Shown here piece by piece: positions 1 through 64,000 of a DNA stretch of 64,000 nt. Within the stretch, counting starts at the first letter, position 1. The number at the start of each line of letters is the position of its first letter. Made by a program: the position numbers and the translations under genes. The notes below the pieces were generated by a model. That model did not search any database and was not told where the DNA came from. It saw nothing but the letters and a program-made list of their open reading frames with translations. Source of the DNA: Acidobacteriota bacterium (GTDB taxonomy: Bacteria > Acidobacteriota > Vicinamibacteria > Marinacidobacterales > Marinacidobacteraceae); assembly GCA_022828085.1 (NCBI GenBank), contig JAJEIY010000036.1, positions 1 through 64,000 on the forward strand. The letters are read 5' to 3'.

Positions 1-20
1 CACCCGGTATTCCTCCCTCA

Positions 21-150
21 CGCGCCTTGTCAGCCGGGCGCCTCGCCGTTCTCGATGCTCACGCCAGTTCCACCACCGGCTGTTACGCGCCTTGTCAGCC
101 GGGCGCCTCGCCCGTCTCGGCGCTCACGTGGGTTTCACCACAGGCTGCTA
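21..150. repeat. Two imperfect 65-bp direct repeats (21-85 and 86-150)
   Basis: cgcgccttgtcagccgggcgcctcgcc is identical at 21 and 86; the remainder of the unit is similar but diverged. The array may extend left of the window. Confidence 0.6.
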
Positions 151-172
151 ATCCGCGCCATCCGCTGATAAC

Positions 173-1399
173 TTGCGATCCGTGACCGCGAAGCGCCGCC
201 TGCCGTCGCTCGGCAACCTGATGCTCATCGGAATGGGCGTCGGGGTGGCCGCCGGAATCCTCTTCGGCGAGAGCGCCACGCGGGCCGCGTTCCTTGGCGA
301 CATCTTCATCCGGCTGCTCACCCTCGTCGCCGTCCCGCTGGTCTTCTTCAACCTCATCGGAGCGCTCGCTTCCTCGGGGGCATCCGGAGGCGTCAGCCGG
401 CTGCTGCTTCGGATCGGGACTTTCTTTGCGCTGACCACCGTTGCCGCCCAACTGGTCGCGCTGGCGGTCGTCGGCCTGCTTCGTCCCGGAGCCGGCCTCG
501 CTCCTTCGGGAGAGGGCGAAACGGGTCCGGGGCCGACCGCCGTCCCGGGTTTCGAGGACTTCCTGTTCACCATGGTCCCCGACAACGCGCTCCGGGTTTT
601 CGTGGACGACCGGGTCACGGCGGTGGTGGTGCTCGGCCTGATGGTGGGTTTCGCCACCTGGGGTCTCGACCCGGAACGGCGCGCGGATATCACCCGTTTC
701 TTCGCTTCGGGGACCGCCCTGCTGCGGCAGCTTGTCTCGGGCGTTCTGTGGTTCGGACCGGTCGGTGTCGCCGCCCTCGCGGCGGCCAGCGTGGGCGAAT
801 ACGGAAGCTCGATTTTCGGTCCGCTCGGCGTATATATTGCGGCTGTCTGGATCGCGGACGTCGCGATCTTCGCTCTGTATTTCGCCGCCCTGCGCTTCCT
901 GGCGGCGACTTCCCCGCTGTCGTTCGTCCGGCGGACGGCGACCGTGTGGACGACCACCGTATCCACCTGCAGCAGCCTCGCGAGTCTCGGCGCCTCGCTG
1001 AACGCCGCCGAGAAGATGGGTCTGCCCCGCTCGACCTATGCCCTCACCTTGCCGCTCGGCGCCCAGTTCAACAAGGACGGGAGTTCCGTCCTGCTCGCCG
1101 GGATCGTCCTGTTCACCGCGCAGGCCGTCGGAGTGTCGTTCGGGGTCGGGGAACTGCTGGTGCTGATCGCCTTGGGAGCCCTTCTGTCGGCCGCCGCCCC
1201 GGGAGTGCCCAACGGAGGGCTGGTGAACCAGTTCCTGCTGCTCCGCGCCTTCGGGCTGCCGGTGGAAATCGGGGTGCTCGTCGCGGGCATCTATCGGCTC
1301 GTGGACATGCCCACCACCACCGCCAACATCATGGGTGACCTGGTGGGGACCATGGTCGTCAATAGCAGGGAAAAGGAGGACCCGACCGGTGTCCACTAG
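173..1399 (+). CDS. Dicarboxylate/amino acid:cation symporter (SDF family)
   Basis: 408-aa multi-TM ORF with SDF-family features (AVPLVFFNLIGAL; TTVSTCSSLASLGASLNAAEKMGLP; PLGAQFNKDGSS; NQFLLLRAFGLPVEIG). Confidence 0.88.
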   Translation: MRSVTAKRRLPSLGNLMLIGMGVGVAAGILFGESATRAAFLGDIFIRLLTLVAVPLVFFNLIGALASSGASGGVSRLLLRIGTFFALTTVAAQLVALAVVGLLRPGAGLAPSGEGETGPGPTAVPGFEDFLFTMVPDNALRVFVDDRVTAVVVLGLMVGFATWGLDPERRADITRFFASGTALLRQLVSGVLWFGPVGVAALAAASVGEYGSSIFGPLGVYIAAVWIADVAIFALYFAALRFLAATSPLSFVRRTATVWTTTVSTCSSLASLGASLNAAEKMGLPRSTYALTLPLGAQFNKDGSSVLLAGIVLFTAQAVGVSFGVGELLVLIALGALLSAAAPGVPNGGLVNQFLLLRAFGLPVEIGVLVAGIYRLVDMPTTTANIMGDLVGTMVVNSREKEDPTGVH

Positions 1400-2612
1400 T
1401 GCATTCGAGCCTGTCCGGAGCGCTCGCTCGCTCTATCCCGGGGCCGCCCGCCGGCCCTATCTGAACGTCGCGGTCCGCAGCCTGCTCGCCAGGCCGGTTC
1501 GCGAGGTCTGCGACCGGTACCTCGACGGCGCCATGGAGGGAGGACCCGACAAGGAGGAGCTGTTCGACACCGTGGAGCGGGGCCGCGCCCGGTTCGCCCG
1601 CTGGATCGGAGCGCACGCGGACGAGGTGGCATGGACACGCAACGTCACCGACGGCATGAATCTCTTCCTCACGGCCATCGACTGGCAGGACGGAGACGAG
1701 GTGGTCTATTGCCCCGACCTGGAACACCCGGCCAACGTGCTGCCGTGGCGGAACCTGGCGCTTCGCCGGGGGGTGACGCTCAAGGCGGTGCCCGCTGACG
1801 GAGGACGGTTGCCCTCCGTCCGGATGGCGGAGGCGGTCGGGCCCCGGACCCGCGTCATCGCGGCCGCCGCCGTTTCCTATTCGCCCGGGTTCGTCGCCGA
1901 CCTCGCCCCGCTCAAGGAGGCGCGGGACGCGTCCGGAGCGCGTCTGGTAGTGGATGCGGCCCAGTCCGTGGGCGTGCTCCGCACCGATGTGGACCGGATG
2001 GGCGCCGACGTGCTCGCGGTGGCCACCCAGAAATCGCTCTCGGCGTTCTATGGCACCGGCTTCCTGTATTGCCGCCGGGGCGTCGCCGAGGCGCTGAAGC
2101 CCGCCGCCCTCGGCCGTCACGGAGTGATTTTCAACGCTTCCGAGACCGCGCTGCCCGATGCCGGCATCCCCTACGCTCCCGGGGCCCGCCGTTTCGACCT
2201 CGGGAACTACAACTACCTGGGGGCGGTCGCCGCCGACCGGGCCCTCGCCATGCTGGAGTCGTTCGGGGCGCAGGCGATCGAAGAGCGAAGCCTCGGACTG
2301 TCGCGCCGCCTCGCGGATGGCCTCGCGGAACTCGATCTGCCGTTGACCGGGGGCGCTCCCGGACCCTGGCTTTCCCACATCGTCACCGTTGGGGCACTCG
2401 GCCGCCAGGGCGAACGCACGGTGAAGGATCCGGGGCTGGCCGATCTGTGGGCCCGCCTGAAGGCCGCCGACGTCGTCATGTCGGTGCGGCGCGCCGTCCT
2501 GCGCCTGTCGTGCTTCATCCACAACGACGAAGCGGACATCGACCGGGTGCTCGAGGTGGCCCGCGAGTGGCGCCGCGGGGCGGCCCGCCCGGCGCTGACG
2601 GAAGTGGCCTAG
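1389..2612 (+). CDS. Aminotransferase class V-fold PLP-dependent enzyme (cysteine desulfurase-like)
   Basis: GTG start at 1389 overlaps the upstream stop; VTDGMNLFLTAI, VDAAQSVGVLRTDVDRMGADVLAVATQKSLSAFYGTGFLY (Lys in the PLP region). Confidence 0.85.
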   Translation: MSTSAFEPVRSARSLYPGAARRPYLNVAVRSLLARPVREVCDRYLDGAMEGGPDKEELFDTVERGRARFARWIGAHADEVAWTRNVTDGMNLFLTAIDWQDGDEVVYCPDLEHPANVLPWRNLALRRGVTLKAVPADGGRLPSVRMAEAVGPRTRVIAAAAVSYSPGFVADLAPLKEARDASGARLVVDAAQSVGVLRTDVDRMGADVLAVATQKSLSAFYGTGFLYCRRGVAEALKPAALGRHGVIFNASETALPDAGIPYAPGARRFDLGNYNYLGAVAADRALAMLESFGAQAIEERSLGLSRRLADGLAELDLPLTGGAPGPWLSHIVTVGALGRQGERTVKDPGLADLWARLKAADVVMSVRRAVLRLSCFIHNDEADIDRVLEVAREWRRGAARPALTEVA

Positions 2613-2676
2613 AATTTCCGACCCGCAGTCACCGCCGCCCCGTGCGGCCCCCAACCCCTACAACGGAGAACGATCC

Positions 2677-3174
2677 ATGACGCGCATCGCTTCCTTCACG
2701 CTCGCCGCGCTGGCCGTCGCGGCGCTGGCCTTCGCCCATCCGCACTTCAACAAGACGGTTTCCACCACCATCGGCGAGGTGGAAGTCTCCGTCTCCTACA
2801 ACTCCACCGACGCCAACATGGAGCGCGTGGCGGCGGTCGAGGCCGGCACGTTCGTCAGTCCCCGCGGGCCGCGCCTGAACCTCTCGGCCGACGTGATGGC
2901 CGGCGATATGACGATCGCCGCCGGCGAATACACCATCGGCGTTCTCAAGGGTGAGGACGGTTCCTGGACCATGGCGCTCCACGAGGGCCGGATCCCGCGG
3001 GGAGAAATGCCCGACATGGGCAAGGTGATGAAGCTGGACTCGCGCTTCTCCGACCAGATGGGCACCGCCGATCACATGCTGATCGACATCACCGCGGGTT
3101 CCGGCGACTTCGCCGGAAAGCCGGTGCTGACGATCCACTTCGGCAACATGCACCTCCAGGCCGCGATCGGATAG
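2677..3174 (+). CDS. DUF2911-like secreted protein
   Basis: Signal peptide, then IAAGEYTIGVLKGEDGSWTMALHEG, a DUF2911-type motif. Confidence 0.6.
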   Translation: MTRIASFTLAALAVAALAFAHPHFNKTVSTTIGEVEVSVSYNSTDANMERVAAVEAGTFVSPRGPRLNLSADVMAGDMTIAAGEYTIGVLKGEDGSWTMALHEGRIPRGEMPDMGKVMKLDSRFSDQMGTADHMLIDITAGSGDFAGKPVLTIHFGNMHLQAAIG

Positions 3175-3203
3175 TCCGGCGAGCCGTCGCGCCCGCCGGC
3201 GGC

Positions 3204-4010
3204 CTACCGGCCGAAGACGAGCATCAGCGACAGGCCCGGCCCGCCGCCCCGGACGCTGGTGGGAACGGTGACCCGCACCTCGGGGAAGTCGGCGACCCAG
3301 CTCTCTTCTCCGTAGCCCGCGTATTGCCCCTCGGCGCGGATCGCGACGCGTTCGCCCAGACCCTTTTCGAACCCGACCCCCAAGGTCCAGGCGAGGAAGT
3401 CCAGGTCCCGAGGGTCGGCGCCGGACGTGAACTGGTCCGGAGTGCACGGAATCGGCGAAAGACACCCGTGCCAGTTGACCGTCACTTGCGCTGAGACCCG
3501 CCGCAGGCCGGCCAGGACATACACGCTCTCGTCGCGCGACCCCAGTCCGCCGGGGCTGCCGCCGAGACGAAACGTCAGCCCGTAGCTGTGCCGGTTCTCG
3601 AACGACCAGTCGTCCGGCCACACTTCGCCGAGCTGTCTTCCGGACGGGGAGGTGCCCGAACCGTCGAGCTGCGCTTCGAGCGTGCCGCGGTGAAACGCGA
3701 AGTCCGCTTCGGCGCTGGCAAACGTCCCGCCACCCAGCGGCCAGCGGTAGCCGGCCAGCAGCGCCAAGCCGGCCAGCGGACCGCTGGCGGACCCCTCGTC
3801 CTCGAACACCTCGCCGCGGCGCGGCGCCGGAACCAGGGTGTCCGGATCGGTGTTGTCGACGGCTTTTTCGTACGTGACCCCGGTGCGCTCGAGGGGCAGG
3901 GCGATCCCGAAACGAAGACCGCGGCGATCCTGCGCGGAAGCGGGTTCAGCCGGGCTGAGCCCTGCTGCGAGTCCGGCAACGAACGCGAGCAGCGTGCCGG
4001 TGCGGTTCAC
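3204..4010 (-). CDS. Predicted outer-membrane beta-barrel protein
   Basis: Signal peptide ending ASAQD; alternating amphipathic strands (GLRFGIALPL, GLALLAGYRWPLGGG); C-terminal LSLMLVFGR. Confidence 0.55.
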   Translation of the reverse strand: MNRTGTLLAFVAGLAAGLSPAEPASAQDRRGLRFGIALPLERTGVTYEKAVDNTDPDTLVPAPRRGEVFEDEGSASGPLAGLALLAGYRWPLGGGTFASAEADFAFHRGTLEAQLDGSGTSPSGRQLGEVWPDDWSFENRHSYGLTFRLGGSPGGLGSRDESVYVLAGLRRVSAQVTVNWHGCLSPIPCTPDQFTSGADPRDLDFLAWTLGVGFEKGLGERVAIRAEGQYAGYGEESWVADFPEVRVTVPTSVRGGGPGLSLMLVFGR

Positions 4011-4032
4011 GGTGCTTGGCTCCTCCCCCGCC

Positions 4033-6048
4033 TCAGGGTTCGAGCTGGCGGAGCAGGTTCTGCGCTTCCTGGGCGAACGGATCTTCGGCGGGAACGGAGC
4101 GCAGCAGGTCCCTCGCTTCCGGGATCCGCTGCTGCGAGAGGCGGGTCACCGCCATGAAGAAGCGGATTCCGGGCTGGTTGGAGTCCAGGTTGTAACTCTG
4201 TTCGAACGCCCTGCCGGCCGCCGCGGAGTTGCCGTCGAGGACGTGCAGCCGTCCCAGGTTGAGCTGCTGGGGCGCGTCGTCGGCGAAGAAGTTGCCGCGG
4301 ATCGCGTGCAGGCGCTTCGCCAGTTCGAAGCTCCTCTCGGCTTCTCCCGGAAGGGTGCGGATGCCGAGGTTGAGAAGCGAGATGGCCGCGTTCATCCGTA
4401 CGGAGCGGCGTTCATCCTGGACGCGGGCCACGAGGGTGTCCCGGATCTCGGAGGACGCGGTGTTCCCGGTCTCTCCCAGTTTCAGCGAAGCGACGGCCCG
4501 CACCAGGGGATGCGCATCGCCCGAGGCGGCGAGCAGGGCGCGGGTCGCCGGCTCCCGGGTCGCCGGGTCGGCAAGGTAGCGCCCGAGATGTCCGGCGGCG
4601 TTCGCGCGGTTGATGGGGCCCTCGCCTTCGTCGGCCGACATGGCGAGCAGGAGGTCGAGCGCCTCCCGGCTCAGCTCGCGCGCGCCGGTGTAGGCATCGG
4701 CCCGCCGTTCGATCTTCCGGCGGCGCGGCGTCTGGCCCCACCACTCGTCCATCCGCTCGGCCGCCCATTCGGGACTCTCGGCGGTGTGGCATTCGTTGCA
4801 GGCGTTGGGCACTCCGTATCGGGCGGTGTTCCGCGGCGAGGGGATCGAGATGCTGTGGTCGCGCATCTTCGCCCGGATGCTCGTCACGCTGCGCGGCATG
4901 TGGCACTCGACGCACGAACTGCCCTCGCTCTGGGCGGGGTGGAAGGTGTGCGCCGTGAGATCGGCGCCGATCGCCTCGTGGCAGCCGGTGCAGAGTCCGT
5001 TGTTGGTCGGGAGGAGCTGTTCGTTCTTCTCGATGTCCGGGCGGTGGGGATCGATGTGGCAACCCGTGCAGGTGGCGCCTCCCTCCACGAAGCACTCGCT
5101 CTGCCAGATGCCGAGCGTGTTGGTGGAGAACCGCCGGGTCTTCCCGTCGGGGTACCAGGTCGGGTCCTCGGAAGGCTCCTGGGTGTACTCGAGGATCGGG
5201 AAGAAATGGTCGAAGTAGTTGTCGCCGGCGGCGAACCCGAAGGCCATCTGGTCCCGGAACGAATGGCACTGGGCGCAGACCATCGAGTTCGTCTCGTGGT
5301 CCAGCCGGGTCTGCTGCACGATGTAGCTCGCGGGATCGTCACCGTAGAAGCCGAGGTTCATGTACTTGTCCACGTGCCGGCTGCCCGGTCCGTGGCAGCG
5401 CTCGCAGGTGGTGCCGAAGTCGAGCCAGGTGGTGTCGTAGCGGTCTTCCCCGGGGCGGAAGCCCTTGATCTGGTCGCTCACGTGGCAGCCGAAACAGTTC
5501 TTGTTCCAGAGCTGCACCGGGACGATGCCCTCCGCCTGGTCGGGGGCCGCGATCTCGAGGTTGTGGAACCACTCCCGGCGCAGCACGTCCCAGGTCGGCG
5601 GCAGCACGATGACCCGGCCGTCCTCGAGCGTCGTCAGGTAGTGCTGGATGCGGCGGTTCCCGAGCGTGTAGTCCACCCGGTGCTCGACGGGCTCCCCCGT
5701 GAAGAACGGCTCGGTGATGAAGTACCTGGAGCCGACCCGGCGGATCCGGTACTCCTCGCCGCGGAGCCTGAGGACTTCCTGGGAGAAGTCCCCGAGCACC
5801 TGGCCGGGGACGGCGGGCTGCACCATCTTGGAATGGCGCGAGGAGGTCCAGTCGTCATGGGCCTGCTCGTGGCAGGTCAGGCACTCGGCCGAACCCACCA
5901 TCATGGCGGGCTGTTCGGACAGGGGCGGGGGGACCGGCTGCGCCGCCTGAACCGCGGCCGCCGCGATGGGCGGTGAGCCGACGGAGGTGGCGAAGAGGCC
6001 GAGGGCCGCCAGAGCGGCCACGCCGGCGCAAGCGAGGACGAACCTCAC
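4033..6048 (-). CDS. Multiheme (8 x CxxCH) cytochrome c with HEAT/TPR-like C-terminal region
   Basis: CLTCH, CFGCH, CERCH, CAQCH, CTGCH, CTGCH, CVECH, CNECH; N-terminal signal; helical repeats at the C-terminus; start overlaps the upstream stop (ATGA). Confidence 0.88.
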   Translation of the reverse strand: MRFVLACAGVAALAALGLFATSVGSPPIAAAAVQAAQPVPPPLSEQPAMMVGSAECLTCHEQAHDDWTSSRHSKMVQPAVPGQVLGDFSQEVLRLRGEEYRIRRVGSRYFITEPFFTGEPVEHRVDYTLGNRRIQHYLTTLEDGRVIVLPPTWDVLRREWFHNLEIAAPDQAEGIVPVQLWNKNCFGCHVSDQIKGFRPGEDRYDTTWLDFGTTCERCHGPGSRHVDKYMNLGFYGDDPASYIVQQTRLDHETNSMVCAQCHSFRDQMAFGFAAGDNYFDHFFPILEYTQEPSEDPTWYPDGKTRRFSTNTLGIWQSECFVEGGATCTGCHIDPHRPDIEKNEQLLPTNNGLCTGCHEAIGADLTAHTFHPAQSEGSSCVECHMPRSVTSIRAKMRDHSISIPSPRNTARYGVPNACNECHTAESPEWAAERMDEWWGQTPRRRKIERRADAYTGARELSREALDLLLAMSADEGEGPINRANAAGHLGRYLADPATREPATRALLAASGDAHPLVRAVASLKLGETGNTASSEIRDTLVARVQDERRSVRMNAAISLLNLGIRTLPGEAERSFELAKRLHAIRGNFFADDAPQQLNLGRLHVLDGNSAAAGRAFEQSYNLDSNQPGIRFFMAVTRLSQQRIPEARDLLRSVPAEDPFAQEAQNLLRQLEP

Positions 6049-7715
6049 GAGGACGGCTCCGCCACGACGTGGATCCGGCGTGCGGCCGGGGCCTCGACCT
6101 CGCTGCTGGTGCCCGAAGGCCAGAGCACGGCGGCGGACACCGCCCGCCCGCCGGAGCCGAGGCCGAAAACCACCTCGAGCTGGTTCTGCGAGGCGTACCC
6201 GGTGGCGCTCTTCACGACGCGGGTCTCGCTGCGGGTCATGCCGGCCTCCTCGATGGCAACGGTGATCTTCGCACCGATTCCGTCCCGGTTCGAATTTCCC
6301 CCCCGGAGCCGGAATCCCACCCAGCCGTTCCGCTCGCCGCCGTCGTTCCGGAAGAGACGCGCCGGGCCGCCGTTCCCGCTGACCGCGAGGTCCGGATCGC
6401 CGTCGCCGTCGATGTCGCCGAAGGCCGCTCCCCGGGCCACCATGGGCCGGGCGAGATCCGGGGAGGCGGTGGTCACCTCGTCGAAACCGCCGTCCCCCCG
6501 GTTCCGGAAGAGATGGGGGGCCTGGCGGTAGCTGACCCGCTGCTGGACGGCGGCGATGTCGTTTTCGACGTGCCCGTTCGCAACGAAGATGTCCTGGCGT
6601 CCGTCGAGGTCGTAGTCGAAGAAGAAGGCCCCGAAGGCCAGCGTGAGGAGACTGTTGCGGCCGATCTCCGAGACGGGCGCCTGGTCGATGAAGAAGCCGA
6701 CGCCCTCGTTGTGGTAGAGCGAGACCATCTCGTTCGAGAAGTTCCCGATAACGAGGTCGGGCATGCCGTCGCCGTCGTAGTCCGAGGCGTCGATCCCCAT
6801 GGCGCCCCGGGCGGCGCCGTTCTCCGCGAAGGCGATCCCGGAGAGCACTCCGGCGTCCTCGAACCGCCCGCCGCCGAGGTTCCGGTAGAGATAGTTGGGC
6901 TGGGTGTCGTTCGCCACCGCGAGGTCGAAGAGCCCGTCGTCATCGAAATCGAGGACCGCGACGCCGAGTCCCTTCCCCCGGGGGTTGAAGAGTCCCGCCT
7001 CCCGCGTGACGTCGGTGAACCCCTCGACGCCGTCGTTCCGGTAGAGGATGGCGCTCGCCCCGTTGTACGACTCCGGGGTGCAGTAGCTCTTGTTCACCCC
7101 GTCGAGGGCGCAGAAGATGTCCTCCTCGATCGACCACTCCACGTAGTTCAGCAAGAAGAGATCCAGGTCTCCGTCCCGGTCGGCGTCGAGCCAGGTGGCG
7201 ACGCTCGAGAAGCCGGGATCCGCGACCGAGGCGGCGTGCGGCGCCTCCCGGAACACCCCGCCGCCCGTGTTCTCGAGCAGGCGGTTCGGCCCGAGGACGG
7301 TGAGATAGAGGTCCTGGTCCCCGTCGGCGTCGTAGTCGGCGATGGCCACGCCGATGCCGTAGAGCGGGGCGTCGAGGCCCGAGCCGGCGGTCGCATCCTC
7401 GAAGGTCCCGTCGCCCCGGTTCCGGTACAGCGCCGCGGTGGGCTCCGGTTCCGTCCGGTGTCCCGGCCACCGCCGGCTGTTCACGAAGAGCAGGTCCTGG
7501 TCGCCGTCGCCGTCGGCGTCGAAGAAAGCCACCCCGCTTCCCATGGTCTCCGGCAGGTACTTCTCGCCGAAGGCCCCGTTCTCGTGGACGAAGTCGATCC
7601 CGGCGGCCTCGGTCACGTCCACGAAACGCGGCTCCTGGGCGGCGACAGGCGCTCCCAGCAGAGCCGCAGCCAGGGCGGCGCCGGCCGCCGTCCGGAACCG
7701 CAGCGGTGCGCTCAC
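6045..7715 (-). CDS. CRTAC1/ASPIC-UnbV family FG-GAP (VCBS) repeat protein
   Basis: Repeated FDADGDGDQDLLFVN / DYDGDGMPDLVIGN motifs; UnbV_ASPIC-like C-terminus (GIGAKITVAIEEAG..QNQLEVVFGLG). GTG start at 7715 precedes a signal peptide. Confidence 0.88.
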   Translation of the reverse strand: MSAPLRFRTAAGAALAAALLGAPVAAQEPRFVDVTEAAGIDFVHENGAFGEKYLPETMGSGVAFFDADGDGDQDLLFVNSRRWPGHRTEPEPTAALYRNRGDGTFEDATAGSGLDAPLYGIGVAIADYDADGDQDLYLTVLGPNRLLENTGGGVFREAPHAASVADPGFSSVATWLDADRDGDLDLFLLNYVEWSIEEDIFCALDGVNKSYCTPESYNGASAILYRNDGVEGFTDVTREAGLFNPRGKGLGVAVLDFDDDGLFDLAVANDTQPNYLYRNLGGGRFEDAGVLSGIAFAENGAARGAMGIDASDYDGDGMPDLVIGNFSNEMVSLYHNEGVGFFIDQAPVSEIGRNSLLTLAFGAFFFDYDLDGRQDIFVANGHVENDIAAVQQRVSYRQAPHLFRNRGDGGFDEVTTASPDLARPMVARGAAFGDIDGDGDPDLAVSGNGGPARLFRNDGGERNGWVGFRLRGGNSNRDGIGAKITVAIEEAGMTRSETRVVKSATGYASQNQLEVVFGLGSGGRAVSAAVLWPSGTSSEVEAPAARRIHVVAEPSS

Positions 7716-7731
7716 GACCTCCACCGGATCA

Positions 7732-7908
7732 GAGGTCACGCCAGGCGGTCTTGTCTTCCTTCGAGTTCCACTCGTCCAACGTCGTCTGCACGCCTTCCAG
7801 GTACCCGTCCGAGGCGTCTCCGGCATCATCGGGAATCCCGTCGGCCGGGGATTGCAGGTCGGCCTTTGTAGCGGCGAGGTCGGCTTTGGTCGCGAGGGCG
7901 TGGGCCAT
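7732..7908 (-). pseudogene. Small chimeric remnant: coiled-coil TKADL repeat joined to an antitoxin-like tail
   Basis: MAHALATKADLAATKADLQSPADGIPDDAGDASDGYLEGVQTTLDEWNSKEDKTAWRDL; N-part resembles DUF1640-type coiled coils, C-part resembles antitoxin tails (EWNSxEDxxAxxDL). Confidence 0.4.
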
Positions 7909-8023
7909 GAGAGCGGTCTCGGGCAGGGCATTTAGCGTAACAACCTGTACGGCAAACCAACTGTGGGCCGAGCCTGGCGGGACGGTGGCACGCACACCCC
8001 GCCGCTCGTGAAGGTGGCGGAAC

Positions 8024-8077
8024 GGCTTGGAACGCCGACCTCCGGTCGGCACGCGCTGCGCAATCGCGCAGCGCACG
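8024..8077 (+). repeat. Two-hairpin intergenic element, copy A
   Basis: ggcttggaac + hairpin GCCGACC-TCC-GGTCGGC + hairpin GCGCTGCG-CAATCG-CGCAGCGC. Confidence 0.8.
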
Positions 8078-8177
8078 GCGCGGCGCCGACCCGCGGCACG
8101 GTTGTATCTCGGTGCGACGCAACACACGGAACGTTCCTGGACCTCGGTCGCTCAAGGCGCGTGGTGGAACGTCGTCC

Positions 8178-8224
8178 GCGGGCCGCCGGCCCGCTGTGCC
8201 GACCGGAGGTCGGCGTTCCAAGCC
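8178..8224 (-). repeat. Two-hairpin intergenic element, copy B (inverted relative to A)
   Basis: GCGGGCC-GCC-GGCCCGC then GCCGACC-GGA-GGTCGGC then gttccaagcc. Confidence 0.8.
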
Positions 8225-8353
8225 GGCGGAGCGATCGCGGCCGATGGCGGATCCGCGCCAGTGCATTCTCACCGCAGTCGGGCCGCGTCGGTCTCACCAC
8301 GGACTGCCAACGGATCGTGCCATTCCGGGACAGAAGGAGCGGTTCGCCAGGCC

Positions 8354-11104
8354 TCAACCGCCCGGCGGTGAGGCGCCCGCCGCAACCAATCCATTCCGGT
8401 GTTCGTGGATGGGGAGCCGCTCGTTGTTGTCGTCGGGATGGGTGCGCCGGTAGTCACCGGTCACGAACTGGGAGGCTTCGTCGGCCTTGAAGCGCAGGTA
8501 GAGCTCGCGGTGCCGGGCCGCGCGCTCCGGATCCCGGAGCCCCTGGGAAGCGAGCATCAGGTTGTAGTGGGCCTCGAGGTCCTCGGGATCGATGGCGAGC
8601 GTCTTCTCGAGCACCGCGACGGCTTCGGCGAAATCGCGCTGCAGGAACAGCAGGCGTCCCACCTGGTTGTTCACCACCCGGTCACGCGGAAAGACCTCCT
8701 GTACCGCGTTCAGGTCCGAGAGCGCCTCGTCGTAGCGGCCGAGCGCCTTGAGCGCCATCGCCCGGAAGAAGAGCGCCCGGGGGAGGTTCGGGGCGAGTCC
8801 GAGGGCCGCATCCGCCGCTTCCCGGGCGCCCTCGGGATCTCCTTCCTGGAGACGGACCCGGGCGAGATTGACCGGCGCGTCCGCGAATTCGGGGGCGAGC
8901 CGCGCCACGGTGGAGAAGGCGGCTTCGGCGGCGCGGAGGTCCCCCGCGAGCAGCATTCCGATGCCGTAGTCGTTGAAGCGAAGCGCGCGGGCGAGGTCGC
9001 CGGGGGCGGCTTCGGTCGGGGGAGAGGCTTCGCCGGCTACCGGTAGCCGGAGCGAGGCCGTGGCCATCTCCACGATCGGCACGTCGGGCGCCGCGACGTC
9101 GTCCGCGAACCGGACCGCCCGGTCGTCGTAGGCCGAAGCGACCTCGCCACCTTCCTCGAGCTGGCCCCGGAAGGTCCACTGGGTGTGCCACCAGTCGAAC
9201 TTCCGGTAGTTCAGATGCGCGGTCAGGGTGACCGGCCCCTCGACGTCCTCCGGGACCTGCAACCGGTAGCGCACCGTGTGCGCGGCGCCCGGAGGGATCG
9301 GGGAGACGTAGAGGACGCTGCGCGCCGACCAGGCGTTCCGCTTGTTGATCGGGTTGCCGCGCGCGTCGAGCAGGAGCGAGCGGAAGAAGTGCGCGGAGCC
9401 GTCCACCGGGGCGTCGTCCGCCTCGCCCGCCTCGCCGGTGAAGCCGCTCCAGAAGAAAGGTCGGCCGGCGGCGTCTTCCGCCTGGAACTCGAGCCAGACC
9501 TCCTGGGCGTCGATGGTGCCGCTCGGGAAGAAGTGGCCCACGTTGCGCGTGCGCACCACGACGTCGACCCTCACGGTCTCGCCCGGAACGAGGGCCGGCA
9601 AAGCCTCGTCGAGCGGGGCGCTCAGCTCGCCGAGCGGACCGGTGCCGGCGTAGCGGGTGGTGGGTGCGGCCGCCTCTTCTCCGACCGCGAAGGTGGACGC
9701 CAGCGCCAGCGGGTCCGGGCCGCCGGCCGCCGGCTCATCTTCGGGGCCCTCGCGGGCATCGTCACGGACGAGGCCGAAGATGTCCACGGTCACCTGTCCG
9801 GCGCGGAGGAAATCGCGGACCGCCTGGAGCTGTTCGTCCAGCCCGAAGTGGGTGGGAAGCGCGGTGTTGGCGGTGGCGAAGCGATGGGAACGGATGAGGC
9901 CGCCCACCGCGGCCGGATCCTCGCCGGCGACCGGCGGCATGTGGCAGTCGGCGCAGGTCTTCGGCGAATCCGGGTAGTAGAAGGAGCGGGCGCCCTCTCC
10001 GGACACGCCGCTCGCCTGCCAGTTGTCGTAGCTGTTGAAACCCCGCAGCCAGCGGTAGTCGTTCACCGGCTGGTCGAGGTGCACCTTGTGGCACGTCGAG
10101 CAGAAGGCCGAGCTGTCGCCGGTGTGGAGCGGCTTCAGGAATGCCTGGCGATGGGGTTCGGGGTCGAGGTGGATCACGAGGTCGTGAAGCGTCCGGATCA
10201 GCGGATCCTCGGAGGTGGCGAGGTCGTGCATCTCCGGGTACTCGATGACGAACCCGGCATTCCCCATCGTGTCCTTCACCCGGGTGATCGCGTGGCAGGA
10301 AACGCAGCCGAGTCCGGCGCTCGCGGACGGGCGGTCCACGATCTCGGCGATCGGCCGGTCCATGAGCCCGCTGAAGAGCACCGCGTGGTCGTGACAGCCG
10401 GCGCACCACTTCGAAGGGGTGACGCCGACGACGTCCTGCATGTACTCGATGGAGCGGCGGTACCAGGGGTTGTTGAAGGAGGCGAAACGGTGCGCCGACT
10501 CGCTCCACTGGTGGGTGATGTCGGCGTGGCAGCGGCCGCACGCGTCGCTGCCCAGGAAGAACTCCTCGGGGATGAGCCCGCCGTGAAGCGTCTCGGCCGC
10601 CGACGGGAAGAAGGGTCCGTCCACCCCGCCCATCGCCTCGCCGTCCATGGTCGTGGGCGGCAGGCCGGCGTTCAACAGCGGCCCGGACGCGGGCAGCAAC
10701 GGTCTCAGGAGGGCGCCCGCCGGGATGGCGACGGCCAGCAGCAACGGAGCGAGCAGCATCCGCCGCCGGGCGAGCAGCCCCGCAAACCCGGCGGCGGCGG
10801 CGAGGTGGGCGTAGAGGAGCGGCCGGCTGGCCGGGGTCGATCCGACGATGGCGAGACCCAGTCCGGTGAGCGCCAGCAGGGTCCCCGAGACCCAGAACCA
10901 GCGCCGCAGCGGATCGGCTCGCAACGCCGGGCCGACCTTCTTCCACCCCCAGAGCATCAGCTTGAGCGCCGCGATGCCGAGCACCGGGTGCAGGAGGATC
11001 TGGGCGGAGTGGAAGAGGTTCGCTCCCCGCGCCGCCAGCAGGTATCCGGAGTTGATCAGCAGCAACGCCGCGGTGGCGGCCAGGAACCGGTGGCGGAGAA
11101 TCAG
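8354..11104 (-). CDS. Membrane-anchored multiheme cytochrome c (5 x CxxCH) with C-terminal TPR repeats
   Basis: N-terminal hydrophobic helices (LINSGYLLAARGANLFHSAQILLHPVLGIAALK...), then CGRCH, CAGCH, CVSCH, CSTCH, CADCH and TPRs. Start uncertain: no ATG/GTG after the upstream gene's stop; CTG 11104 or ATT 11101 are candidates. Confidence 0.8.
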   Translation of the reverse strand: MILRHRFLAATAALLLINSGYLLAARGANLFHSAQILLHPVLGIAALKLMLWGWKKVGPALRADPLRRWFWVSGTLLALTGLGLAIVGSTPASRPLLYAHLAAAAGFAGLLARRRMLLAPLLLAVAIPAGALLRPLLPASGPLLNAGLPPTTMDGEAMGGVDGPFFPSAAETLHGGLIPEEFFLGSDACGRCHADITHQWSESAHRFASFNNPWYRRSIEYMQDVVGVTPSKWCAGCHDHAVLFSGLMDRPIAEIVDRPSASAGLGCVSCHAITRVKDTMGNAGFVIEYPEMHDLATSEDPLIRTLHDLVIHLDPEPHRQAFLKPLHTGDSSAFCSTCHKVHLDQPVNDYRWLRGFNSYDNWQASGVSGEGARSFYYPDSPKTCADCHMPPVAGEDPAAVGGLIRSHRFATANTALPTHFGLDEQLQAVRDFLRAGQVTVDIFGLVRDDAREGPEDEPAAGGPDPLALASTFAVGEEAAAPTTRYAGTGPLGELSAPLDEALPALVPGETVRVDVVVRTRNVGHFFPSGTIDAQEVWLEFQAEDAAGRPFFWSGFTGEAGEADDAPVDGSAHFFRSLLLDARGNPINKRNAWSARSVLYVSPIPPGAAHTVRYRLQVPEDVEGPVTLTAHLNYRKFDWWHTQWTFRGQLEEGGEVASAYDDRAVRFADDVAAPDVPIVEMATASLRLPVAGEASPPTEAAPGDLARALRFNDYGIGMLLAGDLRAAEAAFSTVARLAPEFADAPVNLARVRLQEGDPEGAREAADAALGLAPNLPRALFFRAMALKALGRYDEALSDLNAVQEVFPRDRVVNNQVGRLLFLQRDFAEAVAVLEKTLAIDPEDLEAHYNLMLASQGLRDPERAARHRELYLRFKADEASQFVTGDYRRTHPDDNNERLPIHEHRNGLVAAGASPPGG

Positions 11105-11781
11105 GACGGCCCTCCGGACTCCACGCCGGCCTCGCGGAGCGCCTTCCTCGCGATCCGGGTGATCAGGATCGTGACCAGCACGAACGCGGCGAGCCCGACG
11201 ATCCGCAACCCGGCTTCGAGCGGGTCCGATTCGCCGGCGACGGCGCGGGCGACGCTGCTCCCGAGATAGATGTAGAGAAGCGTTCCCGGGAGGATCCCGG
11301 TCGCCGAGGCCAACAGGTAGCCGAGGAACGAGACCCCGGTGAGGCCGTACGCGTAGTTCAGCACCGTGAACGGGAAGACCGGGGTGAGCCGGGTGAGGAA
11401 GACGATCTTCCAGCCCTCCGCGGCGACCGCGCGGTCCACCGCGGCGAAGGAAGGCTTCCCGGCGAGCCAGCCGGTGACCCGTTCGCGGGCGAGTCGCCGG
11501 GCGGCGAGGAAGGCGAGCGCCAGTCCCGCGGTGGCTCCGAGCCAGACGGCGGCGGTGCCCGCCGCGAACCCGAAGGCGCCGCCTGCGATCAGGGTGAGCG
11601 CCGACCCCGGGACCGCGAACACGGTGGCGACGGCGTAGAGCGCCGCGAACACCAGGAGGCCGGCGGTTCCCATCCCCTGCGCCCACGCGGCGCCCGCCTC
11701 GATCCAGTCCCCGATGGGGAAAATCACCACCAGCGCCACGATCAGTGCGAGCAGGGCTCCCAGCTTGAGCGTCTTGTTCAT
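11101..11781 (-). CDS. TVP38/TMEM64 family membrane protein
   Basis: TM ORF with the SNARE-associated/DedA-like core (FAVPGSALTLIAGGAFGFAAGT..GATAGLALAFLAARRLAR; RLTPVFPFTVLNYAYGLTGVSFLGYLLASATGILPGTLLYIYLGS). Confidence 0.85.
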   Translation of the reverse strand: MNKTLKLGALLALIVALVVIFPIGDWIEAGAAWAQGMGTAGLLVFAALYAVATVFAVPGSALTLIAGGAFGFAAGTAAVWLGATAGLALAFLAARRLARERVTGWLAGKPSFAAVDRAVAAEGWKIVFLTRLTPVFPFTVLNYAYGLTGVSFLGYLLASATGILPGTLLYIYLGSSVARAVAGESDPLEAGLRIVGLAAFVLVTILITRIARKALREAGVESGGPS

Positions 11782-13238
11782 CGCCGCCTCCGGTAGAGCC
11801 ACTCGAAGATCGCCTTCGCCCGGGGCGTCAGCCGCGTGCGCTGGTAGGCGTCCGCCACCCGCTGCGCCGCCTGCGCCCAGGTGGGATAGCCGTGAATCGT
11901 CGAGGACAGCGACGCCAGCCCGACCCCGTGCTTCGCGGCGACCATGATTTCGTGGAGGATCTCACCCGCGCGGGGAGCGCAGACGGTGGCGCCCAGGATC
12001 TCGTCCTTTCCCCTGCGGGTGACGACCTTGACGAAGCCTCGTGTCGCCGCCTCGGTGATCGCGCGGTCGAGGTCGTCGTTTTGGTGCCGGTGGACGTCCA
12101 CCGGGATGTTCTTCGCCTCCGCGTCTTCCTCCCGGAGCCCGAAGTGAGCGACCTCGGGATCCACGTACGTCACCCAGGGGACGTAGCGGTAGTCCGCCTT
12201 CGCGCGGGGCAGGGGAGGCGGCAGGAGGATGTTCCGCACCACCAGCCGCGCCTGGTAGTCGGCGGTGTGGGTGAACCGGTAGGGGCCGGCCACGTCCCCG
12301 CACGCGTAGATGTGGCCCACGTTCGTGCGGAGCGCGCCGTCCACCGGCACGCCGCCGCGCACGTCGTACTCCACGCCGGCCGCTTCGAGGCCGAGATCCC
12401 GCACGTTCGGGGACCTCCCGGTGGCCACCAGGAGTCGCGAAGCGGTGACCGCGCGGGTGCCGCCGTTACAGCCCATTTCCGCGGTGATGTCGCCGTTCGG
12501 CTCCCGGCGGATGGCTTCGACCCGGCAGTCGGTGACCGTCTCGATCCCTTCGGCCGCGAAGGCCTCGTGGACGACCGCCGAGGCCTCGGCGTCGTCCCGG
12601 GGCAGGAGCCGGCTGACGTCGGTGAGGATCGTCACCCGAACCCCGAGCCGGTTCATGACCTGGCCCATCTCGCATCCGATGGGGCCGCCCCCGAGCACGA
12701 TCAGCGACTCGGGAGGCGTTTCCTGCTCGTCGAAGAACGTCTCGTTGGTGAAGTAGGGCGCCTCGTCGATCCCGGGGATCGGAGGGACGAACGGCCGCGT
12801 TCCGGTGGCGATCACGAAGTGGGCGCCCTCGAGACGCGTTCCGTCGTCGAGTTCCACCGCGTGCGGGCTCGTGAACCGGGCGCGCGCCTCGAAGACGTCC
12901 ACGCCGAGACCCTCGAACCGCTCGACGGAATCGTTCGGGGCGATCCGGGCGCGCCGCTCGCGCATGTGCTCGAAGACGCGCTGGAACCGGAAACGCGGCT
13001 CCATCGCATCGAGTCCGTGGGCTTCCGCATTGCGGATGCCCTGGATGAGTTTCGAGGTGGAAACGAGCGCCTTGGAAGGCACGCACCCGTAGTTCAGACA
13101 GTCGCCACCCATTTTGGCCGCCTCCACCAGTGCGACGCGTCCCCCGAGACCCGCGGTGCCGGCGGCCGTCACGAGACCCGCGGTGCCCGCTCCAATGATG
13201 ACTACGTTGTATCGGCCCTTGCCGCGTTCATTCTTCAT
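11778..13238 (-). CDS. FAD/NAD(P)-dependent disulfide oxidoreductase (mercuric reductase / dihydrolipoyl dehydrogenase-like)
   Basis: VVIIGAGTAGLVTAAGTAGLGGRVALVEAAKMGGDCLNYGCVPSKAL (CxxxxC redox site); C-terminal HGYPTWAQAAQ. ATGA overlap with the TVP38 gene. Confidence 0.88.
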   Translation of the reverse strand: MKNERGKGRYNVVIIGAGTAGLVTAAGTAGLGGRVALVEAAKMGGDCLNYGCVPSKALVSTSKLIQGIRNAEAHGLDAMEPRFRFQRVFEHMRERRARIAPNDSVERFEGLGVDVFEARARFTSPHAVELDDGTRLEGAHFVIATGTRPFVPPIPGIDEAPYFTNETFFDEQETPPESLIVLGGGPIGCEMGQVMNRLGVRVTILTDVSRLLPRDDAEASAVVHEAFAAEGIETVTDCRVEAIRREPNGDITAEMGCNGGTRAVTASRLLVATGRSPNVRDLGLEAAGVEYDVRGGVPVDGALRTNVGHIYACGDVAGPYRFTHTADYQARLVVRNILLPPPLPRAKADYRYVPWVTYVDPEVAHFGLREEDAEAKNIPVDVHRHQNDDLDRAITEAATRGFVKVVTRRGKDEILGATVCAPRAGEILHEIMVAAKHGVGLASLSSTIHGYPTWAQAAQRVADAYQRTRLTPRAKAIFEWLYRRRR

Positions 13239-13296
13239 GCTACGTACGGAACTCTATTCCGGCGGCGCGCGGAGGGGCGGTTGCGCGCCGTCCGGG

Positions 13297-14211
13297 TCAG
13301 AACTCGTAGCGGACCGTGAAGGCGAGCGCCCAGAGCGAGATGTCGCCGGTGGTCATCACGTAGCGGATCCGCTCCCCGCGGCCGACATCGGACTCGTGGC
13401 TGCGGAGCTGCACCCACTCGTCGTCGCCCTCGAGGGTAGAGAAGGCGGCCCGCCGGAGCCGGACTCCGAAGCCGGCGGGTCCGATTCCCCCGAACTCGAC
13501 GCCGAGGATGGCCTGGTAGCCGAAGAGCAGGTCGGAGAGCGTGGTCCGGCCGATGGTGGTGGTGCCCGCCACCTTCGCGTTCAGCAGCGGATCCTGGAAG
13601 GTGGTGATGTACGCGGGATCGTCGTTCCGCTTCCAGCGCACGAAATAGTCGAGCGAGGCGTTCATGGCGCCCACCCCGACGCCGGCGTAGGGCGAGATCC
13701 CGGCGTCCGGGACGGGGTCGAAATAGAGGTTCGCGAAGACGGCGTGACCCTTCAGGTCCCGGGCGCTCCCCTCGGTGGTCTCGAGTTCCTGCTCCGCCTT
13801 GTCCTGCGTCTCCACGTCGCCGATCCGGAACGCCAGCTCGTCGCCGAGGGTTGCGCCGAGGAACGAGTACTCGCCCTCGACCCGCAGGTGGCGGGTGAGG
13901 CGCCAGCCGGCCGCCAGCGAGGCGATGACCCCGCCGCCGGCCGCGAAGTCGTGGGACCAGGAGGTCCGGGGCGGGGGTGTGGCGCAGCGGTCGCCGACCT
14001 CGATCTGTTCCGGGTTGATGAGCAGGTCGCACTGGGTGCTCCAGTCGTTGTCCGACCCGTCGAGGGTGATGCCCGGGTTGCGCGTCCGGCCGAGCTCCAT
14101 CCGCAGGTAGCGGCTCTCCTGGGCCTCGGCCCCGGCCGACAGGCCGAGGGCGGCGGCGAGGACGATCGTGGCGATGGGTCGCGGCGGGGGCGACTGGATC
14201 GGGCGTGGCAT
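13297..14211 (-). CDS. Predicted outer-membrane beta-barrel protein
   Basis: Signal peptide ending AEAQE; Gly/aromatic-rich strands; C-terminal LAFTVRYEF (terminal Phe). Confidence 0.6.
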   Translation of the reverse strand: MPRPIQSPPPRPIATIVLAAALGLSAGAEAQESRYLRMELGRTRNPGITLDGSDNDWSTQCDLLINPEQIEVGDRCATPPPRTSWSHDFAAGGGVIASLAAGWRLTRHLRVEGEYSFLGATLGDELAFRIGDVETQDKAEQELETTEGSARDLKGHAVFANLYFDPVPDAGISPYAGVGVGAMNASLDYFVRWKRNDDPAYITTFQDPLLNAKVAGTTTIGRTTLSDLLFGYQAILGVEFGGIGPAGFGVRLRRAAFSTLEGDDEWVQLRSHESDVGRGERIRYVMTTGDISLWALAFTVRYEF

Positions 14212-14251
14212 GAACAGGACTTCGGAACGGAAGCGGCGGTAGGCTAGCCCG

Positions 14252-14938
14252 ATGGCCGAGCGCGCGAGCGGCACCAAGAACGCCTCCGGCCGCTGGGTTC
14301 TCGGCCTCGACGAAGCGGGTCGGGGCGCGGCGTTCGGACCGATGGTGGTCGCCGGCGTGGCGCTGGACCCGCTGAAGGCCGGAGCCCTCACGCGGCTGGG
14401 AGTGCGCGACTCCAAGCAGTTCGGCGCCGGCGACGCGGCGCGCACGCACCGCCGGGCGCTGACCGCGCACATCGAGCGCCTGGCCGAGCGGATCGTCGTA
14501 CGGGTGCTGGACGCCGGCGAGGTGGACCGCTACGCGGAGGCCGGGGACCTGAACGTCCTCGAGCGGCGCGCGGCCGACGAGATCCTGCGGGAGGCCGGTC
14601 CGGTGCGCCGGGTGGTGGCGGACGGCGAGCGGCTCTTCCAGGCGCTCCGGCAGCGCTACCCGCACCTGGAGGCGGTGGACGACGGGGAGTCGCACCACGT
14701 GGCGGTGGCGGCGGCGAGCGTGATCGCCAAGGACCGCCGGGACGCGCTGCTCGAGACCCTCATGGAGCCCTACGTGCCCGAATACGGGGACGTCAAGGGC
14801 GGCGGCTACGTCAACGCGGCCACCGAGCGTTTCCTCCGCGCCTATCACGAGCGGACCGGGAAGCTGCCGCCCGAGACCCGCCGGAGCTGGAACTGGGACG
14901 TGATCCGCGAGCTCCGCGGCGCCCCGAAGCTGTTCTAG
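14252..14938 (+). CDS. rnhB: Ribonuclease HII
   Basis: VLGLDEAGRGAAFGPMVVAGVAL; SHHVAVAAASVIAKDRRDALL. Confidence 0.92.
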   Translation: MAERASGTKNASGRWVLGLDEAGRGAAFGPMVVAGVALDPLKAGALTRLGVRDSKQFGAGDAARTHRRALTAHIERLAERIVVRVLDAGEVDRYAEAGDLNVLERRAADEILREAGPVRRVVADGERLFQALRQRYPHLEAVDDGESHHVAVAAASVIAKDRRDALLETLMEPYVPEYGDVKGGGYVNAATERFLRAYHERTGKLPPETRRSWNWDVIRELRGAPKLF

Positions 14939-15570
14939 CCGGTTCGGGCAGGGAACGGCGCTCCGACCCGCGCCGCCAGCGCCCGAACGTGCTCCCGGGC
15001 GACCCGTTCGAGGGAGCGGTTGTACAGGATCGCCGCCGGGTGGTAGAGGGTCACGAACTCACGGTCCGGCCAGTCGGGAAGCCCGAAGAACCGGCCCACC
15101 TGGGCGCCGAGCGGTCCCTTCGCGCGCTCGGGGGCGAAGTGCCGGAGCGCCGTCGCTCCCATCAGCGCGATCGTGCGGGCCGGGGAAAGCGCGAGTTGCC
15201 GCTCGAGGAACGGGCGGCAGCGGGCGGCTTCCTCCCGGTGCGGCGCCCGGTTGCCGGGCGGCCGGCACTTGACCACGTTCACGATGAGCAGGTGTTCGTC
15301 GGTGGAGAGGCCCTCCGCTGCGAAGAGGTCGTCCAGCATCCTTCCCGCGCGGCCGCAGAATGCGACACCCCGGGCGTCCTCCCGGGCCCCGGGCGCCTCG
15401 CCGATCGCGACGATCTTCGCGTCCGGATTCCCGCGGTCCACCACGATGCGGGTCCTGCCTTCCGCCAATGCGCAGCGCGTGCACCCGCTTTCGCGGAGCC
15501 GTTGCCGGAACCCCTCGTAGCCGGCGGCGGCCAGTACCGCGCGGAGCGGGTCCGAGCTCGACCCGGGCAC
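14935..15570 (-). CDS. Uracil-DNA glycosylase family 4-type
   Basis: CTRCALAEGRTRIV; GEAPGAREDARGVAFCGRAGRMLDDLF; NVVKCRPPGNRAPHREE; LYHPAAILYN. Confidence 0.9.
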   Translation of the reverse strand: MPGSSSDPLRAVLAAAGYEGFRQRLRESGCTRCALAEGRTRIVVDRGNPDAKIVAIGEAPGAREDARGVAFCGRAGRMLDDLFAAEGLSTDEHLLIVNVVKCRPPGNRAPHREEAARCRPFLERQLALSPARTIALMGATALRHFAPERAKGPLGAQVGRFFGLPDWPDREFVTLYHPAAILYNRSLERVAREHVRALAARVGAPFPARTG

Positions 15571-15575
15571 CCGGA

Positions 15576-17147
15576 TCAGCGTCCCCGATGCTCGCCGAAG
15601 ACCGCCCGCAGCGCGTCGCTGATCTCCCCGACAGTGACCAGCGCGGAAACGGCGCCCAGGATGGCCGGCATCAGGTTTCCGCCGCCCGACGCGGCGCGGC
15701 CCACTTCAGCCAGCGCGCCGGCTGCCTGCGTTCCATCCCGCCGCGCGCGCACCGCGCGGACGCGCTCCACCTGGGCCGCTTCCGTTTCCGCGTCCAGTTC
15801 GAACGGTTCGATGCGGCTTCGATCTCCCTCCCGCCGGAACCGGTTCACCCCGACAACCACTTCGTCGCCGGCCTCCATGTCCTGCTGGTAGGCGTAGGCC
15901 GCTTCCTGGATGCGGGCCTGGACGAAGCCCGCCCGGATGGCCTCCACGGCGCCGCCGAGCCGGTCCACCTGCTCGATCCATTCCAGCGCTTCCGCTTCGA
16001 TCTGGTCGGTGAGCGCCTCGATGGCCCACGACCCGCCGAGCGGATCGGCCGTAGCCGCCACCCCGCTCTCGAAGGCGATCACCTGCTGGGTGCGAAGCGC
16101 CAGTTCGGCCGTCTCCTCGGTCGGGAGCCCGAGCGCCTCGTCGAGCGCGTTCGTGTGGAGCGACTGCGTCCCCCCGAGCACCGCCGCAAGCGCTTCCAGC
16201 GTGGTGCGGACCACGTTCACCTGGGGTTCGAGGGCGGTGAGGGTGGATCCCGCCGTCTGGGTGTGGAACCGGAGCATCCGGGCCCTGGGGCTCTCGGAGC
16301 CGAACCGGTCCCGCAGCAGCTTCGCCCAGAGGCGGCGGGCGGCGCGGAACTTGGCCACTTCCTCGAGGAAGTCCCGGTGGGCGTTGAAGAAGAAGGAGAC
16401 GCGGGTTGCCACCTCGTCCACCGGCAGGCCCCGCGCGACCGTCCACCCGACGTAGGCGAGGCCGTTCGCGAGGGTGAAGCCCACCTCCTGAGCGGCGGTG
16501 CAACCGGCCTCGCGCATGTGGTAGCCGCTCACGCTCACCGGCTGGAACCGCGGCAGCTCGCGCCGGCACCACTCGATGAGGTCCGTGGCGAGCCGCATGG
16601 ACGGCTCGGGCGGATAGATCCAGGTTCCGCGCGCCGCGTACTCCTTCAGGATGTCGTTCTGGACCGTTCCGGCGATCCTCTCCGGAGCGACCCCCTGCCG
16701 CCGCGCCGCCGCCACGTAGAGGGCCACCAGGATCGGCGCCGTGGCGTTGATCGTCATGGAAGTGGAAACGGCGTCGAGGGCGATTCCGCGGAACAGCGTC
16801 TCCATGTCCTCCAGGGAGTCGATCGCGACCCCGACCCGGCCCACTTCCCCCGCCGCCAGCGCGTGGTCGGAGTCGTAGCCGATCTGGGTCGGCAGGTCGA
16901 AGGCGACCGACAGTCCCGTCTGCCCGCTCTCCAGCAGATGCCGGTAGCGGCGGTTGGACTCGGCGGCGGTGGCGTAGCCCGCGTACTGCCGCATGGTCCA
17001 GAGCCGCTCCCGGTAGCCGGCGGCCCGGATGCCCCGGGTGAACGGCGCTTCGCCCGGCAGCCCGTCCCCGGTCCCGGCGTCCGGCGCGTCCGCCGGCAGG
17101 TAGACGGGCCGCAGGTTGCGGCGTGAGCGCCCGTTCCGCGAAGTCAC
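15576..17147 (-). CDS. Methylmalonyl-CoA mutase large (catalytic) subunit
   Basis: [86 protein letters not shown] start 17147. Confidence 0.9.
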
Positions 17148-17590
17148 CGAGCCGGGTCTGACTCCGGGGCGCAGGCGAACTCGCAGACCAGTACCTGATT
17201 GCCCCAGATTTCCGAACGCGACTGGTCGAGGGGACAGAGCTGGATGAGTTCCTCCTCGAAGAAGAGCGGGCACTCCTCGGTCAGCGTCGGACGAAGGTCC
17301 TCCGGCCGGGCGATGGTCATTTCCAGCCGGCGGTTCTCCGGTGTCCAGCCTTCCGCCTCACCCACCGCCTTCAGGTCCTGGAGGAGCTGTTCGATCTGAC
17401 GGCGGGCCGTGGACAGGGGAACTTCGCGCTCCTGGACCCCGGCGAGGATGTCCCGGGCCCGCTCGCGCAGTTCGCTGATCGTCGTCGGCGCCGCAGCGGG
17501 CCCGGTCGGGTCCTGGGAGGCCAGGCCGGCCGAGGCGAGAACGAACGCGGTGCCGAGGGCGCCGGCGGTCAGCGCGCGCCAGCGGTTCAT
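17144..17590 (-). CDS. Hypothetical secreted protein
   Basis: Signal peptide [26 protein letters not shown]; ends overlapping the mutase start. Confidence 0.6.
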
Positions 17591-18552
17591 GTTCCGGAGC
17601 CGAGTTCCTGCTGCGGCTGCGAAGACGGCGGGTTCCACAGACCCTCGTCCCCGACCCGGGCGGCGAGCCAGGACCGAAGCGGGACGTCTTCCGGTTGCGG
17701 CTGATACCAGCCGACCTCCGTCAGGCCGTCCCCGAGGAGCTGCCGGAGTACCGGATCGCAGCGTTCGAGCAGCGCTGCCGGCATGGCCGTGTAGTCCAGT
17801 GCGCGCAGCCAGCGGTAGCTGTAGCCGAAGAAGAGCGCCTTGCGCACCACCTCGGAGGTGTTTTTCCCGTGGCGATGCCAGAGCCGCCGATCGAAGATCA
17901 CCGCGTCTCCGGGGGAGGCCTCGAGCAGGAGCCGGCCATCCCAGTCCGGGTCATCGCACCCGGGAGGAGGGGCATCGAGCCGGTGGCTCCCGGGAATCAC
18001 TTCCATCGCGCCGCGGTCCGGACCCCGGGTATCGGTGAGCCAGTATCCGACCTTGACCGACAGCCGGGGGGCGGGACGCTCCAGTTCGAGTACCGGACGG
18101 CCGCTGTCCTGGTGCCACACCGGCGCGCGGCACTGCTGGCCACCCCAGGTTTCCGGCGGGTACACCACGAGATGCGAGATGTAGAGCTGGATGTTCCAGC
18201 CAAGAATGTCCCAGACCTTCGGGAACGTCCGGCGCCAGGCAACCAGTCCGAGAAAGGCCGGGTCGAAGCGGATGACCGAAAACCGGGACATCATGTCGCC
18301 GGGGGTCAGTTCGAGGCGCCGTCGCTCCCGTTCATCGAGGCGGTCCACCGCTTCGAGCAGATGGATCAGGGTGGCCGGGTCGAGCGCCTCCGGAACGACG
18401 AGATAACCGTCGCGCTGGAAGGCCGCCAGTTCGCGCGGCGCGAGGGCGTACCGCAAATGCGCCTCGGTGAGGGCCTCGAAGGACTGCCCGTCCACCGGGA
18501 AGTGGATCGTGGACCCGGCCGTTTCGACCGGAGGAGCGACGAGTTTTCCCAC
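17587..18552 (-). CDS. Phytanoyl-CoA dioxygenase (PhyH) family protein
   Basis: FQRDGYLVVPEALDP; VWHQDSGRP; GAMEVIPGSHRLD; PGDAVIFDRRLWHRHGKN (Fe/2OG motif). GTG start 18552. Confidence 0.85.
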   Translation of the reverse strand: MGKLVAPPVETAGSTIHFPVDGQSFEALTEAHLRYALAPRELAAFQRDGYLVVPEALDPATLIHLLEAVDRLDERERRRLELTPGDMMSRFSVIRFDPAFLGLVAWRRTFPKVWDILGWNIQLYISHLVVYPPETWGGQQCRAPVWHQDSGRPVLELERPAPRLSVKVGYWLTDTRGPDRGAMEVIPGSHRLDAPPPGCDDPDWDGRLLLEASPGDAVIFDRRLWHRHGKNTSEVVRKALFFGYSYRWLRALDYTAMPAALLERCDPVLRQLLGDGLTEVGWYQPQPEDVPLRSWLAARVGDEGLWNPPSSQPQQELGSGT

Positions 18553-18615
18553 AGGTTTCCAGGGGCTCGGGGTCCGAAGGAACCCCGGAGATTCCCCGCC
18601 GTTAGTATTGTCCAA

Positions 18616-19251
18616 GTGAGTCGCGGGCGTCTTTATCTGGTTTTCGTCTTCGCCTGGGCGGCGTTCCTGGCGCTGGGCGCCAGCATCTATCTCGGCCCCT
18701 ACTTCGCGGCATGGCAGATTCGCGAGGCGGTGGCGGCCGGGGACGCCGAAACCCTCCATGACTTCGTGGATTTCGAAGCGGTCCGCGACAACCTGAAGAG
18801 CGAGTTGCGCCGCACGGTGGGCGCGTCCCGGCGGGCCCAGAATCGGGAGAACGCCGCTTCGGGAGACGGGGGAGCCGAGGCGCCGGAGCCGACGCCCGAT
18901 CTGGGGACTCAGCTCGCGGTGGCGGTTGGGGAGGCGATGATCGACCAGTTCGCGACGCCCGAAGGAGTGGACCGGGCTCTCCGTGACGGCCCGACGGTCG
19001 CCAAGGGATGGTCCGCCTTCCTGGATCTCGGCGGCGAGTCCGGCGAGGCCGTGGAAGGCGCGGGCGGGGTGTCGGTGAGCGCCGAGTACGAAGGGTGGAA
19101 CGACTTCGCCGTGCGCCTGGGCGTGGAGCGGGACCCGCCGGACGAGGATCCCCTCTGGGCCGACATTCTGTTCGAGCGGCGGGGGATCTGGGCCTGGCGC
19201 GTCACCGGCGCCCGGGTGAGTCCGGATGCCATTCCGCTGCTGACCCGCTGA
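18616..19251 (+). CDS. DUF2939-like membrane protein
   Basis: N-terminal TM, then PYFAAWQIREAVAAGDAETLHDFVDFEAVRDNLKSELR, a DUF2939 pattern. GTG start. Confidence 0.65.
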   Translation: MSRGRLYLVFVFAWAAFLALGASIYLGPYFAAWQIREAVAAGDAETLHDFVDFEAVRDNLKSELRRTVGASRRAQNRENAASGDGGAEAPEPTPDLGTQLAVAVGEAMIDQFATPEGVDRALRDGPTVAKGWSAFLDLGGESGEAVEGAGGVSVSAEYEGWNDFAVRLGVERDPPDEDPLWADILFERRGIWAWRVTGARVSPDAIPLLTR

Positions 19252-19351
19252 AGGGGTTTGACCTCCCGCGACGGAGGTTCGCGACGTTCGGTCGCGCCAA
19301 ACCCCCGTGACTGCTTTGGCACCGCGCGGCCGGGGAGTTCTACGCGCTCCA

Positions 19352-19396
19352 CGGCCCTGCGGGCCGTGTGCCGACCGGAGGTCGGCGTTCCAAGCC
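19352..19396 (-). repeat. Two-hairpin intergenic element, copy C
   Basis: CGGCCC-TGC-GGGCCG then GCCGACC-GGA-GGTCGGC gttccaagcc. Confidence 0.8.
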
Positions 19397-19552
19397 GGCG
19401 CGTCACCGGCGCCCGGGTGAGTCCGGATGCCATTCCGCTGCTGACCCGCTGAAGGGGTTTGACCTCCCGCGACGGAGGTTCGCGAGGTTCGGTCGCGCCA
19501 AACCCCCGTGACTGCTTTGGCACCGCGCGGCCGGGGAGTTCTACGCGCTCCA

Positions 19553-19597
19553 CGGCCCTGCGGGCCGCGTGCCGACCGGAGGTCGGCGTTCCAGGCC
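19553..19597 (-). repeat. Two-hairpin intergenic element, copy D
   Basis: Duplicate of copy C, displaced by 201 bp. Confidence 0.8.
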
Positions 19598-19682
19598 GGC
19601 GCGTCACCGGCGCCCGAATGAGTCCCGACGCCATCCCCCTGCTGACGCGCTGAAGGCGCCCCTGACCCGGAGGCCGGCGCTC

Positions 19683-20582
19683 CTACCGGCCGAGCCGGGC
19701 GCGCGCTTCCTCGAGCGTCGGGATTCCCTCGGTCCCGGGGGATTCGACGCTGATCGCCGCCGCCGCGGTCGCCAGCCGGGCGGCCTCTTCGGCGGGCGCC
19801 CCGCACCACAGCCCGACGAAGAGGGCGGCGGCAAACACATCCCCCGCACCGGTGGGGTCCACTTCGACGCCCGGGCTGGCGGGGATCTCGACAGCCGGGG
19901 ATCCCGAACGACGGAGCACCGCCCCGCGGCGGCCCCGGGTCACCGCGACGAGAGGGGCCGAAAGCCCGATGCCCTCCGGGAACTCCGCCTCGGAGAGCGA
20001 CAGGAAGTCGAGACCGGTCAGCCTTCCGAGCGCCCGGGCTGACCACTGGGTCGAAACCCGCCCCGCGTCGTCCCAGCGCCGGATCAGGCCCTGAGGCGCC
20101 GCTCCCGCGAGAGCGCCCCGGCCCCGCGGCCGCGGCAGCGCGCCCCTGCCGCCGAGTTCATCGGCGACCGGGGCGTAGAGCGCCGCGGACCCGGGAGGAA
20201 GCTCCGCCACGGCCCGGTGGATTTCCGGCTCCGGAATGGTCGCGGCGCGGCTCAGGACGGTTTGCTCCCGCGACCCGCCCGGCCGATAGCGGTTTCGGAA
20301 CCGGGTGCGGTTCGCCGAACGAATCCGGTCCACCCGGATACCCGTCAGCGCGTCGAGATACGGAAACGCCGCGTCCGCGGCGCTGAGGATTGCGGTCGGT
20401 ACGCCAAAGCCGCGCGCCAGGAGTCCCGCGAAGGCGGCCGCGCCGCCGAGCCGCGGCCCGTCGGGGGTCACATCCTCGGTCACGTGTCCCACGACGAGCA
20501 GCCGCGGCCGGCTGTCCCGGGCTCCCCTAGAATCAGGATCGAAAGCGCCCGCCGAAGCCGCAGGCGCGTTCCCGCCGGTCAC
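19683..20582 (-). CDS. PfkB family carbohydrate/nucleoside kinase
   Basis: RLLVVGHVTEDVTPDGPRLGGAAAFAGLLARGFG; DPTGAGDVFAAALFVGLWCGAP (PfkB signature). Start approximate (GTG 20582). Confidence 0.8.
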   Translation of the reverse strand: MTGGNAPAASAGAFDPDSRGARDSRPRLLVVGHVTEDVTPDGPRLGGAAAFAGLLARGFGVPTAILSAADAAFPYLDALTGIRVDRIRSANRTRFRNRYRPGGSREQTVLSRAATIPEPEIHRAVAELPPGSAALYAPVADELGGRGALPRPRGRGALAGAAPQGLIRRWDDAGRVSTQWSARALGRLTGLDFLSLSEAEFPEGIGLSAPLVAVTRGRRGAVLRRSGSPAVEIPASPGVEVDPTGAGDVFAAALFVGLWCGAPAEEAARLATAAAAISVESPGTEGIPTLEEARARLGR

Positions 20583-20594
20583 GGAACGGCGCCC

Positions 20595-21170
20595 ATGCTC
20601 GTCTGGACTTCGCTCATCGCCCGCGACAAGCGGCGTTCGCTGCTTTCGGTCTCCGGCACCGTCCTGGGTGCGCTGTTCTTCGTCCACCTCGGGAATTTCT
20701 ACGGGTGGACGCTGCCGTGGCTGATTGGCGGGGTCGTGGTGGCCCTGTTCCTCGTTCGCTCGGCGGGCGCGACCGCCTGGTTCCTCAGCCGGCACCCCTT
20801 CTCGGTCTGTGATCTGGGTCTCAGCGAGGCCGCCGTGCCGGGAGGAGTAGTCCACTGCGCCGTCCGCATCGTGACAAGGCGGCCGGTCGAGATCAAGGAG
20901 GCCCGGATCACGCTGACCGCCGAGCGGCGTGACGCGGACGGGACGAACCGCGAGGTGTTCTCCGAGGATCACGAACTCTGCCGCAGCGAGTCCGTTCCGG
21001 GAGGGGGCCGCTGGGAGACCGCGTCGCAGCTCCCGGTCCCCGAGGATGCGCGTTTCTCCTATCGCTCTTTCGAAGGCCGCTTCCGCTGGCTGGTTCGCGC
21101 GCGCATCGAAACGAGCGACGACACCGTCGCCGAGGAGGAAATCGAGGTTCTCATCGCCCCGGCGGACTAG
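20595..21170 (+). CDS. Hypothetical membrane protein
   Basis: ATG start, two predicted TM helices, then a soluble beta-rich domain. Confidence 0.6.
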   Translation: MLVWTSLIARDKRRSLLSVSGTVLGALFFVHLGNFYGWTLPWLIGGVVVALFLVRSAGATAWFLSRHPFSVCDLGLSEAAVPGGVVHCAVRIVTRRPVEIKEARITLTAERRDADGTNREVFSEDHELCRSESVPGGGRWETASQLPVPEDARFSYRSFEGRFRWLVRARIETSDDTVAEEEIEVLIAPAD

Positions 21171-21215
21171 CCGCTGCGGCCGGGGAAGCCGGCAGACAGG
21201 GCCGGTCCCGGTCCG

Positions 21216-21866
21216 TCAGAGCTGAACCTGGACTACGAGGGCCTCGTAGCCATGGCCCCGAAGCGCCCGGGCGGTCAGCTCGGCGTCCGACCGCTTCAGG
21301 AAACGCCCCACCCGGACCCGGTGAACCCCGTCACCCGCGGTCACCTCGACGCCGGAATACCCGTCGTCGCGGAGCTTCCTGGAGAACTCCTCGGCCGTCT
21401 GGCGGCGGCCAAACGCCGCGACCTGCACGGTGAAGGGGACCCGCGGGGGAATGTTCGTCACCGTCAGCCTCACCTGCGCCACGCCCTCCCGGACCATGCC
21501 GAGACGGCGCGCCGCCTCGTGGGAGAGATCGATCACCCGGGGGTGGACGAACGGGCCGCGGTCGTTGATCCGGACCTGGACGGTGGCGCCCGTCGCGAGG
21601 TTCGTGACCTCCACGATGGTGCCGAAGGGCAGGGTGCGGTGGGCGGCGGTCAGCGCGCCGGGGTCCATCGGCTCGCCACTCGCGGTGGGCCGGCCCCGCT
21701 CCTCGATGCCGTACCAGGATGCTTCACCGACCGTGGCAAGGTCCGGTGGCGTCGCTGCCGGCCGGTTCGTGCTGGCGCACCCGCCGGCGAGCATCGCGAG
21801 GGTCGCGAGGAAGCCGGCCCGCGCCCATCGCGCCGGATGCTGCGTTCTGAAACCTGGAAGTCTCAT
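21216..21866 (-). CDS. rlpA: Septal ring lytic transglycosylase RlpA-like lipoprotein with SPOR domain
   Basis: Lipobox LAGGCAS; GEASWYGIEERGRPTASGEPMDPGALTAAHRTLPFGTIVEVTNLATG; VRINDRGPF; C-terminal SPOR. Confidence 0.9.
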   Translation of the reverse strand: MRLPGFRTQHPARWARAGFLATLAMLAGGCASTNRPAATPPDLATVGEASWYGIEERGRPTASGEPMDPGALTAAHRTLPFGTIVEVTNLATGATVQVRINDRGPFVHPRVIDLSHEAARRLGMVREGVAQVRLTVTNIPPRVPFTVQVAAFGRRQTAEEFSRKLRDDGYSGVEVTAGDGVHRVRVGRFLKRSDAELTARALRGHGYEALVVQVQL

Positions 21867-22426
21867 CGCTTGTAACGCCTGGTGTTGGGGTCCACACCCC
21901 GCGGAATGGACAGCGACCGCCACTCGGGGGTGAAGGCCTTGGCCAACAGAACGATCTGGCCCGTGTGGTAGGCGAGGTGGAGCACTTGCCGCTCGATGGC
22001 CTCCTGCACCAGAAACGCTTCTCCCCGGATCCGGATGGTGCGGTCGAGGTCGGCGGGACCGAGTTCGGCCAGGTTCTCTTCGAGGAGCGCAAACGCCTCC
22101 CGCCACTCGGCCAGCAACTCGTCCCGCGAGAGCCGGTCGCAGGGGTCGAATTCAGATTCGCGATTCCGGTCGGGCTTTTCGCCGTCCGTGGTCAGGAACT
22201 CCGTCCAGCGTGACCGCATGTTGCCGGCCAGGTGCCGCATCAGGATGGCGATCGAGTTGCCGCCTTCCGACAGCCGGCGATGGAGCGCCGCATGATCCGG
22301 CGCCTGTCCGATCGCCGCCTCGGCCATCCGGCGCAACCGGCCGAACTCGAAGCGCGCGTTCTCCAGATATAACTCTCCCGCCGATCGATGCGGGGCCGAT
22401 ACGAGGCCGTTCGGTTGGTCGTTCAT
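21863..22426 (-). CDS. DUF1572/DinB-like protein
   Basis: NSIAILMRHLAGNMRSRWTEFLTTDGEKPDRNRESEF; HLAYHTGQIVLLAKAF. Confidence 0.85.
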   Translation of the reverse strand: MNDQPNGLVSAPHRSAGELYLENARFEFGRLRRMAEAAIGQAPDHAALHRRLSEGGNSIAILMRHLAGNMRSRWTEFLTTDGEKPDRNRESEFDPCDRLSRDELLAEWREAFALLEENLAELGPADLDRTIRIRGEAFLVQEAIERQVLHLAYHTGQIVLLAKAFTPEWRSLSIPRGVDPNTRRYKR

Positions 22427-22736
22427 GGGAGAGAGGTGTCTTCAAACCGTGGAAGCGGGTCGCTGGCGCGGACCTCGGTCCGCCGGGGATGCTGTACCCG
22501 AGAGCGAAACCGTCGGGTTCCGTCGTTCAGGATGCCTGTCCGTCACCGGATCGGGGTGACGCCGCGTGGGGAAGGCAGGCGGGAAGGATAGACGGCGCCG
22601 AATCAGGAATCCAGCACCTTGGTACGATGCTTGAAGGCAAGTATAGCAAATGCGCTCTGTTCATGCCATTTGGAGCACGACCGCCCGCCCTCGAAGAGCC
22701 CACGCAGGCCTTGAATTCGGCTAGCATTTCCGGCCC

Positions 22737-23936
22737 ATGAACCCTGTTCACCCGCTGTCAAGACGGCGGTTTCTCGGCGCCGTTCCGGTGGCCGCCGGCG
22801 CGAGCGCGCTGGCTCTCGAGCGCGCCGCCGGACAGGGCGGGGGCGCCGTCTTCGGAAAGAGCGGCCTGCGAATCCTGAGCGAGCGGCCGGTGAACGCCGA
22901 GACCCTGGTTGCCGATCTCGATCCCCGCTATACGCCCAACGACAAGCACTTCGTCCGAAACAACGGCGGCCTGCCGGAGCGGGCACTTTCCGGAAGCCTC
23001 GAGGGCTGGTCGCTCCGCGTCGACGGCGAGGTGGGAAACCCCCTCAATCTCTCGCTCGACGATCTCAGGACGCGCTTCGAGAACGTGAGCCGAGCCCTGG
23101 TGCTCGAGTGTGCGGGAAACGGGAGAGCGGCCTTCCAGCCGGGGGCGTCGGGCAACCAGTGGTGGCTCGGCGCGGTCGGCTGCGCGCGCTACACCGGCGT
23201 CCGGCTCCGCGACGTGCTGAGTGCGGCCGGCGTGCTCGACACGGCCGTTTACGTCGCCTACTACGGCGAGGATCCGCACCTGAGCGGGAACCCCGAAGAA
23301 GTCCCGATTTCCCGCGGTGTCCCGCTGTCCAAGGCCCTGGACGAGTCCACTCTCCTCGCCTGGGACATGAATGGCGAACCCCTTCCTCCGCACCACGGCT
23401 TTCCGCTTCGGATCGTCGCCCCGGGATTCCCCGCCTCGGCGAGCGGGAAGTGGCTTAGCCGCCTCTGGGTCCGGGACCAGGTCCACGACGGCCCCAAGAT
23501 GACCGGCTACTCCTATCGAGTGCCGCGATACCCGGTCGCGCCCGGAACCGACGTGCCCGAGGAAGACATGGAGATCATCGGCCCCATGCCGGTGAAGTCC
23601 ATCATCACCCGCCCCGAGACGGGCGTCCGTCACGCCGGCGGGGGGCCGCTCGCGATCCGGGGCTGGGCGTGGGCCGGTGACGGGCCCGTGAACGCGGTGG
23701 ACCTCAGCGCCGACTTCGGGACCACCTGGCTCCCGTGTCAGCTCGAGGAGCCCGAGAACCCGTTCGCGTGGCAGCGCTTCGAAGGCTCCGTCGCCTTCGA
23801 CATTCCGGGTCACTACGAACTCTGGGCGCGGGCGACGGACCACCAGGGACGCCAGCAGCCCATGGTCGTGCCCGGCTGGAACCCGCGCGGCTACCTGAAC
23901 AACGCGATGCACCGGATCGCGGTCACGGCTCTCTGA
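22737..23936 (+). CDS. Molybdopterin-dependent sulfite oxidase/dehydrogenase (SorA/SoxC-like)
   Basis: Tat-like SRRRFLG; ALVLECAGNGRAAFQPGASGNQWWLGAVGCARYTGVRLRDVL; Mo-co dimerisation domain with GWAWAGDGPVNAVDLSADFGTTW. Confidence 0.9.
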   Translation: MNPVHPLSRRRFLGAVPVAAGASALALERAAGQGGGAVFGKSGLRILSERPVNAETLVADLDPRYTPNDKHFVRNNGGLPERALSGSLEGWSLRVDGEVGNPLNLSLDDLRTRFENVSRALVLECAGNGRAAFQPGASGNQWWLGAVGCARYTGVRLRDVLSAAGVLDTAVYVAYYGEDPHLSGNPEEVPISRGVPLSKALDESTLLAWDMNGEPLPPHHGFPLRIVAPGFPASASGKWLSRLWVRDQVHDGPKMTGYSYRVPRYPVAPGTDVPEEDMEIIGPMPVKSIITRPETGVRHAGGGPLAIRGWAWAGDGPVNAVDLSADFGTTWLPCQLEEPENPFAWQRFEGSVAFDIPGHYELWARATDHQGRQQPMVVPGWNPRGYLNNAMHRIAVTAL

Positions 23937-23937
23937 G

Positions 23938-24342
23938 ATGAAACGCCTGCACCTGGTTCTGGCTGTCGCCCTGCTCCCGGTGGCCGCCTCCGCGGGCCCG
24001 GAGGAACGCGCCATCCCCACGCTTGCCGCCGGGCAGGAGAGCGACGGCCGGGCCCTCATCGACGAGAACTGCCTCTACTGCCACGACGACAGCTACATCC
24101 GGTCGTTGAACCTCCCCCGTGAAGAATGGGAAGGGGTGCTCGACATGATGATCGGGATGGGCATGCCGCCGCTGGAGCCGGAAACCCAGGAGAAGATCCT
24201 GGACTACCTCGAGGAAGAGCACGGCCCCCGGGAGAGTTCCCCGTCACCCGGCGCCGGGACGTCAGCGGACGCGCAAATGGAGGACCTCCCCTGGGCGTTT
24301 CCGCGCTACCGGCCAAACCCCCTGTACTGGCGGGAGCCCTAG
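23938..24342 (+). CDS. Monoheme cytochrome c (SorB-like electron acceptor)
   Basis: Signal peptide; ENCLYCHDDSYIRSLNLPREEWEGVLDMMIGMGMPPLEPETQEKILDYLEEEHG; 1 bp downstream of the sulfite oxidase. Confidence 0.8.
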   Translation: MKRLHLVLAVALLPVAASAGPEERAIPTLAAGQESDGRALIDENCLYCHDDSYIRSLNLPREEWEGVLDMMIGMGMPPLEPETQEKILDYLEEEHGPRESSPSPGAGTSADAQMEDLPWAFPRYRPNPLYWREP

Positions 24343-24345
24343 CTG

Positions 24346-24390
24346 CTAGGAGCGCCGGCTTCAGCCGGCACAGCCCGCCGAAGGCGGGCG
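24346..24390 (+). repeat. Two-hairpin intergenic element, copy F
   Basis: ctaggagc + GCCGGCT-TC-AGCCGGC + ca + GCCCGCC-GAA-GGCGGGC. Confidence 0.75.
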
Positions 24391-24463
24391 GCGAGACGGA
24401 CCTCATGTGCCGGGATGGCTCGGGTGCGCGCGCCAATGCCTCCGGGGTAGCGACGAACCGCCC

Positions 24464-24509
24464 GCGGCCCTGCGGGCCGCCGTGCCGGCTGAAGCCGGCG
24501 TTCCAAGCC
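24464..24509 (-). repeat. Two-hairpin intergenic element, copy G (inverted relative to F)
   Basis: GCGGCCC-TGC-GGGCCGC + GCCGGCT-GA-AGCCGGC + gttccaagcc. Confidence 0.75.
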
Positions 24510-24565
24510 GGGGGAAACGCGGCCCGTCGCGGGGCCGGTGAGCCTCCGCGCCGTCCGCAGCCCCG

Positions 24566-25156
24566 CTACCTCAGCGGGATGTCGGTGAACTCGTGTTCGT
24601 AGATCGCCTCGCGGATCTCTTCGGGACTCGCGCCGTCCTCATGCATTTCCTTGGCCAGGAGGACCTCCTGGAGACAGGTGCTTCAAGTGGCGGCGTGGTT
24701 GTCCACGTAGCAGTCGAGGAGGCTTCCGTGATCCTCCGACGCCCCGTGGCAGCCGCAAAGACACGGCAGCTGGACGAGAACTTCGGGGATTTCCTTGGCG
24801 ATGGCGTAGGTCGTCTGCAGCGTCTCGTTCTCGTAGGTGTTCGGGGGGAGCGTCACCGGGAAGGGACGCGCCTCCTCCACCGAGTCGTAGTAGGGAAACG
24901 GCTTGGCCGCCTGGTTCCCCAGGTCGTACGCGGCGGCGGACAGGTCCGAGGCCGGCTGCGGGCCGCTCTCCACCGTCGTGTCCTCGAAGGCGGCGACGAA
25001 GAAAACGGCGGCCCCCACCACGAGCAGGCCGACCGCGAGGATCGGTGCGGCGCCCCATTTGCCGCGGGTCGGCGGCGGTTGAGCGGCCCCGGGGGAAGGC
25101 GGGGTCTTTCCGGTTGCTGCAGCTCCCCGGGATCGGGGCGTTCGGCGCTTCTTCAT
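24566..25156 (-). CDS. Probable selenoprotein: PCYCGC-type Cys-rich membrane-anchored protein with in-frame TGA (Sec) at 24683-24685
   Basis: ORF to the TGA ends ...VQLPCLCGCHGASEDHGSLLDCYVDNHAAT. Read-through continues U-STCLQEVLLAKEMHEDGASPEEIREAIYEHEFTDIPLR to TAG at 24566-24568. The Sec occupies the first position of a CxxC-like pair, and a SECIS-like hairpin follows. Confidence 0.75.
24655..24671 (-). promoter_or_regulatory. Candidate bacterial SECIS hairpin for UGA recoding
   Basis: Transcript CCAGGAG-GUC-CUCCUGG: 7-bp perfect stem with GU in the apical loop, 19-20 nt after the UGA. Confidence 0.68.
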
Positions 25157-25184
25157 AACGAGGCCATATCTTAGACCCCTCACC

Positions 25185-27269
25185 ATGCCCCGCCGACTCT
25201 GGCTCTCCGGCGCCGCGGTCTTCCTCGCGGCGGCGCTCCTGTTCGTGGTGCAGCCCCTCGCCGCGCGCAGCCTGCTTCCCTGGTACGGCGGAGCCCCGAT
25301 GGTGTGGGCGGTCGCGCTCTTCTTCTTCCAGGCGGTGCTGCTCGGGGGATACCTCTACGCGCACCTGCTGGTGACGCGCCTCGCCCCGCGCGTCCAGCTG
25401 GCGGTCCACGGCGTCCTCCTCGTCCTCGCCGCGCTGGCCAGCCTGCCGCCGCTCCCCGGAACCGGCTGGGCGCCGGACGGCGGGGAAGCGCCCGCCGGGT
25501 GGATCCTTCTCACCCTCCTGGTCACCGTCGGGCCGGCCTTCTTCGCCCTGGCGGCCACCACGCCGCTGGTGTCCGCGTGGGTGGCCCGCGCGGGCCGCTC
25601 AACGGCCGACAGCCCGGCGGCGACCGGCGTTTACCGGCTGTACGCCCTCTCCAATGCCGGGTCGCTGATCGGCCTCGCGGCGTATCCGCTGCTGCTCGAG
25701 CCTCTCCTCGGGCTGGGCGCCCAGGGACGCCTGTGGTCGGCGGGGTTCGTGGCCTTCGCCGCACTGACCTTCCTGGCCGGAGTGTTCTCCGTGCGGGCTT
25801 CCGCCGGGATTGCGGACCGCGCGGCCGCGCCGGCCCGGTCCGGGCTCGGTGATTTCCACGTGTCGGCCTTCCTGCTGGCCGCGGTCGGCTCGTTGGCGCT
25901 GGTGGCGGTCACGACCCATCTCACCCGCGACGTGGCGGCGGTTCCGTTCCTGTGGATCGCCCCCCTGGCGCTGTACCTGCTCACCTTCATCCTCGCGTTC
26001 CGGGGCGGAGATCCGTATCCGAGACGGCTTCTCGTGCCGCTGCTGCTGGCTTCGGTGGCGGCGTGCTTCTACGTCTGGTTCCAGGACATCACCTACGGCC
26101 TCGAGCGCGCCCTGCTCGCCCACGCGGTAGCGGCGCTCGGGTTCCTGTTCATCGGCTGCTGGATCACCCACGGGGAGATCGTCCGGCGGAAGCCCGCCCC
26201 GTCGCGCCTCACCGGTTTCTACCTGTCCATGACGGCCGGCGGCGCTCTCGGGGGGCTCCTCGCGTCCATCGGCAGTCCGCTGCTCTTCCCGAATGTCTGG
26301 GAGTATCCGCTCGCGCTGGTGCTCGCCGTGGTGGTCGCCTTCATGGTCGCCACGCCGTCCCGGGGGGCGGTCCGATCGTTTGCCCGGAAGGCCATTCCCG
26401 CGGCCACCCTCGGAATCGCCATCGCCGTCAGCGCGCTCGAACACCGCCGCCCGCTGACCGCAACCCGGAACTTCTTCGGAGTCGTGCGCGTGATGGAGGC
26501 CTACCCGGGCACTCCGGACTGGCGGCGCGACATGTGGCACGGGGGCATCGCGCACGGCTCCCAGTGGTTCGCTCCCGGACGCCGCCGCGAGCCCACCCTC
26601 TACTACTACGAAGGGACGGGGATCGAGGCGGTGCTGAACCGGCATCCCAACCGGCGGCTGGTGCGGCCCCTCCGGGTCGCCGTCGTCGGGCTCGGGACCG
26701 GGTCCATCGTCGTCCACGGGCGTCGCGGGGACCTGTTCCGCTTCTACGAGCTCGACCCCCAGGTGGCGCAGGCGGCGCGCGACTACTTCACGTTCCTCGC
26801 CGATGCGCCCGCGGAGGTGGAAGTCGTGCTGGGTGACGGCCGGCTGAGCCTGCTCCGGGAAGCGAGCGCCGGAGAGGCCGAATTCGACGTGATCGTGCTC
26901 GACGCCTTCGCCGGCGACGCGATCCCAGTCCATCTGCTCACCGCCGAAGCGTTCGATCTCTACCGGAGCCGGCTCGCCCCGGGCGGCACGATCGCGGTCC
27001 ACATCTCGAACCGCCACGTGGACCTCGCCCCGGTGATCCGCGCCCAGGGCCTCCGCCTGGACCTGCTGTCGCTGCTCACGGTGAGCGATCCGGACCCCGA
27101 CCTGTTCCACTACACGGCGACCTGGGTGGTGCTCAGCCTGAACACGGACCTCATCACGGACCCGAGCCTGCTCGGGAGGGCGGAGCCCTGGACGGGTGAA
27201 GCCGCCGAGCCGGGCGACCGGTTCCTGTGGACGGACGACCATTCCAACCTGCTCGACGTGCTGCGTTAG
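25185..27269 (+). CDS. Fused MFS-like / spermidine synthase-like protein
   Basis: Multi-TM N-half (LFVVQPLAARSLLPWYGGAPMVWAVALFFFQAVLLGGYLYAHLL); SAM-binding C-half (VAVVGLGTGSIVVHG..FYELDPQVAQAARDYF..FDVIVLDAFAGDAIPVHLLT). Confidence 0.88.
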   Translation: MPRRLWLSGAAVFLAAALLFVVQPLAARSLLPWYGGAPMVWAVALFFFQAVLLGGYLYAHLLVTRLAPRVQLAVHGVLLVLAALASLPPLPGTGWAPDGGEAPAGWILLTLLVTVGPAFFALAATTPLVSAWVARAGRSTADSPAATGVYRLYALSNAGSLIGLAAYPLLLEPLLGLGAQGRLWSAGFVAFAALTFLAGVFSVRASAGIADRAAAPARSGLGDFHVSAFLLAAVGSLALVAVTTHLTRDVAAVPFLWIAPLALYLLTFILAFRGGDPYPRRLLVPLLLASVAACFYVWFQDITYGLERALLAHAVAALGFLFIGCWITHGEIVRRKPAPSRLTGFYLSMTAGGALGGLLASIGSPLLFPNVWEYPLALVLAVVVAFMVATPSRGAVRSFARKAIPAATLGIAIAVSALEHRRPLTATRNFFGVVRVMEAYPGTPDWRRDMWHGGIAHGSQWFAPGRRREPTLYYYEGTGIEAVLNRHPNRRLVRPLRVAVVGLGTGSIVVHGRRGDLFRFYELDPQVAQAARDYFTFLADAPAEVEVVLGDGRLSLLREASAGEAEFDVIVLDAFAGDAIPVHLLTAEAFDLYRSRLAPGGTIAVHISNRHVDLAPVIRAQGLRLDLLSLLTVSDPDPDLFHYTATWVVLSLNTDLITDPSLLGRAEPWTGEAAEPGDRFLWTDDHSNLLDVLR

Positions 27270-27349
27270 CTGACGGAACACTCCACCAGCCGACAACGTT
27301 GGGCAAAACGCTTACGATTCCCGGTTCTCAAGATCATGGGAGGTCCCGG

Positions 27350-29422
27350 ATGACCCGAATGAGCCCTCTTTGCGCGCCCGCGAAACGCCCGCTCCAGGTC
27401 GCGGGCATTCTGGCGGCCGCGTTGCTGTTCACCGTGCCGCTCGCGGCGCAGAACCGCGACATGCCGGAAGGCGAATGGCGCTACCAGAGCGGCGACGCCT
27501 GGGGCACGCGCTCGTCACCGCTGGACGACGTCAATGCCGACAACTTTGGCGACCTGGAGGTCGCCTGGATGTGGCGGGGCGACAACTACGGGCCGAAGCC
27601 GAGCTTCCTGTCGAAGTCCACCCCGAGCTACATCAACGGGAAGCTCTACACCGTGGTGGGCTACCGCCGGACGGTGGTCTCCATCGATCCCGCCACCGGG
27701 GAGACGCTGTGGACCTACGCGGAGCCGGACACCCGGCGTTTCGAGGAGTCCATGCGCTCGAGCTACGGCAAGGGTGTCGCCTACGCCGAGATCGACGGGC
27801 GGCTGGTCATCTACGTGGTCTCCCCGGCGTTCTTCCTGCACGCGTTCGACGGCGAGACCGGCGAGCACATCGAGGACTGGGGAGAGCCGGTGGACATCCC
27901 CGGATTCCCGAAGACCGGCGTCGTGGACCTCCTCGCCCACTTCGGCTACAACTACGACCCCTACGAGGGGTTGACCCCTACCGTGGGGTACATCACGAAC
28001 TCCTCGCCCCCGATCGTGGTGAACGGGACCATCGTGGTGGGGAACTCCGCCGCGCAGGGATACCACCAGACCCGCATCGAGAACGTTCCCGGCGACATCC
28101 TCGCGTTCGACGCCTCGACCGGCGACTTCAAGTGGAAGTTCAACGTGACGCCGCGCTCCGAGGACGATTTCGCCGCCAGCACCTGGGAGAACGACGCCTG
28201 GAAGTGGACCGGCGACGTCTCCTCGTGGGCTCCGCTGTCGGCCGATCTCGAGCGGGACATCGTGTACATCCCGACCAACGCGCCGACCATCGATTTCTAT
28301 GGCGGGTTCCGGCCGGGAGACAACCTCTTCGGGACCAGCGTGATCGCGCTCAACGCCCAGACCGGCGAGCGGGTCTGGCACTTCCAGACCACCCACCATC
28401 CGATCTGGAACCACGATCTCCCGAACGTCCCGATCCTGGTGGACGTGGAGGTGAACGGCGAGAAGGTGCCGATGGCCATCCAGACCACCAAGCAGGGGTA
28501 CACCTTCGCCTTCAATCGGGAGACCGGCGACCCGGTGTGGCCCATCGAAGAGGTCGAGGTCCCGCAGTCCATCGTGCCGGGGGAGAAGCTGTCGCCCACC
28601 CAGCCGGTCCCGACGAAGCCCGCACCGGTCGAGATGCTCGACCTCAGCGAGGACAACCTCATCGACTACACCCCGGAACTGCGGCAGAAGGCCATCGAAA
28701 TCGTCTCCGAGTACACGGTGGGAGGCCCCTACATGCCTCCCATTCCCAAGGGATACGACGAGAACAAGGGGTGGATCGCCTGCGGCGTCCACTCCGCGGT
28801 GAACATCACCCACCCGGCCGCCCTCGACCCCGGGACCGGGATCCTCTACCAGTCGTCCGGTCCCAACTGCTCGGGCCGCATCGTGCAGCCGGGCGTGGAT
28901 GCCGACCAGCCTGATCACGACTGCACCTCGCCGAGCGGCAAGTGCACCACGATCGGCGAGACGATCTCCGACTGGGTCAACTACCGCGCGATCGGGGTGC
29001 CCGGTCCGGACGGGCTGCCCATCTACAAGCCGCCTTACAGCCGGGTGACCGCCATCGACATGAACACCGGCGAGCACCTCTGGTGGGTCCCGATCGGCGA
29101 GCCGAACGACCGGATCAAGAACCATCCGGCCCTCGAGGGCGTGGATCTGTCGAACGTCGGCGGTCAGGGCCGCGCGATCCTCATGGTGAGCGGCGACCTG
29201 CTGCTCACGACCGAGGGGATGGCCGGACCGCCGGTCCTGAACGCCCACGACAAACTGACCGGCGAGAAGGTCGGCAGCATCCAGCTTCCGGCGATCGGGA
29301 TGTACGGCATGATGACCTACAAGCACGAGGGAAGGCAGTACATCGTGGTGCAGACCGGCCAGCGGGGCCGGGTGCCGGAGTCGTACGTAGCGCTCGCGCT
29401 GCCGGAAGACGCGGGTAACTGA
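27350..29422 (+). CDS. PQQ-dependent dehydrogenase (quinoprotein)
   Basis: Signal peptide; GDAWGTRSSPLDDVNADNFGDLEVAW; WNHDLPNVPILVDVEVNGEKVPMAIQTTKQGYTFAFNRETGDPVWPIEE; GEHLWWVPIG. Confidence 0.92.
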   Translation: MTRMSPLCAPAKRPLQVAGILAAALLFTVPLAAQNRDMPEGEWRYQSGDAWGTRSSPLDDVNADNFGDLEVAWMWRGDNYGPKPSFLSKSTPSYINGKLYTVVGYRRTVVSIDPATGETLWTYAEPDTRRFEESMRSSYGKGVAYAEIDGRLVIYVVSPAFFLHAFDGETGEHIEDWGEPVDIPGFPKTGVVDLLAHFGYNYDPYEGLTPTVGYITNSSPPIVVNGTIVVGNSAAQGYHQTRIENVPGDILAFDASTGDFKWKFNVTPRSEDDFAASTWENDAWKWTGDVSSWAPLSADLERDIVYIPTNAPTIDFYGGFRPGDNLFGTSVIALNAQTGERVWHFQTTHHPIWNHDLPNVPILVDVEVNGEKVPMAIQTTKQGYTFAFNRETGDPVWPIEEVEVPQSIVPGEKLSPTQPVPTKPAPVEMLDLSEDNLIDYTPELRQKAIEIVSEYTVGGPYMPPIPKGYDENKGWIACGVHSAVNITHPAALDPGTGILYQSSGPNCSGRIVQPGVDADQPDHDCTSPSGKCTTIGETISDWVNYRAIGVPGPDGLPIYKPPYSRVTAIDMNTGEHLWWVPIGEPNDRIKNHPALEGVDLSNVGGQGRAILMVSGDLLLTTEGMAGPPVLNAHDKLTGEKVGSIQLPAIGMYGMMTYKHEGRQYIVVQTGQRGRVPESYVALALPEDAGN

Positions 29423-29435
29423 CCCGCTGAATGGA

Positions 29436-29462
29436 CCGGGGCGGGAAACCCTCCCGCCCCGG
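29436..29462 (+). terminator. Strong hairpin 14 nt after the PQQ dehydrogenase stop
   Basis: CCGGGGCGGGA-AACCC-TCCCGCCCCGG, 11-bp perfect stem; no U-tract follows. Confidence 0.45.
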
Positions 29463-29478
29463 CACTTGCCGGGTCGCG

Positions 29479-30399
29479 ATGGAACCTCCAATGGATCCGC
29501 CCGCACCGGCGGCGCCGCCGCGGCCGGCGTGCACGATCGAGGTCCGGCTGGACGATGAGGTCACGGTACCGGTGCGGCGGTATGGCAATTCGGACGGGCC
29601 CCGTCTGCTCCTGAGCCACGGCAACGGGCTCGCCATCGATCTCTACTACCCGTTCTGGTCGCTGCTGCTGGACGACTTCGATGTCATCGTCTTCGACCTC
29701 CGGAATCACGGCGAGAACCCGCCCGGCGCCATCGCGCGCCACACCATCCCGACCCTCTGCCGCGACCTCGAGGCCGTCGGACGGACCGTGGACCGGGTCT
29801 TCGGGATGCGGCCCCGGGCCGGTGTCTTCCACTCGGTTTCCTGCCTGGCGGCCCTCCTGTCACCTTCGCTCGACGCCTCGTATTCGGCCCTGGTTCTCTT
29901 TGAACCGCCGCTCTCCCGTGGCGCCGGCGCCGCTCGGGCCTCGCGCCTGGCCTGCCGGCAGGCGGCGGCGCGAACCCGCATACGCGGCTTCCGGTTTCAG
30001 AGCCGGGAGGAGTTCATCGACCTCATGGCGGCTCAGCCGGCGATGGCGCGCCTGGGTCCGGGAGCATTGCGGCTGATGGCGCGGACGACGCTCCGGAAAA
30101 CGGCGGGTGGAGGCTGTGAACTCCGTTGCCCGCCCGACTACGAGGCCCGGATCCTCGCTTCGATACCCGACTTCGCACCCCTGGTGGCTCCGGATGCCCT
30201 GGCGCTCCCGGTCCGCGTGGTTGGAGCCGACCCGAATCTCCCGCACTACTTCGTCCCGCCGTGCGACCTGAGCGGGGTACCGTCGGTGGACTTTCGGATC
30301 CTGACGGGGACGACCCACCTGGCCCAGCTCGAAGAGCCCGAGGAATGCGCCCGGCTGACGGTGGAGTTTCTCGACCGGAGTGGCTTCCGTTCGCGCTGA
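29479..30399 (+). CDS. Alpha/beta hydrolase
   Basis: LLLSHGNGLAIDLYYPFWSLLLDDFDVIVFDLRNHGENP; VFHSVSCLAALL; TGTTHLAQLEEPEECARLTVEFL. Start could be 29479 or 29491. Confidence 0.75.
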   Translation: MEPPMDPPAPAAPPRPACTIEVRLDDEVTVPVRRYGNSDGPRLLLSHGNGLAIDLYYPFWSLLLDDFDVIVFDLRNHGENPPGAIARHTIPTLCRDLEAVGRTVDRVFGMRPRAGVFHSVSCLAALLSPSLDASYSALVLFEPPLSRGAGAARASRLACRQAAARTRIRGFRFQSREEFIDLMAAQPAMARLGPGALRLMARTTLRKTAGGGCELRCPPDYEARILASIPDFAPLVAPDALALPVRVVGADPNLPHYFVPPCDLSGVPSVDFRILTGTTHLAQLEEPEECARLTVEFLDRSGFRSR

Positions 30400-30413
30400 C
30401 GGAGAGGCTGGGA

Positions 30414-31127
30414 TCAGCCTTCCCGGGAAGGCAGCCGGTAGGCGATGGCGGCCGCGAATCGGGCCTCTCCCAGGTCTTCCAGCCAGAAACGGTCTGATGA
30501 TCGGTGCGGGAAGCGGAAGACGGAGGCCCGCTCGCCCTCGAGCATCGTCCGCGGAACCTCGAAGCGGGACGGGTTCAGCGAGAAACCCGTTCCCAGTGCC
30601 TTGATCAACGCTTCCTTGAGGCTCCAGAAGCGGTAGAACAGGTCAGCCTTTTCCCGGCCCCGGGCTGCCGTCAAGGCCCGCTGTTCGGCCGGGCCGTAGA
30701 CGATGTTCCCGATGCCGTCGAAGTTACGGTCCGGAGCTCGCTCTTCCAGGTCGACCCCGAGGTACTCGTGTTCCGCAAACGCGATGAGCCCGTGGCTGCC
30801 GCTGTGGCTCACGTTGAAGCTGATGCGTGAGTCCGCCCCGTTCACCCTGGCGAACGGTTTGCCGTGCTCGAGATAGCCGAAGGAGAGTTCGTCGTTCGTG
30901 CACTCGAGCCGCTCGGCGAGGTTGATCCGAAGCGCCGCGCGGCAGAGCGAAAAACGGCGCCGGGCTCCCGTCACCACGAAACGCTCCGAGCGGCGCCGTT
31001 CCTCCTCATCGAGAAGGGACAAGGCGCGTTTCTCCCGGTCCTCGTCGGGTCGCAGGTCCACATGCAGGATGAGCGCGCCTTCGCCCTCGTGCCAGGGGCT
31101 CCACCACGGGTCACTGTGGGTCGTCAT
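30414..31127 (-). CDS. 4'-phosphopantetheinyl transferase superfamily (Sfp-type)
   Basis: ISFNVSHSGSHGLIAFAEHEYLGVDLEERAPDRNFDGI; FYRFWSLKEALIKALGTGFSL. Confidence 0.9.
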   Translation of the reverse strand: MTTHSDPWWSPWHEGEGALILHVDLRPDEDREKRALSLLDEEERRRSERFVVTGARRRFSLCRAALRINLAERLECTNDELSFGYLEHGKPFARVNGADSRISFNVSHSGSHGLIAFAEHEYLGVDLEERAPDRNFDGIGNIVYGPAEQRALTAARGREKADLFYRFWSLKEALIKALGTGFSLNPSRFEVPRTMLEGERASVFRFPHRSSDRFWLEDLGEARFAAAIAYRLPSREG

Positions 31128-31981
31128 CGCGAAACGGCGTCCGCCGGCGCCAGCTTCACCTCCCGCAGGTAGGCGCCGATCCCCCGGCTGCGATCCCACT
31201 GCCGCGGGTAACCGAGGGACACCTCCTGAAAGGGCACGCCGTCGAGCCAGTCGGTCTTTCGGATGTGGAGGTGCCCGTACACCACCGCGCAGGCGCCGAA
31301 CCGCCGGTGCCACCCGCGCGTTCGCCGGGTTCCGCACCAAGGGGTGAAGCGGGGAACGCGCGGCAGCACCGCGTGCTCTTCTTCCAGGGGGAAGTGGTTG
31401 ATCAGCACCTTGGGAATGTCCGGCGGGCACGCGGCGAGCCGGGCGGCAGACGACTCGCACCGCACGCTGCACCACGACTCCCGGTCCGGGAACGGGTCGG
31501 GGTGGAGGAGATACTCGTCGGTGCAGACCGCCCCGGTTTCGCGCGCCCAGCGAATGACCTCGTCGCGCCGAACGTGCGGCGGCCGGAAGCTGTAGTCGTA
31601 GAGCAGGAACAGCGGTGCGATGAGGACCCTTCCATCCCGGTGTTCGACAACCGGATACGGATCTTCGGGGGTCAGGGCGCCGTGGGAACGGGCAATGGCG
31701 ACGAGCCGGTCGTAAAGCGCGACGCCCCGCAGTCCCGGGTCCCTGCCGGGGACGGTCCAGAGTTCGTGGTTGCCCGGCGTCCAGACGAGCCGCCGGAACT
31801 TGGGGGTCAGCGCCCGCAGCAGCCAGTCGAGCCCCTGTTCCCCGTCCGTCAGGTCTCCGGCAAGGATCAGCCAGTCGTCGGGATGCGCCGGAAAGTCGTC
31901 CAGGGCCTCCCGGTTCCGTGGGTGCGAGATGTGGAGATCCGAAAGCCCCCACAGACGCACCGGGCTATCCCCCGGCGCCAT
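31124..31981 (-). CDS. Metallophosphoesterase
   Basis: LWGLSDLHISHPRN; LILAGDLTDGEQG; VWTPGNHELW; VLINHFPLEEE; VVYGHLHI. ATGA overlap with the PPTase. Confidence 0.9.
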   Translation of the reverse strand: MAPGDSPVRLWGLSDLHISHPRNREALDDFPAHPDDWLILAGDLTDGEQGLDWLLRALTPKFRRLVWTPGNHELWTVPGRDPGLRGVALYDRLVAIARSHGALTPEDPYPVVEHRDGRVLIAPLFLLYDYSFRPPHVRRDEVIRWARETGAVCTDEYLLHPDPFPDRESWCSVRCESSAARLAACPPDIPKVLINHFPLEEEHAVLPRVPRFTPWCGTRRTRGWHRRFGACAVVYGHLHIRKTDWLDGVPFQEVSLGYPRQWDRSRGIGAYLREVKLAPADAVSR

Positions 31982-32167
31982 GATTGGAAGACATGCGTGT
32001 TCGCGGCGGAGTGTAGGCCGGTCCAGGGTGCGCCGGGTTGGTCCTCCGAATCGCCACCCGCGTGACGCGTCGGTGGAAGCCCGGTTCGCCGTACACTCTG
32101 TTTCCACGATGTGGGGATGCTTGGCGGCCCGTATTTCCGCCGCGCGGCGGGAAGGCCCGAGCCGGTG

Positions 32168-33334
32168 ATGCGGCGTTTCCTGTTCGTTCCGATCCTGTTG
32201 GCTTCGTTCGCCGTCGTCGCGCTCCTGGTGGCGCTCGGTCCGGAGCCCGAGGCCCAGGAGTTCGAGCCCGCGCCCCCCGAGGTTCAGGTCCGGACCGTGC
32301 AACTGGAGACGCAGCGGGTCGTGGTCACCGTGGACGGCACGGCGCGGCCCGCGCGCCGGACCGCGGTCGCCGCCCAGGTCGCCGGCGAGATCGTCTGGGC
32401 CGCCGATGCACTCCGGGTGGGGACCCAGGTGGGCGGGGAGACCCCGCTCTTCCGGATCCGGCAGACCCGCTACTCCCAGGCGGTGGCCGAGGCGCGAAGC
32501 CGGCTCGCGGAGGCGGAACTTCGCCTGCTCCGGGAGCAGGCGGCCGCGGAAATGGCCCGAACGGAGTGGGAACGGACCGGAGCGGAGGCGGATCCGCTGG
32601 CGCTTGGGGTTCCGCAGCTGGCGGCCGCGGAAGAGGGCGCCGCCGCCGCCCGGGCGGCCCTCGAAACCGCGGAAGCGGACCTGGGGAACACGGAGGTCCG
32701 GGCGCCGCACTCCGGCCTGGTCGCCGCTCGCGGCGCCGAAGTCGGCGAGTGGGTCACCCCGGGACACCGTCTGTTGGAGTTGTTCTCGCTCGAGGTGTTC
32801 GAGGTCCGGGTTTCGCTCCCGGACGCCGCGCTCTCGCTCGTGGACCTCCCGTTCCGGGAAAGCGCGTCGCGGGCGCCCCCGGCTCGCGTGACCGCGACGC
32901 TCGGGCCCCCGAACGCGGAAGTCCGCTGGACCTGGGAAGGGCGGCTCGCCCGGATGGAGGGCGAGATGGACCCGGCGACCCGTTTCGTCCCGGCCGTGAT
33001 TGAAGTGGCGAAGCCTTATGAGACGACGCCGGATGGCAGACCCCCGCTGGTGGCCGGGATGTTCGTGCAGGTCGAGATCGAGGGGAAGGAGTTCGCGGAC
33101 GTGGCCACCGTCCCGCTGAGCGCCTTCCGCGCTGACGGGACCGTGCTCGTGGTGGACGGTGAGGACCGGATCCGGATTCGGCAGGTGGACGCCTTCTGGC
33201 CCGCCGGCGAAACGGCGCTGCTGGTCCGCTCCGGTCTCGCGGCCGGGGAGCGGCTTGTGGTGTCTCCGCCGTCCATGGTCGCGGCGGGGATGCGGGTCCG
33301 GACCGCCGATTCTCCGGAGGCGGCGGTTCGCTGA
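32168..33334 (+). CDS. RND efflux transporter periplasmic adaptor subunit
   Basis: N-terminal anchor; TARPARRTAVAAQVAGEIVWAADALRVGTQVGGETPLFRIRQ; coiled coil; DGTVLVVDGEDRIRIRQV. Confidence 0.87.
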   Translation: MRRFLFVPILLASFAVVALLVALGPEPEAQEFEPAPPEVQVRTVQLETQRVVVTVDGTARPARRTAVAAQVAGEIVWAADALRVGTQVGGETPLFRIRQTRYSQAVAEARSRLAEAELRLLREQAAAEMARTEWERTGAEADPLALGVPQLAAAEEGAAAARAALETAEADLGNTEVRAPHSGLVAARGAEVGEWVTPGHRLLELFSLEVFEVRVSLPDAALSLVDLPFRESASRAPPARVTATLGPPNAEVRWTWEGRLARMEGEMDPATRFVPAVIEVAKPYETTPDGRPPLVAGMFVQVEIEGKEFADVATVPLSAFRADGTVLVVDGEDRIRIRQVDAFWPAGETALLVRSGLAAGERLVVSPPSMVAAGMRVRTADSPEAAVR

Positions 33335-33355
33335 CAAGGCGGCGGCACGGCCGGT

Positions 33356-36300
33356 ATGGACGGAGAACTGCCAGAGAAGGAGCGCCGATCCACCGGTGTG
33401 ATCGCCTGGTTCGTCCGGAACCGGGTCGCCGCGAACCTCGTGTTCTTCGGCGTTTCGCTGGGCGGCTACCTGGCCCTCGGCGGAATACCGCACGAACTCC
33501 TTCCGGAAACCTCCTCCCCCGCGGTCGTGGTGCGCGTCCTGGTACCCGGGGCGGAAGCCGAAGTGGTCGAGTCCCGGGTGCTGCTCTCACTCGAGGAAGC
33601 GCTGCGGGGCATCGAGGGCGTGCGGGAGATGAGCGGGCTCGCGACGGACGACGCCGGAGGGCTCACGCTGGTACTCGAAGCCGGGGCGGACATTCGCCGG
33701 ATCGGGGACACGGTGCGCGAACGGGTGGGATCCCTCACCTCGCTTCCGGCCGAGGCGGAGGATCCCGTGGTTTCCGAAATCGCCCGGTACCGGGAGATCT
33801 TCCGGATCGCCGTGCACGGGGCGGTGAGCGAGCGAGATCTCCACCAGGCGGCCCGGCGCGTCCACGACGCGGTGGTGGCGGTGCCCGGGGTGGCCGCCGT
33901 GGAGCGGCTGACGGGCTGGGACCAGGAACTGACCATCGAGATCCCGGAGCAGAACCTGACGCGTTTCGGACTGACCTTCGACCGGGTCGCGGACGCCATC
34001 CGGCTGGGTTCCGCGGAAATCCCCGCGGGCACCGCACGGAGCGGAGCCCATGAACTCAGCCTGCGTACCGAGGGCGCGGCGACGACCGCCGCGGACTTCG
34101 GGCGAATTCCGGTCATCACGGCGTCCGGCGGCGGCGTGGTGCGGCTCGCGGACATCGCCGCGGTGACCGACGGCTTCGCGGCGTCCGATCGCGAAGCCTC
34201 GATGAACGGCGAGCCGGCGGTGTTCCTGAGCGTTCTGTTGCAGGACGGTGGCCGGCTCGCGGACACCACGGCAGGCGCGCGGGAGGTCATCCGGGCGATG
34301 GAGCTCCCCGACGGGATCCGGGTCACGCCGTGGTACTTCGCATCCGAGGATTTCCAGGGCCGTCTGGATCTCATGGTCCGGAACGGGCTGTCCGGTCTCG
34401 GACTCATCTTCCTGGTCCTCTTCTTCACGCTCTCGACCCGCCTCGCCGTCTGGACGGCGGCCGGGCTGCCGTTCACGTTCTTCGGCGCCTTCCTCTTGAT
34501 GCCGGGGCTCGGGATCACCGTCAACCTGCTCAGCATGTTCGCGTTCATCGTGGCCCTCGGCATCGTGGTGGACGACGCGATCGTGGTGGGCGAGAACGTC
34601 CAGCGACGGATGGACGACGGTGGGGAGAGCCGGGAGGAATCGGCGATTCGCGGCACCCGGAGGGTCCTCTTCCCGGCCGCCTTCGGGGTACTGACCACGA
34701 TGGCCGCCTTTGCCCCGCTTCTCGGGATTCCTGGCGTCTACGGCGAGCTGATCGGCGATGTGCCGCGGATGGTGATCCCGATCCTGGCGTTCTCGCTGCT
34801 CGAGGCCGCCTGGATCCTCCCGCATCACCTGGCGCACGGCGGCCTGTCCGTGCGTCCGAGCCGCCGTCTCGCGCGGGTCCGGGGCGCGGTCCAGTCGGGC
34901 CTCGACTGGACCGTGGAGGCGATCTACCGGCCCGCGCTCCGGTGGGCGCTCGACAACCGGCTCGCGACCCTGGCGCTCGGAGTCTTCGCACTGTGCCTGG
35001 CGTTCGGGCTCACCGCGGGAGGCTTCGTCCAGGTCGTGACGGGTTCCCCCATGGACAACAACATCGCGTTCGTCCAGGTCAAGCTGCCGGCGGAAGCGAC
35101 TTCGGACGCCACGCGGGCGGTGGTCGCCTCGCTCAACGCGACGGTGGACGAGGTGCGCGAGGCGATTCGCGCCGAGTCGGGAGTGGACGTCGAACGTCAC
35201 CGCGCGGTTCTGGTGGGGCAGCGAATCCCGATCGGGGTCGGGGAGTCCTTCGGCGGACAGGCTGCGGAGGTGGGCCCGTCCGTCGGCCAGATCGTCTGGC
35301 GGCTCAGCCCCCAGGAGGACCGCGCGGGAATCCCGACGCGCGCCGTCGCGGACCGGGTCCGGGACCGGATTCGATCGGAACCGGTGGACGCCAGGGTGTC
35401 CGTGATCAGCGATGCGTTCGGACAGGCGGCGGACGTGTCGCTCCGGATTCGGGGCCCCGAGTTCGAAGGCCTCCTGGCGGCCTCCGGGGCCCTCCAGGCG
35501 GGACTCCGCGAGGTTCCGGGAGTGACGTCCGTTTCCGACGACTTCGAGGGAGGCGCTCCGGGTCTGGTGGCTCGGGTCCGGCCCGGGGAGTCGGGCACCG
35601 GGATCACCGCGGGGGCCGTGGGGCGCCAGCTCCGCCAGGCGTTTCATGGCGAGGAGATCGCGCGGCTGCAGCGGGGCCGCGACGAGATTCGGGTGGTGCT
35701 GCGCGCCCCGCGCGCCGATTCGGGTGGAGCGTTGGGGGTGGCCGGGATGCTCGTGCGCAGCCCCGACGGGCGGGTGAACCCGCTGGGTGCGATCGCCGAG
35801 GTCTCCGCTGCCGCCGGACAGTCGGTCATCCGCCGGGTGGACTCGTTGCGCGCGGTCACCGTGCTGGCCAGCGTGGACGGGCGGGTGGCCACCCCGGACG
35901 CGGTCATCACCGCCGCCCGCGATCAGGTGCTGCCCGGACTCCGCGAGCGCTTCCCGGGATACGACTTCAGCGTTGCCGGGATGGCGGGCGAGGCGGAGGA
36001 GGGCCAGGAAGCCCTGGCGCGCAGCGGGCTTCTGGCCGTGATGCTCATCTTCGTGTTGCTCGCGATCCCGCTCGGTTCGTGGACCCAGCCGTTCCTCATC
36101 CTGGCCGCGATCCCGTTCGGACTCGCCGGAGCCCTGTTCGGGCATCTCATCATGGGAATCAACCTCGACTCGATGAGCCTCTTCGGGATGGTGCCGCTCA
36201 TCGGGATCGTGGTGAACGACGCGCTGGTGATGCTCGACTTCACGAATCGGCGTCGGGCGCGGGGGCTATCGGCCCGGGAGGCGGCGCTCGAGTCCGGACC

Positions 36301-36526
36301 GGCGCGTTTCCGGGCCGTCATCCTCACGTCGGTCACCACTTGCGCCGGCGTGACCCCGTTGTTGGCGGAGCGCAGCTATCAGGCCGCCCTGCTGATTCCG
36401 ATGGCGGTGTCGCTGGCTTTCGGAGTTGCCTTCGCCACCCTGGTCACGTTGTTCGTGGTGCCGGTTCTCTACAGCCTCGCGAGCGACGTGACCGGGACCT
36501 TCGCGCGACCCGGCTCGGCTCCCTGA
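33356..36526 (+). CDS. RND efflux transporter permease (AcrB/MdtB-type)
   Basis: 1056 aa, AcrB-like topology; ETSSPAVVVRVLVPGAEAEVVESRVLLSLEEAL; IVALGIVVDDAIVVGENVQRRMDDG; GMVPLIGIVVNDALVMLDFTNRRRARG. Confidence 0.92.
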   Translation: MDGELPEKERRSTGVIAWFVRNRVAANLVFFGVSLGGYLALGGIPHELLPETSSPAVVVRVLVPGAEAEVVESRVLLSLEEALRGIEGVREMSGLATDDAGGLTLVLEAGADIRRIGDTVRERVGSLTSLPAEAEDPVVSEIARYREIFRIAVHGAVSERDLHQAARRVHDAVVAVPGVAAVERLTGWDQELTIEIPEQNLTRFGLTFDRVADAIRLGSAEIPAGTARSGAHELSLRTEGAATTAADFGRIPVITASGGGVVRLADIAAVTDGFAASDREASMNGEPAVFLSVLLQDGGRLADTTAGAREVIRAMELPDGIRVTPWYFASEDFQGRLDLMVRNGLSGLGLIFLVLFFTLSTRLAVWTAAGLPFTFFGAFLLMPGLGITVNLLSMFAFIVALGIVVDDAIVVGENVQRRMDDGGESREESAIRGTRRVLFPAAFGVLTTMAAFAPLLGIPGVYGELIGDVPRMVIPILAFSLLEAAWILPHHLAHGGLSVRPSRRLARVRGAVQSGLDWTVEAIYRPALRWALDNRLATLALGVFALCLAFGLTAGGFVQVVTGSPMDNNIAFVQVKLPAEATSDATRAVVASLNATVDEVREAIRAESGVDVERHRAVLVGQRIPIGVGESFGGQAAEVGPSVGQIVWRLSPQEDRAGIPTRAVADRVRDRIRSEPVDARVSVISDAFGQAADVSLRIRGPEFEGLLAASGALQAGLREVPGVTSVSDDFEGGAPGLVARVRPGESGTGITAGAVGRQLRQAFHGEEIARLQRGRDEIRVVLRAPRADSGGALGVAGMLVRSPDGRVNPLGAIAEVSAAAGQSVIRRVDSLRAVTVLASVDGRVATPDAVITAARDQVLPGLRERFPGYDFSVAGMAGEAEEGQEALARSGLLAVMLIFVLLAIPLGSWTQPFLILAAIPFGLAGALFGHLIMGINLDSMSLFGMVPLIGIVVNDALVMLDFTNRRRARGLSAREAALESGPARFRAVILTSVTTCAGVTPLLAERSYQAALLIPMAVSLAFGVAFATLVTLFVVPVLYSLASDVTGTFARPGSAP

Positions 36527-36530
36527 CCGC

Positions 36531-37808
36531 TCAGGGCGCGAGGAATGCCGGCCCGGCGGGTGCGGCGTCCAGGAGGTGGGTGCCCTGGGGGACGGCGATT
36601 CCGCGGGGGAGGTAGTACCGCTCGGTCAAGTGGGACCGGACCGCCGGTTCCCGTTTCGGCGAGGCGAGGATCACCACCGAGCCGCCGAGTCCGGCGCCGG
36701 TGAGCCGCGCGCCGAGCGCCCCCGCAACCCGGGCGGTTTCGACGAGCTCGTCGAGGTCCGGGGTGCTGACCTCGCAGTCGCGCCGCAGGCTCTCGTGGGA
36801 TGCGTCAAGCGCCTCGCCGAGAGCGGGGGCGTCGCCCTTCCCGAGATGCTCCACGGCCTCTCGGGTGCGCCGGGCTTCGGTCACGACGTGTCGGAACCGA
36901 CCGTCCAGCGGTTCCGGCAGCCGCGCCGCCACGGCGAGGAGTTCCGGAAGGGTGTGGTTCGCGAGGAGCGCCGGATACCCATCGGCGTCCGGAAAGAACT
37001 TCCGGGCGAGGACCAACGCCTCCCGCGTCTGCCGGACACGTTCGTCGAAGATGCGCCCGGCGGCGGCTCCCTTGTCGGCGCGCCGGCCGCTGTAGGCGAC
37101 CACGAAGCGAAACCGTGACGGGTTCACCGGGACGGGGGTCCAACCGCGCGGCTCGAAAGTGATGTGGAGCGCGTGCCCGCGCCTGCCGCCCAGGCAGATG
37201 GACTGGTCCATCGCGCCCCCCTGGATGGCCACTCCGTGTTCCGCGTCGGCGAGATCGAGGGCAAGCCGCATCGCCGTTTCGTCCGGCAGGCCGGCGCCGG
37301 GGACCACCCGGCCCCGAACCGCGAGCAGCGCGAGCGCACCCGCGATCACCACCGCCGACGAAGACGAGAGACCGGCGGCCACGGGAAGGTCGGAGGCGAT
37401 CGCCCCGTCGAACCCGGCGCGGGACCCCGGCGTCCAGCGGCCCGCGTCGAGGGCGGCCCCGGCGGCGGCCAGATAGCGCCCGAATCCCGCGGGCGCGCGC
37501 GTGTCCCCGAGGGAGAAATCGGCTTCGTCGAATCCGGGTGCGGTCGTCAGGCACCGCACCCGGTCGTCCTGGCGGGCCGCAAAGGCGAGCGCGACGCCGT
37601 GGGAGAGCGCGGCGGGAAGGACGGGTAGTCCGCAGTAGTCCACGTGCTCCCCGATGAGGTTCACCCGCCCGGGAGCGAAGGCGACTCCTTCCGGAGCGCG
37701 GCCGAAGCGCGTGCGGAAGGCACGCCCCGCAGCGTTCACGGGAGGCGGCTGCGCCGCGCCGGCCTCCTTCCGGGAGCGGCTCGTCTCCCCGGGAGCTGTG
37801 CGGCTCAC
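36531..37808 (-). CDS. galK: Galactokinase
   Basis: FAPGRVNLIGEHVDYCGLPVLPAALSHGV; LPVAAGLSSSSAVVIAGALAL; LGARLTGAGLGGSVVILA. Confidence 0.9.
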   Translation of the reverse strand: MSRTAPGETSRSRKEAGAAQPPPVNAAGRAFRTRFGRAPEGVAFAPGRVNLIGEHVDYCGLPVLPAALSHGVALAFAARQDDRVRCLTTAPGFDEADFSLGDTRAPAGFGRYLAAAGAALDAGRWTPGSRAGFDGAIASDLPVAAGLSSSSAVVIAGALALLAVRGRVVPGAGLPDETAMRLALDLADAEHGVAIQGGAMDQSICLGGRRGHALHITFEPRGWTPVPVNPSRFRFVVAYSGRRADKGAAAGRIFDERVRQTREALVLARKFFPDADGYPALLANHTLPELLAVAARLPEPLDGRFRHVVTEARRTREAVEHLGKGDAPALGEALDASHESLRRDCEVSTPDLDELVETARVAGALGARLTGAGLGGSVVILASPKREPAVRSHLTERYYLPRGIAVPQGTHLLDAAPAGPAFLAP

Positions 37809-40800
37809 GCCGGAGTCATCCGGACGGGGCCCTGGCCGCCGGGAGTCAGCCCGCCATCGCCCAGGACCAGGTTCTCGGACGAGGTGACCGGGATGCGCGG
37901 GCCCGGGACCAGGATGCCGGACAGGTTCAGCGGATCGGCGGCGCCGATGGTCAGCCGCGCCCCGGGGTCGGCCCCGTTCCGGCCCGCCCGGCGGAGCGGT
38001 GCGACCGCCTCGGGCAGCGCGAACTGTTCCCCGGGGAAGGTGGAGACGAACTGGCCGCCCACCACCTCGCCGCGCATCTCCAGCCGCCGCAGGACGAGCT
38101 GCAGGTCCCGCCAGCGCGACGGGGTCCGCTCCCGCTTCAGCAGTTCGCGGAACACCACGCCCCAGCGCCGGAGGAGCTGGCGCGCCACTCCTTCATGGTC
38201 CGCGGGTTCTGGCTCACCCCCGCCGGGCGCCGCGAGGAGCGCCCAGCGGCCCGGCGAATAGCGGGCCTTGCGCCGGCGGTAGCGCCCGTATGCGCTCCGC
38301 CGCCGCGGATCCATGAGCGCCCGCAGGTTGTCGAAACCGTCCGCGGTGACCCGGCCACGGGCGGTCAGCTCCCAGAGTGCATCCTCGAGAGCTGCGGGCA
38401 GCAACCCGGATCGCGCCTGGAGTTCGGTAAAGAACTGGGCGCCGCCGCTTTCCAGAAGCCCGAGTACCTTGCCGGCGGCGGAGGAGAGGTCGTCCGGGTC
38501 CGCTCCCCGCGGCCGGAGCCACCGGCTGAGATCGCTCCTGAGAAGCAGACCGATCGGAGCGGCCCGGGTCGGCCGCGCCGGGCTCCCGCTCGGGGACGGC
38601 TCCGGATCGGACGTCCGGCCCCAGACCACTTCCCCCGAGAGACAGTTCGCGTCGAGCCAGTCGCGCCGGTAGCCGGTGACTCGCACCGGCAGGATCCGGG
38701 ACTCCCAGGCCGCCGCCGGCGCTTCGAGTCCCTGGAGCTGGGCGATCACCTCCCGGACCCCGTGCGGACCGTGGAGACGGGTCTCCGCGGTCAGGTGCTG
38801 CCACCCGGCGAGGAACTCGAGGAAGGCGGCGGCGCTGACCGGCGCCGACTCGCGGCGGAGCCGGGCGAGGGTGAGCCGATGGATGCGGGCGAGCACCCGC
38901 CGGTGGCACCACTCGGGCGGCCGGTCAGCGGCCGGGGTGCGGCGAAACCGTCCCTGGAGCACCAGTCCTTCGGCCTCGAGCAGCGAGAGCGCTGCCCCGA
39001 TCCGGGCTTCGGGAAGGGCGAGGCGGGCGGCGAGCGCGGCGACGGTGACCGGACCGGAGCAGTCCATCACCCCGCGCAGAAGCGCAGCCACGGCTTCCGC
39101 CCGGGTGTCCGCGGCGTCGCCGTCGCCCGGGGCCGCGGCCCGAGGGGGAAGCAAGGCGTCCGGCCAGACGGCCCGGGCGAGCCTCAACCGTTCCGCGGCC
39201 ACCCAGAACCGGGCGTCTCCGGCGACCACCGTCCCGGCGCGGTTCCCGGCCTCGAGTTCCTCGAAGAACCCGCTCCACTCCGGTGTCTCCCGGACGGCTC
39301 CGAGCGTGAGGAGCGCGTCGTGGAGTTCGTCTGCGTCCCGAACCAGCGGCGCCGCTTCCGCGGCGGCCTGCGCGATCGCTTCGGGGTCGAGCACCGCCTC
39401 GGTGTCGAGCTCGGGCGGGAGCGACCGGCGCATCCGCACCGCCCGCGAGCGGCGTTCTTCGAGCGGGGCCGGGTCGAGGAAGGCGAACGGGTTGGCGTTC
39501 AGGATCTCGGCCGCGAAGGGCGACGCCTCGGGGGTGTCCACCGCCACGGTGCGGACCTTCCCGTCCCGGATGTCCTCGAGGAGCGCGCGGAGGCCGTCGA
39601 CATCCAGCGCCTCGCGCAGGCAGTCGCGGATCGCCTCGTCCACCAGCGGATGCTCCGGAATCCGGACCTCGCCGGCGAGGTTCTCGGCGCAGGCGGCCTG
39701 GTCCGGGAACACCGCGGCGAGCAGGTCGTCGGTGAGCATTCGCTGGATCGGAGGGGGAACACGCTGGCCGTGCCGGCGGCGGGGCACCTGGAGCGCCCGC
39801 GAGACCGCCCAGCGCCAGCGCGCCGCGAAGAGCGGAACCCCGAGGACCGCCTGGGTGAGCACGTGTTCCAGGTTGCCGGGTTTCAGGAACGAGAAGACGG
39901 ATTCGAGCGGGAAGGAGTGCAGGTCGGTGAGCGAGATGACGATGCCGTCGTCGGTCGCCGCCGCCTGGAGTTCCAGGTTGAAGGAGCGGCAGAAGCGCTT
40001 CCGGAGGGCGAGTCCCCAGGCGCGGTTGATCCGGCTGCCGAAGGGAGCGTGGATGACGAGCTGCATGCCGCCCGAGTCGTCGAAGAAGCGCTCGGCGACC
40101 ACCGTCCGCTGACTCGGCATGGCGCCGAGCGCGGCCCTGCCGGCGGCCAGGTAGCGCAGGACCTGGTCAGTCCCGGCGCCGTCGAGGCGGCAGTCCCGCT
40201 GCAACGCGCTCCTCGCCTCCGCGGCGCTCTGTTCGACCCGCTCGCGGAGTTCCGCCACCCGGACGCTCAGCTCGGCGGTGCGTCCCGGAGCCTCGCCCCG
40301 CCAGAAGGGAATGGTCGGCGCCGCGCCCTCGGCGTCCTCGACCCGGACCTGTCCCTGGGCGATGCGCCGGATCCGCCAGGACGTGGTGCCCAACAGGAAC
40401 ACGTCACCCGCGTAGCTCTCGATGGCGAAGTCCTCGTCGAGCTGGCCCACCACCCGGTCGTCGGGCTCGGCGACTACCTGGTACTGCGCCGTTTCCGGAA
40501 TCGCGCCGCCGTTCTGGATGGCCGCGAGGCGGGCGTTCCGGCGGGCGCGGACCGTGCCCGCGACGGAGTCCCGGTGCAGGAAGGCGCCCCGGCGTCCCCG
40601 GGTGGTCGCGACGCCCTCGGCGAGCACTCCGACGACCGCGTCAAAGGCCGCCCGCTCGAGACGGCGGTAGGGATAGGCGCCGCGCACGAAACCGAACAGG
40701 CTGTCCAGATCGTGCCGTTCCTCCGGCGTCGCGCCCGCTTCGGCGACGAGTTGCTGCGCCAGGATGTCGAGCGGCGCTTCGGGAATGCGGATCCGGTCCA

Positions 40801-41992
40801 GGTCGCCGGACTCCACGGCGGCCATCAGCGCCGCGCATTCGACCAGCTCGTCGCGGGTGGTGGGGAAGAACCGTCCCTTCGGGATGGCGCCGAGCCAGTG
40901 GCCCGAGCGCCCCACCCGCTGGAGCGCCACCGCGATGGAACGCGGCGAGCCGAGCTGGCACGCCAGGTCCACCGAGCCGATGTCGATCCCCAGTTCGAGC
41001 GAGGCGGTCGCGACGATCGCCCGGACCTCCCCGGAGTGGAGGCGCCGCTCGGCTTCGAGCCGCACCTCGCGTGCGAGGCTCCCGTGGTGGGCCAGCACCG
41101 CGTCTTCCGGCAGGCGTTCGCTCAGCACGTGGGTGAGCCGCTCCACCATCCGCCGGGTGTTGACGAAGACCAGGGTGGTCTCGTGTTCCTCGATGAGCGC
41201 AGCGATCCGGTCCCGGATGTCCTCCATGATCTCGTGGGTGGCGACCGCCCCGAGTTCGGACCCCGGAACCTCCACCGCCAGGTCCATCTCCCGCCGGTGC
41301 CCGACGGGAACCACTGTCGGTCCCTCCGGTGTTCGCGGGCTGAGGAACCGGGCGACCTCGGACAGCGGCCGCACCGTCGCCGAGAGCCCGATGCGCTGGA
41401 GCGGGCGGCCGGCGAGCCGGTCGAGGCGTTCGAGGGAGAGCGCCAGGTGGGTGCCCCGCTTGTCGCGGGCGAGCGCGTGGATCTCGTCCACGATCACGCT
41501 GTCCGCGGTGCGTAGCATCTCCCGCCCGCGGGCCGCGGTGAGCAGCAGGTACAGCGATTCGGGGGTGGTGACCAGGATGTGGGGCGGCTTCCTCGTCATC
41601 CGGGCCCGTTCGGCGGCGGGGGTGTCTCCGGTGCGGAGTTCGGCGCGGACCGGTGGCAGCGGCTCCCCGTCCGCTTTTGCACGAGCGGCGATGCCGGCGA
41701 GCGGGGCCTCGAGATTGCGGCGGATGTCGGCGCTCAGCGCCTTCAGCGGCGAGACGTAGACCACCCGGGTCTCGTCCGGGAGCGCCCCGCCCCGGGCCTC
41801 CCGCGTCAGCCGGTCCAGCGCGAAGAGGAAGGCGGCGAGCGTCTTCCCCGAACCGGTCGGAGCGGTGATCAGCACGTCCTCGCCCCGGGCGATGACGGGC
41901 CATCCCTTTTCCTGCGGCTCGGTGGGGGCCTCGAACCGCTCCCGGAACCAACCGGCGACGGCGGGGTCGAAGCGGGACAGGGAAGAGGTCAC
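37805..41992 (-). CDS. lhr: Lhr-type DEAD/DEAH box helicase
   Basis: ITAPTGSGKTLAAFLFALDRL; VDEIHALARDKRGTHLALSLERL; STRUCTURE: helicase core followed by a long Lhr-type C-terminal region; 1395 aa. Confidence 0.92.
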   Translation of the reverse strand: MTSSLSRFDPAVAGWFRERFEAPTEPQEKGWPVIARGEDVLITAPTGSGKTLAAFLFALDRLTREARGGALPDETRVVYVSPLKALSADIRRNLEAPLAGIAARAKADGEPLPPVRAELRTGDTPAAERARMTRKPPHILVTTPESLYLLLTAARGREMLRTADSVIVDEIHALARDKRGTHLALSLERLDRLAGRPLQRIGLSATVRPLSEVARFLSPRTPEGPTVVPVGHRREMDLAVEVPGSELGAVATHEIMEDIRDRIAALIEEHETTLVFVNTRRMVERLTHVLSERLPEDAVLAHHGSLAREVRLEAERRLHSGEVRAIVATASLELGIDIGSVDLACQLGSPRSIAVALQRVGRSGHWLGAIPKGRFFPTTRDELVECAALMAAVESGDLDRIRIPEAPLDILAQQLVAEAGATPEERHDLDSLFGFVRGAYPYRRLERAAFDAVVGVLAEGVATTRGRRGAFLHRDSVAGTVRARRNARLAAIQNGGAIPETAQYQVVAEPDDRVVGQLDEDFAIESYAGDVFLLGTTSWRIRRIAQGQVRVEDAEGAAPTIPFWRGEAPGRTAELSVRVAELRERVEQSAAEARSALQRDCRLDGAGTDQVLRYLAAGRAALGAMPSQRTVVAERFFDDSGGMQLVIHAPFGSRINRAWGLALRKRFCRSFNLELQAAATDDGIVISLTDLHSFPLESVFSFLKPGNLEHVLTQAVLGVPLFAARWRWAVSRALQVPRRRHGQRVPPPIQRMLTDDLLAAVFPDQAACAENLAGEVRIPEHPLVDEAIRDCLREALDVDGLRALLEDIRDGKVRTVAVDTPEASPFAAEILNANPFAFLDPAPLEERRSRAVRMRRSLPPELDTEAVLDPEAIAQAAAEAAPLVRDADELHDALLTLGAVRETPEWSGFFEELEAGNRAGTVVAGDARFWVAAERLRLARAVWPDALLPPRAAAPGDGDAADTRAEAVAALLRGVMDCSGPVTVAALAARLALPEARIGAALSLLEAEGLVLQGRFRRTPAADRPPEWCHRRVLARIHRLTLARLRRESAPVSAAAFLEFLAGWQHLTAETRLHGPHGVREVIAQLQGLEAPAAAWESRILPVRVTGYRRDWLDANCLSGEVVWGRTSDPEPSPSGSPARPTRAAPIGLLLRSDLSRWLRPRGADPDDLSSAAGKVLGLLESGGAQFFTELQARSGLLPAALEDALWELTARGRVTADGFDNLRALMDPRRRSAYGRYRRRKARYSPGRWALLAAPGGGEPEPADHEGVARQLLRRWGVVFRELLKRERTPSRWRDLQLVLRRLEMRGEVVGGQFVSTFPGEQFALPEAVAPLRRAGRNGADPGARLTIGAADPLNLSGILVPGPRIPVTSSENLVLGDGGLTPGGQGPVRMTPA

Positions 41993-42145
41993 GGTGGTCC
42001 GGGCCCGAACAAAGGCAAAGGGAAGAATGTAGTGCGGAACGGCTGGCGGTGCGTCGACAAGGTCGGATCAGCACCGAGGCCGTCCAGGCCCGGTTGCCGT
42101 GAAAACGCAGCGGCGGCGGGACGCCCACGGTCCATATGGCGCGCC

Positions 42146-42192
42146 GGCTTGGAACGCCGACCTCTGGTCGGCACAGCGGGCCGGAGGCCCGC
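42146..42192 (+). repeat. Two-hairpin intergenic element, copy H
   Basis: ggcttggaac + GCCGACC-TCT-GGTCGGC + aca + GCGGGCC-GGA-GGCCCGC. Confidence 0.8.
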
Positions 42193-42242
42193 GGACGACC
42201 TACCGCTGGCCGCCCTCGGCGACGCGGGACCCTGTTGACGGG

Positions 42243-43544
42243 ATGCCAAGCGGAATAATCCCTTCCATGCCTCGAGACCGGCGGGCGGCGGCGAGCGTCC
42301 CCGAACCGCTTCGGCGCGAGGACGTCCTCGAGCGCGACCGGAACGATCCGCTGGCCTCCTTCCGTGACCGGTTCGAGCTCCCCGAGGGCGTGATCTACCT
42401 CGACGGGAACTCGCTGGGCCCCCCGTCCGTGGGAATGCGCACCCGGATCGAGTCGCTGCTCGCCGACGAGTGGGGCCGGGACCTGGTCGCCTCCTGGAAC
42501 CGTCACGGCTGGTTCCGGCTGCCCGAGCGGGTGGGGGCGCGGATCGCGCCGCTGCTCGGCGCCGCGGAGGACGAGGTGATCGCCGCCGACTCGGTGTCCC
42601 TCAATCTCTTCAAGTTGCTCGCGGCCCTGTTGCGGAAGCCGGGATCGCGGCGAGTGGTGCTGGCCGAGGAGACCAACTTCCCCACCGATCTCTACATGGC
42701 CGAGGGGCTCGTGAGCCTGCTCCGGGAGAGCGGCGCCGAGCTTCGCATCGTGCCCCCGGACGATTTCGAGGCCGCGCTCGGACCCGAGGTGGCGGTCGCG
42801 ACGCTGACCCAGGTGGACTTCCGGACCGGCCGGAAACACGACCTCCGCCGGCTCACCGCGGCCGCGCGGGACTCGGGGATTCCCGTCGTCTGGGACCTGA
42901 GCCACAGCGCCGGGGCCTTCCCGCTGCAACTGAACGACGACGGGGTCGAGTTCGCGGTCGGCTGCGGCTACAAGTATCTGAACGGCGGTCCCGGGGCGCC
43001 CGGTTTTCTCTACGTGGCCCGCCGTCTCCAGCAGTCTCTCGATACCCCGCTCTCCGGGTGGATGGGCCACCGCAGCCCCTTCGAGTTCGAAACGCACTAC
43101 CGGCCGGCGGCCGGGGTGCGGCGGTTTCTGAGCGGGACCCCGGGGATCCTGTCCATGATCGCCCTTGAGGAGGGGCTCCGGACCTTCGAGGGAGTCGATC
43201 TCGAGGCGCTCCAAGCCAAGAGCGAAGCCCTCGGGGACCTGTTCCTGCGCCTCGCCGGCGAGCGGCTCCGGGAGTTCGGGGTGGAACCGGCGAGTCCTCG
43301 CAACGCCCGCGAGCGCGGGAGCCAGGTCTCGCTCCGGCACCCCTACGGCTATCCGGTCATGCAGGCTCTCATTGCGAGGGGGGTGGTCGGGGACTTCCGG
43401 GAACCGGACCTCCTCCGGTTCGGCTTCGCTCCGCTCTACGTGCGGTACCGGGATGTCTGGGACGCGGTCGAAGCGCTGCGCGAGGTCCTGGCGAGCAGCG
43501 AGTACGAAGAACCGCGCTTCCGCCGCCGGCACCCGGTGACCTGA
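42243..43544 (+). CDS. kynU: Kynureninase
   Basis: IYLDGNSLGPPSVGMRTRIESLLADEWGRDLVASWN; VWDLSHSAGAFPLQLNDDGVEFAVGCGYKYLNGGPGAPGFLYV; GWMGHRSPFEFETHYRPAAGVRRFLSGTPGILS. Start 42243 or 42267. Confidence 0.92.
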   Translation: MPSGIIPSMPRDRRAAASVPEPLRREDVLERDRNDPLASFRDRFELPEGVIYLDGNSLGPPSVGMRTRIESLLADEWGRDLVASWNRHGWFRLPERVGARIAPLLGAAEDEVIAADSVSLNLFKLLAALLRKPGSRRVVLAEETNFPTDLYMAEGLVSLLRESGAELRIVPPDDFEAALGPEVAVATLTQVDFRTGRKHDLRRLTAAARDSGIPVVWDLSHSAGAFPLQLNDDGVEFAVGCGYKYLNGGPGAPGFLYVARRLQQSLDTPLSGWMGHRSPFEFETHYRPAAGVRRFLSGTPGILSMIALEEGLRTFEGVDLEALQAKSEALGDLFLRLAGERLREFGVEPASPRNARERGSQVSLRHPYGYPVMQALIARGVVGDFREPDLLRFGFAPLYVRYRDVWDAVEALREVLASSEYEEPRFRRRHPVT

Positions 43545-43615
43545 GGCGGTTCGCCCGGCTCGATCAGTCCAGGGATTCCCGCACCTGCTCGACGATTGCC
43601 AATCACGTTACGGAT

Positions 43616-44144
43616 GGAATGCAAACGAAGGCGCATCCGCTCGTCGTCCACCAGACGCGCCGGTTACATGCACATCTGGCGCTATACGGCGGTTCTGCTC
43701 GGCGTGCCGGACGCCATGCTGTTTCGCGACGAGGCCAGCGCCCTCGAGATATGCCGTATCGGCGCCGCCTGTGAACCGGAGCCGGGCGAGTCCGCCATCG
43801 TCATGGCCAACTCGCTGCTGAACGTGGCGCCCGTGGTGATCGGGCTATCCGAGCCGGGCGAACGGGCGGCGCTGGCGGACTACGGTCTTCGCGTTTCGCG
43901 GGCCCTCATCGGCAACGAGCTCGCCGACAAGCTCAGGTTCCCGCGCCGGCACACCGCGGGAATGCTCCTCGCGATGCGGCTCCAGCGCCGCCTCGGCGGG
44001 CTCTTCGATCGACTGCTGGGCCGGACCTATGTGACGCGCGCCCATCGGTTTGCCGAGCTCGTTGAACACGCGACGCTCGAAGACGCCGGCATCTCGTACC
44101 GGTTGCCGCTCAAGCTCTATTCGGACGAAGCCCAGACGTGGTGA
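43616..44144 (+). pseudogene. N-terminally truncated oxygenase MpaB/DUF2236-like fragment
   Basis: YMHIWRYTAVLLGVPDAMLFRDEASALEICRIG...AVLIGNELADKLRFP-like region matches only the C-terminal half of the family as I know it; no N-terminal half upstream in this frame. Confidence 0.5.
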
Positions 44145-44171
44145 CGCCGGCCGCCACGACTTGGTCGGCCG

Positions 44172-45290
44172 TCAGCAGTCGGCGCCGCAGTGGGCGGCTA
44201 CGAGGCGGTCGAGGATCCCCCGGTAGTCGTCCCACGGCGTGGCGACCTCGGGTACCGTCTTGTGCGCGACGACCATGTCGAGCGACGGGATGACGGTGAT
44301 GTACTGGCCCCAGGCGCCGCGTCCGGTGTAGGCGCCGCGGAACGCCTCCGGCACCGCCGGGCCGTCCCACACCCACCACATGTACCCGTAGCCGAACTCG
44401 CCTCCCCGCCGGCTCTCCGGATTCATCTCCGCGGACGGCGTGACCAGGCCCGAGATCCGCCCGGCCCATCCCTCGGGAAGCACGCGCTCCTCCCTCCAGA
44501 CGCCGTCCCGCAGCATCAGGTAGCCGATCCGGGCCATGTCGCGGGTGGAGAGGTTCATGTGGTAGGCGAGGTTGCGCGACCGGGTCGCGTCTCCCGACTT
44601 GCGGTGGATCCACCGGTGCCAGTCCTCGAACCCGAGAGGGAGCGCGAGGTCGGTTCCGAGCGCGTCGTAGATGTTGCGCTCGGTGAGTTGTTCGAAGACC
44701 GCGCCCGCCGCGTTGAAGTCCCAGTTGCTGTACAGGTAGTAGGCGCCGGGCTCCTGCGAGCCGCGGGGCGGGGCGTCCGCGAGGTTGTCCCCCGAGTTCG
44801 ACGCCGGGTGATAGACCCCGGAGCGCGCGGTGACGAGATCCAGCACCCGCGCCTGTTTCTCGATCGGGAGGAGGCCCTGGACGTCGTCCATGCCCAGCTC
44901 CTCGAGCGTGAGTTCGAGATCGATCGTCCCGTCCTCCACGTAGCGGCCGTAGAGCATGGCGAGGATGCTCTTGCGGACCGAGGCGAGATAGCTGATCTCA
45001 TCCACCGGCCCGTGCTCGAAGAGGACGCGGCCCCCGACCACGGCCATCACGGCAGTGGTGTTGATCCCGTCCACGTACGGGTGGATCGCGTTCAGCGCCT
45101 CGGCCGAGAATCCGGCGGCGGCGGGGTCCGCGAGGCGTTCCCAGGACGCTCCCGGATAGACGGTTTCCGGCGCCGGCTCGACCGCCGGCGGCGCGCAGCC
45201 GAACGCCGCGGCGAGGGCGAAACCCAGCGCCGGCAGGAGCGCGACGACTCCTCGTGAAACAGGGCCGGTCCCGGTTTTCCGGTTCATCAT
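44172..45290 (-). CDS. Serine hydrolase (beta-lactamase / class C-like)
   Basis: Lipobox-like FGCAPP; SYLASVRKSILAMLYGRYVEDG (SxxK); YSNWDFNAAGAVFEQLT (YxN). Confidence 0.88.
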   Translation of the reverse strand: MMNRKTGTGPVSRGVVALLPALGFALAAAFGCAPPAVEPAPETVYPGASWERLADPAAAGFSAEALNAIHPYVDGINTTAVMAVVGGRVLFEHGPVDEISYLASVRKSILAMLYGRYVEDGTIDLELTLEELGMDDVQGLLPIEKQARVLDLVTARSGVYHPASNSGDNLADAPPRGSQEPGAYYLYSNWDFNAAGAVFEQLTERNIYDALGTDLALPLGFEDWHRWIHRKSGDATRSRNLAYHMNLSTRDMARIGYLMLRDGVWREERVLPEGWAGRISGLVTPSAEMNPESRRGGEFGYGYMWWVWDGPAVPEAFRGAYTGRGAWGQYITVIPSLDMVVAHKTVPEVATPWDDYRGILDRLVAAHCGADC

Positions 45291-45493
45291 GGGCTCCTCT
45301 CCGGCGATCCCCGGGGACGAACTCCGGCCTGGAGATTCGACGCCCCGCCGCGCCGCAGGTCCTCGATACTAAACCGGGTTTCGGAAACCCGGATGGCGCG
45401 GGCCGGCCGTGGCCCGGCATCGGCCGTCCGTCTCCCGTAAACTCGCCGGTTGGCGCGCCGGCCGGCCGGCGCCACAGCAGCGGAGGTGTCCGA

Positions 45494-47527
45494 ATGCGGA
45501 TTCACAGCTTGAAGGGTCTTGGTCCCGTCGTGGCCCTGTCGCTCGTCGTTTCGACGGCGGCGTTCGCGCAGGAGGGGATGCGGCCGCTCGCGCTCGCCGA
45601 CTACCTCTCCTGGGAGACGGTGCAGAGCCCGCAGATCTCGCCGGACGGCGGCAACGTCGTCTACGAGCGCAGCTTCGTGGACGCCATGAAGGACCGGACG
45701 AAAACGGAGCTCTGGCTCATCGGCGCCGACGGTTCGAAGAACCGCTTCCTCACCGACGGCGGGAGTCCGCGCTGGTCGCCGGACGGCACCCGGGTCGCCT
45801 TCCTTCGGGACGGCCAGATCTTCGTGCGCTGGATGGATGCCGAGGGCGCCGAGAGCCAGGTGACCCGGCTCGACAGCCCGCCCTCCCAGATCGTCTGGGC
45901 TCCCGACAGCGGCTCCATCGCGTTCCGGGCGGTGGTGGACCCCGGGCCCGACCCGGCGTGGGCGATCGACATGCCGCAGGCGCCCGAAGGCGCCGAGTGG
46001 ACGGGGCCGCCGCGGATCGTCACCCGGCTGAATTACCGGCGCGACGGAGTGGGGTACCACCCGCGGGGCTTTCGGCACATCTTCGTCGTGAGCGCCGACG
46101 GCGGCACCCCGCGTCAGCTCACGAGCGGCGACTACCACCACGACGGGCCGCGTTTCGTCGGCGACGGGTCGGAGATCGTCTTCACGTCGCTGAGGACCCC
46201 GGACGCCGAGCACGCCTGGCGCGAATCGGAGATCTACCGGGTCGAGGTGGCCACCGGCCGGATCACCACCCTGACGAGCCGCACCGGCCCGGACTCGGGT
46301 CCGGTGCCCTCGCCGGACGGCGGCATGATCGCCTACACCGGCATGGACCACACGACGGACACCTACCGCGAGGAAGGCCTCTACGTCATGGACGCCGACG
46401 GGGGGAACCCGCGGGTCATCGCGACGGAGATGGGCCGCCGTCCGGGGATCGTCGGGTGGGCGGCCGACGGCAGCGCCGTCTACTTCAACGCGCAGCTCCG
46501 GGGGACGAACAACCTCTACCTGGCGCCGCTCGACGGCGAGGTCCGTCCGGTCAGTTCCGGAAACCACATGCTCTCGGTGTCCACCGTGAGCGGCGACGGA
46601 ACCGCGGTGGGTGTCGTCAGCTCGTACCACACCCCGGGGAACCTGGTCGCCTTTTCCGTCGATTCACCCGACGAGGTGGCGACCCTCCACGTCACGAACG
46701 CGTCGATCCTCGCCGAGGTCACCCTCGGGGAGGTCGAGGAGATTTGGTACAAGTCGCCGGACGGGCTCGACATCCAGGGCTGGATCGTGAAACCGCCCGA
46801 CTTCGATCCGTCGCGCAAGTACCCGCTGATCCTCCGCATCCACGGCGGACCGCACGCCATGTACAACAGCGGGTTCGACTTCAAGAACCAGGACCACGCG
46901 GCGAACGGCTACGTGCTGCTCTACACGAACCCGCGCGGCAGCAGCGGCTACGGCAGCTCGTTCGGCAACGAGATCAAGAACGCCTACCCCGGAAAGGACC
47001 TCGACGACCTGTTGGCGGGCGTGGACGAGGTCATCGCGCGCGGCTACATCGACGAGCGCAACCTGTTCGTCTACGGGGGCAGCGGGGGCGGCGTGCTCAC
47101 CTCCTGGATCGTCGGGAACACCGACCGCTTCACCGCCGCGGTCTCGAAGGCGCCGGTGACGAACTGGTTCAGCTTCGTGGGAACGACGGACGGAGCGAGC
47201 TGGTACCGGAACTTCGAGAAGCTGCCCTGGGACGACCCGGAGGAGCACCTGCGCCGTTCGACGCTCATGTACGTCGGCAACGTCACCACCCCGACGATGC
47301 TGATGACCGGGGAGAAGGACCTGCGCACCCCGATGGAGCAGACCGAGCAGTACTACAAGGCGCTCAAGATGCGGAAGATCCCGACGGCGATGGTGCGGCT
47401 CACCGACAGTTGGCACAGCCGCAGCCGCCCGCCGACGAACTTCATGCGGGTGCAGCTCCTGCTGCGCAACTGGTTCGAGCGCTTCGCGGTCACCGACGAG
47501 ATGACCACGGACGCGCAGCCAAACTAG
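45494..47527 (+). CDS. S9 family peptidase (prolyl oligopeptidase family)
   Basis: Signal peptide; WD40-like beta-propeller (SPDGGNVVYERSF); LFVYGGSGGGVLTSWIVGNTDRFTAAVSKAPVTNW; LTDSWHSRSRPPTN. Confidence 0.9.
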   Translation: MRIHSLKGLGPVVALSLVVSTAAFAQEGMRPLALADYLSWETVQSPQISPDGGNVVYERSFVDAMKDRTKTELWLIGADGSKNRFLTDGGSPRWSPDGTRVAFLRDGQIFVRWMDAEGAESQVTRLDSPPSQIVWAPDSGSIAFRAVVDPGPDPAWAIDMPQAPEGAEWTGPPRIVTRLNYRRDGVGYHPRGFRHIFVVSADGGTPRQLTSGDYHHDGPRFVGDGSEIVFTSLRTPDAEHAWRESEIYRVEVATGRITTLTSRTGPDSGPVPSPDGGMIAYTGMDHTTDTYREEGLYVMDADGGNPRVIATEMGRRPGIVGWAADGSAVYFNAQLRGTNNLYLAPLDGEVRPVSSGNHMLSVSTVSGDGTAVGVVSSYHTPGNLVAFSVDSPDEVATLHVTNASILAEVTLGEVEEIWYKSPDGLDIQGWIVKPPDFDPSRKYPLILRIHGGPHAMYNSGFDFKNQDHAANGYVLLYTNPRGSSGYGSSFGNEIKNAYPGKDLDDLLAGVDEVIARGYIDERNLFVYGGSGGGVLTSWIVGNTDRFTAAVSKAPVTNWFSFVGTTDGASWYRNFEKLPWDDPEEHLRRSTLMYVGNVTTPTMLMTGEKDLRTPMEQTEQYYKALKMRKIPTAMVRLTDSWHSRSRPPTNFMRVQLLLRNWFERFAVTDEMTTDAQPN

Positions 47528-47556
47528 CGAACGCCAACCGCCGCTGGCAGCGGAGC

Positions 47557-47610
47557 GGCTTGGAACGCCGGTCTCCAGACCGGCACGCGCGGCGCTCCGC
47601 GCCGCGCACG
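47557..47610 (+). repeat. Two-hairpin intergenic element, copy I
   Basis: ggcttggaac + GCCGGTCT-CC-AGACCGGC + ac + GCGCGGCGC-TCC-GCGCCGCGC. Confidence 0.8.
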
Positions 47611-47815
47611 GCGCAACGCTGGCAGGCCTCACGGCGCCGCATTTCCGGCCTCATCAATGCGGGTAGCCGCGCCCAGCCGGTCCACCGCCTCGTCGACGAC
47701 GGCCATATCCTCGGCAGGAACTTCATCCAGGGGGGCGGCGTGGACCAGCCCGGCCCGGAGGGCTTTGAATGGATTCGCGAGAACGAGTTCCGCTACCAAA
47801 GGAGGGGAGGGCGAC

Positions 47816-49594
47816 ATGAGATCGAACCCCAGGACCACACGCAGAGACTTTCTGGCGGGCTCGGCCGCCCTCGCGGCGGGGACTGTCGCGTGCCAGCCGG
47901 ACGCCGGTGACGGGTCGGCCGCACCCGCGGGAGCGGGGGCGAACGCGGCCGCCGACATCACCGCCGGAACGCTGGCCGAGGCCGAAAGACTCCACGGCGT
48001 GACCTACACCGCCGAAGAGCGCGACCAGCTCCTCGAGTCGATCGGTGGCCAGGTCGCAGGCGTCCTCCAGCTCCGCGACGTCCCGCGCGAACTCAGCCTC
48101 CAACCGGCCATCACCTTCGATCCACGCCTGCCCGGGGTGTCGTACCCCGAGCAGGCGGACCGCATCGCAATGTCGGACGGCGCAGCGGGTGCGCTCCCGG
48201 ACGCCGAGGCCGACATCGCCTACGCCTCGGTCCGCGAGCAGGCCCACTGGATCCGGACGGGCCGGCTCACCAGCCGCCGCCTCACCGAGATCTACCTGTC
48301 GCGCATCGAGCGCCTCGCGCCCGGCCTCTACTGTTACATCACGGTCACCGCCGACCAGGCGCTCGCACAGGCGGACGAGTCCGACCGCGAACTCGCCGCC
48401 GGGCGCTACCGCGGCGAACTGCACGGCATTCCCTACGGCATCAAGGACTGCTTCGACACCGCGGGAATCCCCACCACCTGGGGCGCGATCCCCTTCCGTG
48501 ACCAGGTTCCCGACCGGGACGCCCGCATCGTCACCATGCTCCGCGAGGCCGGAGCCGTCCTGCTCGGCAAGCTCGCCACCGCCAGCCTCGCGAACGGCTA
48601 CCGCTGGTACGGCGGGAAGGTCCGCAACCCCTGGAACACGGAGGAGCACGCGGGTGGATCCAGCGCCGGCCCGGGGTCCGCCACCGCCGCCGGGCTGTGC
48701 TCGTTCTCGATCGGCACCGACAGCCTGGGGTCGATCCTCAACCCCGCCGACCAGTGCGGCATCGTCGGCCTGCGCGCGACCTTCGGGCGGGTGCCGACCG
48801 AGGGCGCCATGCCGCTGACCCCCAGCCTCGACCGGATCGGGCCCCTCACCCGTCGCGTCGAGGATGCGGTGCCCGTCATGGCCGCGATCAACGGACCCGA
48901 TCCGACATCGGCGTCCTCCATCGCCATGGGCTTCGAATACGACGCCGGCATCGATCCCGCCGCCGTCCGCGTGGGCTACTCACCGGACTGGTTCCGCGAG
49001 GTCGGGTTCGGTCCGGGAGCCTCGGTGCCGGTCGCCGACGCACACCGCAACGCACTCGAGGCGCTCGGCGAACTCGGCGTGGAGCTCGTCGAGGTGGAGC
49101 TGCCGCCGTTCCCCTACCAGGCGCTGATCCCGAACCTCTACGTCGAGGCCGCCACGATCTACGAGGCGCTCACCCTCGATGGCCGCGACGATCAGCTGCC
49201 GCCCGAGGGGTGGCCCGACGCCTGGCGCCGCGTCCGCCTGCTGTCCGCGGTCGACTACCTGCAGGCCGAGCGTCTCCGGCGCGGCCTCATGCACGAGTTC
49301 CACCGCATCTACAGCGACGTGGACGCGCTGTTCGCCCCGACCTACGGCTCCTTCGAGCTGCTGGTGGCGATGAACTACACGGGACACCCGGGGATCAGCC
49401 TGCGCGCCGGCCTCGACGAGAGCCCTACCCGAAGCGCGGGCCCGGTTCCCGACGATCCGCGGGGAGAGCCGCACACGATCACCCGCAACGTGGCCTTTCA
49501 TGGCCGGCTCTTCGAAGAGGGGACGATCCTCGCGCTCGCCCGGGCGCTCGAGGAGCGGCTTGGGGTGCATCACCACCGTCCGCCGCTCGGGTAG
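47816..49594 (+). CDS. Amidase (amidase signature family), Tat-exported
   Basis: TRRDFLAGSAALAAG; GIPYGIKDCFDTAGIPTTWG; NPWNTEEHAGGSSAGPGSATAAGLCSFSIGTDSLGSILNPADQCGIVGLRATFGRV. Confidence 0.92.
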   Translation: MRSNPRTTRRDFLAGSAALAAGTVACQPDAGDGSAAPAGAGANAAADITAGTLAEAERLHGVTYTAEERDQLLESIGGQVAGVLQLRDVPRELSLQPAITFDPRLPGVSYPEQADRIAMSDGAAGALPDAEADIAYASVREQAHWIRTGRLTSRRLTEIYLSRIERLAPGLYCYITVTADQALAQADESDRELAAGRYRGELHGIPYGIKDCFDTAGIPTTWGAIPFRDQVPDRDARIVTMLREAGAVLLGKLATASLANGYRWYGGKVRNPWNTEEHAGGSSAGPGSATAAGLCSFSIGTDSLGSILNPADQCGIVGLRATFGRVPTEGAMPLTPSLDRIGPLTRRVEDAVPVMAAINGPDPTSASSIAMGFEYDAGIDPAAVRVGYSPDWFREVGFGPGASVPVADAHRNALEALGELGVELVEVELPPFPYQALIPNLYVEAATIYEALTLDGRDDQLPPEGWPDAWRRVRLLSAVDYLQAERLRRGLMHEFHRIYSDVDALFAPTYGSFELLVAMNYTGHPGISLRAGLDESPTRSAGPVPDDPRGEPHTITRNVAFHGRLFEEGTILALARALEERLGVHHHRPPLG

Positions 49595-49653
49595 GGGCGG
49601 GCGCGGAATCCCCGGTCGGTGCGGGGCGCGCGCACGACCCCGCGACCGGGCCC

Positions 49654-50529
49654 CTACTTCCCGAACAGCCCGCAGGCGAAGAGCCCGGGCGTCTCGAAGG
49701 GCAGGGGGCCCCGCTCCTCCGCGTAGCGCTCCGCGAGATCCATCATCGTGATCGCCTCGAGAGTGCGGAAGCCGGCGTCAGCCAGCAGGTCGCTCATCGC
49801 GGCGAGGCCGTATTCGCTCTTCATGGGTTCGCCGCGCTGCGCCACGTACTCCTCAAGCTGGGCGCGCATCTTCCGGTGCTCGGGCCAGGCGGAGGCTTCG
49901 TCCAGCATGTAGTCGAGGACGAGGCGTGAGCCGGGAGCGACCCCGGCGGCGATCGAGCGCGCCGATTCGGTCAGGGTTCCCGGAGTCAGGTAGTACGTCA
50001 CCCCGAGGAAGGAGAGGATCGCCGGGCGCCCGGGGTCGAAGGGCGAGTGCGACAGGGCCTCCATCACCGAAGTCCGCTCGAGGTCCGCGGGGGCGAAGTG
50101 GAGTCCGGGGGGCGCCCAGATCCCGGCGGCGTCGATGCGCTCCCGTTTCACCTCCTGCATCGCCGGGCGGTCGATCTCGAACACCTCGAGCGGCGGGACG
50201 AGTTCGGTCCGCCGCAACGCGAACGAATCGAGCCCGGCGCCCACGATGACGTATTGGCGGATGCCGTCCCGGAAGGCGCTCTCGACCGCCTGTTCGGCGT
50301 AGCGGGCCCGGATCAGCAGTCCCAGGATCACCGGCTTCAGGCCGCGTAGCGCCCAGTTCGCCATGAACCAGCCGGCGGGCCGAAAGCGGAGGACCCGCCG
50401 CAGGGAGGGACTCGTCAACGAGAACGCGTACGGATCGTCCAGCAATCGGACCCGGTCCCGCTGGTGCCGGGCGCGGGCGGCGGCGACCAGGTCGGCGGTG
50501 GATGCCCGTTGTCTCCGTCCCTTGCTCAT
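49654..50529 (-). CDS. Class I SAM-dependent methyltransferase (leucine carboxyl methyltransferase-like)
   Basis: RQYVIVGAGLDSFALRRTELVPPLEVFEIDRPAMQEVKRERI; ILSFLGVTYYLTPGTLTESARSIA. Confidence 0.87.
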   Translation of the reverse strand: MSKGRRQRASTADLVAAARARHQRDRVRLLDDPYAFSLTSPSLRRVLRFRPAGWFMANWALRGLKPVILGLLIRARYAEQAVESAFRDGIRQYVIVGAGLDSFALRRTELVPPLEVFEIDRPAMQEVKRERIDAAGIWAPPGLHFAPADLERTSVMEALSHSPFDPGRPAILSFLGVTYYLTPGTLTESARSIAAGVAPGSRLVLDYMLDEASAWPEHRKMRAQLEEYVAQRGEPMKSEYGLAAMSDLLADAGFRTLEAITMMDLAERYAEERGPLPFETPGLFACGLFGK

Positions 50530-50585
50530 GACGCTCGCGCTCCGCAATCGTCCCACCGAGGCGCCGGTTCCGGTCTCCTGGGTTT

Positions 50586-50639
50586 CCATCGCCCAGGACA
50601 CGCGCGAATTCCGGGCGATGGACCGCGTTTCTATCGCCC
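50586..50639. promoter_or_regulatory. Operator-like cluster of three CYATCGCCC half-sites between divergent genes
   Basis: CCATCGCCC (50586-50594), inverted GGGCGATGG (50613-50621), CTATCGCCC (50631-50639). Confidence 0.35.
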
Positions 50640-50700
50640 AGGTGCTTTCATCCGTCTCTCGCCGTTGCCTCTCCGCGCGGGGAGCCGCACAATCTCCTCC

Positions 50701-52623
50701 ATGAAGCGCATCCCCTTTTCCGTCTTTTTCTGCCTCCTGGCGGCCCTGGCCGTCGCCGCCAGCGCCGTTGCCCGGCCGCAAAAACCCGTCCTCCACGGCA
50801 AGCACTGGATGGCCATCACCGGCAAGCCGCTGGGCGCGACCGCCGGCGCCATGATCTTCAGCCAGGGCGGCAACGCGGTGGATGCGGCCTGCGCCATGCT
50901 GGGCGCCACCGCGACCATGTTCGACGCCCTGAGCTGGGGCGGCGAAACCCAGGCGCTGATCTGGCACCCCGAGCAGAAGAAGGTGATCGGGATCAACGCG
51001 CTCGGCGTCGCTCCCACGGGCGCCACGCCGGCGTACTTCCGGGAGCAGGGGCTGGAGTACCCGCCCGCGGTCGGCCCGCTCGCGGCGGTGACTCCGGGGA
51101 CTCCGGGCGGCCTCCTGACGATGCTCGCCGAGTACGGCACGATGTCCCTCGCTCAGGTGCTCGCGCCGTCGATCCAGATGGCCGACGGCTATCCCATCGA
51201 GGCCTCCGCGGCCCGCGGGATCCAGCGGGGCGCCGACCGGATCGCCGAGTGGCCGTATTCGCGCCGGACCCTGCTGCCGCACCGCGACGAACGCTCGGCG
51301 TCCTCGGGGCCGCAGGACGAGACGGGGAACTACTGGGACCGCGAGGACTCCTCGACGCGCGAGTTCAGCGCCGGCGGCCCGCGCCCCGGCGAGGTCTTCC
51401 GCCAGCCCGAACTTGCGAACACCCTGCGGAAGCTGGTGGACGCCGAGGCCGAGGCGCTCGCCGCCGGCAAGAGCCGCAAGGAGGCGATCTACGCCGCCTA
51501 CGACCGCTTCTACAAGGGCGACATCGCCGAGGAGCTTGCCCGTGGCACCCAGGAGCAGGGCGGCCTCATCACCACCGAGGACCTCGCGAACTGGAAGGTC
51601 CACATCGAGGAGCCCGTCTCCACGAACTACAAGGGGATCGAGGTCTACAAGCTGACTCACTGGGTCCAGGGACCGGTCCTGCTCCAGGCGCTGAACATCC
51701 TGGAGCCCTTCGACCTGAAGGGGATGGGCTACAACAGCTCCCGCTACATCCACACCCTCTACCAGGCGATCAGCCTGTCGTTCGCCGACCGCGACTTCTA
51801 CTACGGCGATCCCTACTTCCCGCCGGAGGAGCCGATCCGGGGCCTTCTTTCCAAGGACTACGCTCGGCACCGTGCCGAACTCATCCTGGAAGACCGCAAC
51901 GACCCCACGATCGGGCCCGGGGACCCCTATCCCTTCCAGGGTGGCGAGAACCCCTTCGGCGAGTACCTGAACCGGTTTTCCGGAACCTCGGGGACGCCCA
52001 CCACCGAGGAAGAGCGCGAGGAGTTCCTTGAGGGATTCCTCGCCGGCACCACCTCGATCCAGGCCGCGGACGCCTCCGGGTGGGTGGTCTCCGTGACGCC
52101 GAGCGGCGGCTGGCTGCCGGCGGTGCTCGCCGGCGAGACCGGAATCGGACTCAGTCAGCGGATGCAGAGCTTCGTGCTCGACCCCGCAATGAACCCCTAC
52201 AACGTGCTCGAGCCGGGCAAGCGCCCGCGGGCCACCCTGACGCCGAGCCTCGCCCTCAAGGACGGGGAGCCCTTCCTCTCCTTCGCGGTCCAGGGCGGCG
52301 ACGGCCAGGACCAGAACCTGCTGCAGTTCTTCCTGAACGTTGTCGAGTTCGGCATGAACGTGCAGGAGGCCGCCGAGGCCGCCAACTTCAACAGCTACCA
52401 GCTCCGGAGTTCCTTCGGCGCCCACGAGTCGGAGCCGGGTTCCATGCTGCTGAACGACAAGGTCCCCGAGTGGATCCGCAACGAGTTGACCGGAATGGGG
52501 TATTCGCTGCGCTTCTCGCCGCGCACCTCGGGACCCATCAACGCCATCTGGTTCGACCGCGAGCACGGCAGCTTCTGGGGCGGGTCGAGCCACCACGGCG
52601 ACGACTACGGAGTGGCATGGTGA
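50701..52623 (+). CDS. Gamma-glutamyltransferase family protein
   Basis: Signal peptide; GAMIFSQGGNAVDAACAMLGATATMFDALSWGGETQALIW; TPGTPGGLLTMLAEYGTMSLAQVLAPSIQMADGYPI. Confidence 0.88.
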   Translation: MKRIPFSVFFCLLAALAVAASAVARPQKPVLHGKHWMAITGKPLGATAGAMIFSQGGNAVDAACAMLGATATMFDALSWGGETQALIWHPEQKKVIGINALGVAPTGATPAYFREQGLEYPPAVGPLAAVTPGTPGGLLTMLAEYGTMSLAQVLAPSIQMADGYPIEASAARGIQRGADRIAEWPYSRRTLLPHRDERSASSGPQDETGNYWDREDSSTREFSAGGPRPGEVFRQPELANTLRKLVDAEAEALAAGKSRKEAIYAAYDRFYKGDIAEELARGTQEQGGLITTEDLANWKVHIEEPVSTNYKGIEVYKLTHWVQGPVLLQALNILEPFDLKGMGYNSSRYIHTLYQAISLSFADRDFYYGDPYFPPEEPIRGLLSKDYARHRAELILEDRNDPTIGPGDPYPFQGGENPFGEYLNRFSGTSGTPTTEEEREEFLEGFLAGTTSIQAADASGWVVSVTPSGGWLPAVLAGETGIGLSQRMQSFVLDPAMNPYNVLEPGKRPRATLTPSLALKDGEPFLSFAVQGGDGQDQNLLQFFLNVVEFGMNVQEAAEAANFNSYQLRSSFGAHESEPGSMLLNDKVPEWIRNELTGMGYSLRFSPRTSGPINAIWFDREHGSFWGGSSHHGDDYGVAW

Positions 52624-54776
52624 TGCGTTTTCCGAACTTCCGAAACCGGGTGGCCGTCCTGGCCGCCCTCCTCCTCATCCCGGCAGGCGCGCTGGCGCAG
52701 GACGAAGAAGGGCCAAGACCCGCGTCGCTCACCGTCTCGCCCGAGGAGATCACCCTGACCGCCGGTGAAACGGCCCAGATCGAAGCCTCCGCGCTGGACG
52801 AGGACGGGAACGAGATCGAGGTCGAGTTCCTGTATCTCCCCCTTTACGGCCAGTTCTGGAACCTCGAGATGCGCACCTGGGGCTTCAACATCTTCAAGGT
52901 CTCCCGCGAGGGCGAAGTTTCGACCCGGCGGCCCGGGGAGTACGCGGTGATGGTGCGGGTGGTGGGCTCCGGCCCCGATCCCTCGGCCCGGAATACGGAG
53001 GCCGAGGGTTACCTCGAGCAGCGGATCCCGCTGACCATCCTGCCGCGGCCGGTAGCCACGCTGAACGTCACCGCGGAAGGGCCCCTGTATGCAGGGACCG
53101 AGGTGACGGTGCGCGCGGAGCCCGTGGATGACACCGGGACGCTCGTTGAGGGACTCGATGTCGGCTGGATGTCTTCGGACGACGCCATCGCCATGCCGAT
53201 CGCCCGGCCGCCGACCATCGAGCGGACCCGCACTCGCGGGGTGCTGGCGCTCGGCGCTCCCGGAACGGTGACGGTCACGGCGACCGCCGGGGCTGCCAGC
53301 GCCGAGATGGCGGTGGAGGTGGTCCCGAACCCCGTCGCCAGGATGGAACTGACCCCTGACCGGAGCACGGCCCGAACGGGGGACGTGACGCACCTCAGCG
53401 TGGTGATGACGGATGCGGCCGGAGCGACGCTCGAAGACGTCCCCGTCGGCTACAGCGTTTCGGCGATGACCGACGCGATGGGGATGGGCGGCCCCTCCTC
53501 GGGGCTCATCACCCAGGACGGCCGCTTCGTCGCGGATCTGCCGGGGGTCTATACCGTGGTGGCCCGCACCGGGCAGGTCTCCGCCTCCACGGTGATCCGG
53601 GTCGCCGAGCGCGGGGTCCGCCGGCCCATCGAGCTGGTCGGCCACGGCCGGGTGAAGGACCGGGCGACCTCGGACCTGTGGGTCTGGGAGGCTCCGAACG
53701 GCCGCGACTACGCGATGACCGGCACGCACAGCGCCGCCGGCCACGCCTACATCTGGGACGTGACCGATCCCGAGAACCTCGACATCGTGGACGTGGTCCG
53801 GGTGGACGCCCGCACCGTGAACGACGTCAAGATCTCGGAGGACGGGGCGACGGCGGTCATCTCGCGCGAGGGAGCGTCCAACCGGCGGAACGGTCTCGTG
53901 ATCCTCGACGTGTCCGATCCCTCGACGGGGGTCCGGAAGCTCGCCGAGTACGACGACCAGCTCACCGGCGGAGTCCACAACACCTTCATTCACGCGGGAC
54001 ACGTCTACGCACTGTCCGGCGGCCGGCGTTTCGACATCATCAACATCGAGGATCCGTCGGTGCCCCACCGGGTGGGCAGCTTCGCGCTCGACAACCCGGC
54101 GCGCTCGATCCACGACGTGTGGGTCGTGGACGGCATCGCCTATTCGGCGAACTGGAGCGACGGAGTGGCGGTGATCGACGTGGGCGGCGCCGGGAAGGGC
54201 GGGACGCCCCAGGATCCGAAGCTCGTGGGCCAGTTCCCGTTCCCGACCGGGTGGAACCACGCCGTCTATCCCTACCGGAGCGTCTCCACCGGCAAGTTCT
54301 ACATCTTCGCCGGGGACGAGGCGGCCCGTACCGGCCGCTACAGCCCGCTCGCGGAGATCGGCACCGGAACGCCGGGCTACGACGACGAGCCCACCCGCTG
54401 GCGCGGCTGGATCCACATCCTCGAGTGGGACGAGAACTTCGAGGCGCCGCCGCGGCTGGTCGGCCGCTACGAGGTCCCCGAGGCCGGGAGCCACAACATC
54501 TGGATCGAGGACGACGTGATGTACGTGGCGTTCTACAACGGCGGGCTGCGCGTCGTGGACGTCTCCGGCGAACTGCTCGGGAACCTCTACCGGCAGGGCA
54601 GGGAGATCGCCCGCTTCCTTCCGCTCGATCCCGACGGGTTCCTCCCCAACGCCCCGCAGGTCTGGGGCGCCCAGCCCCACAAGGGAATCATCTACTTCTC
54701 GGACCGGAACTCGGGGCTCTGGGCGGTGAAGCTCGGGGACCTGCCGGAGGAGACCACCACGGACGCCCAGCAGTAG
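52617..54776 (+). CDS. Secreted protein with Ig-like N-terminal domains and LVIVD-type propeller repeats
   Basis: VSPEEITLTAGETAQIEASALDEDGNEI; HAYIWDVTDPENLDIVDVVRVD; NGLVILDVSDPSTGVRKLAEYDD; FDIINIEDPSVPHRVGSF. Start 52617 or 52623. Confidence 0.8.
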   Translation: MVMRFPNFRNRVAVLAALLLIPAGALAQDEEGPRPASLTVSPEEITLTAGETAQIEASALDEDGNEIEVEFLYLPLYGQFWNLEMRTWGFNIFKVSREGEVSTRRPGEYAVMVRVVGSGPDPSARNTEAEGYLEQRIPLTILPRPVATLNVTAEGPLYAGTEVTVRAEPVDDTGTLVEGLDVGWMSSDDAIAMPIARPPTIERTRTRGVLALGAPGTVTVTATAGAASAEMAVEVVPNPVARMELTPDRSTARTGDVTHLSVVMTDAAGATLEDVPVGYSVSAMTDAMGMGGPSSGLITQDGRFVADLPGVYTVVARTGQVSASTVIRVAERGVRRPIELVGHGRVKDRATSDLWVWEAPNGRDYAMTGTHSAAGHAYIWDVTDPENLDIVDVVRVDARTVNDVKISEDGATAVISREGASNRRNGLVILDVSDPSTGVRKLAEYDDQLTGGVHNTFIHAGHVYALSGGRRFDIINIEDPSVPHRVGSFALDNPARSIHDVWVVDGIAYSANWSDGVAVIDVGGAGKGGTPQDPKLVGQFPFPTGWNHAVYPYRSVSTGKFYIFAGDEAARTGRYSPLAEIGTGTPGYDDEPTRWRGWIHILEWDENFEAPPRLVGRYEVPEAGSHNIWIEDDVMYVAFYNGGLRVVDVSGELLGNLYRQGREIARFLPLDPDGFLPNAPQVWGAQPHKGIIYFSDRNSGLWAVKLGDLPEETTTDAQQ

Positions 54777-54785
54777 GGGAGCGCC

Positions 54786-54835
54786 TCGGAGCGCCAGCCT
54801 CCGGCTGGCATCGACCGCCGAGAGGCGGTCGAAAC
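54786..54835 (+). repeat. Two-hairpin intergenic element, copy J
   Basis: cggagc + GCCAGCC-TCC-GGCTGGC + a + TCGACCGCC-GAGA-GGCGGTCGA. Confidence 0.78.
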
Positions 54836-54933
54836 TGGACCCGTCATCCGCGGCGACAGCCGAAACGGCCGGGACCGCCGTCCCCAACGGGTGACGCACA
54901 CGGCCGTGCCGCTTCCGGGCGGCCCCCGGTGGC

Positions 54934-55334
54934 TCAGGGGCCGGCGGGATTCCGGGCGTTCGAGGCCGGAACGAGGTGGGTCTCGATCAGCGTTTCGACC
55001 CGCGTCATGCGGTCGGAGAGCTGATCCATGCGGTCGGAGAGCTGATTTATGCGGTCGGAGAGTTCACCGATCTCTCGCGCATTTCCGCCCGCAGGCCGCC
55101 GATCTCCTCGCGCATTTCCGCCCGTAGGCCGCCGATCTCCTCGCGCATTTCCACGCGGAGGCCGAGGATCTGGCCGCTGAGGTTGGTGAACGCGATAGCG
55201 CCGGCGCTCAACACCGCTGCCACGAGGACGAACATCCCGGCCAGAACCGTGAGCTGGACACGTTCTGCGCGGCCGAACGGCTCGCGGGAAGCTGCCGCGC
55301 GTCCGGCGAGGCGTCCCGGTTCCACGCTCGTCAT
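54934..55334 (-). pseudogene. Coiled-coil membrane protein gene with 1-nt frameshift
   Basis: TM helix, then (R)VEMREEIGGLRAEMREEIGGLRAEMRE | frameshift near 55071-55076 | EIGELSDRINQLSDRMDQLSDRMTRVETLIETHLVPASNARNPAGP*. The first two repeat copies read gatctcctcgcg, the third gatctctcgcg. Confidence 0.7.
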
Positions 55335-55583
55335 CGCTCTACCCTGTTCACTCGCTCCCGGAGTATAGGAGCGGCCCGACTGCTCCGGCAACGGGACGGC
55401 GGTCTGCGCTGCATCGGTGGTTCGTTCGTGCATGGGGAAGTCCTCCACCATGCATAGACGCAAATCGGCGCGGGTTTTTCCCACCCTGCGGCCAATTGTG
55501 GAAAAGTCGATGCGAAGCGGCGCGCTGCCGCGCCGAGCGCAGCGGAACGACGCTCGGCTACCCGGCCTTGCCGTGCCACCGGC

Positions 55584-55606
55584 CGGGAACGCCGGCCTCC
55601 GGTGGC
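55584..55606 (+). repeat. Two-hairpin element, partial copy K
   Basis: gggaacGCCGGCCTCCGGTGGC; first hairpin only, imperfect. Confidence 0.5.
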
Positions 55607-55620
55607 GGCGAGGACGCCCC

Positions 55621-55668
55621 GGAGCGCCAGCCTCCGGCTGGCATCGACCGCCGACCCGCGGTCGAAAC
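55621..55668 (+). repeat. Two-hairpin intergenic element, copy L
   Basis: ggagc + GCCAGCC-TCC-GGCTGGC + a + TCGACCGC-CGACCC-GCGGTCGA. Confidence 0.75.
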
Positions 55669-55730
55669 CGCCGATGGCCAGTTTGCGTCAAGCGCGGCGG
55701 GTGCTCCCATCCGTCCCGGCCGCGCTCGTC

Positions 55731-58700
55731 CTATTCCGGGAAGTCGAAGACCGCCGCCTCCCGGCGCAGCTGGAGCACCAGGACATCCGGATCCACGAGC
55801 ACGCGTTCCGGATCGAAATCCGCCTCGATCTCGAACTCGGCTGACTCTCCGGCGTCCAGTTCCACCGACGTCCGGGCGTCCCGGTAGCTCGGCGACACCA
55901 CCGTCCGGGTTCCGGCGTCCCCGGCGTCCGACCAGCGCTCGTTCGCGGCGGCGGCGACGCCGATGGTCATCCGTCCAGTCCCCGCGTTCTCCACGGTTCC
56001 CCGAACGATCCAGCCGCGGCCGGCGCGCTCCTTCGTCAGTCCGGAGAGCCGGTACTCCGGCGCCACCACGTCGAAAAACCACTGGGCGGTGAAGGCGTCG
56101 AAGGCCTCTGGGTCCGGGGCGAACTCCCTCAGGACGGCCAGCATGTCCTGGATCACCGGGAAATCCGAACCGGCGTGGTACGCGTCGATGAAGGCGCGCA
56201 GTCCGGCGAGGAGGTTCTCCCGGCCCATCTCCTGTTGGAGCATCCACATCACCCACCCGCCCTTGTCGTAGATGACCGTGTTGTCGCCTCGCCGCGAACC
56301 GTCGGTCTTGACCAGGGACCGCTCGGCGTTCACGAAACGGCCGTCCCCGTAGCTGTCCTCGATGCGCTTTGCGAACTCGATGCGGTAGCGGTCCCCGTGC
56401 ACCTCCTCGTGGAGCAGGATGGTCGCGTAGTGGGACATCCCTTCCGACAGCATGTTGCCGCCGGGTCCGCGCCCCGGGGTCAGGATGTTGGCCCACCACT
56501 GGTGGGCGGCTTCGTGCGCCACCACCGCGAACGCGGCGTGGGAGCGGGGATCGCTCTTCGTGAGGAAGCCGATCCCCTCGCTGAAGGTGATGTTGGTGGG
56601 GAACCCCTGCGCGTAGCCGGCGTACGCCGGGAACTCGGAGAGCTTCAGGAGTTCCCAGGGGAACGGGTGGAACCACTCCGAGTAGTGCACCCGCGCCGCA
56701 TCCAGCGCGGCCGACATCTCCTCGACGTTGTAGTCGTGCTCCGGGTGGTGGTAGATGGCGGTGCCCCGGCCCTCCTTGACCGCGTAGCGGCCGGCGACGA
56801 TGTTGAAGAGCCGCACCGGATGGTCGGATTCCCACACCACGGTGCGCCGCCCCTCCCGGAGTTCCTCGCTCGCAAGCCGTCCCACGCTGTTCGCCGTGTA
56901 CTCCTCCGGGACGGTGATCCGGATCCTGGTGGTGAAGGGCCTCCCTCCCCAGCCGAGAGCCGGCTCGGTCTCGCCCTCGAAGAAGTCGTCGGGGTATTCC
57001 CGCGGGTCGTAGCGGTTGTCCTCGTCCACGCCGATTCCCGGGAGGTACCCCGGAACCGGAGCGAAGGTGGGCGCGAAGGCGGTCAGGACGACTCCCGAGT
57101 CAAGGATGAACTGGCCGCGGCCGCCGACCCTGGTGCTCAGGCCGCGGGGGTACTGCAGCTCGTACTCGAAACCGACCGTCAGCGAACCGCCCGGAGCGAG
57201 CGGCTCCTCGAGGCTGAAGACGTAGAGCCCGGCGCGGTTCTCCGGTTCGTGGGGTTCCCCGTCCAGGGTCCACGCGATCGGGTCCCAGGGTCCCGCGGTG
57301 ATCGGAAACTCGGGGTACGCATGGTCCCGGTGGTTCACGAACGTGTAGGCGCCGGACACGGAGGCGGTGCGGGCCGCTGGTTCCAGATCCACGTCCAGAT
57401 CCACGTGCGAGACCGACGGCATCCGAAAATCGGTCCAGGTCGCCGTGTTGCGCCTCCAGTAGTCCTTCCGGGCCTCTTCGGCGTCCGGGCCCTGGTCGCC
57501 CGCCCGGCCGCCGAAGAACAGCGCCGAGGCCAGGGCGGCGGGAGCCAGCGCGAAGGGAAGGAGACGCACCCCGCTCCGCAACACCGCGCGCGGCCGGAGC
57601 CGGTGCAGGATCCGGGTGGCGTCGAACTCCTGCCGCCCCAGCCATTTGAGCGCCAGGGCCAGAAGCAGCGGAATGAGACTCAGGTAGAGCAGGCGGTTCA
57701 GCAGCAGGGCGCGCCCGTCCAGCGAGAAGGCTCCCATGTCGCTCCAGAAGATCATCGAGTTCCAGGCGATCCAGTTGGTGACCCAGGACAGCGCGTCTCC
57801 GACGTTCATCCGGTACACGGTGTAGATCAGCATCGCCAGCCCGAGTCCGTACACCGCGTAGCGGTTCCGGAAGAGCGCGAACGCGGCGGTCACGAACGCC
57901 GTCCAGAAGAGGAACGTGGGCAGCATCACCCCGCCCCACGCCGCGAGGAACGGCCCGAGGTCGAAGCCGACGGGATCGCCGAGCACCTGCCGCACGGTGA
58001 TGACCGCGGCGGACGCGATCAGCGCCACGGCCAGGATCCCCGCCGCCACCACCACGTTGCCCGCCGTCTTGCCGAGGAGCATGGCTCCCGTCCCGACGGG
58101 CGTGGTGCGATAGATCTCGGCGAATCGCTGCGCCCGCTCCTTCATCAGCGACTCCACGGTGTAGAAGAGGAGCAGGACGCAGACGAGCAGGCTCAGGGTG
58201 TTGAACTGGCGCGCCGCCATCGCTCCCGAGGTCAGGAGCAGCGGGGAGTCGAACGGTCCGAGCGCGAAGAGCGCCTGGCTGACGGACTGGTAGAGGATCA
58301 GCGGGACGAAGAGGTACATGCCCGCGCGGACGGTCAGTTCCCGAACCTCGACGCGGCCGATCGCGGCTGCCGCGGGCAGGAATCCCGGCGGGTCGGTCCG
58401 CATGGCGAGCTCACCGAGGGTTCTCGCGGAAGAGACCGGACCAGCTTGCGCAACTGGGGACGGCGCCTCCCGGCGCCCCCGCCGGAAGCCGATCACCAGC
58501 GAGTCCGTGTCTCCACGAAGGAGCCGGCGCGCGGTGTTGCGCGCCGCCGCTTCGACCGCGAGGAGTCCGGCGCCGGCAAGCGCGATGCGGCTGAGCAGGA
58601 ATCCGGTGTCCGGCGGCAGGGGCGCCGTGTTGTAGAAGTCGAGGCCCCGGTCCAGCTTCAGGAAGGTCTCGTTCAGCCACCGGAATCCCGAGGGGTCCGC

Positions 58701-59369
58701 GAGCATGAGCGCGCGGTTGATCGCCGGGTCGAGCCAGCTCGGCGACCAGCTGATGAGAAACCCCAGGATGACGAGCAGCGTGGCGACCGGGAACGCGAAG
58801 ACCACGATGGGACGGCGGGTCCAGGCGCCGAGGAAGAACGGCACGCCGGCGAAGAACACGATCTGGGGAAGGCCGAGAAGCAGGGCCGGAACCAGGTAGT
58901 TCCCGGGAACGAACGGGCCGATCTGCGGGGAGTCCGCCCCGGTCGCCAGGAGGTGGTTGAAGCCCATGGACGCGGCCAGGAACAGGCTCCAGATGACCAG
59001 GAAGGCGACCACCGCTCCGGCGAAGCTGCCCCACACGTACTCCCGGACGGTCAGCCGGGTGGAGTGGAGGACCTCCCCCACCCGCTGTTCCGCATCCCGG
59101 ATCAGCACGAGCCCCGCCCCGATGGCGAGGAACCAGGCGCCCATCGCGGTGATCAGGACCGACTGGAGCATGCTCTGGGCGAACACGGAGGTGATGTGCG
59201 ACCGCTCCCCGCCGGCGGTGGCGTCGCCGCTGGAGATGGTCACGTTGCCCTGGGAGAAGCCCCAGGCCACGAGTACGAGAATCCCGAAGAGGAACCAGTA
59301 GGACGGCCGCCGGAGCGCCGAGGACAGTTCCCGGCGGGCAACAACGGCCCACCGGGCGAACGAGGTCAC
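55731..59369 (-). CDS. ABC transporter permease fused to M1-family aminopeptidase
   Basis: N-terminal multi-TM ABC-2-like permease; C-terminal [41 protein letters not shown] (HExxH...E). Confidence 0.88.
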
Positions 59370-60277
59370 GACTCCGGAGTCTCCGGCGGCCGCTCGCCGT
59401 CTCGGGCGGCGCCGTTCCGGGTGAGGAGGAGATACGCGTCCTCGAGACTCGGAGCGACCGGTTCGAAGCCGTCCGGCGGTGGTCCGTCCGGAGCGTGGAC
59501 CCGCACCCGGTTCCGCCCTTCGATGAGAACCGCCTGCGTGATTTCGAAGCGATCCGCGAGTGCTTCCATCTCATGCTTGTCCACCGCGCCCTCGAAGATC
59601 GCGCCTTCGAGCCGGGACCGCGCTCCCCTGGGAGTGGTGTCCGCCACGATCCGCCCACCGGTCAGGATGGCCACTCTCGGACACAGCACGGAGATGTCCT
59701 CCACGATGTGTGTGGACAACAGGACCAGCCGGTCTTCGGCCACCTCGGCCAGCAGCCGGTAGAAACGCAGCCGCTCCTCCGGATCGAGCCCGGCGGTGGG
59801 CTCGTCCACGACCACGATCCGGGGATTCCCGGCCAACGCCTGCGCGATGCCGAGCCGCTGCCGCATGCCGCCCGACCAGGTTCCTACCTTGCGCTTCGCC
59901 GCGTCCTGCAGGTTCACCCGCTCGAGGAGTTCCGCGGCAAGGCGTTTCACGCCCTGCGGCGCCTTGACGCCCTTCAGCACGAGGAGGAAACGAAGCATCG
60001 CGGCCCCGCTGAGGTGCGGATAAAAGCCGAAGTGTTGCGGGAGGTAGCCGAGTTGACCGCGGATGCGCCGGGGGTCTCCGCTCACGTCCTCACCGTCCAG
60101 GAACACGGCGCCCGAAGTGGGTTCCAGGAGACCGGCGACGATGCGCATGAGGGTGGTCTTGCCGGCGCCGTTCGGCCCGAGGAGCCCGAGCATTCCGCGC
60201 GACGCTTCGAGCGAAACGCCCTGGAGCGCCGCGACGGGCCCCGGATAGACCTTGACGAGGTTTCTGATTTCGAGCAT
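59366..60277 (-). CDS. ABC transporter ATP-binding protein
   Basis: [19 protein letters not shown] (Walker A); [40 protein letters not shown] overlap with the fused permease. Confidence 0.92.
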
Positions 60278-60412
60278 GAAGGCTGGGAGAGTAAGGGAGC
60301 GCCGGCCGCCGGGCCAGTTGCTGTCAGACGCCGTCCCGCGGGCCGCTCAAGAGCCGTAATGGCGCCGCCGGCGTTCCAAGCCGTATCCGCCGTGAGTCCG
60401 GGGAGCGGGGTG

Positions 60413-60463
60413 CGGTTTCGACCGCCTGCCGGCGGTCGATGCCGGCCGGAGGCCGACGCTCCG
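60413..60463 (-). repeat. Two-hairpin intergenic element, copy M
   Basis: gtt + TCGACCGCC-TGCC-GGCGGTCGA + t + GCCGGCC-GGA-GGCCGAC + gctccg. Confidence 0.72.
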
Positions 60464-60468
60464 CTCCC

Positions 60469-61674
60469 CTACAACTCGGCGTGTTGGGCGGCCGCGCCGG
60501 GGCCGAGGAAGGCTTCGACGTACTTCGCTCCGGTGCCGGTGTTGAAGAGGACCACGGTGTCGTCCTCGGCCACGTCGCCCGAATCGCGAAGCCGGCGCAG
60601 TGCGCTCAGGCAGGCGCCGCCCTCGGGAGCGGCGAAGATGCCCTCGGCGGCGCCGATCCGGCGGGCGTCGCGCATGAGTTCCTCGTCGCTGACCGCGATC
60701 GCGGTGCCGCCGCTCTCCCGGACCGCCGCCAGGATCAGGAAGTCCCCGAGCGCCTTGGGCACGCGGAGGCCGGAAGCCACGGTATGCGCGTTCTGCCACA
60801 TCTCGGAGGCTTCCGCGCCTTCCGCGAACGCCTTCGGAATGGGCGCGCAGCCCTCGGATTGCACGGACACCATCCGCGGCCGCTCCGGCCCGATCCAGCC
60901 GAGCTGCTCCATCTCGTCGAACGCCTTCCACATGCCGATGAGCCCGGTGCCGCCGCCGGTCGGATAGAGGATCACGTCGGGCAGGCGCCCGAGTTGCTCG
61001 AAGACCTCGTAGCCCATCGTCTTCTTGCCCTCGATGCGGTAGGGCTCCTTCAGCGTGGCGACCTCGAAGAGGCCGCGGCCCGGCGCGAGTTCCGCGATCA
61101 TGCGGCCCGCATCGGAGATGAGGCCGTCGATGGAGTGGACTTCGGCCCCGTACACCGACGCCTCGATCCGGTTCACCTCGGGACAGTCGCGGGGCACCGC
61201 GACCACGCACTCGATCCCGGCCCGGGCCGCATAGGCGGCGGCCGCCCCGCCGGCGTTCCCCGCCGAGGGCAGGGCAATCCCGGGGGCGTCGAACTGGTAC
61301 GCCGCCGAGACCGCCAGGCAGAGTCCCCGGTCCTTGAAGCTCCCCGTGGGGTTCATCCCCTCGTCCTTGATCAGAAGTTCCCGGATCCCGAGCTCGGCGC
61401 CCAGGGTGGGGGCCGGATGCAGCGGCGTGCCGCCCTCCCCGAGCTTCAGGCAGTGGCGTTCCTCCTGGATGGGCAGGACCTCGTGGTACCGCCAGAGATC
61501 GAAGGGCCGATCCTTGATCGCCGCCAGGGTGAACGTCTCCGCCGCCGCTGCGAGGTCGTAGCAGGCGAGTAGTGGGTGCTTTTCGTCCGAGAGGTTCTGA
61601 GGCGCGAAGGCGTCGTGGCGATGCCCGGTCTTCGAGCACTCCAGGTGGGTGAGATAGGAGTACGGGGCGGCCAC
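60469..61674 (-). CDS. thrC: Threonine synthase
   Basis: [85 protein letters not shown]. Confidence 0.88.
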
Positions 61675-61675
61675 G

Positions 61676-62233
61676 TCAGACCGAGAGGATGCTCTCTTCC
61701 TTGCGGGACGCGATCTCGGCGATCCGCTTCACGTGCGCGTCGGTGGCCTTTTGCACCTCGGCCTCGAGGTCGTGTTCGAGGTCCTCGGAGAGTTCCTTGC
61801 TCTTGACCAGCTTCTTGGCGCGCTGGTTGGCGTCGCGCCGGACCTGCCGGAGCGCGTTCTTGTGCTCCTCCGCCATCCGGCTGATGCTCTTCGCAAGCTG
61901 CTTCCGCCGCTCCTGGCTGAGCGGCGGGATCGGGATGCGGAGCATGGTCCCGTCGGAGGCCGGGTTCAGGTCGAGATCGGCCGCCCGGATCGCCCTGTCG
62001 ATCGCGGGCAACAAATTGCGCTCCCAGGGCTGCACGGTGATGGTGCTGGCGTCGGGAGTCTTCAGGGTGGCGACCTGGTTCAGCGGCATGAGCTGCCCGT
62101 AGTAGTCCACCCGGACCGAATCCAGCAGGGCCACCGACGCCCGCCCGGTACGGACCGAAGCCAGTTCGTGCTCGAACACCTCGACCGTCTTGTCCATCCG
62201 GCGGTTCAGGTCGTCCAGAATCTGGTGATCCAT
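61676..62233 (-). CDS. frr: Ribosome recycling factor
   Basis: TGRASVALLDSVRVDYYGQLMPLNQVATLKTPDASTITVQPWERNLLPAIDRAI; LSQERRKQLAKSISRMAEEHKNALRQVRRDAN. Confidence 0.95.
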   Translation of the reverse strand: MDHQILDDLNRRMDKTVEVFEHELASVRTGRASVALLDSVRVDYYGQLMPLNQVATLKTPDASTITVQPWERNLLPAIDRAIRAADLDLNPASDGTMLRIPIPPLSQERRKQLAKSISRMAEEHKNALRQVRRDANQRAKKLVKSKELSEDLEHDLEAEVQKATDAHVKRIAEIASRKEESILSV

Positions 62234-62255
62234 CGCTTCCGCTCCCCCCGCGGCC

Positions 62256-62987
62256 CTACGTGTCGAGGGCCGGCTTTTCGACCCGGGTCCCGACGTCGTC
62301 GCCCCGGGCGGCCTGTTGAATGTCGTCCTGGTGGCACACCACGATCGGGAGGTCGTTCTCCATGCACAGCGAGATCGCGGTGGTGTCCATGAAGCGAAGC
62401 TCCTGCCGGATCGCTTCCAGATAGGTGAGCCGGCGGATCGGACGGGCCTCCGGGTCCTTTTCCGGGTCGCCGGTGAAGACCCCCGGCACCCGGGTGGCCT
62501 TGATGAGCACGTCGGCGCGAATCTCGTTTGCCCGTAGCGCGGCGGCGGTGTCCGTCGAGAAGTAGGGGTTTCCGGTTCCCGCGGCGAAGAGGGTGATCCG
62601 TCCCTTCTCGAGGTGCCGGAGGGCCCGGCGGCGAATGAACGGTTCGGCGACTTGCCGGACGGTGATTGCGGACATCACCCGCGTGTGGCAGCCGAGCTTT
62701 TCGAGCGCTTCCTGGACGGCGAGGGCGTTGATGAGAGTGGCGAGCATGCCCATCGAATCCGCGGTGACCCGGTCCATGCCGCGGGTTTCGGCGCCGAGCC
62801 CCCGGAAGATGTTCCCGCCGCCGATCACGCACGCGGTCTCGATGCCCTCCTTGTGGACCGCGGCGATGAGCCGCGCCATCCGCTCCACCTCACCCGGAGA
62901 GATGCCGGCGTGCTCCTCACCCTTGAGCGCCTGGCCCGACAGTTTGAGCAGAACCCGGCGCGGTGGGTTCGGCCGGCTCCCGCTCAT
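62256..62987 (-). CDS. pyrH: UMP kinase
   Basis: RVLLKLSGQALKGEEHAGISPGEVERMARLIAAVHKEGIETACVIGGGNIFRG; FAAGTGNPYFSTDTAAALRANEI. Confidence 0.95.
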   Translation of the reverse strand: MSGSRPNPPRRVLLKLSGQALKGEEHAGISPGEVERMARLIAAVHKEGIETACVIGGGNIFRGLGAETRGMDRVTADSMGMLATLINALAVQEALEKLGCHTRVMSAITVRQVAEPFIRRRALRHLEKGRITLFAAGTGNPYFSTDTAAALRANEIRADVLIKATRVPGVFTGDPEKDPEARPIRRLTYLEAIRQELRFMDTTAISLCMENDLPIVVCHQDDIQQAARGDDVGTRVEKPALDT

Positions 62988-63049
62988 GCGGTCATGGTAC
63001 GCGGCTTTCGCCGCGACCGGACGCCAAAGCTGTTCGCCGAGAGCGGTCG

Positions 63050-63676
63050 CTAAAGCTGTTCGCCGCGCTCGAAGCGGATGAAGCGCCGCACCTGGATGTT
63101 CTCCTTGATCGCCTGCGCGGCCTCGAGGATCCGGTCCTGGACGCGCATCTTCCTGGAGTCGTCGAGGGCGTACGGCTGCTCGACGAGCACCCGCTCGGAG
63201 AGGAACCGGTCGAGCTTCCCGGAAACGATGCGGTCAACCACGGCGGGCGGCTTGTTGGCGTTCTTCGGGTCCTGCGCCAACTGCGCGCGGATGAGGTCGG
63301 TCTCGTCGTGGATCACGGCCTCGGGCACGTCCTCGCGCCGGACCCACCTTGCCGGGGCCGGGTAGGCGCAGGCGATGTGGATCGCCACGTCGTTCGCGAG
63401 GTCGCGGAACGTCTGGTTCCGGGCGACGAAATCGGTCTCGCAGGACAGCTCCACCATCACCCCGATCCGGTGATCGTGGATGTACGAGTGGATGAGCCCC
63501 TCGCTGGTGGTTCGTCCCGCGCGGCGCTCCGCCGCCGCGGCGCCCTTCTCGCGCAGCAGGCGGACGGCCCTGTCGAAATCTCCGTCCGCGTCCACGAGTG
63601 CTTTCTTGCAGTCGGCGAAGCCCGCTCCGGTCTGGTCCCGGAGCTTCTTGACGTCCTGCGCGCTGATGGCGGCCAT
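63050..63676 (-). CDS. tsf: Translation elongation factor Ts
   Basis: AISAQDVKKLRDQTGAGFADCKKALVDADGDFDRAVRLLREKGAAAAERRAGR; IGVMVELSCETDFVARNQTFRDLANDVAIHIA. Confidence 0.95.
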   Translation of the reverse strand: MAAISAQDVKKLRDQTGAGFADCKKALVDADGDFDRAVRLLREKGAAAAERRAGRTTSEGLIHSYIHDHRIGVMVELSCETDFVARNQTFRDLANDVAIHIACAYPAPARWVRREDVPEAVIHDETDLIRAQLAQDPKNANKPPAVVDRIVSGKLDRFLSERVLVEQPYALDDSRKMRVQDRILEAAQAIKENIQVRRFIRFERGEQL

Positions 63677-63740
63677 TGGGGGAATCTCCTGTTGAAGCCG
63701 CCGGGGCGGCGACGTTTCGGCGGTATCTCGAGGTGTCCGG

Positions 63741-64000
63741 TCAGCCGGTGGCGGCCGGTGCCGGATCCTCGGTTTCTGAACTGGCGACGGTGCTCGGGGC
63801 CCCGACGGGGTCCGGGTCCGGAGCCGCGGCGTCGCTCGCCGCGGACGCTTCGCCGGAGGCCGCCGAGTTGTCCGCGTCAGCGCTGCTCGCGCCCGGGCCG
63901 GCCGGGTCGGGGCCGGTCGTCGCAGCAGGGCCGCTCGAACCCGGCGCGGCGGCTTCGGAAGGCGGAGCGGTATCGGCAGCCCCGTCCGGCGCCGCACCGT
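63741..64000 (-). CDS. C-terminal tail of the gene upstream of tsf (presumed ribosomal protein S2), partial
   Basis: Open frame from the window edge to TGA at 63741-63743: GAAPDGAADTAPPSEAAAPGSSGPAATTGPDPAGPGASSADADNSAASGEASAASDAAAPDPDPVGAPSTVASSETEDPAPAATG*. The rpsB identity is inferred only from the conserved rpsB-tsf-pyrH-frr order. Confidence 0.55.
   Translation of the reverse strand, partial: GAAPDGAADTAPPSEAAAPGSSGPAATTGPDPAGPGASSADADNSAASGEASAASDAAAPDPDPVGAPSTVASSETEDPAPAATG

Follow-up and report, generated by a model that had tools for sequence, protein, structure and literature searches.

The in-frame UGA at positions 24685-24683 on the minus strand of the window, which is the whole 64,000-nucleotide stretch of acidobacterial DNA that was analysed, very probably encodes selenocysteine (Sec) in a protein of the CYCXC (OS_HP4) family. 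The read-through gene occupies positions 24566–25156 of the minus strand, as delimited by translation and by its scores against the family models NF041379 and PF13798. Its frame opens with ATG 25156, reaches the TGA as codon 158, and continues as STCLQEVLLAKEMHEDGASPEEIREAIYEHEFTDIPLR to TAG 24568-24566. Translation through the TGA would give a 196-residue product whose residue 158 is Sec, and an in-frame ATG at 25186, upstream of ATG 25156, is a possible alternative start. The TGA (24683–24685, minus strand) is the first position of a U-x-x-C motif. The C-terminal extension past it (24566–24682, minus strand) contains the partner cysteine of the motif, residue 161, together with a conserved helix. 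Standard ORF calling ends at the TGA, as the original prediction of a probable selenoprotein had said it would, and a gene model that treats the TGA as a stop lacks the C-terminal extension. The frame, the position of the TGA, the tail, and the TAG stop given in that prediction agree exactly with the sequence and its translation. The prediction as a whole is supported by the selenocysteine machinery of the host, by the conservation of the TGA, tail, and hairpin, and by the existence of homologues with cysteine.

The window gene is a new and well-supported example of a family that is already catalogued and was first reported in 2007, and it is not a discovery in itself. With cysteine written at residue 158, the protein scores 100.3 bits against the NCBIfam model NF041379, 'OS_HP4_CYCXC family (seleno)protein', which has a cut-off of 90; the raw genome sequence with one TGA inside also exceeds the cut-off, at 97.3 bits. 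Two reviews (PMC9312934 and PMC13188914) include OS_HP4 among the bacterial selenoproteins and give it a UxxC motif; the second names it CYCXC and assigns it to PF13798. For OS_HP4, PMC9312934 cites Zhang and Gladyshev 2007 (Nucleic Acids Res., doi 10.1093/nar/gkm514), a paper on a deltaproteobacterial symbiont of Olavius algarvensis, a gutless worm. The window protein resembles OS_HP4 in passing the curated cut-off and in possessing the UxxC and CxCxC motifs, and its Sec column is that of relatives titled Deltaproteobacteria. However, its host belongs to an acidobacterial lineage known from metagenome-assembled genomes, its cysteine cluster reads CLCGC where many relatives have CYCXC, and its hairpin sequence is specific to its own family-level clade. 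The protein also matches the PCYCGC domain of Pfam (PF13798, 44.9 bits, cut-off 25). A described PCYCGC member from Bacillales is a lipoprotein (PMC13068155), whereas the window protein has a probable transmembrane anchor and a Sec that replaces one cysteine.

The host possesses the complete machinery for selenocysteine insertion. In its 3.57-Mb assembly (G000), which is 91% complete, a search for the four components named in the original prediction, selA, selB, selC, and selD, found all of them: SelA (496.4 bits), SelB including its C-terminal part (316.6 bits), SelD (251.5 bits), and a tRNA-Sec with the anticodon TCA (69.7 bits). The alpha subunit of formate dehydrogenase is a common user of Sec, and no match to it (TIGR01591) was found in the host assembly. 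In established bacterial selenocysteine insertion, SelB binds a hairpin of the mRNA and delivers Sec-tRNA at the UGA. By this route, the SelA, SelB, SelC, and SelD of the host would decode the UGA of the window gene as Sec under the direction of the hairpin that follows it, which would result in the 196-residue CYCXC (OS_HP4) protein. Reading through the UGA could in principle occur without Sec, by near-cognate misreading as tryptophan or cysteine or by a wider reassignment of the codon. This is very improbable in a host that has a tRNA-Sec, SelA, SelB, and SelD; moreover, the TGA column is otherwise cysteine in every aligned relative, and in several homologues TGA serves as the ordinary stop at the end of the gene.

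The gene family was found in 82 of 149 related genomes, 33 of which have the TGA form and 49 of which do not. Among 70 aligned sequences, all 33 TGA forms have their TGA in a single column, and this column is cysteine in 37 of 37 Cys forms. The codon aligned with 24683-24685 is either TGA or TGC/TGT, and the TGA sits at a cysteine position, as had been proposed. The gene was found in nine members of the family-level clade, the window included, and in every one of them the TGA, the tail, and the hairpin are the same. The tail is conserved in both TGA and Cys homologues, so that homologues ending at this position without it, which had been named in advance as evidence against Sec, did not occur. 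In a scan of species genomes, the closest named relatives were metagenome-assembled genomes of Acidobacteria. Among the more distant relatives, which were read by tblastn, genomes titled Deltaproteobacteria, Methylomirabilota, Nitrospinae, and Tectomicrobia also have TGA at the Sec column, and others have cysteine there.

These comparisons bear on two further explanations of the TGA. The first is that it is an ordinary stop, with a 157-residue product and a downstream frame that is a decaying remnant. Standard ORF calling agrees with such a stop, and hairpins of this kind are not rare in the GC-rich DNA of the window. However, the protein sequence of the tail is conserved within the genus, the family, and beyond, the cysteine form substitutes at exactly the TGA codon elsewhere, and the host has the complete Sec machinery. 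Nine assemblies also share the TGA, although 34 of the 63 degenerate codons whose amino acid is invariant differ in spelling among the same nine sequences. The conservation data effectively contradict an ordinary stop, which has very little probability left. The second explanation is an error of sequencing or assembly that turned TGC or TGT into TGA, an idea to which the cysteine homologues known at the order level lend some plausibility. It is negligibly probable, given that the same TGA is present in nine genomes from three genera and that many independent genomes from other groups have TGA at this column too. Because the nine assemblies agree, TGC or TGT in the reads of the host is very unlikely. 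The reading of the UGA as Sec is strongly supported because of the homologue comparison together with the host machinery, and not because of the hairpin alone; taken together, the comparative evidence lies far beyond chance.

The presence of SelA follows the form of the gene: it was found in 32 of the 33 genomes with TGA and in 31 of the 49 others (one-sided Fisher p = 2e-4, a statistic that ignores kinship). The only TGA-form genome without a SelA match (G088, locus L070) is a fragmented assembly, and its tRNA-Sec match is weak (50 bits) and possibly false. One genome of the same genus as the host (G007) has SelA and tRNA-Sec and no detectable CYCXC gene, which reflects either loss or an assembly gap.

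The SECIS-like hairpin CCAGGAG-GUC-CUCCUGG is located at positions 24655–24671 of the minus strand and was identified by SECIS rules, fold, and conservation. It is a perfect 7-bp stem with the loop GUC 18 nucleotides after the UGA, which places GU at +19/+20, as originally described, and it forms the core of a predicted fold of -16.2 kcal/mol over 48 nucleotides. Published rules for bacterial SECIS elements (PMC13188914) call for a loop of 3–9 nucleotides, a stem of 4–16 bp, a distance from the UGA of 16–37 nucleotides, a G among the first two loop positions, and a minimum free energy of -7.5 kcal/mol or lower. A SECIS check had been proposed in the original prediction; run against these rules, it placed the hairpin within all four published constraints (loop 3 nucleotides, stem 7 bp, distance 18 nucleotides, G first, -9.9 kcal/mol). 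A search of Rfam returned no family and only two sub-threshold chance matches.

The hairpin by itself is weak evidence. When codons for the same peptide were redrawn at the frequencies seen in four genes of the window, 10% of draws had an early GU in the loop of a stem 7 bp long or longer, 8% had an energy as low, and 2.7% had both the length and the energy. The z-score of the fold against dinucleotide shuffles is -1.5, and of all TGA triplets in the window, 15% satisfy the SECIS rules and 6.7% do so equally strongly. The earlier argument that chance can hardly account for the hairpin therefore does not hold for the hairpin alone, since one in ten resampled draws has a stem as long.

By contrast, the signal of the hairpin is clear when homologues are compared. 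The hairpin is identical base for base in 9 of 9 members of the family-level clade of the window. Codons +4 to +9, which make up nearly the whole hairpin, are invariant in the nine sequences, compared with 41% of the other amino-acid-invariant degenerate codons, a comparison that includes several close relatives and is not a formal probability. The SECIS rules are satisfied by 22 of 33 TGA-form genes and by 2 of 36 Cys-form genes, in a count of uninterrupted stems only, which misses real elements whose stems have bulges. Other members of the class have a different hairpin, in a second SECIS register with GU at +23/24. In this register, 22 of 23 Sec genes spell the five VARDA codons GTCGCGCGTGACGCG, a spelling present in none of the 9 Cys genes that encode the same peptide.

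Parsimony on a poorly resolved tree requires at least eight changes between Sec and Cys. It is conceivable, at somewhat less than even probability, that Cys and Sec have switched repeatedly in the class and that the family-level clade of the window gained Sec independently with a SECIS register of its own (+19/20 as opposed to +23/24). Cysteine orthologues L024 and L028 belong to two genomes of the sister family (G011 and G012) that still have SelA and tRNA-Sec, so that loss of the Sec system does not explain their cysteine. A copy (L100:5001-5570) that is 88% identical to the window protein and shares its TGA, hairpin, and synteny lies on a 362-kb contig titled Dehalococcoidia, which is probably a mislabelled or mis-binned acidobacterial contig.

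The gene order around the window gene is kept across the genus. It recurs with lower identity around the sister family's cysteine orthologue (L102), an agreement that supports the view that the Sec and Cys forms are orthologous. Downstream of the selenoprotein gene and convergent with it are two plus-strand genes. The first, at 22737–23936, encodes a SorA/SoxC-like molybdopterin protein of the sulfite dehydrogenase type that exceeds the cut-offs of PF00174 and PF03404 and scores 215 bits against NF052245, below the cut-off of 600. The second, at 23938–24342, encodes a putative SorB-like c-type cytochrome (NF052246, 26.1 bits, below the cut-off of 93), for which a Pfam search gave no match. Upstream, a fused MFS/spermidine synthase-like protein (NF037959, 64.2 bits, cut-off 40) is encoded divergently on the plus strand at 25185–27269. 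The SorA/SorB-like pair (22737-24342) lies well below the curated cut-offs for SorA and SorB and is conserved as far as the sister family; it is possibly a distinct subgroup. The gene has different neighbours in other lineages; none of those sampled showed the sulfite dehydrogenase-like genes close to it, and a functional link to these genes, which was considered, is therefore not used as evidence of function. At two Desulfobacterota loci, the gene adjoins CcmH (L114) and an AhpC/TSA-thioredoxin-like gene (L133), and these redox neighbours count in favour of a role in redox or metal chemistry.

The translation contains a probable N-terminal transmembrane anchor at approximately residues 35–53 (about 24998–25054, minus strand), and the protein is probably held in the membrane by this single helix and faces the periplasm. 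A structure predicted by AlphaFold has a full-length pLDDT of 65 and is confident only for the C-terminal domain, roughly from residue 101; in the model, a small helical domain follows the N-terminal helix. Neither a solved relative by sequence in the PDB nor a fold match for the structure model was found. U158 stands in an H-x3-U-x-x-C pair, and the C-x-C-x-C motif, the downstream cysteine, and the U/C-x-x-C motif are invariant in a 14-member alignment, whose invariant residues include C132, C134, C136, H143, C149, H154, C/U158, and C161. This conserved series of CxCxC, His, Cys, His, and UxxC behind a probable membrane anchor suggests a redox or metal role, and the chances are about even that the protein functions in the envelope as a thiol/selenol redox or metal-binding protein. 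U158 and C161 may form a selenenylsulfide redox pair; alternatively, they may build a metal or redox site together with C-x-C-x-C, C149, and the two histidines. In either arrangement, the site could serve thiol or cytochrome chemistry of the envelope.

With the UGA recognised as a Sec codon, a gene model that had been cut short is put right, and a catalogued selenoprotein family gains acidobacterial members. The aspect most worth following is evolutionary, namely that one class shows repeated exchange of Sec and Cys and two registers of the hairpin. Its many closely related Sec/Cys pairs could be used to test directly what Sec contributes to the protein and how SECIS elements originate within a coding sequence. 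If the Sec of the window clade was gained independently, the family would be a natural series of independent SECIS origins within one coding region.
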